This document shows, piece after piece, positions 1 through 64,000 of a stretch of DNA of 64,000 bases. The notes under the pieces are model-generated. The model had not been told where the DNA came from. It saw only the letters and a program-made list of their open reading frames with translations, and made no database searches. Numbering within the stretch: position 1 is the stretch's first letter; each line of letters begins with the position of its first letter. Position numbers and translations under genes: made by a program. The DNA lies in contig VKHL01000001.1 of NCBI GenBank assembly GCA_015146655.1, positions 365,501-429,500 of the forward strand, given 5' to 3'. This DNA comes from Ochromonas danica. Taxonomy: Eukaryota > Sar > Chrysophyceae > Chromulinales > Chromulinaceae.

Positions 1-2906
1 TCTCAGTCTTACAAAGTCACACGGACCTTATCATGAACCTTCGCAGAGTGAGTCTTCTTCTTCTCCTTCATTAATGCATCATTTAACTTACTCTGCTCTA
101 CCTTATCTCTACCTGATCTATCTATCCATAGGACCACAAAGCACTAACTATCAAAGTAAATGAAATCGATTTAGAAACACAATTAAACAAGAAAAATCTC
201 AAAATTGTTGAAGTGGAAACACAACATATGAAACGTGATATTGAAACACTTTATCGTCTTTCTGATGAATTTCGTAAAGAAATGGATGAATTATCAGAAA
301 AAGTAGCTGAACTTTATGTGTTAAAGAAACAAGTCAATGAACAAAAAGATTTCATTGAAAGTTTATCAACTCAATTTCATAAGTTTTCATCAGATACATT
401 AGATTATATTGCTACTACATCTAAAACAATGAATACATTACAAGGTAGTTGTGATCAAACACAATTTCAATTAAAAGAAATGAAAGATTATGTAGATCAT
501 TTTGGTGATAATTTGATTTTAAATTCTCAACAAATTATGGTTGATAGTTATGCAGGATTTGCTAATCGACCATTAACATTAACAGAGATTTTACGTATTT
601 GTCGTCAAGCCTTAGATGAAGGAACTGTTTTACATGCTGAACAGACAGAGAAGATTAAGAAAGTAGCAACAGAAGTAGAAAGTAAAGCACCTGATACAGT
701 TCTCTTTAATATTGCTACATTAGAGAAGAAAGTTGGTACTATTGAGTTACATATCCAGAAAGAAGAAGAACAAGGCATGGGGGTGAGTCATATTATCATA
801 TGAATGTGCTTTGTGTGTGCTTTGTGTGTGTGTGTGTATGTGTGCTTTGTGTGTGTGTGTATGTGTGCTTTGTGTGTGTGTGTGTGCGTGTGTTGTGTGT
901 GTGTGTGTTGATGAAGTAATTCTCTTTGCTAATCGCTTCTTAATGTTTGATAATCTCTACTAGGCATTACGTAAAACATGTGAAGAACTGAGTGTTCATA
1001 TGCAATCAGTACAATTAGAATTAGCTGAAAAGATTGATCGTGAATCAGTTGGCTTTATTGTTCACGAAAAATATGAAGAAATTGTACGTTATTTACAAGA
1101 TGCTTTACAATCCAGTCTAGAAGATGAAAGTAACTTCAAACAAAAAGCAGATGAAATTCAAGAAATGGTTATTTTATTATCCAATAGTAAAGCAGATCGT
1201 ACAGAGATTGCTAATATGCAAGAAGTAATGGTAAAGAGTGAAGCATTATTAAAGAAAGTTGGTGCACAAATGAATCTGAAAGATAAAATAAAAGAATTTG
1301 TTTCCAAAAAAGATTTGGAAGCATTATTAGCAGGTAAAGTTGATAAAGCAGAATTTGAACAACAATTAGCACAAGCTTTACAAAATAGTCGTCGTTTACG
1401 TCAACAAAATGCTATGGGAACATCTTTACAACCTGTTGTAGATGAAGCTATGGGAACTCCACAATATGGCAATCCATCTGGTGGTCTCTATGCCTCTGGA
1501 GGTGTTGGTGTTAGTGCCATGGGTGGTGGTGGCTATGGCTATGGTGCTGTTGGGGGAGGATATGCTGATGGTGGTGGAGGATCATACGAAGAACGTCAAC
1601 CAAGTGGTATGAGTGTCGTGGTTTCCAATCGCCCAGGTAGCAATCTTGGAAAGAGTGGCGCTGGTGGAAAGGCTGCTAAGCAATCATCTCATACTAACTC
1701 AGCTTCTGCCAACAGCAATGCGGCTGGAGGAGGAAGAGGTTCCATGTTTCCAAGCGTTAATATGCAAGTTCATCCAGGTCCTACAATGACCAAATCAGGC
1801 AAACACACCGCTACGAACCATTCCAATGGTCCAACAATGGGCAATACAATGATGCAACAGCAACAGCAACAACAACTGTATCAACAGCAACAACAAGGAG
1901 TTTCACTACCTTTAGTTGATCAAGGCCGACTAATGGCTCCCAATCAGAACGGAGATAACGAAAACGAAGTTGTGCCTGTAATGGCTATTGGACAGAGTTT
2001 TCAACCTCCTGGAGCAACTGGTGCAAGTAGTAGTGGAGGGGGTAATGCTAGCCCAACTACTTTGAGCGGCAAGTCCATGGACTTTGGATCTTTTGCCAAG
2101 GGACGAGCCACTAGTAAATCCTCCACTTCTGCCCGTGGACACCAGCATCAAGTACCTGCTGGTGCTAATGGTGCTGGTAGTGGCGGTGGTGGAACAGGAA
2201 ACTATCCTGGCGTTGGCGGAGGTGGTGGTGTAATCAATGTACCTGGCATGGGGAATAATCCAGCCATGATGATGATGGATAGTGATGATGCGATTCCATA
2301 TAGTGACTCAGCATCAAATGTTGGTTCTACAGCAGCGGGTTATGTTCCAGGTACATTTGCTGCTGGCGCAGCGGCAGGTTCTTCTTCACCTGGTGTGACT
2401 ATGGGCGGTGTTATGTCCAGTGGTCCAGGTTATTCTGCAGGGAAAATGCCTAATCAACAACCTAATATGATGATGAGCCAAAGTACTCCCAATCTTGCTG
2501 GTGTTTCAACTGGTGGTTTACAACCTAATTTACCACAAGGGTATGGTGCTTCAGAGTTTCCTTATGTGGAAAATGCACAACAGTATCGCATGAATTATGC
2601 AGAGCAGAGTAAATTGACAGATCATCTGGCTTATTTGCATGGTCCTGTTGTTGGTGGAGGTTTCAATGCTCGTACGGCACATATTGCACGTGCTGTACCA
2701 GCTGGAAATACAGTCCCCACAGAAGATGTTGAAGGCCAAGGAATGTAAGTGCTATCTTCGCTTTCTTGTAGAGTTTTGTTGGTCAAAGGTGTTGTTCATA
2801 ACTCTTGTTGTTATTATTGTGTAGGATGCTTCCTGGAGCGGATGGACGCATGTACTATAAGGATCTTACGATGGACAATCATTCAGCAAGCTTTTCAAAC
2901 CAGTAG
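1..2906 (+). CDS. Coiled-coil protein with Gly/Ser/Gln-rich tail, function unknown (5' end possibly outside window)
   Basis: Exons 1-47, 132-782, 964-2744 and 2825-2906 join in one frame through GT-AG introns. An in-frame ATG at 33 could start it, but the frame is open to base 1, so it may extend upstream. The first ~430 residues are charged and heptad-like, predicted coiled coil with no membrane segment; the stretch around 1180-1340, with repeated KADRTE/KVDKAE units, resembles DUF4795-type coiled coils, a weak impression. From about 1420 the protein turns low-complexity: Gly-rich blocks, a Gln run near 1855-1900 and many Ser/Asn/Met. The C-terminus (2825-2906) adds about 27 residues ending in FSNQ. 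This composition suits a cytoskeletal or basal-body scaffold, but that is inference. It converges with the DENN gene 267 nt away. Confidence 0.75.
783..963 (+). repeat. Intron carrying a compound (GT)n microsatellite
   Basis: About 804-910 of this 181-nt intron is GT dinucleotide repeat, broken about every 20-30 nt by a TGTGCTTTG unit, giving a higher-order repeat of roughly three copies. The intron keeps GTGAGT at its 5' end and TAG at its 3' end. Confidence 0.85.
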
Positions 2907-3173
2907 AAGCTACTAAACTCTATTACCCTTAAGACAAAACCTTGCTGCTTGTTGTATTTCTAATGCTGAAGCAAACATGAAATGAAAATACGAAGAAAAG
3001 ACAATGAGTTCCATTATTAAAAAAAGACAACCAAAACTTAAACCTATCTCTGTATAATAAATACAACGTAGACTTTCACAAACTCACTCTATCGAATAAT
3101 ATAAAAATACATACGTTAGGAAGAAGCAGTAGCACTGTATGATAAAGTTCGCCAGAGTGATTTGATGTTTAGT

Positions 3174-6100
3174 CTATTGATCACTGAGAATGAACATGGG
3201 TGTCCAGTCAAAGCTCATAAATGTGGTCTTAACAGCAGGACTATCTAAAGCATTAACATAGTCACGAATACGAGTAGCAAAATTTGATCCAGCAATATTG
3301 GTTATATGCTTGAGTACATCACTTTGCTTTTTCCCAAAATCCGCCCAATAGAAACGAATAATCTCTGGAAGAACAATAGTACGATGAACAAGGTCCAACT
3401 TTACACTTTCCAAGAAGAATTGTTTAGAACACCGCTTCATGTCATTCTTGATGTTCTGTGGGTTAGTAAAGACATAAAGAGCAGAAGTAGCAGGTGTTGC
3501 ATAGAAGAGACAGAAGGAAATATTAGGTCGAGGTTCTTCTAAAGCATATTTCTTTCTTGGATCACGATCTAATAACAAAAGAACACAAGAAATGAGTATC
3601 AATCCTAGTCAGAACATAAGTAGCTAACGGGTACTAGATCTACCTGAAAAGCCCATGTCATAAGTAAGCGGACCCAACAAAATGGGTGGATTAGAAGCAT
3701 TCCGAAGCACACCATGTTCAATCTAATCAATACAAATTATTCACTCCGTCAAGAAACATCCACTGCAATATCAACCAAGTGAATCTGTCTCTTACATCAA
3801 CAAGTGAGAAATACTCTCCACCAAGGTTATATTTAGTTGCTCGCATGAATGCAATTCTCTCTAAAAAGCTCATCCCTGGATGGCCCCGACGGACAATCCC
3901 ATGAACTAGAAAGAAGGTAAAAAAACAGTTCAGATTAGATCACTTCCTATGAGATAACATAATGAACAGCAAGACATCAAACTTACTCATCAAAGTATTG
4001 AAAACATTAAGAAAGAACATCAAGCGCTGATCCAATGTCATTCCAGCCAGACTGATTTTCTATTAGAAGAGATTTAAACAACACATGATTAATTAGCACA
4101 TACAGTACTACTAGACAACACAAGGTCACACAAAAGATAGAAGAAGAGAGTATTCAAACCTGTAATTGAGAACAATCAATTTCAAATTTTTTGAAAGCTG
4201 AGAGTTGTTGAATATCCTGTAAGACCTCTGGTGTGACTTTGATCTATATACGTCGTCATAGTATTGTACCAAAACAATGTGATTTCAAATTAATATCCTG
4301 ATTAACGTAACAGATAGCTAAAATAGCTCACCCGCAATTGTCCATTCGTTTTCGAACAATATTTCTCAGCAGCTGAACTGTGAGCATAAGATTTAAGAAT
4401 CTCTCTCAACCGCAGAACCAAACCAGCCGATATTTCACACGGATCCATCTAATCAATAACATCATGGCCATGACACACACCATCAGCAACCAATCCAATC
4501 CAATCCAATCAAGGATATAGGATGATGATTCCATCCCACTCACCGTGGTATCTAATTGTGTGCAAGTGTAGACTTCATTGACAATGTCTGTCTTGGTCTC
4601 TGCTTCAGCCCACGTGAACTGAATACGTTTAAACTTCTGTGATTTCAACCTACAAAGGATAACACAGAGAACAACCAATTAAGAGTCATAAATACTATCA
4701 GTACATAACAGCTAAATCAATTATCATACGATACCATACCTTCTCTCATTTCTATTCATGCTATTGATAGCTAAAGTAGTTTTAGCAAGATGTCGGAAAG
4801 ACTTCAGCATGAGTGAAGGCTCCAGAAATACTTGTCTTCCACCCAGATAGGCACGCAACTCTGTATGAAGAAGTTCAAGACAAAGTCGATATGCATGCAA
4901 TCCAATAGTAGGATTAATCTCTGCTGCTTTGCAAATGAAAGACAACTCAGAGAAGTTCTCTGCGAAGATGGATGTTTGAGAAACTTCTTGACTAAAGAGT
5001 GCCAGCAGACATTCCATTACACGACGTTGATCCACAAGATTGAATTGACCATAGATTCGCAATGCTTGAGAATGATCCCCAGCACTATGAAGAGCATAAC
5101 CAAACAATACTTCCAAGACAGGTAAGAGATGATGTTGAGAATCATCTTTCACAGCCCTACAAACACACAACAATATAGCCGTTAGCATCATCATCAAAAC
5201 GAAGGGTAATATACTGTAGACTACCTCATATGACATTGAGAGAAAAACGCTTTGATAGCTTCTTTTGCAGTTAAATGAAGAGTTTCAAAGGATTGAAAAG
5301 TTGATTCCTCATAAATCGCACCAATATCAACCAAGTCGTTGGAAGGACTTGCCAAGGATGGCTTCTCACTATTATCTTCAAAACGTACTGATTGATCACC
5401 TACTACAGAGCCATCCACTGTTCTCTTTCCACTTGTTCCATCACCAAATGTCTGAAGGAGAATCTTCTCATAGAGTGTGCAGGATGAGGAGGATGATGAT
5501 ACAAGACAGCCTTTATCACTTCTGCTTGTTGCCCTTGTTATTGCTAATGCTGCTTGCTGTTGTTGTTGATGATGACCATTATTATCTTTTTTTGAAGAGA
5601 GTTCCACAGTTTTTAAAGAATCTCCAGCAGGTGGTGTACAAGGAGAAGAAGGAGAAGGAGAAGAACAACAAGATGTATTCTTCATATTCTTCCCCGTGAG
5701 AATCCTTTGCACGAGAGATTGGAAGTTGATCACAATTTCAAATCTTTCTTCTTCTTCATCAACACGACCTTTCTTAGAGAAATAAGTTGCAAATGCTGCT
5801 AGTCGATCCTATTGAAAACAACAATCCAAGAGACAACATAGAGTCACCACTTAAGTCACCATAGAGAAAGCAACAACAATCGCATAAGAGAAGGATTGAA
5901 TTGCTTACCTCAACTACTCGTGCACTAACCTCTCCTGAACATCTTTGATATGCTCCTGCTGTGATAGCAAGTTCATCTTTCACATCTTGCTTAAAGATTG
6001 TAATTTCTCCATTATCTTTATTATTAGTTTGTCCTGGTACAGATTGTTGTTCTTTCATACGTTGTGTAGGAGAACCAGCTGTTGCTTCCTATAGTCAATG

Positions 6101-8393
6101 TTTATGTAAAACAGTCAATACAAGGTTCAAAAGAAAGCATTTAATGGATTGATTGTCTAACCTTATTAGTATTGGAGAAAGCAAACAATCTCGAAAATAA
6201 TCCTCGTCTAGGCTTTGTTTGTTCAGATTCATCTCCACTATGACTCTCTTCTATAATATCCATTAACTGTCCTTTTCCTTGTAGTTTTGTAAATCTACTT
6301 CTTAGACTTTTATGTTCTTTACTACTGCAACTACTGCAATCTTCCTTATCGAATCTTACACCATTACTTCGGGGTCGAGTAAGTTCTCTCTGCATTTGAC
6401 TGAGAATATCAACAGTACGGCCCATCTTTCCGATATGATAACTCATACTAGCTTCATATGAATGGGATGGAGAAAGGAAATCAAAGAGTCCTTCTCCTCT
6501 TGGATTAGCAAAAATAGAACCAAATCGATCACATTCAGTTGCATTATAGAGATTGAGGACAAGTTGTGTACTACGGAAGATATCACGGAAATCAAAATAT
6601 CTCTTATTCGTCTCAAAATCTAGTAAATCTGTATAGTGACCAAGATTGAGTGGATTGGATCCAATCGTTGTGGGATCATTAAAGGCAGCTATAAATTTGT
6701 CACTGGTAGGTGGACTATTACGATGATTACCATCATCAGGTAGAGGCGAGCCAACTGTAGAGGTTGCTTCACTTCCTGTTGCAATAGAGGTGTTAATACA
6801 ATTCGGATCATGAACACGCATTCGTTCTTCTATAGCTACCATCCACATTTGTTTCGATTCTTTCTCTGCAGTAGTAAAGCGATAATAATGTTGATTACGT
6901 AGTAATACTTCAAAGACATGACCTTCAGGCTCCAAAGAAGAGGCTAATACAGCTTCAATCTCTTCAATACGGACAATAATAATGGGCAGATCATCAGCCA
7001 TTTCATACACTACAAAAGCACGTCTATCCATCTCAATCCATGAAGGTACTGTGAAATGAAAGGTATCTCGATGATCAATATCACTTTCTCTCCACCTTTG
7101 TACACATCCCATACAGACACTATCCATTTGATAAAATCCTGGAGAGGATCGACTAATTTGGTCTTTAAGAGCTGAAAGACCAGGAAAACAGCTTCGTACT
7201 CGTGTACTAGGACAAGCTGCTGATCGAAAGAAGGCATGGATTGAACAGAATTGAGAGGATAAGATCATCGTGTTCGCCTCCAAAAACAAGCTAAGAATAG
7301 CGGCAGTCCTTTTATGCATTAAATCCGTTGTTTGAGGAGCAGGTCGACCTTGATCAGAAGTTCGACTATACCATGAAAATACTCCTTCATGAATAATACT
7401 AGTTACATTGTCCACCAACTTTGCGATCAAGAAAGGTGGTGCACAATAATAAGGGTCATCAGTGGTGCTATTGACGCTATTGACAACCTGTTTGTCAAGG
7501 TCAATGATAACAACTCCTGTGAGATCTTTATTCGCTTCTCGAAGTGCATTAGTGTGTGCACCAATAAGAAAGTTCCCTGGGGCTTCCACTGCTTCATAAC
7601 CTGAGAGTGGTAGAACTGGAATAAACGTTCCAGCAAAGGGCATAGGGGCGGCTAAACGCCTCAGAAACTCGCAACAAGGAAGTAACAAGGAAGTATTCAT
7701 AGTCACAACAAGGATCCGTCGTTCTACTACTAAAGCCTCCCAGGCCTTAACGATCATTAAAGGTGTGAGAATCATGTGAACAATAAAGTCTACATCAAGA
7801 TCGTTGACATGTTCTAAAGTGGAAAAAGAGATATCCAGGCAGTGTGCAGGTGGGCCTATATCACTACAACTCACATAATGATCATCATCATGCTTCTCTC
7901 GGTAACTGCCATTCTCAATCATAATTGTGTTACTATTTTGGTGAGTGAAGGAGAAAGTGTATCGCAGGAAAGGTGCGGGGAAAATTGGCATTTCACAGAA
8001 AGCATAGATCATTGGGAGAATAGCTTCAACATCAATAAACTGTAACTCATCTAAGAGACTACGACAGAAGGAAAACAAAGGCAAAGTAGTCACTAAGGCA
8101 ATTATCCGATCTTCCTGTTGAACAGCAAAAGCATACAATCTCCCATCATGATTAGTTAAGACAAAACTATGTGCCTTCTCCTTCTCTCTTTCATTGGTAG
8201 TTATAGATTCAAATAAAAGACCTTTAAGTCCATCTTCAATTGCCTCTAGATTCTTCCGTTGTTGAGGATGGTGACAATCCAAAACCCATCGCAACGATTC
8301 AGAAGAGAAATGAAAAAGAAAAATAGAATGTAAAACAGTTGTTAATTCAGCATCAGTACGAGCCATTAACCGAATTGGATGAAGTAGATCCAT
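3174..8393 (-). CDS. DENN-PH-DUF547 multidomain protein (putative Rab regulator)
   Basis: Eleven exons (8393-6162, 6088-5909, 5808-5225, 5156-4740, 4649-4544, 4448-4332, 4243-4160, 4059-3987, 3905-3796, 3722-3644, 3568-3174) sum to 1458 codons plus TAG in a continuous frame. Residues ~1-400 carry a tripartite DENN module: an uDENN-like start, a core with the pattern LTPLMIVKAWEALVVERRI and GVVIIDLD, then a dDENN-like helical part. A PH-like segment follows (about 7050-6820, ending near EESKQMW-type residues). The middle is Ser/Thr-rich. The last six exons encode a DUF547 domain: RLMFFLNVFNTLMIHG, IEHGVLRN and a DRDPRKKYAL segment. DENN proteins are usually Rab GEFs; the DUF547 role is poorly known. 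Introns crowd the 3' half. ATG at 8393 is the first in frame. Confidence 0.85.
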
Positions 8394-8801
8394 CCTTTAA
8401 CAATCAATTCAAAGAAAGCATCGATCGAACAGGTTAATCCATCTGCTATGAACACAACGAGCCGGAGCAAGAAGAAGGGTGTCAATATTATTGTTTGCGA
8501 TGGAATGTTCCTACACACCCACACGGAGATTCACTCACCCACTCAACAATTTACTGAATCCACAGTACATACTGTAGGTCCAGTGTGTCAAATTTATCTA
8601 AATAAAGCATATTGATCTATTCATATAATCGATAATAACTTTCCTAGCTACTCGAAACTTGGATGGACTTAATATTACACAAACAACACAAACATCATTT
8701 TCATTCCCCCCCCCCCCCCCTCCCACTCAATCGCTTTCCCCGCGCATTAACAACTATCCCCTCTGTCAAAAGTCAAAAGTGATCGCTTGTCATCATCAAT
8801 C
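8394..8801. promoter_or_regulatory. Divergent intergenic region, DENN gene / pseudouridine synthase
   Basis: This 408-nt AT-rich spacer separates two divergent starts. It holds a run of 15 C at 8706-8720 followed by TCCC, a pyrimidine tract about 80 nt before the pseudouridine synthase ATG. No other gene is visible. Confidence 0.5.
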
Positions 8802-9736
8802 ATGCGGTGGTCATTCTTATACTATCTGCTTCTTGCTGGAACATGTCAATCATTGTCTAGATTCACTAGGTGTACATCAATTGAACACCATGTTTGCATG
8901 ACTCTCGCTGCTACAATAACACCTTCTGCTTCATTGTCTTATAAGCGTTCAGCAATTGAAGTCTCCGACCATGGCTTTGAAGAGAATGCAATGCTTGGTA
9001 GTGAGAAGCTTCTTTACATGGATGATGACATTGTTGTAATCGACAAGGCTTTCTATTCTCGCACAGTGCCCAGTCAGCATGTGAGTGACTCTGCGGCTGT
9101 CACAGTGATGCAGACCTTAGGCTTGGATAGAGTCGATCAGCTCATCGTGCATCGATTAGATTATGCAACTTCTGGGATTGTACTATTTGCTAGAAATCTC
9201 AATGCTTTACGATACTTACACAAACTATTCCGCACTGGGCATAGCATTCAAAAGCGTTACAAAGCGATTGTGAGTGGAGTGCCGTCCAGTTTTGAAGGAG
9301 AAATTGATTTACCGCTTGGAAAAGACCTCGAAAAAGGATCTCCATTTTGTAAAGTTGATGTGACTGAGAGAGGGAAACACAGTCTCACCCAATGGCGGCT
9401 AGCGGCAGTGGCAGATGATCGCCGCCACTCAATGCTCGATCTTCTTCCAAAAACTGGCAGGTATCGATCGCTCGCTCTACCATACCACTTCTTTCACAAG
9501 TAACTTATCCATCATATATGTTAATACTTTGTGTAATTAGAACACACCAACTTCGTCTACACCTCGCAGCTATTGGCCATCCGATAGTGGGCGACCATTT
9601 CTACGCCCCTAGCGAGGTGGCCGACCAATCTCACAGACTTCTTCTACACGCTGAAGAACTTATTCTGCCTCATCCAAGAACACAGTATCACATGGCTTTC
9701 CAAGCACGTTGTCCCTTCAATATCGAAGATCTCTGA
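8802..9736 (+). CDS. RluA-family RNA pseudouridine synthase, probably plastid-targeted
   Basis: Exons 8802-9460 and 9541-9736 encode 284 residues; the intron splits the GRTHQLRLHL motif exactly. The enzyme would isomerise uridine to pseudouridine in rRNA or tRNA. Visible motifs are HRLDYATSG, whose Asp is the RluA-family catalytic residue, the RYKAIVSG strand, GRTHQLR and the LLLHAEEL end motif. No S4 domain is seen. The N-terminus begins with a hydrophobic signal-like stretch (MRWSFLYYLLLAGTCQS) followed by a Ser/Thr-rich, weakly basic segment, which suggests a complex-plastid presequence; an ER or mitochondrial fate cannot be excluded. The ATG at 8802 is the first in frame. Its TGA at 9734-9736 lies three bases from the opposing kynureninase stop. 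Confidence 0.9.
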
Positions 9737-9739
9737 CCC

Positions 9740-11254
9740 TTAGGAAGATTGCAGCACTGTCAAGACCTGCTTTAGCACCTGCACGAAGCGATAGACATCT
9801 TCAAAGGAGTTGTACAAGGGTGTAGGTGCAACACGCATCACATTGGGTTTCCTAGCATCACAAATGATTCCATTTTTCTTCAGCTCTTTGACCACGAGGT
9901 CAATGTCAACAAGAAGCTGGTTTGGTGCAAAAGGTCTGAAGGCAAGAGAGAGCTGACAACCGCGACGGGACACCTCCCTCGGAGTAAAGATCTCTACTTC
10001 TTCATGCAACTCTTTCATTAGAAGAACCTCTAGATAAGCAGTTAGAAGGATAGATTTTTCTCGCAGCTTATGAATATCTGCCTGTAAAATGTAGGAAAAG
10101 CAGATTAGGGTTAGGGTATTAGCAGTGCGATTGCAGTGATTAGCTGGATGCAGGTGTAAGTTCTTTCTTACCTTAGCAAACACGTCCAAGCTAGCCTTGA
10201 CACATGCAACCTCCAATACAGGTGGATTAGAGAGACGAAATCCTCTCGCTCCTTCTTCAGGGGTAAAGGATGGTTCCATTTGAAAGCGATCGTGGATGCG
10301 ATGCCCCCACCATCCCGCTAAGCGACGTGGAACTGGCTGTTGGTAGATGCCCTCTCCTTCTAGCACCACTCGACCATGCCTTTCATGTACAAAACAGCCG
10401 CCAATACACCCTGGCCCAGAGTTCATGTACTTATACGTGCACCAGCAGGCAAAATCACATCCCCATTCATGCAGTTGTAATGGAACATTTCCAACAGCGT
10501 GAGCCAGGTCGAAACCCACTTGACAACCTGCTGCTTTAGCCCAACGAGTTATCTTTTCCATATCAAACAATTGACCGGTATAATATTGAATTCCACTGAA
10601 CAGGACCAAACTGATGGATTCTCCTTGTTCTATCAAGAGAGATTCAATATCTTCTTCACGGAGATGAACTTCTCCATCTCTTGGTGTCATTTCAATCAAT
10701 GATATAGAAGGGTCATATCCATGAAGTTGAATTTGTGATATCACAGCATGATAATCAGATGGAAATGCCTTTTTCTCAATGAGGATCTTGAAGCGATGGA
10801 CAGTAGGACGATAGAAAGCAATCATCATAAGATGAAGATTACATGTTAAGGTATTCATTAAAACTACTTCAGAAGGTAATGCTCCTACAAGATTTGCCAT
10901 GTTGATATTGAGGGGACTTTCCACTTCCACCCACATATCATCACCTGTGAAATGACCTTCAACAGCTTGTTGAGCCCATTTATCAAGATGATTTACAACT
11001 TCTTCTTTAGTCTTCTTAGGTTGAAGACCTAAAGAATTTCCACATAAATACACTGTTGTTGCTGCTGCTGCTGCTGCTGCTGACGAGGATGACAACAAAT
11101 TGTTTTCTGTGTTGGTGGGAAAGAGAAATTCTGATCGAAAGTTATGTAAACTATCAGCTTTATCTAAAGAAAGAGGGAATTCTTTAGAGAACTTATCTAC
11201 TCCCATAGATATGGCAGTAGCTTCAATAATCTCATCGGCAGTCTTGTCACTCAT
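9740..11254 (-). CDS. KYNU: Kynureninase
   Basis: Exons 11254-10172 and 10081-9740 encode 474 residues, normal for eukaryotic kynureninase. This PLP enzyme cleaves kynurenine or 3-hydroxykynurenine to anthranilate or 3-hydroxyanthranilate plus alanine, in tryptophan breakdown and de novo NAD synthesis. Visible motifs are YLCGNSLGLQP near the start, GFDLAHAVGN with the PLP-contacting Asp, the TYKYMNSGPG segment with the Schiff-base Lys, and the GWWGH loop after it. An Ala/Ser tract (near 11060-11095) precedes the first motif and looks like a species-specific insertion. No targeting peptide is obvious, so it is probably cytosolic. The 90-nt intron contains no in-frame stop, so the unspliced reading is also open; see the finding. 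Confidence 0.93.
   Translation of the reverse strand: MSDKTADEIIEATAISMGVDKFSKEFPLSLDKADSLHNFRSEFLFPTNTENNLLSSSSAAAAAAATTVYLCGNSLGLQPKKTKEEVVNHLDKWAQQAVEGHFTGDDMWVEVESPLNINMANLVGALPSEVVLMNTLTCNLHLMMIAFYRPTVHRFKILIEKKAFPSDYHAVISQIQLHGYDPSISLIEMTPRDGEVHLREEDIESLLIEQGESISLVLFSGIQYYTGQLFDMEKITRWAKAAGCQVGFDLAHAVGNVPLQLHEWGCDFACWCTYKYMNSGPGCIGGCFVHERHGRVVLEGEGIYQQPVPRRLAGWWGHRIHDRFQMEPSFTPEEGARGFRLSNPPVLEVACVKASLDVFAKVRKNLHLHPANHCNRTANTLTLICFSYILQADIHKLREKSILLTAYLEVLLMKELHEEVEIFTPREVSRRGCQLSLAFRPFAPNQLLVDIDLVVKELKKNGIICDARKPNVMRVAPTPLYNSFEDVYRFVQVLKQVLTVLQSS
10082..10171 (-). other. Stop-free 90-nt intron of the kynureninase gene
   Basis: GTAAG at the 5' end and TTTTACAG at the 3' end mark it as an intron. 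The family has no counterpart to the 30 residues it would encode. On the plus strand it carries two TTAGGG units in tandem (10105-10116), identical to the common telomeric hexamer; two units are within chance. Confidence 0.8.
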
Positions 11255-11424
11255 TCTCTACAATCTCATTCTTATTTTCAACATCTTATTCTCAGACTCC
11301 AGATCTTCAAATCTGGAAAGCTGGACTGATAGTTAACTTAATAAGATGTTGTGTGGCGTGGCGTGACTCAATGGAAGGAGGACGAAGTCAAATCAACTCC
11401 AATCAGCTCCTTTCTCCATCTACT
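11255..11424. promoter_or_regulatory. Divergent promoter region, kynureninase / HU-like gene
   Basis: Only 170 nt separate the two ATGs. An inverted pair CCAGA (11299-11303) and TCTGG (11312-11316) sits in the middle, a motif that recurs in other divergent regions of the window. Confidence 0.4.
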
Positions 11425-11937
11425 ATGTTTACTCGGTCTGTTGTTTCGAAACGATTCTTTGTCAAAACTGCTCAAAGATTGTGTTCCACCACCAAAGATG
11501 AGGATAAAGTAAGAAGAGAATTTTTGTTGTGTTATTTATTCTCTTCAATTTGAGACTCACTGTTATTGGCTTGTTTGTTTGTTTGTTTGTTTGTTTGTTT
11601 CTCTGGGATATTCTTTACCAACCAGTTTATTAGCAAGACAGCTCTGATTGATAAGATCACTGCTCTATTAGAGACACAAGGTCCTCCTGGCAGTATTTCG
11701 AAGAAGAAGGTTACTAGTTTTGTCTCTGCATTCACAGATGTGATCACGAAGGAGGTGATTGAGAATGGTAAGGAGATTAGACTCAACAGCTTTGGAACCT
11801 TCAAGATGAAGTTCATTCCCGCTAGAGTGCGCCGTAATCCCAGGACTGGCAAAAATGTTGAATGCGCCGAGAAGAGAAAGCTCACCTTCAAAGCGTCTTC
11901 TGCCTTATCGAAGCCACCCGCCACTCCAGAACTGTAA
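11425..11937 (+). CDS. Bacterial-type HU/IHF DNA-binding protein with organelle presequence
   Basis: Exons 11425-11508 and 11638-11937 encode 127 residues. The second exon is a full HU domain: TALIDKITALL at the N-terminal helix, a FVSAFTDVITKEV dimer helix, IRLNSFGTFKMKFIPAR and the DNA-arm sequence RRNPRTGKNV, with a short basic Ala/Pro tail. The first exon (MFTRSVVSKRFFVKTAQRLC) is a basic, amphipathic presequence typical of mitochondrial import. HU proteins bend and compact DNA, so this is probably an organellar nucleoid protein; mitochondrion is favoured over plastid because no signal peptide precedes the basic stretch. It converges with UFD1 124 nt downstream. Confidence 0.88.
11571..11600. 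repeat. (TTTG)n microsatellite in the HU-like gene intron
   Basis: About seven tandem TTTG units lie inside the 129-nt intron 11509-11637. Confidence 0.9.
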
Positions 11938-12061
11938 TTGGTAAATTTGATATTTATATTCGCTAAACAGTCACAGCATGAGTTGTTAACTACAGTGAAG
12001 CCTTATACACGAAGGCTTCCCATTTACTATGAGGTCTGAGCGGGTATGTAGACTACGTTAA

Positions 12062-13090
12062 TTAACCACTCAGCTTATGTGCTGTACCAGAGAATGCAGC
12101 AACAGCTGTCTTCTTCTTGCTAAACTTATCTCCAATGCGCGATTGATAAGAGGGCACAACGGGCTTGGCTTCTGAGGTAGTGGCGGGAGGAGTTGCAGGA
12201 GCTTCTTCTTTACTCTCAGCACCCGCCTTAGCCTGCTTTCCATCTATTCGCCTCGCTGAGCCTGCAAAGGCTCTAAAAGATGCATTATTCTCTGATTCGC
12301 TACTTTCTATACGAGCACGTTGTAAAGCACGAAACTTGGCAGAGCCTTCAGGAGTGGAGAATTCACTACCCACACTTTTTTCTTCTTGCTTCTCATACTT
12401 TGCATATGCAGATTCTTTATAACCTACAGGCTCATCGAAGTCAACATTGCAATCTGTCTCGATAATGGAAGCAGCTGGACGAGGTTGAATATCACGCACT
12501 TTGAGATAAAAGTACTTGCCAGCATGAGGAATGCGAATCGTATCTCCCTCCGTTAGACAAGTGAACTTTCGCAAAGCAACTTCCAATAATGCTCTTGGAT
12601 TAGTTACTTCTAAGAAATCCACAGATTGTGCCTGGAATTTAACAAAAGTTGCCTTAGGCAAAGAGACATTCTTCACAGTAATCAATTGATTCTCTTCCAC
12701 CTGATGTGAAGCATGCACAGATTAGCAATACTACTACTAATGAAAACAAAAATGAAACTAGTTGTGCATAGTATGACTTACCAAGAGATTCTCCATCATC
12801 CAAAAGGGCATGTAACAAAATCCTTCCTCAGCACTAAATTCTAACACTCCACAGTGAGAACGTCTGCTGGAACTAGCAGTCACTTCAAAGAGCATAGGAT
12901 ATTCAACATTCATCCTAGCTAGTTTATCTAGAGCACTAGGAGGTAAGAAAACCTTATCTCCATCATTGACATCTCTTCCTGCTAATCCTGTTGATCGTAC
13001 ATGATATTGAGCAACAAATTGTTGGGAGACTTGTCGATATCCACCACCACCACCTCCTCCACCACCACCAAATCCATACCAATCCATCAT
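12062..13090 (-). CDS. UFD1: Ubiquitin fusion degradation protein UFD1
   Basis: Exons 13090-12782 and 12700-12062 encode 315 residues. UFD1 pairs with NPL4 as the Cdc48/p97 cofactor that extracts ubiquitinated proteins from membranes and complexes. The N-terminal double-psi barrel shows [22 protein letters not shown] and [12 protein letters not shown]; the second subdomain shows [10 protein letters not shown] and AGKYFYLKV. The C-terminal tail carries two SHP-like boxes, [10 protein letters not shown] and [10 protein letters not shown], the known p97-binding type. In both, the second Gly of the F-x-G-x-G-x-x-L consensus is Ala. A run of Gly follows the first residues. The start is the first Met of a short MMDW N-terminus. 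Confidence 0.95.
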
Positions 13091-13315
13091 TTTTATTTAT
13101 TTATTTCAAATCCTAAGTCAAAGGTTGATGAAGGCTAGGAGAGAATGTGACCAAACAAGAGGGAGAGAAGAAGTCTGGAGAAGGTCTGCACTGACAAGAC
13201 TTAACTTCCCGTCAGATACCTACCCATCCAGCCTTCCAGATTGCTAATTCGGATGCTAGAGTTCTAGATTTTGATTGTTTCTGTTGATGTTGTGAGCAGA
13301 AAGGAAATGTGAGAA
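13091..13315. promoter_or_regulatory. Divergent promoter region, UFD1 / RUS-like gene
   Basis: The 225-nt spacer contains TCTGG (13174-13178) and CCAGATTGC (from 13236), related to the CCAGA motifs of other divergent spacers here. Confidence 0.35.
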
Positions 13316-14920
13316 ATGATGTTGTTACGAACTTTAGTCATCTATCTTCTTGCTATCTCTTCAGTGACAGGTTATTTATGGACATGTGGAATGACATTGA
13401 CAACCATGATGATGTTCTCAAAAGGAAATGTTTCTTCTGGTCTGACACACCATACCAACACTCGTCATCAACATCAACAAGCTTCCAGCAAGAACTCTTA
13501 TCTAGAGGATTATCATAGTAGTGATGAGAATACAGTCTTTAGTCGAGTTTCTCTATCACAGTCGTCTCTCCCACCAACACCACCAACTACTACTTCTACT
13601 ACTTCTTCTCTAACACGTGGTACACGACATCATCCATCTGGTCGATGGAATAAGAAGCAACAGATACCTCAGACAAATAGAATAGCATCGTTTATCAAGC
13701 AAACGTTTTTACCTATCGGCTACCCACAAAGTGTCCCTTCAGAATATTCTCAATATCAAGGCTGGAATCTCTTACAAGATCTTTGTAGTTATCTACGAGG
13801 TATCATGGCAACTAATGCTCTTCTAGTAGGTATGGGAGTAGGAAGAACAGATGTTACTGCTATTCAAGCAACAATTCAATGGATTCTAAGAGATGGTGCA
13901 AGTCTCTTAGGAGGATTACTCTTTACTTCTCTTTCTTCTTATCAATTTGGTCGTGATGTCAAGACTTGGAGACTCTTTGCTGATATGATCAATAACCTTG
14001 GGATTACATTAGACATGGTAGCTTCCTATTGGCCAAGATACTTTCTAGGCATTCTATGTTTGGGTTCTCTCTGCAAAGCTCTCTGTGGAGTGGCAGCGGG
14101 TGCTACAAACGCGGCCATTGCTGTGCATTGGGGAGAGAAAAGAGGAAATATCGCTGATGTTTTGGCCAAAAATGGAGCTCAGCATACTTTAGTGTCTTTG
14201 ATTGGATTGGCTATTAGTCTCCCTTTTGCGAGATTTGCTGGCAAAGCATCCAAACGAACACTTTGGCTACTCTATGGCAGCCTTACACTGTTACATATTG
14301 TTAGCAATTATAAAGTGATGCGAGTATTAGCCTTGCGATCGTTTAACTTGGCTCGCTTCCAAATGGTGATTGATAGTCTATTGTCTTCTCCAGTTGTTGA
14401 GGAAAGTCTCCAAGAGAGATTGAAAGACAACAACGATCGTAGGGTCTCAGACTGGCTACAAAGCAATGCTTGGCGATTTACTCCTGCTTATGTTGCTAAG
14501 AGGGAGCCCATCCTGTCTCTTTTATGGAAGAAGCAAATTGACGCGAATGTTCGTCTGTGGTGTAGGCCAAGTGAAGGTGTTACACATGTCTTCGGGGGTC
14601 GTGTGGACATGATCAACAAGCTACAAGAAGCATTAAATCGCTATCATGGTGTGAAATACTTCATTTTATCCAACTATCCTTCCACAGATAGGATAGCAGT
14701 TTGCTTCCAAAAAGACTGTTCTCTTGCAGACCAAGCAAAAGCCATGTTGGAAGTGACAATCCTGCAACGCACTCTCTGCATGGAGAAGGCTAGACTGATG
14801 ACTGAACAAATTTTCGATTCATTCTGGAAGTTCTTAAAAGAATTAGATTGGAAACTCGATAGTATTCAACAACTCAAGCCCCAGGATGCTTTTGCATTTC
14901 TCGTCACATCAGATCCATGA
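13316..14920 (+). CDS. RUS family (DUF647) protein, probably plastid-targeted
   Basis: One exon encodes 534 residues. The RUS family (ROOT UVB SENSITIVE) contains membrane proteins studied mainly in plants, where members act in UV-B and vitamin B6-related responses and auxin transport; the molecular activity is unclear. The core at residues ~165-345 matches the family: RDGASLLGGLLFTSL, FADMINNLGITLDM, GVAAGATNAAIAVHW and a final YKVMRVLALRSFN. The conserved block is hydrophobic, with several likely membrane helices. Residues 1-20 form a signal peptide with a likely cut before YLWT, followed by ~100 Ser/Thr/Gln-rich residues, as in bipartite plastid presequences. ATG choice: 13316 or the adjacent 13319. 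It has no fused domains. Confidence 0.9.
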   Translation: MMLLRTLVIYLLAISSVTGYLWTCGMTLTTMMMFSKGNVSSGLTHHTNTRHQHQQASSKNSYLEDYHSSDENTVFSRVSLSQSSLPPTPPTTTSTTSSLTRGTRHHPSGRWNKKQQIPQTNRIASFIKQTFLPIGYPQSVPSEYSQYQGWNLLQDLCSYLRGIMATNALLVGMGVGRTDVTAIQATIQWILRDGASLLGGLLFTSLSSYQFGRDVKTWRLFADMINNLGITLDMVASYWPRYFLGILCLGSLCKALCGVAAGATNAAIAVHWGEKRGNIADVLAKNGAQHTLVSLIGLAISLPFARFAGKASKRTLWLLYGSLTLLHIVSNYKVMRVLALRSFNLARFQMVIDSLLSSPVVEESLQERLKDNNDRRVSDWLQSNAWRFTPAYVAKREPILSLLWKKQIDANVRLWCRPSEGVTHVFGGRVDMINKLQEALNRYHGVKYFILSNYPSTDRIAVCFQKDCSLADQAKAMLEVTILQRTLCMEKARLMTEQIFDSFWKFLKELDWKLDSIQQLKPQDAFAFLVTSDP

Positions 14921-15415
14921 ATTGGGATCTTTAGATGCCCACAAAATGCTTCTTATTTGTAAGTGTTGTTTGGTATCATTATCACACAGAGTCTAGATGA
15001 TAAGATTTTTTAAACCTGAATGCTTGCAGTCTACAAATAAATAACACAAGAAAGTTTGTTGGAGGAGAGTCACTATATATTAAAAATCGGTGTCATCTAT
15101 TTCCGGTTAGAGGCAGTAGGTCTTTGACTATGCGACCGTACTGGTAATATTAACAACTTTTTCATCGGTGTCTTACAGCCAGTTATCAACCGAACGAATA
15201 AGATTGATGATACGAAGGCATTACTAGATTTATCGGGAAAATACTCTTTGCGATCATAAATTACATACCAGTCTAGTATCATCAGGATTTCGGATTTAAT
15301 TCCTCCAGATTTTTCTCTGCTATTTGGCTGTTTGACTGACTGGGTGACTGGGTGACTGGGTGACTGCTGGGTGTGTTTTTCAAGTTGCAGCACGAAGCAG
15401 AGCAGACCAGCCCGA
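14921..15415. other. Intergenic region with an 8-nt tandem repeat
   Basis: These 495 nt hold the RUS gene 3' end, with AATAAA at 15036-15041, and the SDR gene promoter. Around 15334-15372 a TGACTGGG unit repeats three to four times. A minus-strand reading frame at 15097-15393 has no ATG near its start and no recognisable domain, so I do not call a gene. Confidence 0.5.
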
Positions 15416-16404
15416 ATGAGAAGAACTTGTTCCCTTTTCTCCTTTCTTTATCATCTTCTTCTACTAGTACTCTTGTTTCTCTCTTATCCTATCTTAACTA
15501 TGTCATCAACTGCTCTTAGACGTACTTATCTTATCACAGGTAAGTGCAATAAATTAAATCAATGCGAATGAGGTGGTTGATTGTATAAATCTACTGTGTG
15601 AACATTTCAATAAAACTAGGCACTTCCAGAGGAATTGGTCTTGGTCTCGTCAGTCATCTTCTACGAGAGCATCCTCAAGATCGTGTCATTGCCACTTGTC
15701 GTGATCCATCGGCAAGTGCTGAGCTGAATGAGCTCACAGGAAAATACTCCAAAGAACAACTTCTCGTTCTGTCACTTGACGTGACTTCTTGGGCCTCTCA
15801 CCAAGAGGCTAAGGAAGTCTTGGCGTTAGAAGGAATCGACAAGATTGATGTTCTCATTGCTAATGCAGGTGTGGCAAGTCCAAGTGATGAAACAGATTTC
15901 TTCAGTTGTAGTGCGGAAGACTTGGAGTTTGTGTGGAGGACAAATGTTTTGGGTAGTATGCTCACTATGCAAGCCTATGCTGATGAAGTACTAAAAAGCT
16001 CCAGCAAGTTATGTGTGGTTGTCTCTTCTCAATTGGGTTCAATTGAGCGTGCAATGAACAGTGGTGGCGTTCCAGCTTACCGCTCCTCCAAAGCTGGTTT
16101 AAACATGTTAGCTGTCACTTATGGAGAAGATCCAAAAGTTCGACAAGCCGGTGGAAAGATTCTTTGCCTCCACCCAGGGTGGGTACAAACTGACATGGGC
16201 GGATCAGGAGGTCGACAGGCACCTCTTACGGTCTCACAGAGCGTTACTGGAATAGTTGACGTCTTGAACAGAGCTTGCCAAGTGCAAGCTCATGCTGAGA
16301 TCTCGAAGCACCTTATTGAAAGAGAACATGATGCTTTTAAGCGCAAACTGATGACAGATCATTGTGTATTTGTTGGCTACAATGGTGAGCTACTACCTTG
16401 GTAA
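15416..16404 (+). CDS. Short-chain dehydrogenase/reductase (C-factor-like SDR)
   Basis: Exons 15416-15539 and 15620-16404 encode 302 residues; the intron cuts inside the nucleotide-binding motif TGTSRGIGLGL and rejoins it perfectly. This is a classical SDR: TGxxxGxG for NAD(P) binding, an LDVTS acidic stretch, IANAG in place of NNAG, a catalytic Ser in VVSSQLGS and YRSSK for the catalytic Tyr/Lys pair, then HPGWVQTDMGG. The substrate is unknown; the pattern is closest to C-factor/sniffer-like carbonyl reductases. The first ~32 residues are strongly hydrophobic (a long Leu-rich stretch), which could be a signal anchor; a second in-frame Met just before the domain (15500) gives a soluble alternative. 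Confidence 0.88.
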
Positions 16405-16531
16405 TTCTGTTCAACAACTTCGACCAACACTGTAATAAGAAGAATCCATTTGTCCTAAGTATTTCAAAAGCTTATATTTTATCGAAACTATCTAGAAACT
16501 ACTAATGCACTAAAGGTTGCACTAAAGGACA

Positions 16532-19500
16532 TCAGTGGTGATCACTATTTACAGGTGAAGTGGGAGATGGTGTGGTGGGTTTGCTTGTTGTGGGTAACCT
16601 CTGCTCAGCAGGCGCCTGATTCGTCGTACCCTTGCGACTTCGAGAGCTTGTAGTAGTAGTGGTGGTGGTGGCATAGCTGGAGGTATTTCTTCTTATTCGC
16701 TCAGAATGGATTGGCCTGGTATTGAACAGGAAATCTAACGGATCTGCATCAGAGCTTGTATTCCTCTCCTCCATACCGCTACTATGAGAGGTAGAATCAG
16801 CAATATTCCCATCTTCGTCCGCAACAATAAAAGCTGGTGCAACTAAAGCCAGCTCTTGATGGACTAATTCAGGAGCTTGATATGGAAGAGAATCTTTGGG
16901 TAAACGAGAAGAAATAGGTCGAGGCGGCGAGGCGGTCGCTTTACCTTCATCGCCAGATTGAGAGTGATGTAATTCAATGTTTTCGATAGAAGGATGAAAC
17001 GAATCGACATTGAATTCACGGACTCTCTTTCTGGCAGCAGCTGTGCTAGGACTGTCTTTCACTTTGACAGATGATGGACGAGGTGACATACCTTCTCGTT
17101 CACTCTGTGCACTAAAGATGGGAGTGATAGGAGTGATAGGAGTCATTCCTCCAGCTTCAAATCGACCGGAGTCGTAACGAACAGAGGAAGTGAAAGTTCC
17201 ATCGACAGAAGGAGTTGATAGCAATGGTTGCAATTCACTGTTCGCACCCGTGGAAGCCAGGTCATCTTCGCTGGCCAGCATCGAACTGTTGCTACTGGAA
17301 TTTACTCTGCTTCTCATCTTCGAATTGAGCTTGAGGTAAATCTTGCTTAGAGCAATTAGAACAGTTTGGAAATTAGGACGACCAACTGGTTCTTGTTTCC
17401 AGCAATCAGTCATAATTTTGCTCCAAGGACAATCTCTAGGCACATTTGGTCGCAAGCCATCATTGGCAACTTTGGCAATGATCTGAGCAGCAGATAATCC
17501 TTCATATATCTCCTGTCTTGTGTAGACTTCCCATAAGATGATTCCAAAGGCATAGACATCAGAGAATTTTGAGAAATGTGCGTTGTTGATAACTTCTGGT
17601 GACAACCAACAAGCTGTACCTACTCCGTGAGTCATGTTCTTCGCTCCAGTCAACGCCACTGCTCGAGCAGATCCCCAATCACCAATTTTAGCTACAAAAT
17701 GACCAGGCGATGGTTCAGTCATAAAGATATTATGGCTCTTAAGATCACGATGAATGATGGGAGGGGTTCGATTATGAAGATATTGCATCCCATCTGCAAT
17801 GTCCATGCAAATGGACAGTTTCTTCGTCAAGGGTAATTCCAAACCTTGGTCCATCAAAATCTGCTTTAAGGATCCACGTGGACAAAGCTCACTGACAATC
17901 CAAATTGCTTGCATAGTAAGACTGCAGCCATAGAGTTGAAGAATCTTTGGATGGCGCAAACAAGCCATAACTCCCGCTTCACCTACAATTTCTTCAATAA
18001 TATTATTGCGCTGAAGAGAACCACCAGCAATAGCTGCTTGAGCAAACACAAACTCTTTTACAGCCACGGCATTATTACGCCATTGGCCACTCCAAACTCT
18101 ACCAAAAGATCCTTCTCCAACGATACGCGACAAAAGAATCTCTTTGGGATTGATGATGACAAGTGCTTCATAAGTCGGCAAATGCCTTATCTTCATGGCT
18201 CTTTCAAAACATTCTCTAAAGTCCATAGCAGCAGATGCCCCACCCTGCCCATCACATAAAGTTTTCAAAGACAGTTGCCCAAGACTGCTTTGAGGATCTG
18301 ATGCACTCTCATAGATGTCCATATCCGTGGTTTGTGGAACAGTCCACTTTGAAAAGCAACTCATGGTAAATCCCAGCCCCAAAAGTACTCCAACTCCTAC
18401 ACAAGCAAGCAAGATGACAAAAGTGTAATCTCGAGTATTACCCTCAGGAGGCTTTTCATCATCGCTACTGGGAGGTAATTCATACGGAAGAACAACTTCA
18501 GCAATGGAACTGATGACACCCTCGATTTCGTGTCGTCCGCCCAGAATGGTGGTATTACCAGAGCGACGAGTAGGCAGCAAAGCAGTTGCTGGGAGTATGA
18601 CCTCCTCCCACATTAGCAGTGGGGGTAGGTTGCTGAACTGACCTGATATAAGCAACACACTGTCTAAAGTGCGTCGTTTTGGCGTCAATTTAAGCACAGG
18701 CCCGTTAGTTCCTGGAAAGCCAGGCAACCATTCCCAAACTACTCGCCAAGGCAACTTTATACTTGTTGGTGCCGAGGTCGGGGTATGTAACTTAGATGGA
18801 ATAGTACTATTCGTACCCATCACTTTGCTTCCACTTTTTTCTTTGGTGCCAACTCCTTTCACCCAATCGATCAGGTCTTTCATAGTAGAATTGAGAGACA
18901 CGCTTGCATCGACATCTAACCTTCTCGAACGATAATGTTTATGATGGTCCGAATGACGACCATGGCGATAATCGCCCCGAAGTCTCTTGTGCTGTATGCG
19001 CAGATGCCTTCTGGTCATCTGTTCGACGCCGCTACTATTCGAATGAATAGAACTATCATTGCCCACCACAGTTCGCGTGCTGTTGTTGGTGTCAGTGTGG
19101 TTTGAGTTGCCGTTGTCGTTGTTGTCCTCGCTCTTACTCTCTGAGATAGCAATACATTCATCAATGAAGCCTTCCACGTCTAATCGCGCAATATTGTATC
19201 GCAACAAATTATTATTCCAAGTAGAGTTCGAAGGAACAATTCCTGAGAAAACGAAAACATGAAAATCGAAATTACAGACAGTGAGAACAAATATTTAACC
19301 GAATTGGCACCAACCAGACAAGTAGAGTACGTCTTGATGCAACAAAACCGCAGATACTGAAGTGAAGGAAATAGCAGGGTCATATAGACACGTCCACACC
19401 TTCAACAACCTATTATCAACCACATACGATCAAAATGTCAGCACTGAAGCGTTTAGACGACAAGAATGTGACTCTCACCCATTCCAAACTGCTATCCCAG

Positions 19501-20591
19501 GACACGAAACTCCGCCAATCCATTGAAATGTGCCCGCCACAAAAAGAGACTGTCCCTCAAAGAGTTAGCATACAACAAAAAGAGACAAATTAATGTAGAT
19601 TGCTTACCTTGGAGCGTTGATCGAATGCTAAAGCTTGCACTTCGCCGGGATCACCGTTAGCAGTGAATAACCCACCACCAGGAAAAGCCTCCAGACCTTG
19701 TTCAGCTGACCATTTAGCAAGACCAGGAGGGATAGGGGTGTTATCGACAGAGTAGAAATTTCCACCAATATACAATACACCCCGATGGTCATCCCATGCT
19801 AGAGCATTCACCCTCGCAGAATCCATACTTTTCCCTTTTAACTCTCCACCACCACTCAAAGGTAGCCATGAAGAAGAGAGAGCTATCATGATTCATAAGA
19901 TGACTAGTTTATATATCACCAATTTAAACAAAACAGCTTACCATCATATCGAGCGACATGATAAACGTAAACAAAGTGATGTCCATCCCAAACTCTGGTG
20001 GCAAAATTGCCTCCCACAAACAAATCACCTCCATTTCCCAAAACAACTGTATGGATGAGAATAGAAGCACTATCGATTCCTCTGTAGCACAATCCTTCAC
20101 CAACCTAACACATTGACATTGGGATAAAACCTGTTATTTCATATCAACAAGGAGTGGGGAAATTGAATGAAGAACTCACTTTTTCAAACGAAATTCCATC
20201 AAATCTAGCAACAGAGCAAAGTTGAATTTGAGATGTCTTTGTCACTGTATCAAATAGACCAACAGTATAAAGTTTATCAAAAGGGTCAGTATAATTGACT
20301 GCAATATCACAAATTGCTCCATTATCCTCTCCAAAGAGATAGACTTGAGCTTGATATTTATTTGACCAGCTAAAAGAGTATCATTAAAAGACATCAATCA
20401 AAGGAGGTGAACATGAAGTCATGGATTTGAACTTACATTCCATTTCGAATGTCAAACTGTGCAATGTTCAATTGCTCTCCATCTAAAGTGAAATTTCCTG
20501 CTACAACGAGTACTCTTCTTCCTTCATAGACAGCATCACTACGGAAGTGAATCAAGCCTAAGAGGAGAAGGCCGAGGACAATCTCCCACAT
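16532..20591 (-). CDS. Receptor-like TKL kinase with Rax2-like beta-propeller ectodomain
   Basis: Seven exons (20591-20437, 20369-20180, 20104-19942, 19882-19608, 19555-19479, 19409-19315, 19242-16532) give 1221 residues in frame. Residues 1-20 are a signal peptide. The ectodomain repeats the pattern LxVxGNF (VVAGNF, LFVGGNF, LYIGGNF, LFVAGTF), each followed by an ARYD or AKW-like strand, as in Rax2 or delta-60 type propellers. A single membrane helix lies near residues 590-615 (VILLACVGVGVLLGLGF). The kinase (~685-960) shows GEGSFGRV, a VAVKEF Lys, HRDLKSHN and SPEVI; the DFG motif reads DWG. The tail is Ser/Thr-rich and disordered. Family features point to a plasma-membrane receptor kinase with unknown ligand. 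It diverges from the NYN gene. Confidence 0.87.
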
Positions 20592-20960
20592 GTATAACTA
20601 ATACTAAGTCCACTAACAACAACAATAACAACAAATAAGTAGGATGAATTTCAAACGAAAATCTATCTTTCAATCGTGTTGTTGATCTGTAATAATTTAA
20701 TAGCTGATCCTTTTATTTCTGTTCTTTTACTCTATGAATGAAAAGCTATCATGCATCTTCTTCTTCAACAGGTGAAGGTTAGAAGAGGTTTGGAAGAAGA
20801 CTACAATGTTGATTGATGTCGATGTCGTTCCCTTGTCCGCAGAAGAGTGTGAAGCACAAGCTCCAGACTGCCAGACCCAGAATTCTATGGAATCGCTACC
20901 ACAGACATTGCGTGGGAAGTAATAATATCGCGTGATGAAATCAGCGAATGAAAGTTGCGA
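20592..20960. promoter_or_regulatory. Divergent promoter region, receptor kinase / NYN gene
   Basis: The 369-nt spacer contains a cluster of three CCAGA units (20863-20867, 20871-20875, 20877-20881), the first two separated by CTG. The same spaced pair occurs before NOC1. Confidence 0.4.
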
Positions 20961-21866
20961 ATGATGTGGTTTTGGGTGCTTATTGCTGTCTTTCATCTAT
21001 TCGGCTCTTCTAATGCTTGGATAGATACTGGAGCAGGAACTCTTTATCATGGCAACAGATTCCTTTTCATGGCTAAAGGAAAAGGCATCACAAGTGGTGG
21101 AGGAAACCAGCGAAACAATGACGGTACTGGTGCTTCAAACCTCGATGCACCAAGAGTTCGAAGTGATATTAATGTTCCAGTTCGACAGCAAATAGCCTGG
21201 GCTAAAGCTAATAAGCGCCTAATGAGTGCATCCTCTTCAAGCCATATCCCCAAGAAGTTCCGTCAGGAAACAAGAAAAGAGAAAAAGGCCAAAGAGGAAT
21301 ATATTGAAGTAGATTATCAAAATGTTCGTCCACCATTTGTCTTTGTCGATGGCTATAATGTTATTGGTCAGATGGAGTACAAAGACCAGGAGGGTAAGAT
21401 GGACCTGGAAGAAGCTCGCGATCGACTCATTAACGATCTTGCAGTAGTTAGGGGAGCGACAGGATGGATAATAGAAGTAGTTTTTGATGCATATAAGGTG
21501 AAGTCTTCAGGAAATAGCATGTTTGCTGATGGTGTCATTATCACCTATACCTCTGCCACGGAGACTGCTGATGGATATATTGAGCGGCGCTTTGAAGAGT
21601 TGAGGAATGAAGGTTTCACCAATATGATCGTTGCTACAGATGATAATATGGTGAGAATGTCTGCTGGCGTTGCTGGCTGTGACTATCTCCCAGTTTCTAT
21701 GCTATTAGAAGAAATCCGAATAGCTTATAAGGGATGGGAGAAATGGGAAGAAGAGATGCGACAAGAAGCTGAGAAACATAATACGTTTAGTATCGGAGAT
21801 CTGCTCACAGATGATCTTAGAGCTCAAATAGAAGCAGAATTTTCTCAGAACAAAAGCAAAGCATAA
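20961..21866 (+). CDS. YacP-like NYN-domain protein, plastid-targeted
   Basis: One exon encodes 301 residues. The NYN/PIN-like fold of the YacP family has nuclease-type acidic residues; bacterial YacP (Rae1) cleaves mRNA on ribosomes, and plants keep a plastid homologue. The domain at ~115-270 starts with VDGYNVIG, has VVFDAYK, then TSATETADGYIERR and a VATDDNMVRM strand, preserving the Asp set expected of an active nuclease. The N-terminus is a textbook heterokont presequence: hydrophobic helix, SSNA with Trp at +1, then a Gly/Ser/Arg-rich transit-like region. The C-terminus is a charged helix. ATG at 20961 or 20964 is possible. Confidence 0.9.
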   Translation: MMWFWVLIAVFHLFGSSNAWIDTGAGTLYHGNRFLFMAKGKGITSGGGNQRNNDGTGASNLDAPRVRSDINVPVRQQIAWAKANKRLMSASSSSHIPKKFRQETRKEKKAKEEYIEVDYQNVRPPFVFVDGYNVIGQMEYKDQEGKMDLEEARDRLINDLAVVRGATGWIIEVVFDAYKVKSSGNSMFADGVIITYTSATETADGYIERRFEELRNEGFTNMIVATDDNMVRMSAGVAGCDYLPVSMLLEEIRIAYKGWEKWEEEMRQEAEKHNTFSIGDLLTDDLRAQIEAEFSQNKSKA

Positions 21867-22330
21867 CGATGATGGGGGTATAGTTCGAACCTGTGCATAT
21901 AGTCTACCAATTGTGAGCTTAATACATGTTGTCTGTTTTAACCTTTCATGATTTGGTGGTTGGTCTCTTTTTATGCTTTTAAGTGTTGTTTGGAATCAAT
22001 TGTGTAAAATGACTTATATACGGTGAAAAATGAAACGCTTATCATTCTACTCACTTGGTCGTTGCTCACACAAATCACTTTAAAACTGATAAGCTTGGAG
22101 GATTTTAGAATAGTACTAGTATGTATCCACGTCATTTTACACATGATGATGAAGTGTTTGAAGTCCGTTGGGTCGTGTTAAGTTAACGGGGCAAATTGAC
22201 TAGTACAATTTGCGCGTGGCAGTTGCTGCTGCTGTATCGGACAATTCCAAACAAGAGAAGAGAACAAAGAACGATATTGCCGTAGTCCACCATCCGATTA
22301 ACCTTCTTATCACCTGTACTATCAAGAAAA
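21867..22330. other. Intergenic region, NYN gene / NF-YC
   Basis: These 464 nt hold the NYN 3' end and the NF-YC promoter. GTTCGAA near 21884 looks like a tRNA T-loop, but the flanking bases do not pair into a stem. I see no gene. Confidence 0.5.
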
Positions 22331-22768
22331 ATGAATAACTCTTCCACGTATAATAACATGGTGCCTCATCCTAATTCAACTATTATCCCAGAAGATGATA
22401 TTGATTTAAATGCTTTAACAGATGAACAACATGATCAGAGATTGGCAGCCATGTTAGATCGATATTGGACAGTTCAAGTTCAATCAATGGAAGAATTAAA
22501 TATCTCGACAGAACAAGAATTTAAGAATCATAATGATCTTCCTCTAGCAAGAATTAAACGAATTATGAAATCGGATGAAGATGTACGCATGATTAGTGCA
22601 GAGGCACCTGTTCTCTTTGCAAAAGCATGTGAGTTATTCATCTTAGATTTATCTATTCGTGCATGGGGTGCTGCTGAGAAAAGTAAACGAAGAACATTAC
22701 AAAAGGAAGATATTGATGCTGCTATTCATAATACAGATATCTTTGATTTCTTGGTGAACCTACCTTAG
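22331..22768 (+). CDS. NFYC: CCAAT-binding factor subunit NF-YC (HAP5)
   Basis: One exon encodes 145 residues. NF-YC forms a histone-fold dimer with NF-YB and then binds NF-YA to recognise CCAAT boxes. The histone fold at ~70-145 is almost canonical: LPLARIKRIMKSDEDVRMISAEAPVLF (positions 22540-22620 of the window), a RRTLQKEDI strand-loop and FDFLVNLP at the very end. The N-terminal helix has the RYWTVQVQSMEEL sequence that usually precedes the fold. The protein stops right after the fold, so the Gln-rich activation tail found in animals is absent, as in many fungi and protists. No partner subunit is in the window. Confidence 0.96.
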   Translation: MNNSSTYNNMVPHPNSTIIPEDDIDLNALTDEQHDQRLAAMLDRYWTVQVQSMEELNISTEQEFKNHNDLPLARIKRIMKSDEDVRMISAEAPVLFAKACELFILDLSIRAWGAAEKSKRRTLQKEDIDAAIHNTDIFDFLVNLP

Positions 22769-23017
22769 GAAAATTAGATAATAGCTGACTGCTGGCTGTG
22801 TCTTCTCTAACGCCAAGCATCTTGTCTTCTCAACTCTTTAAATAACCTAGCTAGCAAGTGATAGGAATAGCTGTAGAACTATGATATTGAGATTACGTAA
22901 ATACATTCATTTTCAATTGTCACACAAGGTTTAGAATTTTCATTGTTAGTATACATAAGCACAAACAGAAGAAGACGAAGAGAGGAATGAATAGTACCAT
23001 CTAGTTGTAATGAAATA

Positions 23018-26000
23018 TCAAATCGCTCGTATGGACGCAGTTGCTGAAGTACGCACTCCTTTGGGAATGTTGGTAACTCCAGCAGTGGGGAAGAGAATGT
23101 TGGGGAATTTCTTACTCACTACGAGGAACTCACGAAGGTTTATAGTACCTACCCTATCCGAATGTGCTTGCTTCATCACAGTTTCTGCTTTCCGACGAAC
23201 ACTATTTAATGTCAGAATATGATTTCCACGAAGAATCTCTTCAACTTCTCGTTGACTAATAAATCCTGTTTTGGCTTCATCAAACATCTCAAAAGATAAT
23301 TTAATGCGTTCATCACGATCTACAGCAACATAGTTCATCATAGAAAGAAGAAATTCACGAACATCCATATCTCCAGTCTCTTCATCATCATAATAACTAT
23401 GAAGATTCTTGTATTCAGTGATAGGTTCAACTTTCATGATTGCACAAAAATCAGGAAATTTCACTCGACCACTAGGACGGCGTTCTTTAGGTAATTCCAA
23501 GAAGTCTGTATAGATATTTCTAATATATTCAAAGTCTATATCATTATCAGCAATAAAATTCAAGATCATTCTCTTCTTCTCTTCACGTCTTAGCATTTCC
23601 TTTTGCCGTTGGAAAGACGTTAGATCAATACCTTGACTCTTTCCAGCCATTGCTTGCTTGTCTTTCATTACATCCGCATCTTTTTCTTTAAGAATCTCCT
23701 TGTGCATATCAATTAATGCAGGATTTGGATGTAATACTAATGCACGGAACTCTTTGAAACTCACTTGTCCATCTCCATCCACATCAACCATGGCAATCAT
23801 CATGTCGATCTCTTCATCTGTGATCATCTCTCCCATACAAATCAGGATATGACGAATTTCCGCAGCACCAACAAAGTTATTGCGATCCAGATCAATAAAT
23901 CGAAAAGCTGAGATAATCTCTTCTTCTGTGAACTCAGGAGGCCCTCTTTCTTGACCATCTGTCAGGGCTTTGATAGCCGCTGCCTGATCAGCAGATTGCG
24001 TTGACTCTTGGTCAGGAATAGTGTTAATTGGAGGCTTTGTCCTTGCCATTTCATCTGGATCGACGCTAGCACCTTGTCTACCAGGTTGTTTACGAAGGGT
24101 ATCATCAAACTGGTCAACATCTTCACGGAGTTGAGGAAAAGCAATTCCCGTGGGCCCTGTGAAGGAGAATTTGAGGAAAATGTCACCAACCTCTTTAACT
24201 CCACCATTAGACTTTTTCTGTTTCAATGTTGTCCAAAACTCAGCCTGTCCATTACGGAATGCAGCTAATAGAGAGATCTCTGCTGTACCAATAACAACAT
24301 CACCTCCAACAAATGATTGGTTGATAACCTCTACACCCATCATGAACTGATCAACAACATCGAATGCTATCTCATGCTGCCAAACAGGGTCTGGACCACC
24401 ATCTTTGTCTGCTGGACTACGTTTGACAATTTGTACGGCTGCACCATCGATAGTAAGCTGGACATATGGGTCAAGACGTGATTGGCTCACTCCAGCCAAT
24501 GTTTCAGGAGGTATGAGACCTTTAGCACGATCAACACTTACTGTTAATCTTCCCGCGGGCAAAAACCGGATCTATGCATAACCCAATGATGTCAAACACA
24601 TAACATAGAATAAAGAAAAGGAGTTAAACTAACCCGCATAACAATATCTCCACTTGGAATGGTCCTTTTTTCCGAATCATCTTTTGGATCAATGAGTTCA
24701 TAATAAAACAAATCATACGTATCCTCTCGAGCTGCACCAGGTGATACTTTCATATATGGTAAGAGGGAGAAATGGGTCGAAGCAATAACCTTTTCCTCTT
24801 TCGTATCTTCATCCAATATATCAACTTGTAGATCATTAATCCAGTTCTCTTGGTCTAACCAGAGCAAGACCTCTTCTTCATCAAAGAAAGGGTCACTTCC
24901 TCCATCCTTCACACTCTTGGTACGCTTCTTGTAGTACTTTCCAAGTGAAAATTGCACATAAGGGTCTTGTCTGCCTAATGGATCAATATTACGCAAACCA
25001 TGCGCTTCGAACAAGGTAATTTGAGCCATGCCACTGCGTGCTTCTTCGAAGACAATCTCCAACACCAACTATAACACAATAGCACATAAAACTACAGCCC
25101 ATATACTCATGAATCTTAACTTAAGAAAGAATATTCTTACCTTCATGTTGGATCGCGTAGCACCAGCATAATAGAGAGGCACTTTCTCTGTATAGCTAAC
25201 GAACGGTTGTTTGAGGAAGCGCACAACGCTCATACTGACAGTTCCCACAACTTCGTTGCGAGTTGTGCTCTTGTTCCACAGTTCTATGCACAGTTGTACA
25301 TCCTCTTGGAAGATGAACTGAACGGGGTCGATGACATCAAAGAACACAATTTCATTCCCAAAATTGGGACGCGTGTCTTGCTTTCGCCTCACTTCAGTAG
25401 ACTTCCAAGGCAACCTCTCCGCCACTCCCAATCGAAAGCGCAGAAATGGATCGTTACGAGGTGCTCTATCAGGATCATCTTTACGACGAATATCAATACC
25501 TTCTATACATTTGATAAGCAAGCGGCCACGACTGAGGAAACGACCCAAGGCACTGTCATCATAGTGTTTCTCTCCAGCAAGCCCAATAGGCGGCGCTGAA
25601 GGAACAAACTCATTAGCCTCGATATTTTCACTTGGCGCGACAAGAGGGGGCGCATCCTTTCCACGCGCCAAAGAGCTTTTGCTAGCAATAGAACCAGTCT
25701 CTTGAAATTCGTCTGCAGATGATGCAGCCAATAGAACACTCTTGTTCGATATTGCAGCACCAGTCGAAGATGGAACTTGCTTCTCTGAATCTGGCTTTGC
25801 CTTTGCAGATTGTGCAAAATCTTTGCTCTCTGTTTTCAACACTTCTTTCGGAGGAGCTACCATTTCTTGTTTGATCACACCAAAAGGGAGAGGCTGCTTG
25901 ACAAAAGAAGGCGCCTCATCTTCATCATCAGACGACTCAAACTCGGGCATATCACGCTCTCTTCGCTTAAGAATAGGCACTTCCTTGGCTTTCTTCTCTC

Positions 26001-26743
26001 GTTTTACTGGAGGCTCAGTGGTTGGAGGCAGAACCACTTTACGATTTCGCAAAGCTTCATCAGGATCTTCTTTGGGAGGCGCTCTTCCGCCTTCAGGAGA
26101 CAGTGGAGGCGGACGAACAGGTGGTGGAGCAGGACCTTCTTTAACAGGTTTACTAATAGGGGGGAGGGGTTGTCCAACAGGAATGCCAGGTGGAGGCTGG
26201 CGCGGCGGGGGAGGTCTACCTGTTCGTGCTAAAGGCAAAGAAGGGTCTGCACTCAATCCCTGAGGAACCATTCCAGGAGGAGGACGACGAGGAGGAGGAA
26301 ATCGGGCCCGTGGTTCTAATATTTGAGGCTCTGGCTGCTTGTCAGGCCCCTCAAACATGGAAATACCCCCTTCCTTGTAGGCCGCAGCTGGAGGAGCCAC
26401 TCTTTTTGGTGGAGCAAGATCAGGAGGAGCATCTAGTGGTCGCTTAGGACTATTTCCAGGACGTTTAATGGTAGATTCTATCGCAGGCCTCTGAGTACTA
26501 ATATCCAGATTTTCAGGTGGCGGTGCACCTGGAGGAGGCTTGATACTGGCCAACGGAGCAACACCAGGTGGTGGGCCAGGTGGTCTTTTAATACCACCTA
26601 AGTCAGCAGCATCAACTGAGGGAAACAAAGGTTGATTGGAAGCGCAAGGTGATTGTGTGATTTTTAAATAGTTGAACAACAAGGAACTTACTCGTTGCTC
26701 GTGGAGGAGGGGGTCCAGCTGGCCTTCTTGGTGGTCCACTCAT
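23018..26743 (-). CDS. Proline-rich protein with three C2 domains and EF-hands
   Basis: Exons 26743-26692, 26615-25141, 25068-24634 and 24571-23018 encode 1171 residues in frame. The N-terminal ~380 residues are Pro-rich with many PPG/PPP runs and acidic-basic patches, likely disordered and able to bind SH3/WW/profilin-type partners. Three C2-like domains follow: GRLLIKCIEGIDI, AQITLFEAHGLRNIDPLGRQDPY and GRLTVSVDRAKGL with RLDPYVQL. Then come EF-hands, one clear (DVDGDGQVSFKEF), one near-canonical (DLDRNNFVGAAEI) and two degenerate ones in a second half that resembles the C-terminal EF region of LPCAT-like proteins. A calcium- and membrane-responsive scaffold is inferred. I do not recognise an orthologue. 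The Pro-rich start could be a cytoskeletal link. Confidence 0.82.
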
Positions 26744-27031
26744 TGAAGCATGAATATACTACAAAATGCAAATAATTAACCAACCTACCAACCAATTCAA
26801 TTGGCTCAACTACACAAATCCACTAAAACAAACTCCACCCTTTTTCTTTGCCAACTTTCCCTCACTCGAAACGCTTGACAGAAGCTGTTTTTCAAAACTA
26901 AAACGCGTTTTACTGCCTCGTGTTTCTCGAATGTCGAGCCAACCAATCATGACATGACATTGCATTGCATTGCATTGTATTGCATTCTTTACTAGACTAT
27001 TGCAATAATAATAAGAAAAAGAAGGAACAAA
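26744..27031. promoter_or_regulatory. Divergent promoter region, C2/EF-hand gene / CS-domain gene
   Basis: The 288-nt spacer includes about five tandem ATTGC-like pentamers (26959-26986). No CCAGA pair is seen here. Confidence 0.35.
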
Positions 27032-28015
27032 ATGCAGCTTATTATAGGATTATTCTTTACTATTTCCACCTTATCATGCATTGAACGAAGTATTGCATTC
27101 CAATACTTTGCATTAGCAAAGACTATGGGTCGTATTACCCGTGCAAGAGAACAGTTGCTTGCTACTGCTGAATCAGCTGCATCTGACGATTGGGAAGAAA
27201 GGAGAAAGATTGAACAAGATATGAAAGACATGGCCCCTCTTATTGACAGCAGAACTTCTGGTCCCAAACCTCCTGTTATTGAATCTGATAATGAGCCATC
27301 ATCAACTTCTGGTGAAGAATTATTCCGCAAGTATCCTTTCACAGACAAACAATTACCCATACTAACTGATTGTGATAATTATTACAGTGGAAAGTATGGT
27401 GATAACTTTTGGCTTCAAAATAATGATCAAGTTTATGTTTATATCCCTGTTGACAAGTCTATTCCCAAGAATGGGATTAAAGTCAATTTCGAGGCCAAGA
27501 AGGTCACTGTCTATTTGCGTGATCAAGTATTTCTTTCATTTGATTGTAATGAAAGAATCATTCCTGATGGAAGCTTTTGGTTATTTGAAGAAGACAAAGA
27601 TGGCCAAAGATATCTACAGTTAGATTTGGAGAAGAGATTCCGAATGATCAATTGGAAAGGTGTCTTTGATACTCCCGATGAGAATGATCCAAAGGTCCTT
27701 CAAAGCAGAGCTCAATTATTAGAAAGACTCTTTAATGCGAATAAAGGCTTATCCAAGCTTACAGGAATGCCTCCTGAAACAGTGAAGGAAATGATGAGCA
27801 ATCCTGATGTTATTGATACGATTAGTGCAGAGGTTCAAGAAAAGCCTTCTCTTTCTATTCAAACACCTGACGGACAAGTGATTAGTCTTGGTACTGTAGA
27901 AGAAGGAGAGGCAATGTCTATGGATAATCTTGAGGTTATTCCTAGTGGCTCCAAGGCTGATAGTCTCGTAGGTAGTGTTGCGGAAGAAGCTGACAAGACA
28001 GAGGACAAACATTAA
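27032..28015 (+). CDS. Plastid-targeted CS (p23/NudC-like) domain protein
   Basis: One exon encodes 327 residues. The CS domain (~125-225) shows FWLQNNDQVYVYIPVD, an IKVNFEAKKVTV strand pair, PDGSFWLFEED and LQLDLEKR followed by WKGVF, the order seen in NudC/p23-type HSP90 co-chaperones. The N-terminus is a signal peptide whose predicted cut gives Phe at +1 (RSIA|FQYF), then a basic stretch, matching the heterokont plastid motif. After the domain, a helix (GMPPETVKEMMSNPD) resembles an Sti1/STI-type DP motif, suggesting a chaperone-linked role in the plastid; this is inference. The tail is acidic. Its stop is six bases from the opposing WD40 gene stop. Confidence 0.85.
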   Translation: MQLIIGLFFTISTLSCIERSIAFQYFALAKTMGRITRAREQLLATAESAASDDWEERRKIEQDMKDMAPLIDSRTSGPKPPVIESDNEPSSTSGEELFRKYPFTDKQLPILTDCDNYYSGKYGDNFWLQNNDQVYVYIPVDKSIPKNGIKVNFEAKKVTVYLRDQVFLSFDCNERIIPDGSFWLFEEDKDGQRYLQLDLEKRFRMINWKGVFDTPDENDPKVLQSRAQLLERLFNANKGLSKLTGMPPETVKEMMSNPDVIDTISAEVQEKPSLSIQTPDGQVISLGTVEEGEAMSMDNLEVIPSGSKADSLVGSVAEEADKTEDKH

Positions 28016-28021
28016 CTTTTC

Positions 28022-29115
28022 TTAAGATTCTCGCTTGTATGAAGAAATGTTATTTGTAGTATCACTAACAAATACAACCGATCCACTATCATCGATAGAT
28101 TGTATAGAATTGACTTTGTTGCCATGCTCCAAGCTCCACATGGAATCCAGACCTGCTCGTCCTTGTCCCACAACACGCCAAGCACTTACCTGACAGTCCA
28201 AACCTGTGCATAGAATCAAACATGATTTTGCTATTGCCATAAAATGTCTTTAGGTATTAAAAAGTTTAGTTACCTCCAGTGAAGATGGTTGACGCAGTGG
28301 CCTGGAGGGAGGTGATCATCGCTGCATGAGCCATACGACTAGTTGTTTCTTTCAAATCGGCAGCATGGAACAATCGAATCTACAAGAACAGCATCAATCA
28401 CGAAATTGTTTACATTAAGTATCGTCAAATGACTTACCGACCCATCTCCGGCTCCCGAGGCCACAATAGAAGTGCCAGGCAGAAAGCTGAGAGTGGTGAT
28501 GAAGGGCGGATTCAAGGTTTGATTGGAGTTTTCGAACCCTTCATAGCTTTTAAACTCTCCTCTCTTGATAGGCTTTGCATTGTCAATATCCCATTTACAT
28601 AAAAGAAAGTCAAATCCACCACTAATCAATTCTCTCTTTTTCTCCGCGAATACGAGGGCACCGATACTGTTGGAGTGCACTTTACGTAACTTCTTCTGAG
28701 ACTCACTTTGAAAAGTCCCATCAGTATTAATTTCAATCAAGTAAATTGAGTCACTATCATCAGCAATTGCGGCTAGATTGTCTTTTGGAGCAAACGCTGC
28801 TGCTGAAATCTCACTAAATGCATTGCCCACAATGGCAAGTGGTTGACTATCCAGCACACATTCTTTACGCAAGTCAAAAGAATAAAGAGAAGAGCATGTG
28901 ACAGCAAAGAGTATATGCTCAGACTTATAGGCAAAGTGAACAGCTTCAATCTCAGAATCAAAGCAGTTATGAAAACACTTCACGGAGCGGGATGTGCGAC
29001 TATCCCATAACCGTACTGAACGATCTTCTGACCCAGATCCTAACAACTGCTTAGATTGATTATACTTTAAACATGTTACTGGTGCTCGATGTCCTCTAAG
29101 TTCTTCTCTTTCCAT
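28022..29115 (-). CDS. WD40-repeat protein
   Basis: Exons 29115-28438, 28379-28274 and 28203-28022 encode 321 residues. The repeats are recognisable from LRGHRAPVTCLKYNQSKQLL, GSGSEDRSVRLWDSRTSR, a KVHSNSIGALVF/GGFDFLLCKWDI repeat, and GAGDGS|IRLFHAADL at the exon junction, with about six to seven blades expected. It resembles WDR53/WDR89-type small propellers, but I cannot assign an orthologue. Such proteins are scaffolds, often DDB1-CUL4 substrate receptors when a DxR box follows the WD motif; WDSRTSR here contains a WDxR signature. No targeting signal. The TAA is at 28022-28024. Confidence 0.85.
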
Positions 29116-29324
29116 ATTTCCTCAGTATTTATCAATTTGATCAATTTTTAATGGTTTTCAGACATTTTGCGGCTTCGCCTTTCACATTTCTCAGTTTTTG
29201 AAAAATCGGAATTTTGAGGAGGAAAAACGAGATTATCCCATCTGGGCTGCAGATAAACGGGCTGTTTCAAAAGATCGATATGGATCATCCGCGCTGTTGA
29301 TCAATCAATCTATTTGGAACAAAC
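29116..29324. promoter_or_regulatory. Divergent promoter region, WD40 gene / VAC14
   Basis: The 209-nt spacer contains TCTGG (29241-29245) and several A-run/T-run blocks (CAGTTTTTGAAAAATCGG-like). No other signal is clear. Confidence 0.3.
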
Positions 29325-31676
29325 ATGGACGAGCAAGCCACTCCCATTGAATCCCCTCTCTCTCCTGCTATTCTTAGAGGGTAAGTTTCCACCATAGGAT
29401 CTCTAGGCATACTCTCTTTTGAGGCCTATTATTTAATTTTACCATGTGGTTGTTATTTGGATGATTTCTTAGATTGGGAGATCGTTCCTATGACAAACGC
29501 AAAGCAGCGGCCTTAGAAGTGACTGCTTTAATTAAAGCTTTACAAGAACATCACGATCGTGATAAAATTATTGCTGTTATCCAACTTCTTGCACAAGATT
29601 TCACACGATCGCGTAATGTTCATCATCGCAAAGGTGGCCTTATTGGATTGGCAGCCACAGCCATTGGATTGGGTGGAGATATTGAAAGATATCTTAGCTT
29701 TATTATTCCTCCTGTATTGGAATGTTTCGATGATCCTGAAAGTCGTGTTTGCTATTATGCTTGTGAGTCCATGTACAATATATCTAAAGTGGCCCGCACA
29801 TTGATCTTACGCTATTTTAATCAAATCTTCGATGGATTATGTAAATTATTTGCCCATGTCGATGTTGATGTGAAGAATGGAGCAAATTTATTAGATCGCT
29901 TGGTGAAAGATATTGTGACGGAAACGGAGACTTTTGACATCGAGTCCTTTATTCCAATTCTGCAAAAGCATATCCGTCGTACGAAGCCATACATTCGACA
30001 ACTTTTAGTAGGATGGATTACTGTTTTAGATGCTGTCCCGGATGTGAATATGTTGGATTATTTGCCCGATTTGTTAGATGGTTTGATTAATATGGTAAGC
30101 AGTGTGTCAACGATTTGGAAGTATGTGCGCTTTTTCTTATGCTTGTTGATTGTTTGACTGTTGACTTTAGTTAAGTGACGGAAATCGTGAGATTAAGCAA
30201 GCTGCAGACAATGCCTTAAATGAATTTCTCAAGGAAATCAAAGAGGCAGAAGTGGTTGAGTTTGGACCGATGGTGAATATTCTCGTCAACCAGTGCCGTT
30301 CTCGAGAGAAACTCATTCGTCTCACATCACTTACATGGATAGCTGAGTTTATTTCGTTAGGTGGAACAAGGTTAATTGCTTATTACTCGGGTATGCTTGG
30401 CAGTATAATGTATTGTATCTCAGATGCAGAACCAGAGATTAAGAATGCCGCCAGTGTAGCCAATATCGGTCTTATGAATTTGATGAGAAATACGGTTGAA
30501 CCCTTTGAGCTAATGCCCATTATTCATACACTTACTGTGGAGCTATTGTCGGAGTTCGTGACGACTCGACTAGCATCTTTGCAGTGGATGTATATGTTGC
30601 ATGAGAAAGATCCCACTGAAATGAACAAATTTATATCCGACATCCTTCCAGCCCTTCTGAAGACCATCTCAGATACCGCCGATGAGGTCGTTTTGATGAA
30701 TTTACAGGTTTTAGCACGTATCTCATTGGATGAAGTTCAGTTTAATCGTGTTCTCAACTCGATTTTGCAACTATTCTATGAAGATCGTTCTCTTCTCGAA
30801 ACTCGTGGAGCGTTAGTTATTCGCAAACTTTGCTCGCTTCTCGACTCATGCTCAATCTATCTTGCCATGGCTAAGGTGCTTTCCACAAAGGCAGATTTGG
30901 AGTTCATCTCCCTTATGGTACAGACACTGAATCTTATCCTTCTCACGGCACCTGAGTTGTCTCCGTTGCGTCGATCACTGCAAAGATCCTTCCAGGCCAA
31001 TGCTACTGAAAAGGATCGCACGACCTTCCAATCACTCTTTTTATGTTGGACACATAATGCTGTTGCAACGTTTAGTCTATGTCTGTTGGCGCAAGCGTAT
31101 GATATTTCCTCTCAACTGATCCAGAAGTTTGCCGAAGCTGATGTCACGGTAGGTTTTCTCATGCAAATCGATAAATTAGTTCAACTGCTTGAGAGTCCCA
31201 TATTCATTCAGTTGAGATTACACCTACTGGAGACTGAATCTGCTTTACACACTGACTTACTGAAAAGTTTGTACGGTTTGTTGATGCTACTCCCCCAAAG
31301 TCAGGCTTACAAAACACTAAGTGATCGCTTAGCCACTGTGAGTTCTCTGCATATGCATACTGGCTTGATTAATAGCCATAGGATGTCAACTATTGCTGAT
31401 GGAGGAAATGGGGAGGCTGTGAACAATCGAGCATCATCAAAATCTACGAAGGCAATTACAGATGTCAAAATTGGGACGTTGATAAATCATTTCGAGACTA
31501 TTCAAGGCCAGCATACCGAATTTCGTCTGTCTGCATTGCGATCGAAGAGTTTGTTGCCAACTGGTGGCGGCGAAGGAGCTGATGAGCCCATTGCGAGTGC
31601 TGCAGTAACTGTGCTGCCTCCAGAGAGCCAAGTAGCAATGGTACCTATCGAGAGTAATGCTACAACTTCTTCCTAA
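29325..31676 (+). CDS. VAC14: VAC14, scaffold of the PIKfyve/Fab1 lipid kinase complex
   Basis: Exons 29325-29380, 29473-30094 and 30171-31676 encode 727 residues. VAC14 is a HEAT-repeat scaffold that joins Fab1/PIKfyve and the Fig4 phosphatase to control PtdIns(3,5)P2 on endosomes and vacuoles. The N-terminal Fab1-binding half has GDRSYDKRKAAALE, HHRKGGLIGLAATAIGL and a LSDGNREIKQAADNAL repeat across the second intron junction. The C-terminal Fig4-binding part contains LRLHLLETES and LYGLLMLLPQS with RLATVSSLH, closely matching the conserved block of animals and fungi. The length is close to the usual ~780-880. The tail after the conserved region is variable and Ala/Ser-rich. Neither Fab1 nor Fig4 lies in the window. 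Confidence 0.95.
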
Positions 31677-31819
31677 AGAGTTAATTATAGAGTTTAATTC
31701 TACTTGTCACAGCAAGAAGTGGCTGCTACCTTTATTGCTGATAATTAAGGAATGTGGGCCTTTTTCTAATGAGCTATCGCCGTATCGCACGTATCGCATA
31801 GAACATGCTCGAATTGCGA

Positions 31820-31855
31820 ATTGAATTCCATTGAATTCCATTGAATTCCATGAAT
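31820..31855. repeat. Tandem TTGAATTCCA decamer, three copies
   Basis: Three copies at about 31821-31850, each containing an EcoRI-type palindrome, lie in the 289-nt spacer between VAC14 and the hydroxylase/glycosyltransferase gene. Confidence 0.85.
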
Positions 31856-31965
31856 TTGTAAAACCAAAACTGTTGTGAAGGCAACCACTAAATTATGACT
31901 TTAAAGCAACAAATTCAACCTTTTCGGAGCTGAGCATTTCAATCAATCAATGGATCAGTTGTTAA

Positions 31966-34129
31966 ATGTTGGATGCTTTAGAGAAATTGCTCCTGGCAGA
32001 GAAACCTCTACCACTCATTGTGAAAGATCATCTGTTTGATGATATTTTGAATGATGTCCATGAAGAAGCCACAAAGATATATCATGAGAAGAAAGAAGCT
32101 TTCGAGCGTGGAGCAGTTGGCGGTTTGAGCCGAGCTCTTGTTATTGATGAAAGAGGTGACTTGCGATGTTGGCTTACACCCAACTTTTGCAGTGAAAATA
32201 GATTATCTGCGATTTCTACTTTGGTAAAGCGAGTGATTAGTTGGTGCAAAGAAGTGAAACAACCACTTCAGCTCAATGGCGAATATTCTGTGCAACTCAC
32301 TTGTTATCCTGGAAATGGAGCTCGCTATGTCAAACATAGAGATGCATTTCATTCTTCAGCTCATGCATCGGATCCTCAGCGTTCTGGTCATCGCAAGCTT
32401 ACCTTTGTATGCTATCTCAATAAGGAATGGGAAGGAGGACATTTACGCGCTCACTTTTCTCCGGATCAAGCATCTGTTGATCGTTCTTTACCAGCATTTA
32501 TTGATGTAGAGCCTTTGTTAGGAAGGGTGCTTGGATTTAGAGGGTAAGAGCTAACCTCTACTTTGTTTGCTTTCCTAAAATACTCACATACTTGTTCTTT
32601 TTGTCTCAGTGATATTGTTGAGCACGAGGTAATGCCTTCTTTCAAGAATCGATTCGCCATAACTTTGTGGGCTTATAGTGATACTCCAGGTCCTCTATTT
32701 CATTCTATTTCTACCTCTACTACTCCCGTTATTCAGGAGACAACGATTTCCCAGTTTCTTCCAAGTTTGTGCAATCATGTCTATCGCCCGCTTTCCAGTC
32801 AAAAGAATTTCTCCCATAAGCGTATTTTTGTATCAATAGCAAACTACAGCGATTCTGAAGGCTTGAAGACTATTACCCATCTCTTCTCTACTGCTTCCCA
32901 CCCCGAGCGCATTTTTGTTGGGCATGTCTATCAGGGATCAGTGCAAGATCATTTGCACGATTTCTCCTATCTTCGTATCACTGATCTTCCAACACCTGTT
33001 GCCAACTGCTTGAAGAACAACATCAGGGTGTTGTTAATGCCTCGCCAAGATGCTACTGGACCATGCTTGGCAAGGCAGTTCGCTCAACGGCTTTGGAAAG
33101 ATGAAGAGTATTTCCTTCAAATCGACTCACATATGCGTTTTCGTCCCAATTGGGATGAATATCTGATTAATTTACTTGAGCACATTGAGAATGAAAAGCT
33201 TGAAACGAAGAAGGCGGTATTAACAACGTACCCAATAGCTTACAATCTTCCTGATTCTCCTCCTTCCGATTATTCGCCCACTATTTTGGTAAGATGGTCT
33301 GAAGCTTGCATATTGCCTCGACTTTGTTTGATGTGCTGTATATATACTACAGATACCGACTAACTTCGGTAGTGACGGGATTCTTCGTCAGAGTGCCAAA
33401 ACTGTGACGGTGCCTATTAGGCCCAAGAGTTACTTTCGATCTCCGCTTTGGGCATCTGGATTCAGTTTCTCACGAAGCTGTTTGATCGAAGATGTTGAGT
33501 ACAGCTCTTATTTACCACAGTTGTTCTTTGGTGAGGAATCCCTCATGGCTGCCAGGTGATCATTGTTCCCTTGCTGAACCCTTATTTGGTGACTTTCCCA
33601 TGATATGATTATTTTTAGACTTTTTACAGCAGGTTATGATTTCTTTGCACCTGGAGAGGCTGTTCTATATCACCTCTATAGCAGAGATCATCGACCAGTT
33701 TTTAGCACTGCCCGACTGTCTGACCATGACAACCGCCAAAGTCAACGTCAGGCATCACAAGAGGTTGTTAGAATATTGCTTGGAGAAGATATTGCTCAAC
33801 CCAATGATTCCACTAAGCGACTCTTAAGATTGAATCGTGAGCGATTCCCCATGGGTAGTGAGCGGAGCCTGGATGAATTTGAAGCTTATTGTGGTGTCTC
33901 CTTTGCTGCTAAATCGATTACTCGATCCCTGTCCTCATGGCAAGCATTTTTCTTGTCAACCAAGGGCAGAGAGGACATTTCATTGGACCTTCATGTGGCA
34001 AGTGACATATGTGCACAAGACGACGAACCTGCTGGCGCTCTTAACAACATCATGTTGGAGCTTAGCAAGAATAAGCAAAGCCCCGAGATGGAGAAAATAG
34101 CCAACCTTCTGCATAAATTCTTGACGTAA
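31966..34129 (+). CDS. Prolyl 4-hydroxylase (PHD2/PhyA type) fused to GT60 Gnt1-like GlcNAc-transferase
   Basis: Exons 31966-32543, 32610-33288, 33353-33555 and 33619-34129 encode 656 residues. The N-terminal ~240 residues are a 2OG-Fe(II) oxygenase: LTCYPGNGARYVKHRD with the HxD iron ligands, YLNKEWEGGHLRAHF, the distal His in VEHEVMP and the 2-oxoglutarate Arg in NRFAITLW, in the same order as PHD2 and Dictyostelium PhyA. From ~280 a GT60 domain follows: RIFVSIANYSDSEGLKT, PRQDATGPCLARQ, FLQIDSHMRF with the DxH-type metal site, PLWASGFSFS, LPQLFFGEE and a HLYSRDHRP block. Known separate enzymes PhyA and Gnt1 hydroxylate Skp1 Pro and add GlcNAc in the cytosol; no signal peptide is seen here either. 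An out-of-frame ATG lies 16 nt upstream (31950). Confidence 0.9.
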
Positions 34130-34473
34130 CTGTGGTGATCTTTCTCAGTTTCTCTTCAAAGTGGCAGAGTTTTGCTTAAAATTAAGTGATTAAAAGCCAT
34201 TCCATATCTACGGCCACCACTAAGACCATTTCTACATTAAATCGTCATGGACAGAGAATAGTTACAAATTCGCTGAGGGTCACAATCATTTCAAGTGAGA
34301 GCTGCAGACAATTCGTAACAACACTCGCATATTATAATAGTAATAGTAATACTGAGGAGTGGAAGTCTCATGTGTCTCGCATCTTGGCGCTCAGGTTTCC
34401 AGCAGTCTATCAAGAATTATAACAACACCACCAATGTAAACAATTACTCAATCATCAATCTCTTCGCATCAAC
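34130..34473. other. Convergent 3' region
   Basis: These 344 nt lie between two convergent stops. A reading frame at 34186-34422 begins with GTG, lacks any ATG near its start and shows no domain, so I treat it as 3' untranslated sequence. Confidence 0.5.
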
Positions 34474-35799
34474 TCATATATGGCTGTAACGACTCAAGAC
34501 CTTTGCTCTGGGACAGATATTCGAAGGCAAAGATGTCTTGTTCGCTACAATTTCAAAAGCATCATAAGCTTTGTCAGCCCATGTATACAGAGACAAAGTA
34601 GCTTGTTGGACATCTGTTAGCCCAACTGATAATGATTTGCAAGTTTTGGTGGTATTCTCTGCTAGCTTTTTTAATTTCTTTTCCAAGTCACGAATACTCT
34701 GACTCTCTGATGCTGAGAGTACATTTGTAAAAGACTGATCAAATGGATTCTTTACTCCTCCTCCTCTAGAACGAAGTGGAGAACTCTGTCCTATTCGAGT
34801 AATTACCGTATCTTTTATATGTTGAATATCATCTTCTGTATCACGAAGACGTCCTTGTATTTCAAGTAAATGATCTTCTATCTTCCGCATCCTTTGATTG
34901 GATATTGGTCTTTGATCTTGTTCTCTTTCACCACTAGGCATACGATTATTATTTCTTCCTTTCATTGGTGTATAACTAAAGGAATCATTTCCACCAACTC
35001 CTTCTGTCTGTACTAATTCTTCTAATCTTTGTAATCTCTGAAGAAGACTATCGACTTGTCCATCATTACCATCTGATGGTCCATTTAGATATGCCTTAGA
35101 TAGTGTTTGAATTCTCTGATGATATTTCACTCTTCTATGAGATAAACAAAACAACCGTCATGTTAATAATAAGAAACAAAACAGACGAGTTAGATGATGT
35201 CTGACTTACATTTCTTCCACGTGATCATGTAGATCATGTAATTCCTTACTTTGACTATCTAAATTTTCTTTCAATTTACTAATTGTTATTCCATGATCCG
35301 TTTTCATTGTTTGAAGATCTTGTTCGATAGTTATCAAACATTGTTTGTTTTGTTCATGAGCTTTCTTAATCATGTTAATACGTTTACTACGCTCAGTTTC
35401 TAATGATTCCTTAGTAATAGCTTCTATTTTAACTATATCTTGTTTCAGTTGATCATATTTAACTGTTGTTTCTTGTGTAATTTCTTCTACACGATTGACT
35501 GTGTTATTGACTTTAGCTTCGAGTTGATTGATGCGTGTTGTAGTGATGGAATCTGTTCGAATCATCTCATGTCTTAGATCTGCTAATCCTCGTGTTATAA
35601 GTTCTGAATAACGCTTATCCATATCCTCAAGCTTTCTTTCTATCTCACCACGAAGAATTGCATTAGAAGCACCAGCAGCTTTCTTGGCAATCTTTTCGAA
35701 GAGTTTGATTGCTTCTTTCTCTTCATTGACTTTTGTTCTTTGTGTTGCTTTGGCTAAATTTGCCAAGCGTTCCATTAATTGATTCTTTTCACCTTTCAT
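34474..35799 (-). CDS. Long coiled-coil protein, possibly SF-assemblin-like
   Basis: Exons 35799-35210 and 35134-34474 encode 416 residues joined in frame. The first ~270 residues are continuous charged heptads (for example EIERKLEDMDKRYSELITR and KYDQLKQDIVKIEAITKES), typical of striated-fibre assemblin-type or other flagellar-root filaments. A Ser/Asn-rich linker (near 34900-35000) is followed by a second coil (KIEDHLLEIQGRLRDTEDD) and an Ala/Lys-rich tail. No catalytic or membrane segment. The SF-assemblin likeness rests on composition and length only. It shares a 166-nt divergent promoter with another coiled-coil gene, which suggests but does not show a common cytoskeletal role. Confidence 0.75.
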
Positions 35800-35965
35800 T
35801 CAATAACAATAAGTAGGTATGAGAATAATAACATTCTAATTACAAATAAAAACGGTCACTTCGGCGATTTATTCATTCCATCGTACATTCCATGGAATCC
35901 ATGGATTTGAAATGTGTGGGCAGTTGGATTTGATGAATTAGTGATGAGATTTGATTGAAAGAAAG
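35800..35965. promoter_or_regulatory. Divergent promoter region shared by two coiled-coil genes
   Basis: 166 nt between the ATGs. An imperfect palindrome built on CCATGGAATCCATGG lies at about 35890-35904. Confidence 0.35.
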
Positions 35966-38900
35966 ATGGCAACAAACAATCTACTAGGTCTTACATCAAC
36001 ACCTGATCTTACACTAAATAAATCTATAGATCATCAAATCTATGAAGCTAAATTACGTGCACAATCTTATACTGATTCTTTACGTGAAGCAAAAGAACAT
36101 GAATTACAAAGAATTCAACAATTAGAAAATGAGAAAAAGAAATGGATAGAATCTTATGAAAGAAAGTCTGTCTTAGTAAGTCAATTAGAGAATGAATTAT
36201 CATCTACAGTAGAAATGATTGAACTACAAAGACGTGCCGCTGCTGCATTACCACAAAATGTAATTTTAGAAGGACGTCTACCATTATTAACTGATCAAGT
36301 TATTCATGAAGATTTGAAAAAACTCTTTGCTAATTCTCCTTCTCGATCTTTTAAACAATCTTTCCAACAACGGAAAAGTGAAGAAAATGGATTGAATTCA
36401 ATACCCACACAACAATCAACACAACAATTATATACAAGTACACAAGATGAAACAATACCAACAGCTACTACATGGAATAATGTCTTAAATCAATATAAAG
36501 AACAACTACTTCAAGCTCGATCAGATATTCATCATCTAACACAAGAAAATGAGATTCTGTTGAGAGAAAAGTGTGAATTAGAAGATCGTATTCATCGACA
36601 AGCGGATGATATCCAACAATTACAAATTGCTCGTGAAGATCTACAAGCTAAGAGCCAATTTCGACTTGGACAGGTAAGAATCATGCCATTGTATTCTTAA
36701 CAGTGGTATTTAATTTACTCTTCACCATAGATTAGGGAATATGAAGAAGAGAAAGTCCAACATAGTAAAGAGATAAAAGAATGGCAAAGTAAAGTAGAAG
36801 AATTAGAAATTAAAGTCTATTCTAATGAGATGCGATATCAACTTTTAGTCAATGAGAAACAACGTTATATTGAAGAAGTTAAGATATTGAAAGAACAAAT
36901 TGTTGATAATTCTCAACAAGAATATATTCGACAATTACAATTAACAACAACAAGTCAACAACAACAGATCCAAGACTTACAAGCTAAGTATGTTATGTTA
37001 TAGTATCAGTTGTCTTTTGTTTTATATGATATGATGACTAATAACTGCTTGTGTTATGGTTATACTACTAACAGGTTAGTCTTAAAAGATACTTCACATA
37101 GTGAAGAATTACAACAATTGAAGCAAATGATTCAATCCTTGCAGTTACGATTACGTCACTCAAGTCAAGTATCAGCAGATCTTATTGTTCCATCAACTAG
37201 TGTCATTCCACATCGAATCCAACCATCTCTTGATCCGATGACATTGGAAAACAGTAGTACTTATGTTTTAAGTCCTATTGTTAGAGATGGACAATCAAGG
37301 AGTCACAGCTTGTCATCAGCTGCGGACAGCACACAGTCTGCTCTTCTCCAAGATATTCAACTGAACACCACCACCACCACTCATCAACACCAAACGACTA
37401 CTAAGTTCGAGCAGAATGCTAATCCTGCTCATGTTTCTGAGAAAATGATTTCGTCAATCGAACAAGAAGGACAACTTGCTTCTTCCAATTATGCGGTTCA
37501 TAATGGTATGGATATGTCAAGCGGCACACGTACAGGAACTTTATCATACCCAGCAGTGTCTCAAGTGGTTGACTATGTTCCACTAAGATCTGCTCCCACC
37601 CCCACAGCATCATTCAGCCCTGTGCCTGTTTCATCATCTTCGTATGCCTCCATGCCAGTGTCCACATCTGCGATTCTCCCTGTTCCTGTCCCTCCCATTG
37701 ATACACCAGCAACTGTTCCTTCTGGTGCATTACCAACTCATAGTCAACCACAGTTTGATCCTGCTGTTGCACCAACCCCTTCTGTTAATTCTGCCAAAGC
37801 ATCAGTAGCGGCAGTCTCTTCTTCTATAGCGATGTTAGAGAGAAGGGATGAAACAGAGCATAGAGATGTAGAATCAGAGAGATCATCTCGAGTCTTTACC
37901 GAGGGTCGACATCGTTCAGAGAGTCCATTGAGAAGCATTGACAGTATGTTGTTGAATAGACAACAAGATCTTCCTGCTCCTCCCAAACCTCCGCCAACGC
38001 GATTGTTTGCCCATTCTTTCTTGTCTTTCCCAAATACATCTATGGTGGCAACCCCGTATGGGAAGGATTCACCTGATCCAAATACGACTCGAGAAGGGAC
38101 TACACCTGGTGATAGTGGTAGTAGAAAGAGTCGAAAGACGACGTCTAAGAAAAGCAAGAAGCGTTCTCATTCGCTTTCTTCCGTCAGCAAGTCTTCAAAG
38201 ACAATGGAAAAGCAAGTGGACATGCTTATGAATGAAGTGAAGCGATCGGGTAGTAGTAAGACAGAGCGATCAAACATCTCCAAGCCTAGTCCTCGAACAA
38301 ATACCATTTCCTCACGCAGCCCTATTCCCACAGCAGCGCCTAATAAAATGGTCCTCCCATCACCACGACTGGTAGACAAACCTTCTAATGTAATGAAGAT
38401 TCCTACTCCTACTCATAGCTTGAAAAAGGGGAACACGAAGGGGGTCCACCAGACAATTGCCCAACCCTCACATAGTTTGGATGTAGACAATGATGACGAC
38501 TTTAGCGAAACCAACAGACTGCTTCTGAAACCCGAGAAGCGAACATTGCAGGTTCGTCTAATGATAATGCAATGAGAATTAGACTAATCTGACCTGGTTT
38601 ATCTATCTTCTAGGTGGTTATTCCGACATCACAACCATTGGAAGGACGTCGCAATTTATATGATACTGTTACAGCAAGTGAAGTTGATCCATCATTTGAT
38701 GAAGATTCTGATGATGGTAGGAAACATACAATTGGTGGTGGTGTTGTTACTGCTTCTTTTATGAATACTACCCCTGCAGCGATGGGGACAAAGAAATCTG
38801 TTGACGTCTCTATGGAAGACATTAATCCACTACAGCAAGAGTTAAGTCTGATGTCATTGTCTACCAATAACTCCACTGGTGGTAAACGACAGATGAAAAT

Positions 38901-39096
38901 GACGAAAGATTCTAAAAGAGGTACATTGAGCTATATTGATTACAGAATGAAGACTACGACATCCCCATTAGAAACACAACATTTGCTACGTAATAGAAAA
39001 GCTTCGACTACTTTCCAAGTGTCGAGCTCTTTGCTTCGTCCCACTTTTAGTAGTCTAAGCAATAATAGTCGTAAAGTGCTCTCGTCCCCTTCTTGA
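35966..39096 (+). CDS. Large coiled-coil protein with disordered Ser/Pro/Thr-rich region, function unknown
   Basis: Exons 35966-36673, 36731-36987, 37075-38551 and 38614-39096 encode 974 residues in one frame. The first ~320 residues are coiled coil with Gln/Glu/Lys heptads (EHELQRIQQLENEKKKW; QENEILLREKCELED). From ~340 on it is disordered, rich in Ser, Pro and Thr, with basic clusters such as RKSRKTTSKKSKKRSHS that look like nuclear or microtubule-binding signals. The last exon begins VVIPTSQPLEGRRNLYD and ends in a Ser-rich basic tail. The last intron uses GTTCGT at its 5' end, less common here. I recognise no family. The divergent coiled-coil partner hints at a basal-body or centrosomal role; this is inference. 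Confidence 0.78.
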
Positions 39097-39862
39097 TGAG
39101 AAAGAAAGATGATGAAGAAGAAAGTGTTGTTGTTGTTGTTGATTTATTGAATTGTCTAGAGGAAGTGTTGAGCCGTTTATCTATTTCAGTGTAACTATAG
39201 TGTGATGACGAAGTGCAAGGAGTGTTGTAGAGTCTATTAATTGTTTCTTGCTATAGATTAGCTTTCAATACTACTAGTGGTAGACTAGACACTTCATAGT
39301 TGTCACAGTAAACCAAGTTTGTCCCTTGACTAGTATATGATCAATTGTCTACAACACACTGACATCATGGTTGTTAGCAGAAGACAATTGACTGCTTATG
39401 CCCTTCGCATGGTACAGTATCTCAACTCTGTTGAAGGCATTTGAATCGATGACAAGCTGTTGCTGTTAGTTCATACTAAGTTCTGTTGTTTGATCTCTTT
39501 GTTTGTGAACTGTAAGCTGTGACATTATGTAAAAAGCTTTTGATATCATAAAACATGAATACAATCATGCTATATCTACTTTTCTTATGTCTTCCATGGG
39601 ATACTCTCTGAGAGTTTATGAAATAAAGTCACAAGCTATCTAGGTTATAATTAAAGTTAATCAAAGTCAATCAATTCAATGTAGTATCTCTTCCAGAATG
39701 ACCAAACACAAGACAAAATTCTGTTGGCATTCACTCAGCCAATGACAATCGCTAGATATTCTCACTGTGACTCTTCTCCATAGGTCACAATCGATTGAAT
39801 CACAAAGAGCTATGTATGGATACTGTTGCTGTTGCAGGACAAAGACAATGTGATGATTCATC
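39097..39862. other. Intergenic region between convergent genes, no gene seen
   Basis: The 766 nt hold 3' ends of the coiled-coil gene and of glutamate synthase. A (GTT)5 run sits at about 39125-39141. Reading frames in the region are short and lack ATG-led domains. Confidence 0.5.
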
Positions 39863-42800
39863 TTATAGCGAAGCACTCTGCTGCACTTGTGTAGACTCAG
39901 AGATCACAGTGGAAGAGGCATCCTTGTTAGCCAGTTGCAAGAGAACTCTCTTGTAATCATGGGGCATGACCTTCACAAAGTTCCCAACCTCATTCTCCCA
40001 ATCATTCAACACTTTTTGTGCTGCAGTAGATCCTGTCTTCTCAAGATGTTCTGTGATATAGGATCGTAGTGAAGATCGTTCTTTACCATCCTCAACACGC
40101 TCCAAGCCAACCATTCCCATGTTACACTTGTCCTTGAAGTGATTATCACGATCATAAACATACGCGACACCACCAGACATTCCAGCAGCAAAGTTTCTAC
40201 CAGTCTCTCCCAAAACAACCACTCGTCCTCCAGTCATATACTCGCAACCATGATCACCACATCCTTCTACAACCGCAATCGCACCAGAATTACGAACTGC
40301 AAAGCGTTCGCCAGCTTTGCCTCTGAAGAAAGCACGACCAGATGTGGCACCGTATAGACATACATTGCCAACAATCACGTTTTCTTCCGCGACAAAACCA
40401 CCGGCCAAAGCTTCTCTTTCAGGATAGACGGCAATACATCCGCCAGACAGACTTTTGCCCACGTAGTCATTCGAATCACCTTCGACTTCAATTCTAACAC
40501 CCTTGGCCAAAGCAAATCCCAAGCTTTGTCCTCCATGACCATGGAGTTTGATTTGAATCGTATCTTCAGGAAGACCAGCAGCTCCATACTTCTTGGAGAT
40601 ATGATAACTCAACATTGTACCAACAGTTCGGTTCAAGTTGGTCACAGGGTATTCAAGCGTTACTGGGACTCCTTCCTCTAAAGCAGGACGGGCATCAGCA
40701 ATGATCTGCTGATCCAAAGCACTCTCCAGCATGTGATTCTGTTGGGTTGTCTTCTTCAAAGGAGATTTCGGATTAAGCTCATAGGAGGTAGTGAGCAAAC
40801 CTGACAGATCCAACCCCTTGTTCTTCTCATGAAGCACTTGTTGGTCGACCTCAAGAAGGTCAGCTCTTCCAACAAGTTCATCAAGACTCCGAACACCCAA
40901 TTCTGCCATATACTCGCGCACTTCCTCAGCGAGCAGGAAAAAGAAGTTAATCACATATTCAGGTTTGCCACTGAACTTCTTACGCAATAAAGGGTCCTGA
41001 GTTGCAATGCCAACTGGGCAAGTGTTGAGATGGCATTTACGCATCATAATGCACCCAAGCGTGATGAGAGGAGCAGTGGCGAAACCAAACTCCTCGGCAC
41101 CAAGGCATGCAGCAATCACCACATCTCTTCCAGTCTTAATCTGACCGTCCGTTTGCAATCGCACGCGATCGCGCAGATTGTTGATAACAAGAGTCTGTTG
41201 TGCTTCAGCAAGTCCAAGCTCCCAAGGCAAACCCGCTCCTTTAATACCTGTCCAAGCAGCAGCACCAGTTCCTCCATCGCCACCGGAGATAGTAATATGG
41301 TCAGCCTTAGCCTTGGCCACTCCTGCTGCAACCACACCTACACCCACTTCAGAAACCAGCTTGACCGACACTTCACCAGTTGGCTGAGCATTCTTCAAGT
41401 CATGGATCAGCTGTGCAAGATCCTCAATGGAATAGATATCATGATGTGGTGGGGGCGAAATGAGACCAACGCCTGGTGTAGTCATACGATTCTGTGCGAT
41501 GTAATCGGTCACTTTTGCTCCAGGGAGTTCTCCTCCTTCTCCAGGCTTAGCACCTTGTGCCATTTTAATCTGCACCTGATCTGAATTGGCAAGATAATGC
41601 GAAGTAACGCCAAATCGACCACTCGCAACTTGTTTGATAGCAGATCGGCGATTGTCCAAGAATCTCTTAGGATCTTCACCGCCTTCTCCTGTGTTGGAAC
41701 GAGCACCAATAGTATTCATGGCGATAGCCAACGCTTCGTGTGTTTCTTGAGAGATCGAACCCAATGACATAGCTCCAGTATTGAATCGCTTCACAATATC
41801 CTTGGCTGGTTCGACTTCACTCAAGGGGATAGACTTGGACTTATCCACTTTAAGCTTCAACACACCACGAAGAGTGACCGAAGAGTTCACTTGATTCAAA
41901 TGCTTAGTGTATTGCTTGAATAAATCACGCGAATTGGTACGTGAAGCCTGTTGCAATGTAAACATGCCCTCTGGAGTGTTCAAGTGAGCTTCACCTTTAT
42001 TTCGCAAATGAAATTGACCAAGATTCTGCAATAAAGGTGTTTGAGCGGTAGCGGCGGGGGCATATGCTTCACGATGAAGCTGTGCGATATCATTGAAAAT
42101 AGCCGAGAAACCTGCACCTTTAACGCGGGATGATGTTCCAGTAAAGCAACGCTCCATCACATCATCATTCAATCCTATGGCTTCAAATACTTGTGCTCCC
42201 TTATATGACTGTAGGGTAGAGATTCCCATCTTGCTCATCACTTTCAAAATGCCCTTCGCAGCTGCCTTGCGATAAGAATAAAACAGTTCATCATTCGTAA
42301 ATTCTTGATTGGATCTTGCGGTAATAACACCAGAAGCATTCATCTCGGCAAGGGCTTCATACGCCATAAAAGGACAAATTCCATCTGCACCGAAGCCCAG
42401 GAGTGTGGAGAAATCATGAACCTCGCGTGCATCTCCGCACTCAACAAACAGGGCGGCTTGAGGGCGTTGCTTGGTACGCAAAAGGTGTTGATGAACAGCC
42501 CCAAGAACAAGCAAACTAGGAATAGCAATGCGATCAGGTCCAGCCAATCGATGACTTAGAACGATAGCTTGTGCTCCACTGACACCGAAAGATCCTTGCA
42601 CAGCTTCTGCAGCAGCGAAACAGATTTTGGCCATCTCATCCTCCATATCCTGTGCTGTGGCCGTAATGGGAATCGTGCAATCGATCACGCTTGACCTCCA
42701 TCCCCTTTTGAACAACTCGCAGTTAGAAACAGACTAATATAGATATGAAAACAATATTGGTTCTTACTCAAAGCTGGAGTCCTTAAGAGCCTGCATTTCG

Positions 42801-44846
42801 TGCAATGATAAAATCGGATGTTCAACTACCATTCTGCGGCAGTGACTTGGTGTAACATCCAATAAATTCACCTCTGGACCCACGGGGCAGATCAACGACA
42901 TCACCATTTCCTCCCGAATAGGATCAATGGGTGGGTTGGTAACCTGAACATTGAAAAGGGAGACAACGTTAACAGTTGGTAAACCAAAAAATCCAGTATT
43001 TTGAACACACCTGAGCAAATAACTGTTTGAAATAGTCAAAAACCAAGCGAGGCTTCTTGGACATCACTGCCAATGCTGCATCGTTACCCATCGAGCCCAG
43101 GGCTTCTTTTCCGCCAACTCCCATAGGATAAAGCAACATATCCAAAGTCTCAACAGTGTAGCCAAAACTATTTAACCGCTGTGTGGTCTCTGTGAACTTA
43201 AAGTCGGGTACCTTCGCTTTGCTGGCGTTTACCCAATCTTCCAACGTGAAGAGGTTGTCTTCCAACCACTTTGCATAAGGCTTTGCCCCAGCAATCTCTT
43301 CCTTGATGATGTTGTCGGAGATAATAGCTGCCTTGTCAAAATCAACCAAGAACATTTTGCCAGGTTCAAGACGAGACTTGGTCTTAATGCTGCTTTCAGG
43401 CAAATCAGGCAAAACACCGATTTCAGAAGACAGTAGCACCACATCATCCTTGGTAACATAGTAACGGCTAGGACGGAGACCATTTCGATCTAAAGTTGCT
43501 CCAATGTATCGACCATCCGTAAAAGCAATCATTGCGGGACCATCCCAAGGTTCCATTACACAACTATTGTACTCATAGAAGGCACGTTTAGAGTCGGATA
43601 AATGAAGATTATCTTGCCATGCTTCAGGGATCATCATCATAATGCATTCTGGCAACATACGAGGAGAAGCCTTGGCCAAGAGCTCCAAAACAGAGTCGAA
43701 ATTTCCGGAGTCTGACATTTGATCTGAGGTAGGCAGAAGGCGTTCACCTCCAAATTCTTCGCCGAAAAGTGGGCTCGCCATCAAGCCACTACGAGAATAC
43801 ATCCAGTTCTTGTTTCCACGAAGGGTGTTAATTTCCCCATTATGGCACATCATACGAACAGGTTGAGCACGTTCCCAAGATGGGAAGGTGTTCGTGGAGA
43901 AGCGAGAATGCACTAAAGCCATGTGAGAAGCAAAATCCTCAGAGCGAAGGTCGTGATAATATTCAAACACTTGTTCTGGTGTAAGCTGTCCTTTGTAAGT
44001 AATGGTCTGAGAGGACAACGAACAAACATAGAAACTACTTAGTAGTTCATTGGAAAGAAGTTCACTTTCCACCATTCTGCGAATACGATAAAGTTCAGCA
44101 TCAAAAGCCTTCCAGGGCAGATTACGACTGTTACGAATGAAAACTTGTTCCATTCTAGGTTCTGTAGACTTTGAAGATTCACCAAGTGTGCTGTTGTCTG
44201 TAAGATTAAGTTGAAAACACAGCACAGTTATTTAAGTTGAAAACACCACGTCATAATAAATTGTTTTCCCTCACCTGTCTTCAAAGTTCGCCATCCAAGA
44301 ACTTCAAATCCATATAAGCTAGCTTGTGAAGCAAATAATTCATGCATATAATTCACTAAGTCTTCAGAGTGAGGAGTGAAAATAATTCCACTTCCGTAAG
44401 TGTTAGGAGCACCAAGATCCAACCCGAGCTCTTCTTTCACCACTTTCTGATAAAATGAGTGAGGCATTCCAACCAAAATTCCTATCCAAGAAAGGTAGTC
44501 ATTATAAAATAAAGACATTCATCACATTAAAACGCACGAAATTCGAAAACAGGAACTTACCAGCCCCATCGCCACTATTGGGCTCACACCCACAGCCACC
44601 TCTGTGAGACATCCTCACCAACATTTGGTTAGCATCCAAAACAATTTTTCTACTTGAGATTTTATGAAGATTGGCAACCAATCCTACACCACAACTATCC
44701 TTTTCATTCTTACTGTCATAAAGACCAACAGCAGGTGGGAACTTGTCAAATGCTGCCAAATTTCGTTGAGTATTTAACAACGTTGGAATTTTCTGCACAT
44801 GAACACGAGAAAATAAAGATCGATGACATTGTTTAAAGCGTAGCAT
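39863..44846 (-). CDS. Glutamate synthase (GOGAT) large subunit, probably mitochondrial
   Basis: Exons 44846-44561, 44481-44275, 44197-43011, 42943-42768 and 42715-39863 encode about 1570 residues. GOGAT transfers the glutamine amide to 2-oxoglutarate to make two glutamates. A basic presequence (MLRFKQCHRSLFSRVHV) precedes the Ntn amidotransferase, whose catalytic Cys is residue 52 in DSCGVG. Then come the central domain, the FMN synthase domain (GAKPGEGGELPG, GGDGGTGAAAW) with CHLNTCPVG of the 3Fe-4S cluster, and the GxGxG helix domain (GHGGQSLG, GGRVVVLG). The end FVKVMPHDYKRVL matches NAD(P)H-type rather than Fd-type enzymes, but the beta (gltD) part is missing. The fourth intron does not splice in frame as read; see findings. 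Confidence 0.93.
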
Positions 44847-45353
44847 CGTGAACAATACTCTGAATCAATCAACGCCAACAATCTTTCTTGATTTGTTATT
44901 GTGACAGTAGCAAGGCAGCAAGACAGGACAAGACACTTTGCAATTGCAAACACGTTCGAAAACACAAAACTACAAAACTGCGAAAATGCAAAGTCGAAGA
45001 TGTTCGAAAATAACAAACCTCGATTTTACGAATTTCCGGTTTTCCGGTTTTCCGGTTTTCTGCTGTAGCAACCACCTCCTTCTTGGCACCCCTGCTCGTG
45101 GTGCACTCTACTTTGCCGCGCCGCGCACCACCCTGCGCAACTTGATGTGACGTACCCCCTCCCCCCTCCCACTACTCTGTGGTGAAAGAAGAAGGAGTTC
45201 TTGGCTCTGTTGAACACGCACGATCTCTACCTGCCACTGCCACAACTATTTGATCTGGGAAATTTCACGCTTTCTCATCCTTGACAGCAAGGTCAATATA
45301 TCCTCCACTTGACATAAACGGCAAGCATATCTTCTCATCAAGGGCTGGAGAAA
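44847..45353. promoter_or_regulatory. Divergent promoter region, GOGAT / ssSPT-like gene
   Basis: 507 nt with many TTCGAAAA-like blocks and three tandem TTTTCCGG units (about 45031-45060). A CRE-like TGACGT lies near 45148. No gene is visible. Confidence 0.4.
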
Positions 45354-45557
45354 ATGAATTCAAACATGGGTTTTCATGATCCCAAGAAGATGAACTTCCT
45401 CCAGCTTTGGTATTACAAATATAAGGTCAACACTGGAGCCATCGCCATGACTCCTGCAGAGGAAATGATTGTAAACTCCATGATTATTGTGAGCGTTTTC
45501 CTCTTTGTGCGATATACTTACTTGTTCACGATGCAAATTATCAATTTCCTGTTTTAA
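45354..45557 (+). CDS. Small membrane protein, likely serine palmitoyltransferase small subunit (ssSPT-like)
   Basis: One exon encodes 67 residues. The segment LQLWYYKYKVNTGAIAMTPAEEMIVNSM followed by a single hydrophobic helix aligns from memory with human SPTSSA, whose sequence has a WFYYQYLLVTALYMLEPWERTVFNS pattern: same aromatic-Tyr pair, same Met-x-Pro turn with acidic residues, then an Asn before the helix. ssSPT activates the SPTLC1/2 dimer, which makes the first sphingoid base in the ER. The Trp of the EPWER motif is replaced by Ala. A second ATG at residue 5 is possible. Another small membrane protein family is not excluded. Confidence 0.6.
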   Translation: MNSNMGFHDPKKMNFLQLWYYKYKVNTGAIAMTPAEEMIVNSMIIVSVFLFVRYTYLFTMQIINFLF

Positions 45558-46393
45558 GCTTGCCCTCCCATACCTCTACATTCCTCAACGATGATGTTCT
45601 TTTAGAGCTTGTCTGTGTTTTGATAGTTCTTGACAGTAGTTTTCAAATCTACTGACCAAAGGAACAGTGACGCTTGCCAAGTGTGTCAATGGTAGTAGAA
45701 GAATCTACTGTTATTGATGTTAGATTAGTTTTACGCTGAATTGGTAATATAATGATGATTTTGGTTAATCATGTTTTCGGTAGCCACCGAGTTGTTGATC
45801 ACATGCTTCGTTTTCTTTCCACGAAGCTGATAGAAGCACATTGCAGTTATAGTTCTTTCCAACAGTCGACCATAAGAGATTGTCCATCATTGCTTCTTCT
45901 AGTGCACAATTCGATAGCACTGTTCTTACGTACCATGTTTAGTGGTCACTTGCGCGTTGTAACTTAGTGGTCACAGGCCATCGACGTAACTTGATATACT
46001 CCTACTACAAACCCAGCAGCTTACTCCTAAGCTCAATTGTTCTTGGTCCACAACATAAGCTCTGTATTTTAACTACACAGTTTTTACCAAGATGTTCTGT
46101 TATTTGACGAGGCAGATTACGGCAGCTTGTACCGTTGTTGAATCAAATGTTGACTAAAAAGAAAAAGACAGCAACTTTGGCAGTTTTATGGGCGAAAACG
46201 CGTTTCTTGGTGTTCGTTTGTTGGTGTGGTGCTGATCAACGATTTGAAAATTGGCAAATCAGAGCAAACAGAAAAGAAAAGAAAAGAGGCTCAAGTTTGG
46301 AGAGCAAGAATTAGTTTTGCTACTAGAAATCCTCCTCCACTGCTCTTAAAGATCTATTTGACTGATAAGCTGCTCTAACAATTCTCTGATAAG
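45558..46393. other. Intergenic region, no gene seen
   Basis: 836 nt follow the ssSPT-like stop. A plus-strand frame (45752-45967) is ATG-led (MILVNHVFGSHRVVDH) but unsupported by composition or a domain. The last ~170 nt are the MIS12 promoter. Confidence 0.45.
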
Positions 46394-47486
46394 ATGGCTG
46401 GGTCAGATCCTGAAGCAAACATTGAATCCTATTTAAGAGAAGGTGATTAGAATTCTTGGAAACTAAAAATCTCCTCTTCTCGTGTATTAAGTTTTCCACT
46501 TTGTCATATCTTAGTGATGGGTTGTGCTGATGGCCCTTTGGATGAATCAATACAAGAACTGCGATCCGATTTGATGAAAGTGAGTCCCATTGCTTGAAAC
46601 CAGTTTTATAAAACATTTCACAGTCTCTTGTCTCTCCGTTTTAGATTGCTGCATCAAAAGGATTGGGAGAATTGAATCCTAACAAGCTTGATAAGGTATG
46701 AGATTGGAATGGGTTATATTTCATTTGTTTCATTTGGTCAGCCTTGTCCTCTTAACAATTGTTTGTATGACAACAGGCTTTGGGCAAACTAAAGGAAGCT
46801 ACCAAGACTCAATTTAATAAAAACATGGCCAAGTTTATGCTTTATTCTGTCAGAAATGTCTTCAACCCACCGTCATCTTCCTCTGTCAGTGGTAGCAGCA
46901 ATACCAACAGCTCCATTGACACAGACTTGCATTCAAATGCTGAATTGGCTGAATTAGAAAAAGAAATCGCTAATAAAAGGGCTTTGTATCAGAAAGCACG
47001 GCGAGAATATCAGCAGATTACTAGCAACAGTCGGGACATGAATAGCCTCATCAAAGAGATGCGCAATGCTCTGTTTACGCTCCGGGTGGCTTCACAGTCA
47101 TTTGAAGAATTAGGCTCTCATAGTCTTGAGGATGCAACGGCATTAATTCAGCAGCACAGAGTGAGACTGGTGCAATGTATGGAACAAGGGAAAGGTAGGC
47201 AACGTGAACTTCTTGTTGAATGTTATCGCTATTCTCTTTTAATGCAATGATTGGAATGTCTTGTAGAACTGTTGAATAAGCTGAATGATAATGTTGAAGT
47301 CGCGGAGGATGAAGAAGACAATATGGGCGACACTGGCACAGGTGGGTGGATAAGACTTTCCTTGATCATGAGAACTAACTGATTGTTTTATTCTTAGATG
47401 ACTCCAAGGGCCCAAGTTCATCAACTATACCGAGCGGGGACGCCAGCTCTATTCAAAAAATAGTTCAGGGCTTGCATGGGAAGTAA
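46394..47486 (+). CDS. MIS12: Kinetochore protein MIS12 (Mtw1)
   Basis: Six short exons (46394-46442, 46515-46579, 46645-46695, 46777-47194, 47267-47341, 47398-47486) encode 248 residues in frame. MIS12 is a subunit of the MIS12 complex that links CENP-C to the NDC80 complex at kinetochores. The match with yeast Mtw1 rests on FNKNMAKFMLYSVRNVF, equivalent to DKNFDKLELYVLRNVL, followed after a Ser-rich loop by coiled coil (ELEKEIANKRALYQKARREY) and the FTLRVASQSFEEL end of the domain (Mtw1 FTIRGFKQKLNEL). The N-terminal half is helical, and the acidic tail is variable. It is the most intron-dense gene of the window for its size. It converges with FKBP 48 nt away. Confidence 0.75.
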
Positions 47487-47534
47487 GCTATAGTGTAATA
47501 TATAATTAATGTCTACAGCGACAAGTTAAATGCT

Positions 47535-48080
47535 TTACAAATCACCGGGACTAACTCTAGCAGCCTTGAGCATTTCGCGGGCTTCTGCCGCACTCTTGCC
47601 TTTACCAGATTTAACTTTATGGATCTCAATCTCAAAGACAAGCGGAGTGTAAGGGGGGATGCGGGGAGGGCTGCCACGCTCACCGTAGGCTAAGTCGTAA
47701 GGAATGTAGAGCTTCCATTTATCACCTTCAGCCATTAATTGCATTGCTTCTGTCCAACCTTTGATGACTTGATTGGGAGCGAAGCTGGTGGTGCCGGAAT
47801 CAAATCTCTTGCCGTCCTTGAAAGTACCGGAATAGGTCACCTCACATGTATCGGAGACAGTTGGGCTGCGAGCATCACTCTTTTCAGATGACTTAATAAT
47901 CTCAATGAGCATCCCAGACTTGAGCTGGATCACACCCTCCTTTTGGGCAACTTCTTCTAGAAACTTTGCCCCTGTTCTCTTCAGATAACTGTTCATATCA
48001 CCTTTCTTCTTATCTGCTCCATAGACAGCAAAAAAGAAGAGGCAAAATAACACAAAAGTTAAGATAGCAATAGTTTGCAT
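47535..48080 (-). CDS. Secreted or ER FKBP-type peptidyl-prolyl isomerase
   Basis: One exon encodes 181 residues. FKBPs catalyse cis-trans isomerisation of prolyl bonds. The domain at ~70-160 shows VTYSGTFKDGKRFDSG, PNQVIKGWTEAMQLMAEGDKW, YIPYDLAYGERG and PPYTPLVFEIEIHKV, with the Tyr, Phe, Asp and Trp of the active-site pocket. A signal peptide (MQTIAILTFVLFCLFFFAVYG) and the Mip/FkpA-like helical region before the domain suggest an ER-lumen or periplasm-like form; no KDEL-type tail, the end is PGDL. The start at 48080 is the first ATG. An upstream in-frame TTG is not a start. Confidence 0.93.
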   Translation of the reverse strand: MQTIAILTFVLFCLFFFAVYGADKKKGDMNSYLKRTGAKFLEEVAQKEGVIQLKSGMLIEIIKSSEKSDARSPTVSDTCEVTYSGTFKDGKRFDSGTTSFAPNQVIKGWTEAMQLMAEGDKWKLYIPYDLAYGERGSPPRIPPYTPLVFEIEIHKVKSGKGKSAAEAREMLKAARVSPGDL

Positions 48081-48624
48081 TTTAAATCTCTTTAACAAAC
48101 TGAACTGGATAGTCTATCCTGGGTGTCTCAAGAGCAAACAGCCGACAAGAAGAACAACAACAACAACATCAAAACTCAGTTTTCACGAAACTAACCTTTT
48201 CCGTTTTCCGTTTTCCGTTTTCCGTTTTCCGTTTTCCGTTTTCCGTTTTCCATTTTCGGTAAAAATGATCAAAAAGTGAGTTATATCTCGTATTTTCCAT
48301 AGCAAGAACAGTCCCCAGTGGCCAAAATCGGAAATCTGGAAATGTCCCCCTCCCACAGAGGTTGAGGCACACGCTCTGGCAGACAGACCGCTGAGGGCAG
48401 GTTGGCCAGAAGTGGTGCGAGTTGGTGCCCGATCTCAGTGGACATCTGACATCTGACTGCTAATCTGTCCTTTCTCTTTTCAACACAGAAGAGAATCGAG
48501 TAGTGTAGAGACTATCACAGTCATTGCAGAACTAAATAAGATAGTAGTGAGAAGAAGTTCAATAGAACTCACCCTTATTTTCATATTCCATTGTAGAAAG
48601 ATCGTATTTTTCTTGATATTGAGA
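48081..48624. promoter_or_regulatory. Divergent promoter region with a TTTTCCG minisatellite, FKBP / epimerase
   Basis: 544 nt. Seven tandem 7-nt TTTTCCG units lie at about 48197-48245 with a variant after them. Two TCTGG (48335-48339, 48375-48379) and one CCAGA (48406-48410) lie between the repeat and the epimerase. Confidence 0.5.
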
Positions 48625-50601
48625 ATGGATATGCGAGCAGGAAAGTGGACTTCCCTCCTTCCTTTAACTTGCTCCTTGATCTGGTTGATCTTAAGTGCAG
48701 CAGAACCATATTTTGCTAATAATCGAACTTTAACTAGTAAGAAACCAACTGTCTTGATTACAGGCGCAGGAGGATTTATTGGTGCTCATCTCTCCAAGCA
48801 CTTACAAGAGTCTGGTGAAGTTGATGTTGTAGGTTTAGATATCTTCAATAACTATTACAACCCTGCTTTGAAGTGGCATCGTGTGGAGTCGCTTTTAGTT
48901 CCAGCGGGAGTTACTCTCATTGAAGGTGATGTATGTGATGACGTTTTGATCTCCAGTCTGATGGAGAAATATCAATTCATTGCTATCTATCATCTTGCGG
49001 CACAAGCTGGTGTTCGTTACTCGCTAAAGAAGCCTCAAGCATATGTTAGAGAAAATGTTAAGTGCTTTGTATCTCTTATCGAGCACATTAGATCTTATGC
49101 AGAAAGTGGCAAACAAGCCCCTCGATTACTCTATGCTTCTTCATCCTCTGTGTATGGATTAAGCGAAGCAATTCCGTTTTCTGAAACAGATCGAGTAGAT
49201 AAATTATCGAATCTTTATGGCGCAACAAAAAGAATGAATGAAATAACAGCCTTTGCTTACCATAATTTGTTCAATATTTCCTCCATAGGATTCCGATTCT
49301 TCACTGTCTATGGGCCGTGGGGTCGTCCTGATATGGCAGCATATCTCTTTTCTGATAATATTCTCAAGGGCCAACCGATTACAGTTTTCAATGATGGAAA
49401 TCTCATGCGTGACTTTACCTATGTGGAGGATATTGTGGCTGGCCTTGCCGCGTCGCTTAAAGTACCTCTCAACAAGCCTCTTGTGCTTAACTTAGGAAAT
49501 AATAAACCTGTGCAAGTCATGAAATTTATTCGAATATTAGAGGACCTTCTGGGGAAGAAGGCAAATATTCAGTATGCTGTCTCCAAAGCAGAGATTCCTA
49601 CCACATTCGCAAATATATCTTTAGCACAGTCTCTTTTGGGTTATGAGCCAAAGACTAATATTGAAGAAGGATTGAAGAATTTTGTTGAATGGTATAAAAC
49701 TCAAGAGCGTGCTGCCATTCCTTGTGAGAGTGAATGTGTGGTATTGCCTGATTTGTGCCACAGTACTGGTATGGCAACTGCTGCTCAGAATTCCAGGTCT
49801 TTTACAAGGACCTGTGATTTTGTCATCTATAGCACAGCAGTAGATTCGTTAGAACAGTTCTCGTGGTGGCATGTGAAAGCTCCAAAGTCCGGTCTTCAAA
49901 TATGTTATGTCTTGTTCTCCAAGCCAGGTTCTGCTGCAAATCTCTCTTCCCCCAAGCATCGACGCCTTTTATTACATTGGAAGGTGATTGAAGTTGAAGG
50001 TCTGGCATCTGCTGAAAGTGAGAAGAAATTGACACATATTTTGAAGCTCACACCAGGAACCTTTTTTGCTTCCAAAGTCACGTATGCCATGTACGTAAGC
50101 TCTCACATAAAGCATCTGGGGCTTCTTTCTAGAATCACGGATCTTTTGAAACCTAAAGACAGAATAGCAATGGTAGTTGTTCGTGCTGGGCTAAAGGATG
50201 AGGAGACCATCTTGGCCAACAACAACACTTCTCAACGACAGATTTCAGCATATGAGAAATATGCGGATGATGGAATATGCTTCAAGGAGCTTCTATTCGA
50301 TGATTCAATAATAGTTCATAACTTGCAATCTGTAGCTGCTAAGCAGCTCCGTTGCAGCTGGTACCATGAATTTCATCAATGGCCAGTGAATGGCCAAATC
50401 TCTGGAGCCTTTTCCTTGGCTCAAGCTGTTCCTAAAGCCCAAAGAGTGCATGCTTGCGATCTTCTGAAAGATCGAAGTTCGAGTGACGTTATTCGCATTC
50501 CTATTGCGGTTAGTAATAGTCCCAGCGATGTCTCGTTTGTGCATGTGTTTCCTAATAAAGCGTTGCACAGTCGAGAGCATGATAAAGTGAATGGAAATTA
50601 A
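48625..50601 (+). CDS. UDP-glucuronate 4-epimerase with C-terminal TOD1/MUCI70 (DUF616)-like domain
   Basis: One exon encodes 658 residues. A short N-terminus with a membrane anchor (SLLPLTCSLIWLILSAAEP) indicates a Golgi type-II protein. Residues ~40-370 are an extended SDR: GAGGFIG, the SSSVYG catalytic Ser region, LYGATK with Tyr/Lys and FFTVYGPWGRPDMA typical of UDP-GlcA epimerases, making UDP-GalA. From ~385 a second domain follows: CDFVIYSTAVD, WKVIEVEGL, KLTHILKLTPGTFF, TYAMYVSSHI, a YEKYADDGI block and LRCSWYHEFHQWPVNGQ. Compared from memory it follows the TOD1/MUCI70 order, but the Asp of the WxD site and the RDQ motif are lost. It may therefore be a non-catalytic or altered partner. 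It ends 99 nt from AGM1. Confidence 0.78.
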   Translation: MDMRAGKWTSLLPLTCSLIWLILSAAEPYFANNRTLTSKKPTVLITGAGGFIGAHLSKHLQESGEVDVVGLDIFNNYYNPALKWHRVESLLVPAGVTLIEGDVCDDVLISSLMEKYQFIAIYHLAAQAGVRYSLKKPQAYVRENVKCFVSLIEHIRSYAESGKQAPRLLYASSSSVYGLSEAIPFSETDRVDKLSNLYGATKRMNEITAFAYHNLFNISSIGFRFFTVYGPWGRPDMAAYLFSDNILKGQPITVFNDGNLMRDFTYVEDIVAGLAASLKVPLNKPLVLNLGNNKPVQVMKFIRILEDLLGKKANIQYAVSKAEIPTTFANISLAQSLLGYEPKTNIEEGLKNFVEWYKTQERAAIPCESECVVLPDLCHSTGMATAAQNSRSFTRTCDFVIYSTAVDSLEQFSWWHVKAPKSGLQICYVLFSKPGSAANLSSPKHRRLLLHWKVIEVEGLASAESEKKLTHILKLTPGTFFASKVTYAMYVSSHIKHLGLLSRITDLLKPKDRIAMVVVRAGLKDEETILANNNTSQRQISAYEKYADDGICFKELLFDDSIIVHNLQSVAAKQLRCSWYHEFHQWPVNGQISGAFSLAQAVPKAQRVHACDLLKDRSSSDVIRIPIAVSNSPSDVSFVHVFPNKALHSREHDKVNGN

Positions 50602-50700
50602 CAACTTTCTTTTGATTTGGAGTTAATTCGTGTTAGAATTGAATAAATTTAGACTAGTTTGATAATGAAATTGTATAACATAGTAAAATTAGCAAATTTA

Positions 50701-52350
50701 CTATTGGAAGAAATGATGCAATGCTCTTTCAGTGGCTGTCACCAAGTCATTGACACCCTCTAATGTTTCGGCTTCGGCATAGATACGCACCACATCTTCC
50801 GTTCCAGAAGGTCTAACAAAGCAGCGACCTTGTGGTACTTTTTTCATGGCATTGTCCAACTCTTCTTGTAATGAGAGGGGAGCAACTAGTCGCATCTCAT
50901 CCTCACTGCAGAGAAGTTGTGACTTGTCTGGCACATTGACCTTGCATTGCTTGCTGGGAAGATCTTGATACATAGTAAGCCATTGTTCCACACTCATGTT
51001 CTTAACGTTCAAGATGGCAAGAACTGTTAGCATGTCACTCAGTGCATCGCCAACAGTGTGGTTAATTACCCTCAAACAAGCCTGCAGTCTAGTGAATGCT
51101 ATACTGTGTTTCTTTTCCAATAATCCTTCACCTTGACTATGTGCAGTAATTGCTGCTTTCGCTCTTGGTGAGAAATTGACAGTGCCATGACCATTGGCCT
51201 CAAAGTAGATGCCAACATCCAATGATTGCGCAGCATGATGAAGATATTTCACACCTGTCTTCGCAAAAACTATAGAAGTGAACTTTCGTAAGAAGGCTGT
51301 ACTTGCTCCATTGGCATATGCAGTTTGAACAATGCCTTGACTGAGAGAAGAAGCTACCCCTGCATTAAGAAGTTCTTCTTGTAGGAAGGATGCTATCAAT
51401 ACAGCAATTCGATCACCATCCAACAAATGCCATCCATCTTCTAAAAACACATGAAATACAATTCTATCTCCATCTCCATCAAATGAACATAATAACTTCC
51501 CTTGATCATCTATAGCACTGACATTTAAAGGAGGTTGTTGTAACTTCTGTGCATGTTCAGCACCACAATTAGCATTAACAGATCCTTCTCTTGCTTTATT
51601 ACGAACTTCAATCTGCCATCCTGGTATCCCACCATTTTCTTGTGCTATAGTAAGAAATTGTTCAACAGTAATTGATCCCACTCCAAAGGATGCATCAAGG
51701 ACGAGAGTACGAGGTGTTGCAGTGGATAGCGGATGATCAGCAGTGCTAGTTAGTGATTGATAACCACCTAATAACTCCTTATAATAATTTAATAATATCA
51801 CCTCAGATTGAAATTCTTGAGGTCGTGTTTTGGTACGATTAAATGCATCAACACAGAAATGTAACGCTGGTGTGATAACTTCTCCTAAATGAAGTGCTAC
51901 ACCACCCACTGCCTTAATCCCTTTCCCTACACAATCTACTAAGATTGGACTATGAGTTCGTGTATCCCAACCTACCATAACAATTCCTTGTGAAGCATTT
52001 TGAGACAATCCTGTATACATTTTCTCAATTTCTTCTAGAAATTCATTTAATGGTAAATTAGCTAATCTCTCAGAGAGACTTTCCCAATTCTTTGTTAACA
52101 TCCCACCATCAACATCAACAATTTTCACACCATTATCTCTTTCTAAATTATGAGAAGCCGTTACCATAATTCCAGTACATTTACCATAACAATCAAAGGA
52201 TCGTAAGGCAGCAATCATACCCACACGAATAAAGAGTTGATGAAGACTTTCTTCATATAGACTACGAAATCCAGCCGTTCCATAAGCATAATACTTTTCA
52301 CTATGGATAGGAATATTATCAAAAGCAGCTCTTAATTGATGGCGATTCAT
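50701..52350 (-). CDS. PGM3: Phosphoacetylglucosamine mutase (AGM1/PGM3)
   Basis: One exon encodes 549 residues. The enzyme converts GlcNAc-6-phosphate to GlcNAc-1-phosphate on the way to UDP-GlcNAc. The phosphoserine loop is VTASHNLERDNGVK with Ser66 as catalytic; the metal loop FDGDGDRIVF lies near residue 290; the sugar-binding end has CFVRPSGTEDVVRIYAEAE. Length and order match eukaryotic AGM1. No targeting signal, so it is cytosolic. Its product feeds N-glycosylation, chitin and the GT60 enzyme of this window. ABC-F follows upstream on the same strand with 457 nt between. Confidence 0.96.
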   Translation of the reverse strand: MNRHQLRAAFDNIPIHSEKYYAYGTAGFRSLYEESLHQLFIRVGMIAALRSFDCYGKCTGIMVTASHNLERDNGVKIVDVDGGMLTKNWESLSERLANLPLNEFLEEIEKMYTGLSQNASQGIVMVGWDTRTHSPILVDCVGKGIKAVGGVALHLGEVITPALHFCVDAFNRTKTRPQEFQSEVILLNYYKELLGGYQSLTSTADHPLSTATPRTLVLDASFGVGSITVEQFLTIAQENGGIPGWQIEVRNKAREGSVNANCGAEHAQKLQQPPLNVSAIDDQGKLLCSFDGDGDRIVFHVFLEDGWHLLDGDRIAVLIASFLQEELLNAGVASSLSQGIVQTAYANGASTAFLRKFTSIVFAKTGVKYLHHAAQSLDVGIYFEANGHGTVNFSPRAKAAITAHSQGEGLLEKKHSIAFTRLQACLRVINHTVGDALSDMLTVLAILNVKNMSVEQWLTMYQDLPSKQCKVNVPDKSQLLCSEDEMRLVAPLSLQEELDNAMKKVPQGRCFVRPSGTEDVVRIYAEAETLEGVNDLVTATERALHHFFQ

Positions 52351-52807
52351 CGCAGCAATTCAATCTATTCCTGCCATCTTCAGCTTCTTCGCCGTCCTTT
52401 CCGGGTTTTCGTAATGTTGAAAGCTTGTATTTTCGATGTTTTGAATTTTGGGTGGATTAGATGGCTTAGTTGAGTTGACAGGTGGTAGTTAAGTTATGAG
52501 CTAAACTCATACTGTAAGTTTTTACTCATCAACTTTTTTGTCAAACCGCTAGAAGAAGCGAATCCTTACTTATTTGTAGTTATTTGTCTTTGTTTAAATG
52601 TTGCGGTAAATACCTGGTAAATAGCTGCGGAAGCTCATCCCTCACCTTCAGGAGCTCGTGTGGAGACACAAACATGGTGAGAAAGACGTCGAACACAAAG
52701 TTTTGAAGAGACTACCAATAGCAACCGTAAGTAAGTTTAACACATTAAACAGGCAAACTTCAACTTCGCCACCTATACTGTGGTTCAATCCCACAATAAA
52801 GATCATT
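52351..52807. other. Intergenic region, AGM1 / ABC-F
   Basis: 457 nt, promoter of AGM1 and 3' end of ABC-F. Two GGTAAATA copies (52604-52611, 52616-52623) lie in it. A short ATG-led plus-strand frame shows no domain. Confidence 0.5.
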
Positions 52808-55491
52808 CTATGCTCGAGCTGCAAGAGTCATCCATCTTGCCTCCTTCGTTGCTAATTCAGCACGTAGTTTATTCAATCTCTCAGTTATTTCAGTCTCTCG
52901 GGAGTTACTTGTTCGCTTCTTTCCTGCATAAAAATCCGCCAACTCTTGCTCAACCTCATTAATCTGCACCCCCAAGCGAGCAACCTCTTTTTCCAGCTTG
53001 GGTAGCTCTTTGCGTTCGTTATAGTTCAATGGAGGGCCACTAGAAGAAGCGCTTGAGAGAATGGGGGAATCAGCGATTTTGGGCGGTGAAGACGTCGACT
53101 TCTTCTTAGACGAAGATTCTTCCCCTTTCGTCGTCACACCACCATTATTTGCCTTACCCTTCTTACCATCGCGTTTGGTGGCATAAAGTTCCAGATATTG
53201 ATCATATGATCCTAAGAAATCAACAATTTTATACTCATCATCAGCATTGTCCTCCTCTGGCATGTTATCTCCATCAGTTTGACGATGCAAACTGTGAGGC
53301 ATCAAAAACAAATGATCTGTAACTGCGTTTAGAAAGGCAATATCATGAGAAACTACAACTACCACTCCTGGAAAACTATTGACAATATAGTCTTCTAAGG
53401 CAGTAATAGCTTGAATATCAAGATCATTGGTCGCCTCATCCAAGAGTAAGACGTTGGGCTGTGAGGCCAAGAGGTGAAGCAATTGCAATCGTCGTCGCTC
53501 TCCACCACTAAGCTGTCCGACTTTATTATACCATTTAGAGGCAGGAAATTGAAGGTGTGTCAGCCATTTGCGAATTTCATTCTCATTGAAAGCTCCAGAA
53601 TTGCCTGACCCCACCGACTCCACAACAGCAGCTTGAATAGCAGAAGTCTTGCCAGCAAGACGTTTACGGCGATTGCCAATCTCCGTTTCTTCGATCACTA
53701 ATTGAATGCGATTACCCGAGGGGCGGTTGGGAATATCTTGATCTGCTGCTTTCTCCACAGCTTGCATGATGTAATTGAAGATAGACATTCCTTCTTCTTC
53801 TTTAGTCAAAACGAGACCACTTTGTGAGTAGTAACCAAGTCGAACAGTGTCACCCACTGTGACATGACCTGCAGTGAGATTCTGCTGACCAGCAATCAAC
53901 TTCAAAAATGTGCTCTTGCCCACTCTGTTCAATAAAGAGACAGCAAGGGAGAAGAGTAAGCATGAGATAGGAGATGTAGATACATGAATGCTTATTACCC
54001 GTTAGGTCCCACGACACCAATGCGATCTTTTGGTTGTAGAGAATAGGTGAAATCTTCAAACAGTGTTCTTCGACGATCAGGTGCTTCAAGAAAAGAATAA
54101 CTCGCAGCTCGAATATCAATAATCTTTCCGCCAAGTCGAGCAGTCTTGCTGTCCAGTACAATGCGTGGTATGGTTTGTAGGCGTTCACCCATATCATCCA
54201 GCGACTTTGACAACTCATGATAAGCTTCTTGACGTGCCTTGGACTTCGCTTGTCTCGCTCGGGGCTGTTTGCTCATCCATTCAGATTCTGTACGCATCTT
54301 TGTTTGCATTCGTTCTTGTTCACGTTCCATGGCGTTGACGAGCTCTGCCTTGCGAGTCTGTACACAGTAGAACCATTATAATCCCATTAGAAACATAATC
54401 TAAGACGCAAATAAGCATTTAGATGTACCAGATAGTCGCTATATCCCCCATCATAACATACAATCGTTCCTTTTTCGAGTTCTAAAACTATGAGGTTGAA
54501 TCACACAACACGTCACACAACATGTTAGTTTTAGTACATGTAAGGTTGTAGTATGGATAAATGTGAAGAGTTCACTTACTCCGATCACAGGTATTTTCCA
54601 TGAAATGACGATCATGTGTCACTAAGACAGTTGCTAAACCCTTTCTTTGAGCTCTTTCACGGAGATATTTAGCCAACCAATGTAGGCATTGTGCATCAAG
54701 ATGATTTGTGGGCTATACATTCAACATAACTTTAGCCTACAAAATACTGAAAATGCCTTATTTTAAAAACAAGATCTTACCTCATCGAGCAATAAGATAT
54801 CTGGCTCTTGTAAAAGAGCAGCAGCTAAGGCTAGCTTCTTTTTCTCTCCACCACTCAGTGTCTGTAAGGATTGGAGAATCTTCTCTGAAGAAAGTTGTAA
54901 ATGTTCCAAAAAATCTTCTGATGTTTGTAATATTTCTCCTGCCTCTGTTAAAAAGACTTCTTGAGATATCTCATCTGCTTGATCTGTAGAAAATTGATCA
55001 GGATGGTGTAATACTTGATAATATCGTAATAAAGGTGGGAAAAAACGAAAGAGCAAATCATAACCAAAACCATCTAGAGAGACATCTTGTTCTACATAGA
55101 TTAGCTTATATCCATTACCTATACGAACAGTCCCACCATCTGATGTATCAACACCAGCTAAACATTTCAATAATGTGCTCTTGCCAGTACCATTAGGACC
55201 AATTAAAGCAACACATTGTCCTCTCGTCACTGCAAGACTGACATCTTTGAATTGAGCTACTTCAGCATGTGACTTACTAAGATTATCACATTGTAATACA
55301 ACGGGTGCTTTGTTTGCTGCACCTCCCTTGCCACCGCCACCACTTATTGTATTGAAATCAGATTGCATGTGCAGCCGGTGCAAAGAACTTGGAGGAAATC
55401 TCCGTCTTAGCATAGAATTCTTCCACCCAAAGGATAGATTTAAACAAAGGCAAATAACCACAACAAAGGAAAGAATTCGCATCTTTCTCAT
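52808..55491 (-). CDS. ABC-F protein (Uup/EF-3-like translation factor), plastid-targeted
   Basis: Exons 55491-54781, 54712-54580, 54487-54429, 54357-53999 and 53924-52808 encode 792 residues. ABC-F proteins have two fused ATPases and bind ribosomes; no membrane part. First domain: Walker A GPNGTGKST, LSGGEKKKL, LLLDE|PTNHLD across the intron. Second: GPNGVGKST rejoined across an intron, LSGGERRRLQLL and LLLDEATNDLD. The linker is charged helix (QERMQTKMRTESEW), the C-terminus is a coiled-coil like Uup (KLEKEVARLGVQINEVEQEL) with a Ser/Lys loop before. The N-terminus is a signal peptide with Trp at +1 (LSFG|WKN), then basic. Start at 55491 is preferred; an in-frame ATG at 55638 would add a second hydrophobic stretch. 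Confidence 0.9.
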
Positions 55492-56044
55492 GGGTTTTGA
55501 TGCAGTTTTGATGTTGTCATTGATTGTTGGACGTGGTGGAATGAAAGGTGTTTCTGTATCTCGTTTCTTCATAAAAGTCGTTTCTCTGCCTATCACACCC
55601 ATAAAACCACAAAAGCAACACAGAGAAAGTGAACTCATCTTCGGTGATTGTTCCACAACCACCTGTCTGGGCTGAAGTGATAAGATAGCTGATAACCTGT
55701 TAGAAGGTTAGGGTCATTACTACCTCCGACTACTAATAGTTGGTACTTTTTTATTGATAAATTATACCTTCTCCAATTCACTTTCAAGAGTGCTTTGTAT
55801 GGCCAAAGTTAGTGTATTAATTGCGTAGATTATCATACGCACGGTTATACTCATGGATATCTATGGCGAGGTCCACACTAGTGTCATGAACCTTGTGATG
55901 GTTTGTTTCTTGCACCAGAATAAGGCTTGGGGTATTGATTTCTTCCATTATCTTTTAAGATCGCATTGTAGCAAGCATCTACATGGAGGTAGTATAATCT
56001 TAAGCATTTTTAACATCTACACAGATATGAAAAGACTACAGTAT
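55492..56044. other. Intergenic region, ABC-F / GNAT
   Basis: 553 nt. It contains the ABC-F promoter and the 3' end of the GNAT gene. I see no supported gene. Confidence 0.5.
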
Positions 56045-56725
56045 CTATTCGTTATTAAGACCATCTAATGAAGCAATCGAGGAACGTAAGGAAGCGAGAT
56101 CTTGTAGCTGCATACCCTTTTCATCAAAGTTATTCGGTTCTAACCACTCTTCCAACGCTTGCTTTATAGGCAACCACTCCTTATCAATAATCGAAAACCA
56201 AGCAGTGTCACGATTTTCCCCGCCCTCCAAGAACATATGTTGACGAAACACACCCTCAAAGGTGAAACCAAATCTTATTGCTGCCCGCTTAGACGCTTCA
56301 TTAGCATTGTTACATTTCCACTCTAATCGACGATACTTCAATACGGACAATGCATAGTCTGCAAAGAGGTAAAATGCTTCTGTGCTAATACGGCTGCGGG
56401 CAATGGAAGGTCCCCAAAGAATTGCACCAATCTCGACAGATCCATGTTGAGGAACGATGTTCATAAATTGTTGAAAGCCGCCAACTTTCCCTGTTTTAAT
56501 GTCAATAACTACAAAAGGGATTCTTTGCTCGTTGTTTAACAACGCAGTCATCCATTGATCGAATGCTACACGGTCAGAAGGAGGACTGCCTAGTAGGTAT
56601 CGATATCGTTCCTTGGCTTCAGGTAAAGCCGCTATTTCATAGATCTCATCGCTGTGTTTAATGTCCAAAGGTTCCAGACGACAGTTCTTCCCTGTCAAGA
56701 CGATCTTCTCAGGTAATTGCCACAT
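56045..56725 (-). CDS. GNAT-family N-acetyltransferase (RimJ/RimL-like)
   Basis: One exon encodes 226 residues. It probably transfers an acetyl group from acetyl-CoA to an amine; the target is unknown. The RimJ-like order is visible: CRLEPLDIKHSDEI at the start, VEIGAILWGPSIARSRISTEAFYL with an acetyl-CoA-binding-like loop (R-x-R-x-S-T-E) and the RRLEWKCNNANEASKRAAIRFGF block that marks the family, then EGVFRQHMF. Residues after 200 are a charged helix. Polyamine, protein N-termini or other amines are equally possible. The start is the first ATG. It diverges from the tocopherol-cyclase-like gene. Confidence 0.88.
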   Translation of the reverse strand: MWQLPEKIVLTGKNCRLEPLDIKHSDEIYEIAALPEAKERYRYLLGSPPSDRVAFDQWMTALLNNEQRIPFVVIDIKTGKVGGFQQFMNIVPQHGSVEIGAILWGPSIARSRISTEAFYLFADYALSVLKYRRLEWKCNNANEASKRAAIRFGFTFEGVFRQHMFLEGGENRDTAWFSIIDKEWLPIKQALEEWLEPNNFDEKGMQLQDLASLRSSIASLDGLNNE

Positions 56726-57039
56726 GATCTAACTGCTGAGTTATTGCTTTTAAGACAAGAACCTATTGTGTGGCTGAAGAGGAGACTTGGCCACTGAATG
56801 TCCACTTGTTCTGGTCCAGCCGCACAGTCAGACAGTGTTCTTGTTTCTTCTTCATCAACAAAAGCAATCCATTTCAAGTCTTATTAACTTCACAGGATTA
56901 CGTAATTTCACATAAAAAATAATACATTTTCTCAATGCCCCGCAAGGGACATCATATACTTGAGGTTATAACTGATAATTTGTGATATTAAAACCCTCAC
57001 CTCTGCCCTTTTCGATTACTTTTTTCCACTTTTTGAGTG
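56726..57039. promoter_or_regulatory. Divergent promoter region, GNAT / tocopherol-cyclase-like gene
   Basis: 314 nt, AT-rich, no clear motif. Confidence 0.3.
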
Positions 57040-58335
57040 ATGAAAATGATGAAAGGTTGGTATTTCTTGTTCATCATATTTCATCTATATCTCACTGTGG
57101 AAGTTTCTTCACATTTATGGACTAACTTATTCATGAATAAAGTAGTGGGAAAAAGACCAAAATCTGCTGTGGTTTTGTCTGTTTTCCCCAAACCTCTCAC
57201 ACCACCACCAACTAGTCTGCAACAAGCAGTGACACTGGATGGGAAAATTGGATTATTACTACCACCCATTGCGTTCTTTTTGATAGCTTCATCCCTAGCG
57301 CATAGTAGATCACCTCTTAATCCACAGAACATTGCTGTGAGAGGACCATTCTTCCAAGGATGGCTTATCCGTCAAGTGGATCATGAACGCCATCTCTCTT
57401 TTATCATCATCATTGGTAGTTTTTCAATGAAAGGCTCTTCAGACTATACTCAACACTATGTTTATTATGGGGTGGAAGGGAAAGGTGTTGGTAGTCACAG
57501 TGTCGAAGCTTTTCCACCTCCACAGTCAGTCTCCCTCGCTACCAGTCCTACAGGATACCTCAACATTACCTGGCGGGCTGAAGGCTTGGGTGAATTTCGT
57601 TTTAATAATACTGCTTGTTGTGGGGATTTCTCATTTCCTGGTGGTTATCATGTTGACTTTGATGCTTACCAGCGCAAACCTTGGAGACCATCGAAGAGCT
57701 TGACCTTCGCTGGGCCAGAGGGTTGGCTCGGTCTCACAACTCTCTTACCCTGCCATTACTATGTACACTCTGTAGGCTCAGTGAGTAGTTATCGACTGAC
57801 TATTCGTGGAAAAGAAGTGGAGGGGAAAGGTTATTGCCATATTGAAGGTAATCATGGCACTTTCTTCCCTGAAGGCTGGACGTGGGCACAAGCAATACAA
57901 CCAAACAATACCGCCTCATTCAGCCTTGTAGCGGGGAAATTTGTTATTGGACCGATGGCCCCTCTTAACATTGTACTCTATCTGAGAAGACGATGTGGAT
58001 CTGTTGCTGTTCTTCGTACAACTGACTTGGACAAAATCGCCTATTATCTTAATGGAAAGACAAGATATGCCAAGATCAAAGGACAGTCACTATTGAAAGG
58101 ATATTCTCTTGAACTTGTTATCCAAGACTCTCGTGATGCAAAGGAACATCGTGTGCATATTCCCACTGCAGCTGGCTTCTCTGATCAACCAGGTTGTTTG
58201 GAGACTTACTGTGCTGAGGCCACTTTGATCTACCGAGAAGTTCATGGAGGACTAGAAGAACATTACACTTTTCCACTAACAGCTTTTGAATTTGGTGGAT
58301 CATTCATTAACTCCATTCATGGTTGTCCGCATTAA
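57040..58335 (+). CDS. Tocopherol-cyclase-like protein, probably plastid-targeted
   Basis: One exon encodes 431 residues. The fold of the tocopherol cyclase family is visible: FFQGWLIRQVD (family GWYF-type), SFIIIIGSF, CCGDFSFPGGYHVDFD, LPCHYYVHSVGS, GKGYCHIEGNHGTFFPEGW and SFSLVAGKF. Plant VTE1 closes the chroman ring of tocopherols; related family members make or modify other lipids, so the exact substrate is open. The N-terminus is hydrophobic (WYFLFIIFHLYLTVEVSS) and followed by HLWT, then a basic stretch, in keeping with a bipartite plastid presequence. A second hydrophobic segment (LLLPPIAFFLIASSLA) lies before the domain. Start at 57040; 57037 GTG is not needed. Confidence 0.85.
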   Translation: MKMMKGWYFLFIIFHLYLTVEVSSHLWTNLFMNKVVGKRPKSAVVLSVFPKPLTPPPTSLQQAVTLDGKIGLLLPPIAFFLIASSLAHSRSPLNPQNIAVRGPFFQGWLIRQVDHERHLSFIIIIGSFSMKGSSDYTQHYVYYGVEGKGVGSHSVEAFPPPQSVSLATSPTGYLNITWRAEGLGEFRFNNTACCGDFSFPGGYHVDFDAYQRKPWRPSKSLTFAGPEGWLGLTTLLPCHYYVHSVGSVSSYRLTIRGKEVEGKGYCHIEGNHGTFFPEGWTWAQAIQPNNTASFSLVAGKFVIGPMAPLNIVLYLRRRCGSVAVLRTTDLDKIAYYLNGKTRYAKIKGQSLLKGYSLELVIQDSRDAKEHRVHIPTAAGFSDQPGCLETYCAEATLIYREVHGGLEEHYTFPLTAFEFGGSFINSIHGCPH

Positions 58336-58486
58336 TCTATGTTCAGACTAGTTCATGTATTTTTGTTGACAATTTCAGACAATTTCATGTAAATGCAACT
58401 TTTCTCTCAAGAAGAAGAGAATCTTAATGCAAGAGCAAGTTTGGTTACATTAGGAAGATTTTAAATGTTTTTTTGAAGTCTCTTGC

Positions 58487-58825
58487 CTAAACTAATCTAG
58501 TACGCCTCTTTTGACGTCTTCTGTTGAGAATTCGCAAACCAGTTCGAGTGGCCTTGCGTGCCAAGTAACCTTGAGAGCGCTTCTTCTTAATGATGGAAGG
58601 TTGGAAAGTTCTCTTTATTAACATAATTCCACCAAAAATATTTTCTAAAACACTGTCAACCACTTGACGTAAAGGACTGACTTGAGTGACAATCCAGTTA
58701 CGGACAGCAGGTCCTGAGAGCTGAGGGGCAAAAGAGACTGGCTGAAGTTGAAGAGTATTCATAGATCTACCCTTGGCAATAGAAGATCGCACAAGGCGAT
58801 TGACTACTGTCCGTGTGGAGAACAT
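58487..58825 (-). CDS. MRPL34: Mitochondrial ribosomal protein bL34
   Basis: One exon encodes 112 residues. bL34 is a tiny basic ribosomal protein of the large subunit. The last ~40 residues carry the signature: [21 protein letters not shown] followed by [19 protein letters not shown], close to E. coli L34 (KRTFQPS..R.HGFRARM..RARRAKGR). The N-terminal 60 residues are a basic, amphipathic presequence ([15 protein letters not shown]). The start is the first in-frame ATG. It diverges from NOC1 by 262 nt. Confidence 0.9.
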
Positions 58826-59087
58826 GGTAGGTAAGACCAAAATAATCAAACCACTAATGAAGCAAAGCAACAGAGAAGAAGAAGCAGTCGTGCTGGCCTT
58901 CCCTGCGCTGGGTGACAGTGGCGGGGGGAACCAACCGGCTAGAATTTAGCCATCTAGAAATTGTGCGTGCCTGCCTGCCTCTCAGTGGCGAAAGACCAGA
59001 TTGCCAGAATCTGGCTGGTTAGCCCCGTGGTGGGGCATTGTTTGGTTCTGTCCATTCCTTTTCATCATCTATTAGTTCTTCTGTAAT
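58826..59087. promoter_or_regulatory. Divergent promoter region, bL34 / NOC1
   Basis: 262 nt. CCAGATTGCCAGAATCTGG lies at 58996-59014, a partial palindrome containing CCAGA twice and TCTGG once. Both genes serve ribosomes, so a shared regulator is plausible. Confidence 0.45.
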
Positions 59088-61886
59088 ATGCCACCTCCGA
59101 AAGCATTTATTGTACTTCCTAAATCTATTTCATCTGCTAAATCTAAAGAGAAAGCAGCCTCAGTACAAGAGAAAAATGTTGTTGTCTATGGAAAAGGGAA
59201 AAAACCATTTTACACTAAACCACCTAAACCACTACCACCTGCTAAGTTATGGTGGCAAGAAGATGTTCTAAAGAATAACTCTACTAAACCTTTAATCTCT
59301 CCTGAGAGTCCATGGTATAATCAATACGGTGACTTCCTCCTCAAGCAAGTTGATAACAACAATCAACAGTCTTCTTCTCATAACAGTCATTTTTTAGATG
59401 TCAAACAATTAACAATTTTCAAAGAGAAAGTCAAAGCTTTCTATCAACTTGAACTCACTCTCTATAAAAATAATGCTAATGGCAATACTAGTAGTAATAA
59501 CAATAACAATAACAGTGATGAAAAGTGGTTAGAATCTGTCATTAAAGCTGGTACTTGGAGTGATAAAATTGCTGCTATGGCATTAAAAATACAAGAATCA
59601 CCTTTCCATCATCTTGAAGCACTTGACTTATTATTAGGTATTGCTATTAAAAAAGACCTTCGTACAGCAGGAATGGCTGTAGAAGCATTAAAAGATTTGT
59701 TTTTAAACAATCTCTTACCAGATGATCGTCCTTTAATGACTTTAGCACATTTCCCTGTACTTCATCCTGACTGTACACCTAAATATGCACTCTTAGCATG
59801 GTTTGAAAATGAACTTAAAATTCGATATGGACAATTGATTGAAGTGGTACAAAAGGCTTTACAAGCTAATTTAGTGTACTTCCGTAAACAAGGATTAGCA
59901 ACAACTTATGATCTCTTAGCTGGTAAACCTGAACAAGAAAAGTTATTATTAGAGATATTAGTTAATAAGTTAGGTGATCCAGAAGGAACAGTAATGTCTA
60001 AAGCAAGTGAGATATTACGTCAATTAGTGTCAAAACATCCTGCTATGAAGATTGTATTAATCTGTGAAGTACGTCACTTTATTCAACGTGCATTATCTAA
60101 AATACCTCTTCTCTTTGCTGCTATTAACTTCTTAAATAGTATTAATTTACATGAAAAAGATGAAGATCGTGTAGCACAATTACTAGCAGAATGTTATTTA
60201 TCATTATTTGAAACTGCATTAGAAGCAAAAGAGAAAGGATCAAGACTTCTTGCTGCTTTATTGAAAGGAATTAATAAAGTCTTTCCTAAGATTGTTGAAT
60301 TAGGTGATTTAATCAAGTATATTGATACAATCTTTCGATTAGCTCATACTGCACAATCTCAAGCAGCATCAACACAAGCACTTGTTCTTCTCTCTCATAT
60401 TGCCTTCCAGGAAAGCAGCAATACTACTAATAAGACTCGTTCTAATAAAGCTATGGATAGTGTAGCAAATCGCTTTTATCAAGCAATGTATTCTCGTGTC
60501 TTTGCTGATCAAATTCTGAAACAATCCAATAATAGTGATTTCCTTAATTTGTTGTTTCGATCGATTAAACGAGATCCACAGCCTCGTCGTGCTATGGCTT
60601 TCTTGAAGCGTATCTTAATGGCAGCAATTCATACTCCCTCTCCATTATCTGCTGGTTTGTTGTTAATCGTCTCTGAGGTTCTTTCTGAACGTAAAGATCT
60701 ATTAGATGCTATTCGTTTAGGTGATAGTGTTGCCACAACAGAGAAACCTTCCTCTGATCATAATGATAACCATGGTAATGATGAAGTCAATGGAGATGAT
60801 CAGGATAGTATTGAAGATGATGTAGTTGGTGGTGGTGATGCAGCAGGTGGTACAGGTAGTGGTGGTTCAGAAGGTTCTACATTTGGAGTGTTTGATGCGG
60901 AAAAGAGAAACCCTCTCTTTGCTTGTGTTGCAGATGGTGTACCAGCACTTTTTGAACTTTCTTTATTACGCCGTCATTTCCATCCCTCTGTACGTGCATT
61001 TGCATCTGCTTTATTAGAACCACCAGCACATGGTATTGCTTTCAAAGGAGATCCATTAGAAGAGTTTAGCTTGAGTAACTTCTTGGATCAATTCGCTTAT
61101 AAGCATCCCAAGCAACAAGTCAAGGATCGTCTTAGTCAACCTATTAATCAACAGTTTTCAGAAGGTGTTGAAGGTTCTATGGAAGTCGAGCAAGTTGCTC
61201 CTGATAAACGATTCTTTTTCAAATATTTTGGTGATCGTTCTACTCTTTTAGCTGAAGGTAAGATGAGACAGCGTAAAAAGGCCAACCAGACAGAAGAAGG
61301 CAATGAGAGTGAAAATGGTGAGGATACAGAAGATGAAGCTGATGCATTTGCAGATGATCTTGCTCGTAAATTAGCGAAATCCAGTTCTCATAATGATGGT
61401 GATGATGGAGAAGATTGGGAAGAAGGTTTGAATGAGGAAGATGAAGTAGCTGACGATGACAGTGATGGAGTAGTTAATGAAGACTGGGATGAAGGTGTTG
61501 ATGATATGAATTTTGAAGATTTCAAACGTTCTCAAGGCGGCAAGAAACGCAATCGTGGGGAATCCGATGAGGAGGAGGATGATCTTCCACCTCAGGCCTA
61601 TGTCTCCGACGATGAAGATGATGTCGACTTCGACATGTCTGAAGAGGATGAAGAGCCTGCTCCCAAGTCAAAGAAGACGAAGAAGAATGACACTCCTAAG
61701 GGTAAGAAATCTCGCATGGAGGATGATTTCGCTGCTGCTGAAGACTTCGAAGAGGAGATGGAAGCTAACGTACGAGCACACAGTCTGGAACAATTAGAAC
61801 AAGAGGAAGCAGCGAAAGCAATGGGCCAAAAGAAATTCCCAAAGAAGATGAATAAGAAGGTCTCTGCCAAGAAAAGGAAGAACTAA
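59088..61886 (+). CDS. NOC1: NOC1/CEBPZ (MAK21), 60S ribosome assembly factor
   Basis: One exon encodes 932 residues. NOC1 (CEBPZ in animals, Mak21 in yeast) pairs with NOC2 in nucleolar pre-60S particles. The N-terminus has KLWWQEDVLK and a SPWYNQYGDFLL motif. HEAT-like helices fill ~150-540. The CBF domain end is diagnostic: RRHFHPSVRAFASALLEP followed by KGDPLEEFSLSNFLDQF and YKHPK. The C-terminus is a long acidic, then basic, tail (EDEADAFADD; KKMNKKVSAKKRKN) with a nucleolar flavour. Acidic runs and simple repeats (Asn and Asp-rich) are present. Start is the first ATG. Confidence 0.95.
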   Translation: MPPPKAFIVLPKSISSAKSKEKAASVQEKNVVVYGKGKKPFYTKPPKPLPPAKLWWQEDVLKNNSTKPLISPESPWYNQYGDFLLKQVDNNNQQSSSHNSHFLDVKQLTIFKEKVKAFYQLELTLYKNNANGNTSSNNNNNNSDEKWLESVIKAGTWSDKIAAMALKIQESPFHHLEALDLLLGIAIKKDLRTAGMAVEALKDLFLNNLLPDDRPLMTLAHFPVLHPDCTPKYALLAWFENELKIRYGQLIEVVQKALQANLVYFRKQGLATTYDLLAGKPEQEKLLLEILVNKLGDPEGTVMSKASEILRQLVSKHPAMKIVLICEVRHFIQRALSKIPLLFAAINFLNSINLHEKDEDRVAQLLAECYLSLFETALEAKEKGSRLLAALLKGINKVFPKIVELGDLIKYIDTIFRLAHTAQSQAASTQALVLLSHIAFQESSNTTNKTRSNKAMDSVANRFYQAMYSRVFADQILKQSNNSDFLNLLFRSIKRDPQPRRAMAFLKRILMAAIHTPSPLSAGLLLIVSEVLSERKDLLDAIRLGDSVATTEKPSSDHNDNHGNDEVNGDDQDSIEDDVVGGGDAAGGTGSGGSEGSTFGVFDAEKRNPLFACVADGVPALFELSLLRRHFHPSVRAFASALLEPPAHGIAFKGDPLEEFSLSNFLDQFAYKHPKQQVKDRLSQPINQQFSEGVEGSMEVEQVAPDKRFFFKYFGDRSTLLAEGKMRQRKKANQTEEGNESENGEDTEDEADAFADDLARKLAKSSSHNDGDDGEDWEEGLNEEDEVADDDSDGVVNEDWDEGVDDMNFEDFKRSQGGKKRNRGESDEEEDDLPPQAYVSDDEDDVDFDMSEEDEEPAPKSKKTKKNDTPKGKKSRMEDDFAAAEDFEEEMEANVRAHSLEQLEQEEAAKAMGQKKFPKKMNKKVSAKKRKN

Positions 61887-62046
61887 GAAGATATCAGCAA
61901 AGGATCACCTTTTCCTTGCAATGAATAAAAAGAAGTTAATGAAAACATCGTTAGCCAAATTAACTACAGTAGGTACTATCATAATATAACAGAGTTGTCT
62001 CTCTTCTTTGTACAATTTCAAAAACCATTCAAAAACTCACTGTTCG

Positions 62047-62809
62047 TTAGAAGCAGTCAAAAGGTTTGCTGGGTGTGTGATGTTGTAATCTGGATGAAAC
62101 ACGTCGACCATCTGGAGAGAAGACATAGCCCATGGGCTCTTCTGCTTGACGCCGTGCAGAAGAAGACATTCTCTTCTTTGGTGTCGCTGCAGCTTTCTCT
62201 TGGTGATGTGTACTTGCTTTAGTCTCTTCTTCTTCCTCCTCTTGTGCGTTATCCTCACTTGAAGAGTTCCTCCCCGCAGAGCCTCTTCTCTTATTATGCC
62301 TACTACCACCACTGCTGCTGCTGTTCTCTTGGCCTTCGATCTTAACCTTAATACGATGTCTCACTATATAGATGTCAGAAAACAAGAATCACAGAGAGAC
62401 TATTAACAAAAAAGAGAACAAGGAGAAGGAGGAGAAGGAGAAGAAGAAGGATGGAAGGTTGTAAGTGTGGTGGATGATGATGACATGCCTCACCTTCTTT
62501 CTCAGCAACAACAGGCCAATAGTCAAGGTCATCAGAAGAAGACGAAGAAGAAGAGGTGGAAGAAGTTGACGACTTATGACCCATTGAGTCACTTCTCAAC
62601 CTTCTCTTCTCCACCATAGAAGAGATATCATGGTGTGTGTTACTATTGTTATCATAGTGTTTGACAGGTGAGGCGAGGGTTGTATTGGCAATGAATTTGT
62701 TGTTCACATCAATAAACAATGCGAAATACACAATCAAACCAATACCCAGAAGAAGAATTAAGCAAGAAACAACTTCTTCATATTCAACATAAATATAGAC
62801 GCCACTCAT
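62047..62809 (-). CDS. Small single-pass membrane protein, function unknown
   Basis: Exons 62809-62494 and 62363-62047 encode 210 residues in frame; the intron is 130 nt. Residues ~14-33 (VVSCLILLLGIGLIVYFALF) are a single membrane helix after a short acidic N-terminus. The rest is hydrophilic: Ser/Asp runs, an RHRIKVKIEGQE segment, a Glu-rich block and a C-terminal GYVFSPDGRRVSSRLQHH. I recognise no domain. The composition suits a tail-exposed membrane adaptor or anchor, which is inference. It shares a 176-nt promoter with the TLC gene. Confidence 0.65.
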
Positions 62810-62985
62810 CTCTTTTGTTATTCCACTTGGTTTCTGGTTTCATTGTGATAGACTTTTCCCTCACTTGGGAAGGACCCTTTGCGCAATTGCATTTGCGCGG
62901 GAGACGGTATAATGGTAAAATACGGTAAAAGCTGGTAAAACCTCCCCTTCTCTGGCCACTGACCTGAGAGGTTGTGCAATTTTGC
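62810..62985. promoter_or_regulatory. Divergent promoter region, small membrane protein / TLC gene
   Basis: 176 nt. A near-perfect palindrome GCGCAATTGCATTTGCGC (62881-62898) is followed by four GGTA(A/T)AA units spaced about 9-10 nt (62906-62940). TCTGG lies at 62951-62955. Confidence 0.45.
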
Positions 62986-63941
62986 ATGACAAACAAAAAA
63001 CAAGGACGGAACAACAACGAGGAGATTCGATTGATACAAATGGCGGCTGCTGCTACTGCTTCAAATTTAACTATTACCATTTTCTATGCAATCTTTTGTA
63101 TTGCCTTACATTTGATCATTCTCAGTTTTCTGTCTTGGCAAAAGAGAAATAATAATCATACGTATAATACCAATACTAATGCTAATGCTACTACTGCTAC
63201 TAACACCAATACTACTACTCATCTGAGTCATCGTAAGAAAGTTAATATTGCTAACCGTGTCGTTAGTGCTATTCATGCCTCTATTATGACATGTCTCACT
63301 ACTTACTATTGGTTCCAGCAAGAAACCTCCTTTTGGATTGGAGAGGAGAAAGTCTTCATTGCTGCTGAAGTCACACCCTTGCAAGCATTGGCTGTAGAGC
63401 TCATGTTGGGTTACCTCATTGTTGACACTTGTGTAGAATGGATTTATAATAAAGACTATCTCACTCTTGCTCATCATTTTGCTGGAATGATTTCTCATCT
63501 CATTACTCTACTTGAGAATGATGGTTCAGCAGGTGCTTACAGGTGAGCGAACATCTCCCATTCATTATCATCTTCTTCTATTGTCACCCTCACTTCTTGT
63601 ACAGTATGTTAATCTATCTAGCGGAAAGTTCTACACCTTTCTTACATAGTTCATGGATTTTGAAAGAAATGAAAGCAGATCAGAGCATTTTCTTTTATCT
63701 GGCTATTCTCTGTTTACTGTTGACTTTCTTTGTCTTCCGTGTCTTACTGAGTCCTTATATGCTTTACCATATGATTCTCCATTGGTTACCCACTGGCAAG
63801 GCATATATCTTCTACCTTAATGTTGGCCTAGTCACTATCTTCGTGGGATTGAACTATTACTGGTTTTACCTTCTTCTGCGTCTTCTTCCTATTCCTGGCT
63901 TGCAGTCCAAGAAACAGCGTCCAGGCAAGAAGATTGATTAA
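62986..63941 (+). CDS. TLC-domain membrane protein (TRAM-LAG1-CLN8 family)
   Basis: Exons 62986-63542 and 63605-63941 encode 297 residues. The TLC fold has five to seven membrane helices and includes ceramide synthases, TLCD proteins and CLN8. Visible parts are SAIHASIMTCLTTYYWF, ELMLGYLIVDTCVEW, the KDYLTLAHHFAGMISHLI His pair after the Asp-x-Cys helix, AESSTPFLHSSWIL and a final YHMILHWLP. The HH-x-A pattern is closest to TLCD4/TMEM56-like members rather than ceramide synthase, so I do not claim ceramide synthesis. The ATG at 63040 (MAAAATASN) is an alternative start. A short Asn/Thr repeat loop lies after the first helix. Confidence 0.88.
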
Positions 63942-64000
63942 TCAAAGGTGTATAACCTCAGCGAGAGTAGAGACAATTCGACAACTTGTTGCCAAAGCAA

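Follow-up and report, generated by a model that had tools for sequence, protein, structure and literature searches.

A gene in Ochromonas danica predicted to join a PhyA-type prolyl hydroxylase and a GT60 glycosyltransferase in a candidate bifunctional Skp1-modification enzyme

The DNA analysed here, referred to as the window, is a stretch of 64 kb from the chrysophyte Ochromonas danica; it is eukaryotic nuclear DNA with short introns and a GC content of 41%. Genes recognised in the window encode Vac14, a DENN protein, UFD1, a CBF/Mak21 protein, an NF-Y-like histone-fold protein, glutamate synthase, a RUS protein and YacP-NYN proteins, and no tRNA or Rfam matches were found in its 64 kb. The predicted proteins at 20952, 26996, 13313, 57037 and 54766 each begin with a signal-like stretch that is followed by an aromatic residue or leucine near the likely cleavage site (for example ...SIA/FQYF and ...SSNA/WIDT). 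In sequence, these beginnings resemble the two-part plastid presequences of secondary-plastid algae and by themselves suggest such an alga, most likely an ochrophyte. A phosphoacetylglucosamine mutase gene (AMG1; UDP-GlcNAc synthesis) lies at 50704-52359, and its location at ∼17 kb from the gene described below is probably a coincidence.

This gene extends from 31966 to 34129 on the forward strand and consists of four exons that together encode 656 amino acids followed by a stop codon. It is separated from the Vac14 gene by a gap of 290 bp, within which the sequence attgaattcc is repeated in tandem in about three copies (31820-31855). The features of the gene are as follows:

31966..32543, + strand: exon 1, residues 1-193, with the N-terminus and most of a PHD/PhyA-type 2OG-Fe(II) dioxygenase domain, including Y114 and the H124-x-D126 iron ligands
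32544..32609, + strand: intron 1, 66 nt, GT-AG, with an in-frame TAA inside
32610..33288, + strand: exon 2, with the C-terminus of the dioxygenase (H198, R207), a linker of ∼45 amino acids, the start of the GT60 domain (RIFVSIANY, residue 264) and the QIDSHMRF metal-site motif (residues 363-370), all in one frame
33289..33352, + strand: intron 2, 64 nt, GT-AG, length not a multiple of three
33353..33555, + strand: exon 3, GT60 domain continued, FGEE motif at residues 478-481
33556..33618, + strand: intron 3, 63 nt, GT-AG
33619..34129, + strand: exon 4, the end of the GT60 domain with TAGYD and HLYSRD, ∼70 amino acids of C-terminal tail and the stop codon TAA

The spliced model (31966-32543, 32610-33288, 33353-33555 and 33619-34129) is free of stops in translation, and an in-frame TAA immediately upstream of the ATG at 31966 shows that the N-terminus of the protein is complete. 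Retention of intron 1 would truncate the dioxygenase before H198 and R207 because of the TAA that this intron carries, and intron 2, the 64 nt of which would cause a frameshift, has to be removed for the reading frame to be maintained. Across the junction of intron 3, the stretch GEESLMAAR/LFTAGYDFF aligns without gaps to bacterial and viral relatives that have no introns. The junctions 32543/32610 and 33288/33353, which had been proposed in a preliminary description of this locus, are exact in the spliced model, while the third intron was absent from the checks listed there.

The preliminary description had placed both domains in one spliced frame, and this was confirmed by the open translation of 656 amino acids, the Pfam domains within it and, above all, the continuity of exon 2. 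This exon consists of 226 stop-free codons that span both H198/R207 of the dioxygenase and the QIDSHMRF motif of the transferase. Because both active-site motifs are thus located in one exon and one frame, the fusion does not depend on splice prediction. The other five frames over the same stretch contain 7-15 stops each and none of 2000 shuffles remained open, which rules out that exon 2 is open by chance. Conceivably, two neighbouring genes, the first for PhyA and the second for Gnt1, could have been misread as one, the more so as the two enzymes are separate in Dictyostelium and Toxoplasma. However, the stop-free exon 2 runs across both active sites, and there is no methionine between residues 201 and 336 from which a separate transferase beginning near residue 264 could start. 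We therefore reject this two-gene arrangement as exceedingly improbable, and conclude that the joining of a PhyA-type domain to a GT60 domain is almost certainly real at the level of the sequence.

The N-terminal domain had previously been described as a PHD2/PhyA-type 2OG-Fe(II) oxygenase with the HxD motif, the distal histidine and the 2OG-binding arginine in place, and the Pfam and structure searches bore this out. Residues 110-215 match PF13640 (2OG-FeII_Oxy_3) above the curated cut-off with an E-value of 4e-15, and the iron triad HxD...H and the 2OG-binding arginine are present as H124, D126, H198 and R207. The closest solved structure is 6t8m (E 2e-15), which carries the PDB entry name prolyl 4-hydroxylase subunit alpha and which we take to be the PhyA of Dictyostelium (DdPhyA). 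Next come human EGLN2 and EGLN1 at ∼1e-12 and then, at 3e-10, 6ey1, which is a HIF prolyl hydroxylase; the matches to 6iuq (2e-4), 4iw3 (0.005) and collagen/plant-type P4H of the 2jig type (0.02) are much weaker. In the alignment, where the residue number equals the column position plus 16, Y114, H124, D126, H198 and R207 are common to the window protein, DdPhyA and human EGLN1/2, and W213 likewise occupies an invariant column. Judged from its sequence, the dioxygenase belongs to the PHD/PhyA subfamily and not to the collagen-type P4Hs, since the matches to DdPhyA and the EGLN proteins are the strongest and the ligands fall in invariant columns.

Likewise, the assignment of the second domain to the GT60/Gnt1 type, with its QIDSHMRF and GEE/HLYSRD blocks, was upheld. 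Residues 326-583 match PF11397 with an E-value of 2.6e-64 and 218 bits against a curated cut-off of 21, which places the domain in GT60 and not in an unrelated family. To collect relatives, the metal-motif segment was used as a query and yielded 13 viral contigs; an alignment of these with the window domain then yielded 79 bacterial loci. The window domain is 22-37% identical to 31 bacterial and viral relatives and keeps all of their invariant columns, among them D365-S366-H367, W374-D375, F477, E480-E481 and G492. From the columns conserved in at least 90% of these relatives it retains 37 out of 44, and it departs from bacterial-conserved columns at S271N, R273S, 468-471, W520L and W526R.

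A profile search of the PDB by sequence returned no solved GT60 structure, only chance matches with E-values near 0.5. The fold was approached through a bacterial relative, the Pseudoduganella protein L014, which is 35% identical to the window domain; the results apply to this relative. When folded with an alignment of relatives, L014 gave a model with a pLDDT of 94.4 and a GT-A fold, the nearest solved structures being retaining polypeptide GalNAc-transferases of family GT27 (Foldseek 7.6e-12). Superposition on GalNAc-T2 gave a Z-score of 23.6 with an rmsd of 3.7 Å over 272 aligned residues, and the next group scored 16-18. This modelled GT27-like fold agrees with a peptide-acceptor transferase with a D-S-H metal site, and it speaks to the fold rather than to the acceptor.

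A search for proteins aligning to both domains had been proposed as a check. The full-length protein found no match among viral contigs or bacterial and archaeal genomes, nor did queries with the PHD domain among the viral contigs, while the GT60 domain alone matched the 13 viral and 79 bacterial loci. PF11397 domains are in fact widespread in Proteobacteria, Acidobacteria and other bacteria (L014-L092), where their partners are often methyltransferase domains and once each a radical SAM and a GT10 domain; they also occur in IMG/VR viral contigs (L001-L013), some of which (L002, L003 and L004) carry two. The proteins from Pseudoduganella, Magnetococcales and Yersinia, which are 28-37% identical to the window domain and keep all invariant residues, differ from the window protein in that they stand alone or are joined to methyltransferase or other domains. 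Since GT60 is so common in bacteria and phages, where it is combined with other partners, the family label by itself fixes neither the acceptor nor the sugar.

Upon comparison of the window PHD domain with all 13 viral and 79 bacterial loci by phmmer, no clear relative was found and only L041 gave a marginal match. This open reading frame (1072-2994; 641 amino acids) from the Burkholderiales MAG GL140_5 is unbroken and encodes a GT60 domain (76-318) and a 2OG oxygenase domain (527-630, E 1.6e-16). Its domain order is the reverse of that in the window gene, with GT60 first, and its hydroxylase belongs to a different subfamily, the closest solved relatives being bacterial and human collagen-type prolyl 4-hydroxylases at ∼1e-19. 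A second GT60 open reading frame directly follows L041, and a search of 300 Burkholderiales genomes gave no second copy of the full L041 fusion. If real, L041 would show that these two chemistries were brought together independently; an assembly error in the MAG is a possibility.

The location of the window protein in the cell bears on its possible substrates. Collagen and wall P4Hs are secretory enzymes, and an enzyme of the Golgi or ER type acting on secreted or wall hydroxyproline proteins could be considered on this ground. Moreover, a secretory GT60 enzyme exists in the form of the T. cruzi polypeptide alpha-GlcNAc-transferase, as cited in PMC6939170. However, hydropathy analysis predicted neither a signal peptide nor a transmembrane segment or N-terminal signal anchor in the window protein: the maximum Kyte-Doolittle mean over 19 residues is 1.02, at which no such element is expected, and the in-frame stop upstream closes the N-terminus. 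As the dioxygenase is furthermore of the PHD type and not of the collagen type, we reject a secretory role as very unlikely. The predicted lack of a secretion or membrane signal is what would be expected of the cytosolic Skp1 pathway, rather than of a GT60 enzyme in the secretory route.

Known enzymes provide the frame for an interpretation. The preliminary description had left it in doubt whether such fusions are known in other protists, and the literature answers that they are: a dual-function prolyl 4-hydroxylase/GlcNAc-transferase of Pythium ultimum was published in Glycobiology in 2019, as cited in PMC7864055 and PMC8724618, and odd-even pairs of pathway enzymes are frequently fused in protists (PMC8724618). 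The architecture is thus already known, and the Ochromonas danica gene is a further member. Going by its description in these citing papers, the Pythium enzyme likewise combines a PhyA-type hydroxylase and a Gnt1-type GlcNAc-transferase in one polypeptide; its activity has been measured, whereas the window enzyme, from another and probably photosynthetic lineage, is known from its sequence. In Dictyostelium and Toxoplasma the same two domain families are found, but PhyA and Gnt1 are two proteins encoded by two genes. Human PHD2/EGLN1 and EGLN2 have the dioxygenase family and the iron- and 2OG-binding residues in common with the window protein but, unlike it, they target HIF-alpha and lack a glycosyltransferase. 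GT60 genes have also been noted in brown algae (PMC11468063) and prasinophytes (PMC3797821).

On the basis of these family memberships, from which the two activities, Skp1 as the target and a role in regulation are all inferred, we propose, with a probability of roughly 0.85, that the window protein is a cytosolic bifunctional Skp1-modification enzyme. With O2, Fe(II) and 2-oxoglutarate, the N-terminal PHD/PhyA-type domain would 4-hydroxylate a C-terminal Skp1 proline, and the C-terminal Gnt1-type GT-A domain of family GT60 would transfer alpha-GlcNAc from UDP-GlcNAc onto the resulting hydroxyproline. Because the sugar requires the hydroxyl and the hydroxyl requires O2, the assembly of SCF ubiquitin ligases would, in this proposal, be coupled to oxygen through the modification of Skp1, as in the known Skp1 hydroxylation/glycosylation pathway (PMC6939170, PMC12101541). 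With respect to the Skp1/oxygen interpretation given in the preliminary description, the two domains and their fusion stand and the interpretation is the best available reading, with DdPhyA as the closest solved relative, while the function itself is a matter of family resemblance.

Alternatively, the protein could be a genuine bifunctional hydroxyproline-glycosylating enzyme for which Skp1 is not the substrate, or not the only one, so that another cytosolic protein would receive the GlcNAc-modified hydroxyproline. This would be consistent with the many partners of GT60 domains, also in organisms without the Skp1 pathway, and with the activity of PHD enzymes on further proteins, bacterial EF-Tu being one example (PMC7864055). 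In addition, neither Skp1 nor genes for later steps of the pathway were recognised within the 64-kb window. On the other hand, PhyA and Gnt1 serve Skp1 in the eukaryotes studied, a PHD-type enzyme hydroxylates Skp1 in Pythium (PMC7864055), and it is DdPhyA that gives the closest solved match. We consider a substrate other than Skp1 unlikely, and the Skp1-modification enzyme remains our preferred reading.

A direct hand-over of the product between the two active sites of such an enzyme, as suggested in the preliminary description, would be a speculative possibility. The kinetics in the study of the Pythium enzyme reportedly gave no evidence of processivity, and good modification is said to have been observed in only one of two Skp1 isoforms. 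It is a speculative and improbable idea that, in an O2-producing photosynthetic alga, the fused enzyme passes Skp1 straight from hydroxylation to glycosylation, such that the SCF switch would respond to O2 within the cell in a single committed step and might involve targets unlike those of amoebae or parasites.

The fusion gene of Ochromonas danica leaves the known picture unchanged. With it, a lineage that probably bears plastids joins the organisms with fused O2-dependent Skp1 modification enzymes, and this new lineage bears on the age of the fusion and offers one more enzyme for testing how the two steps are coupled.
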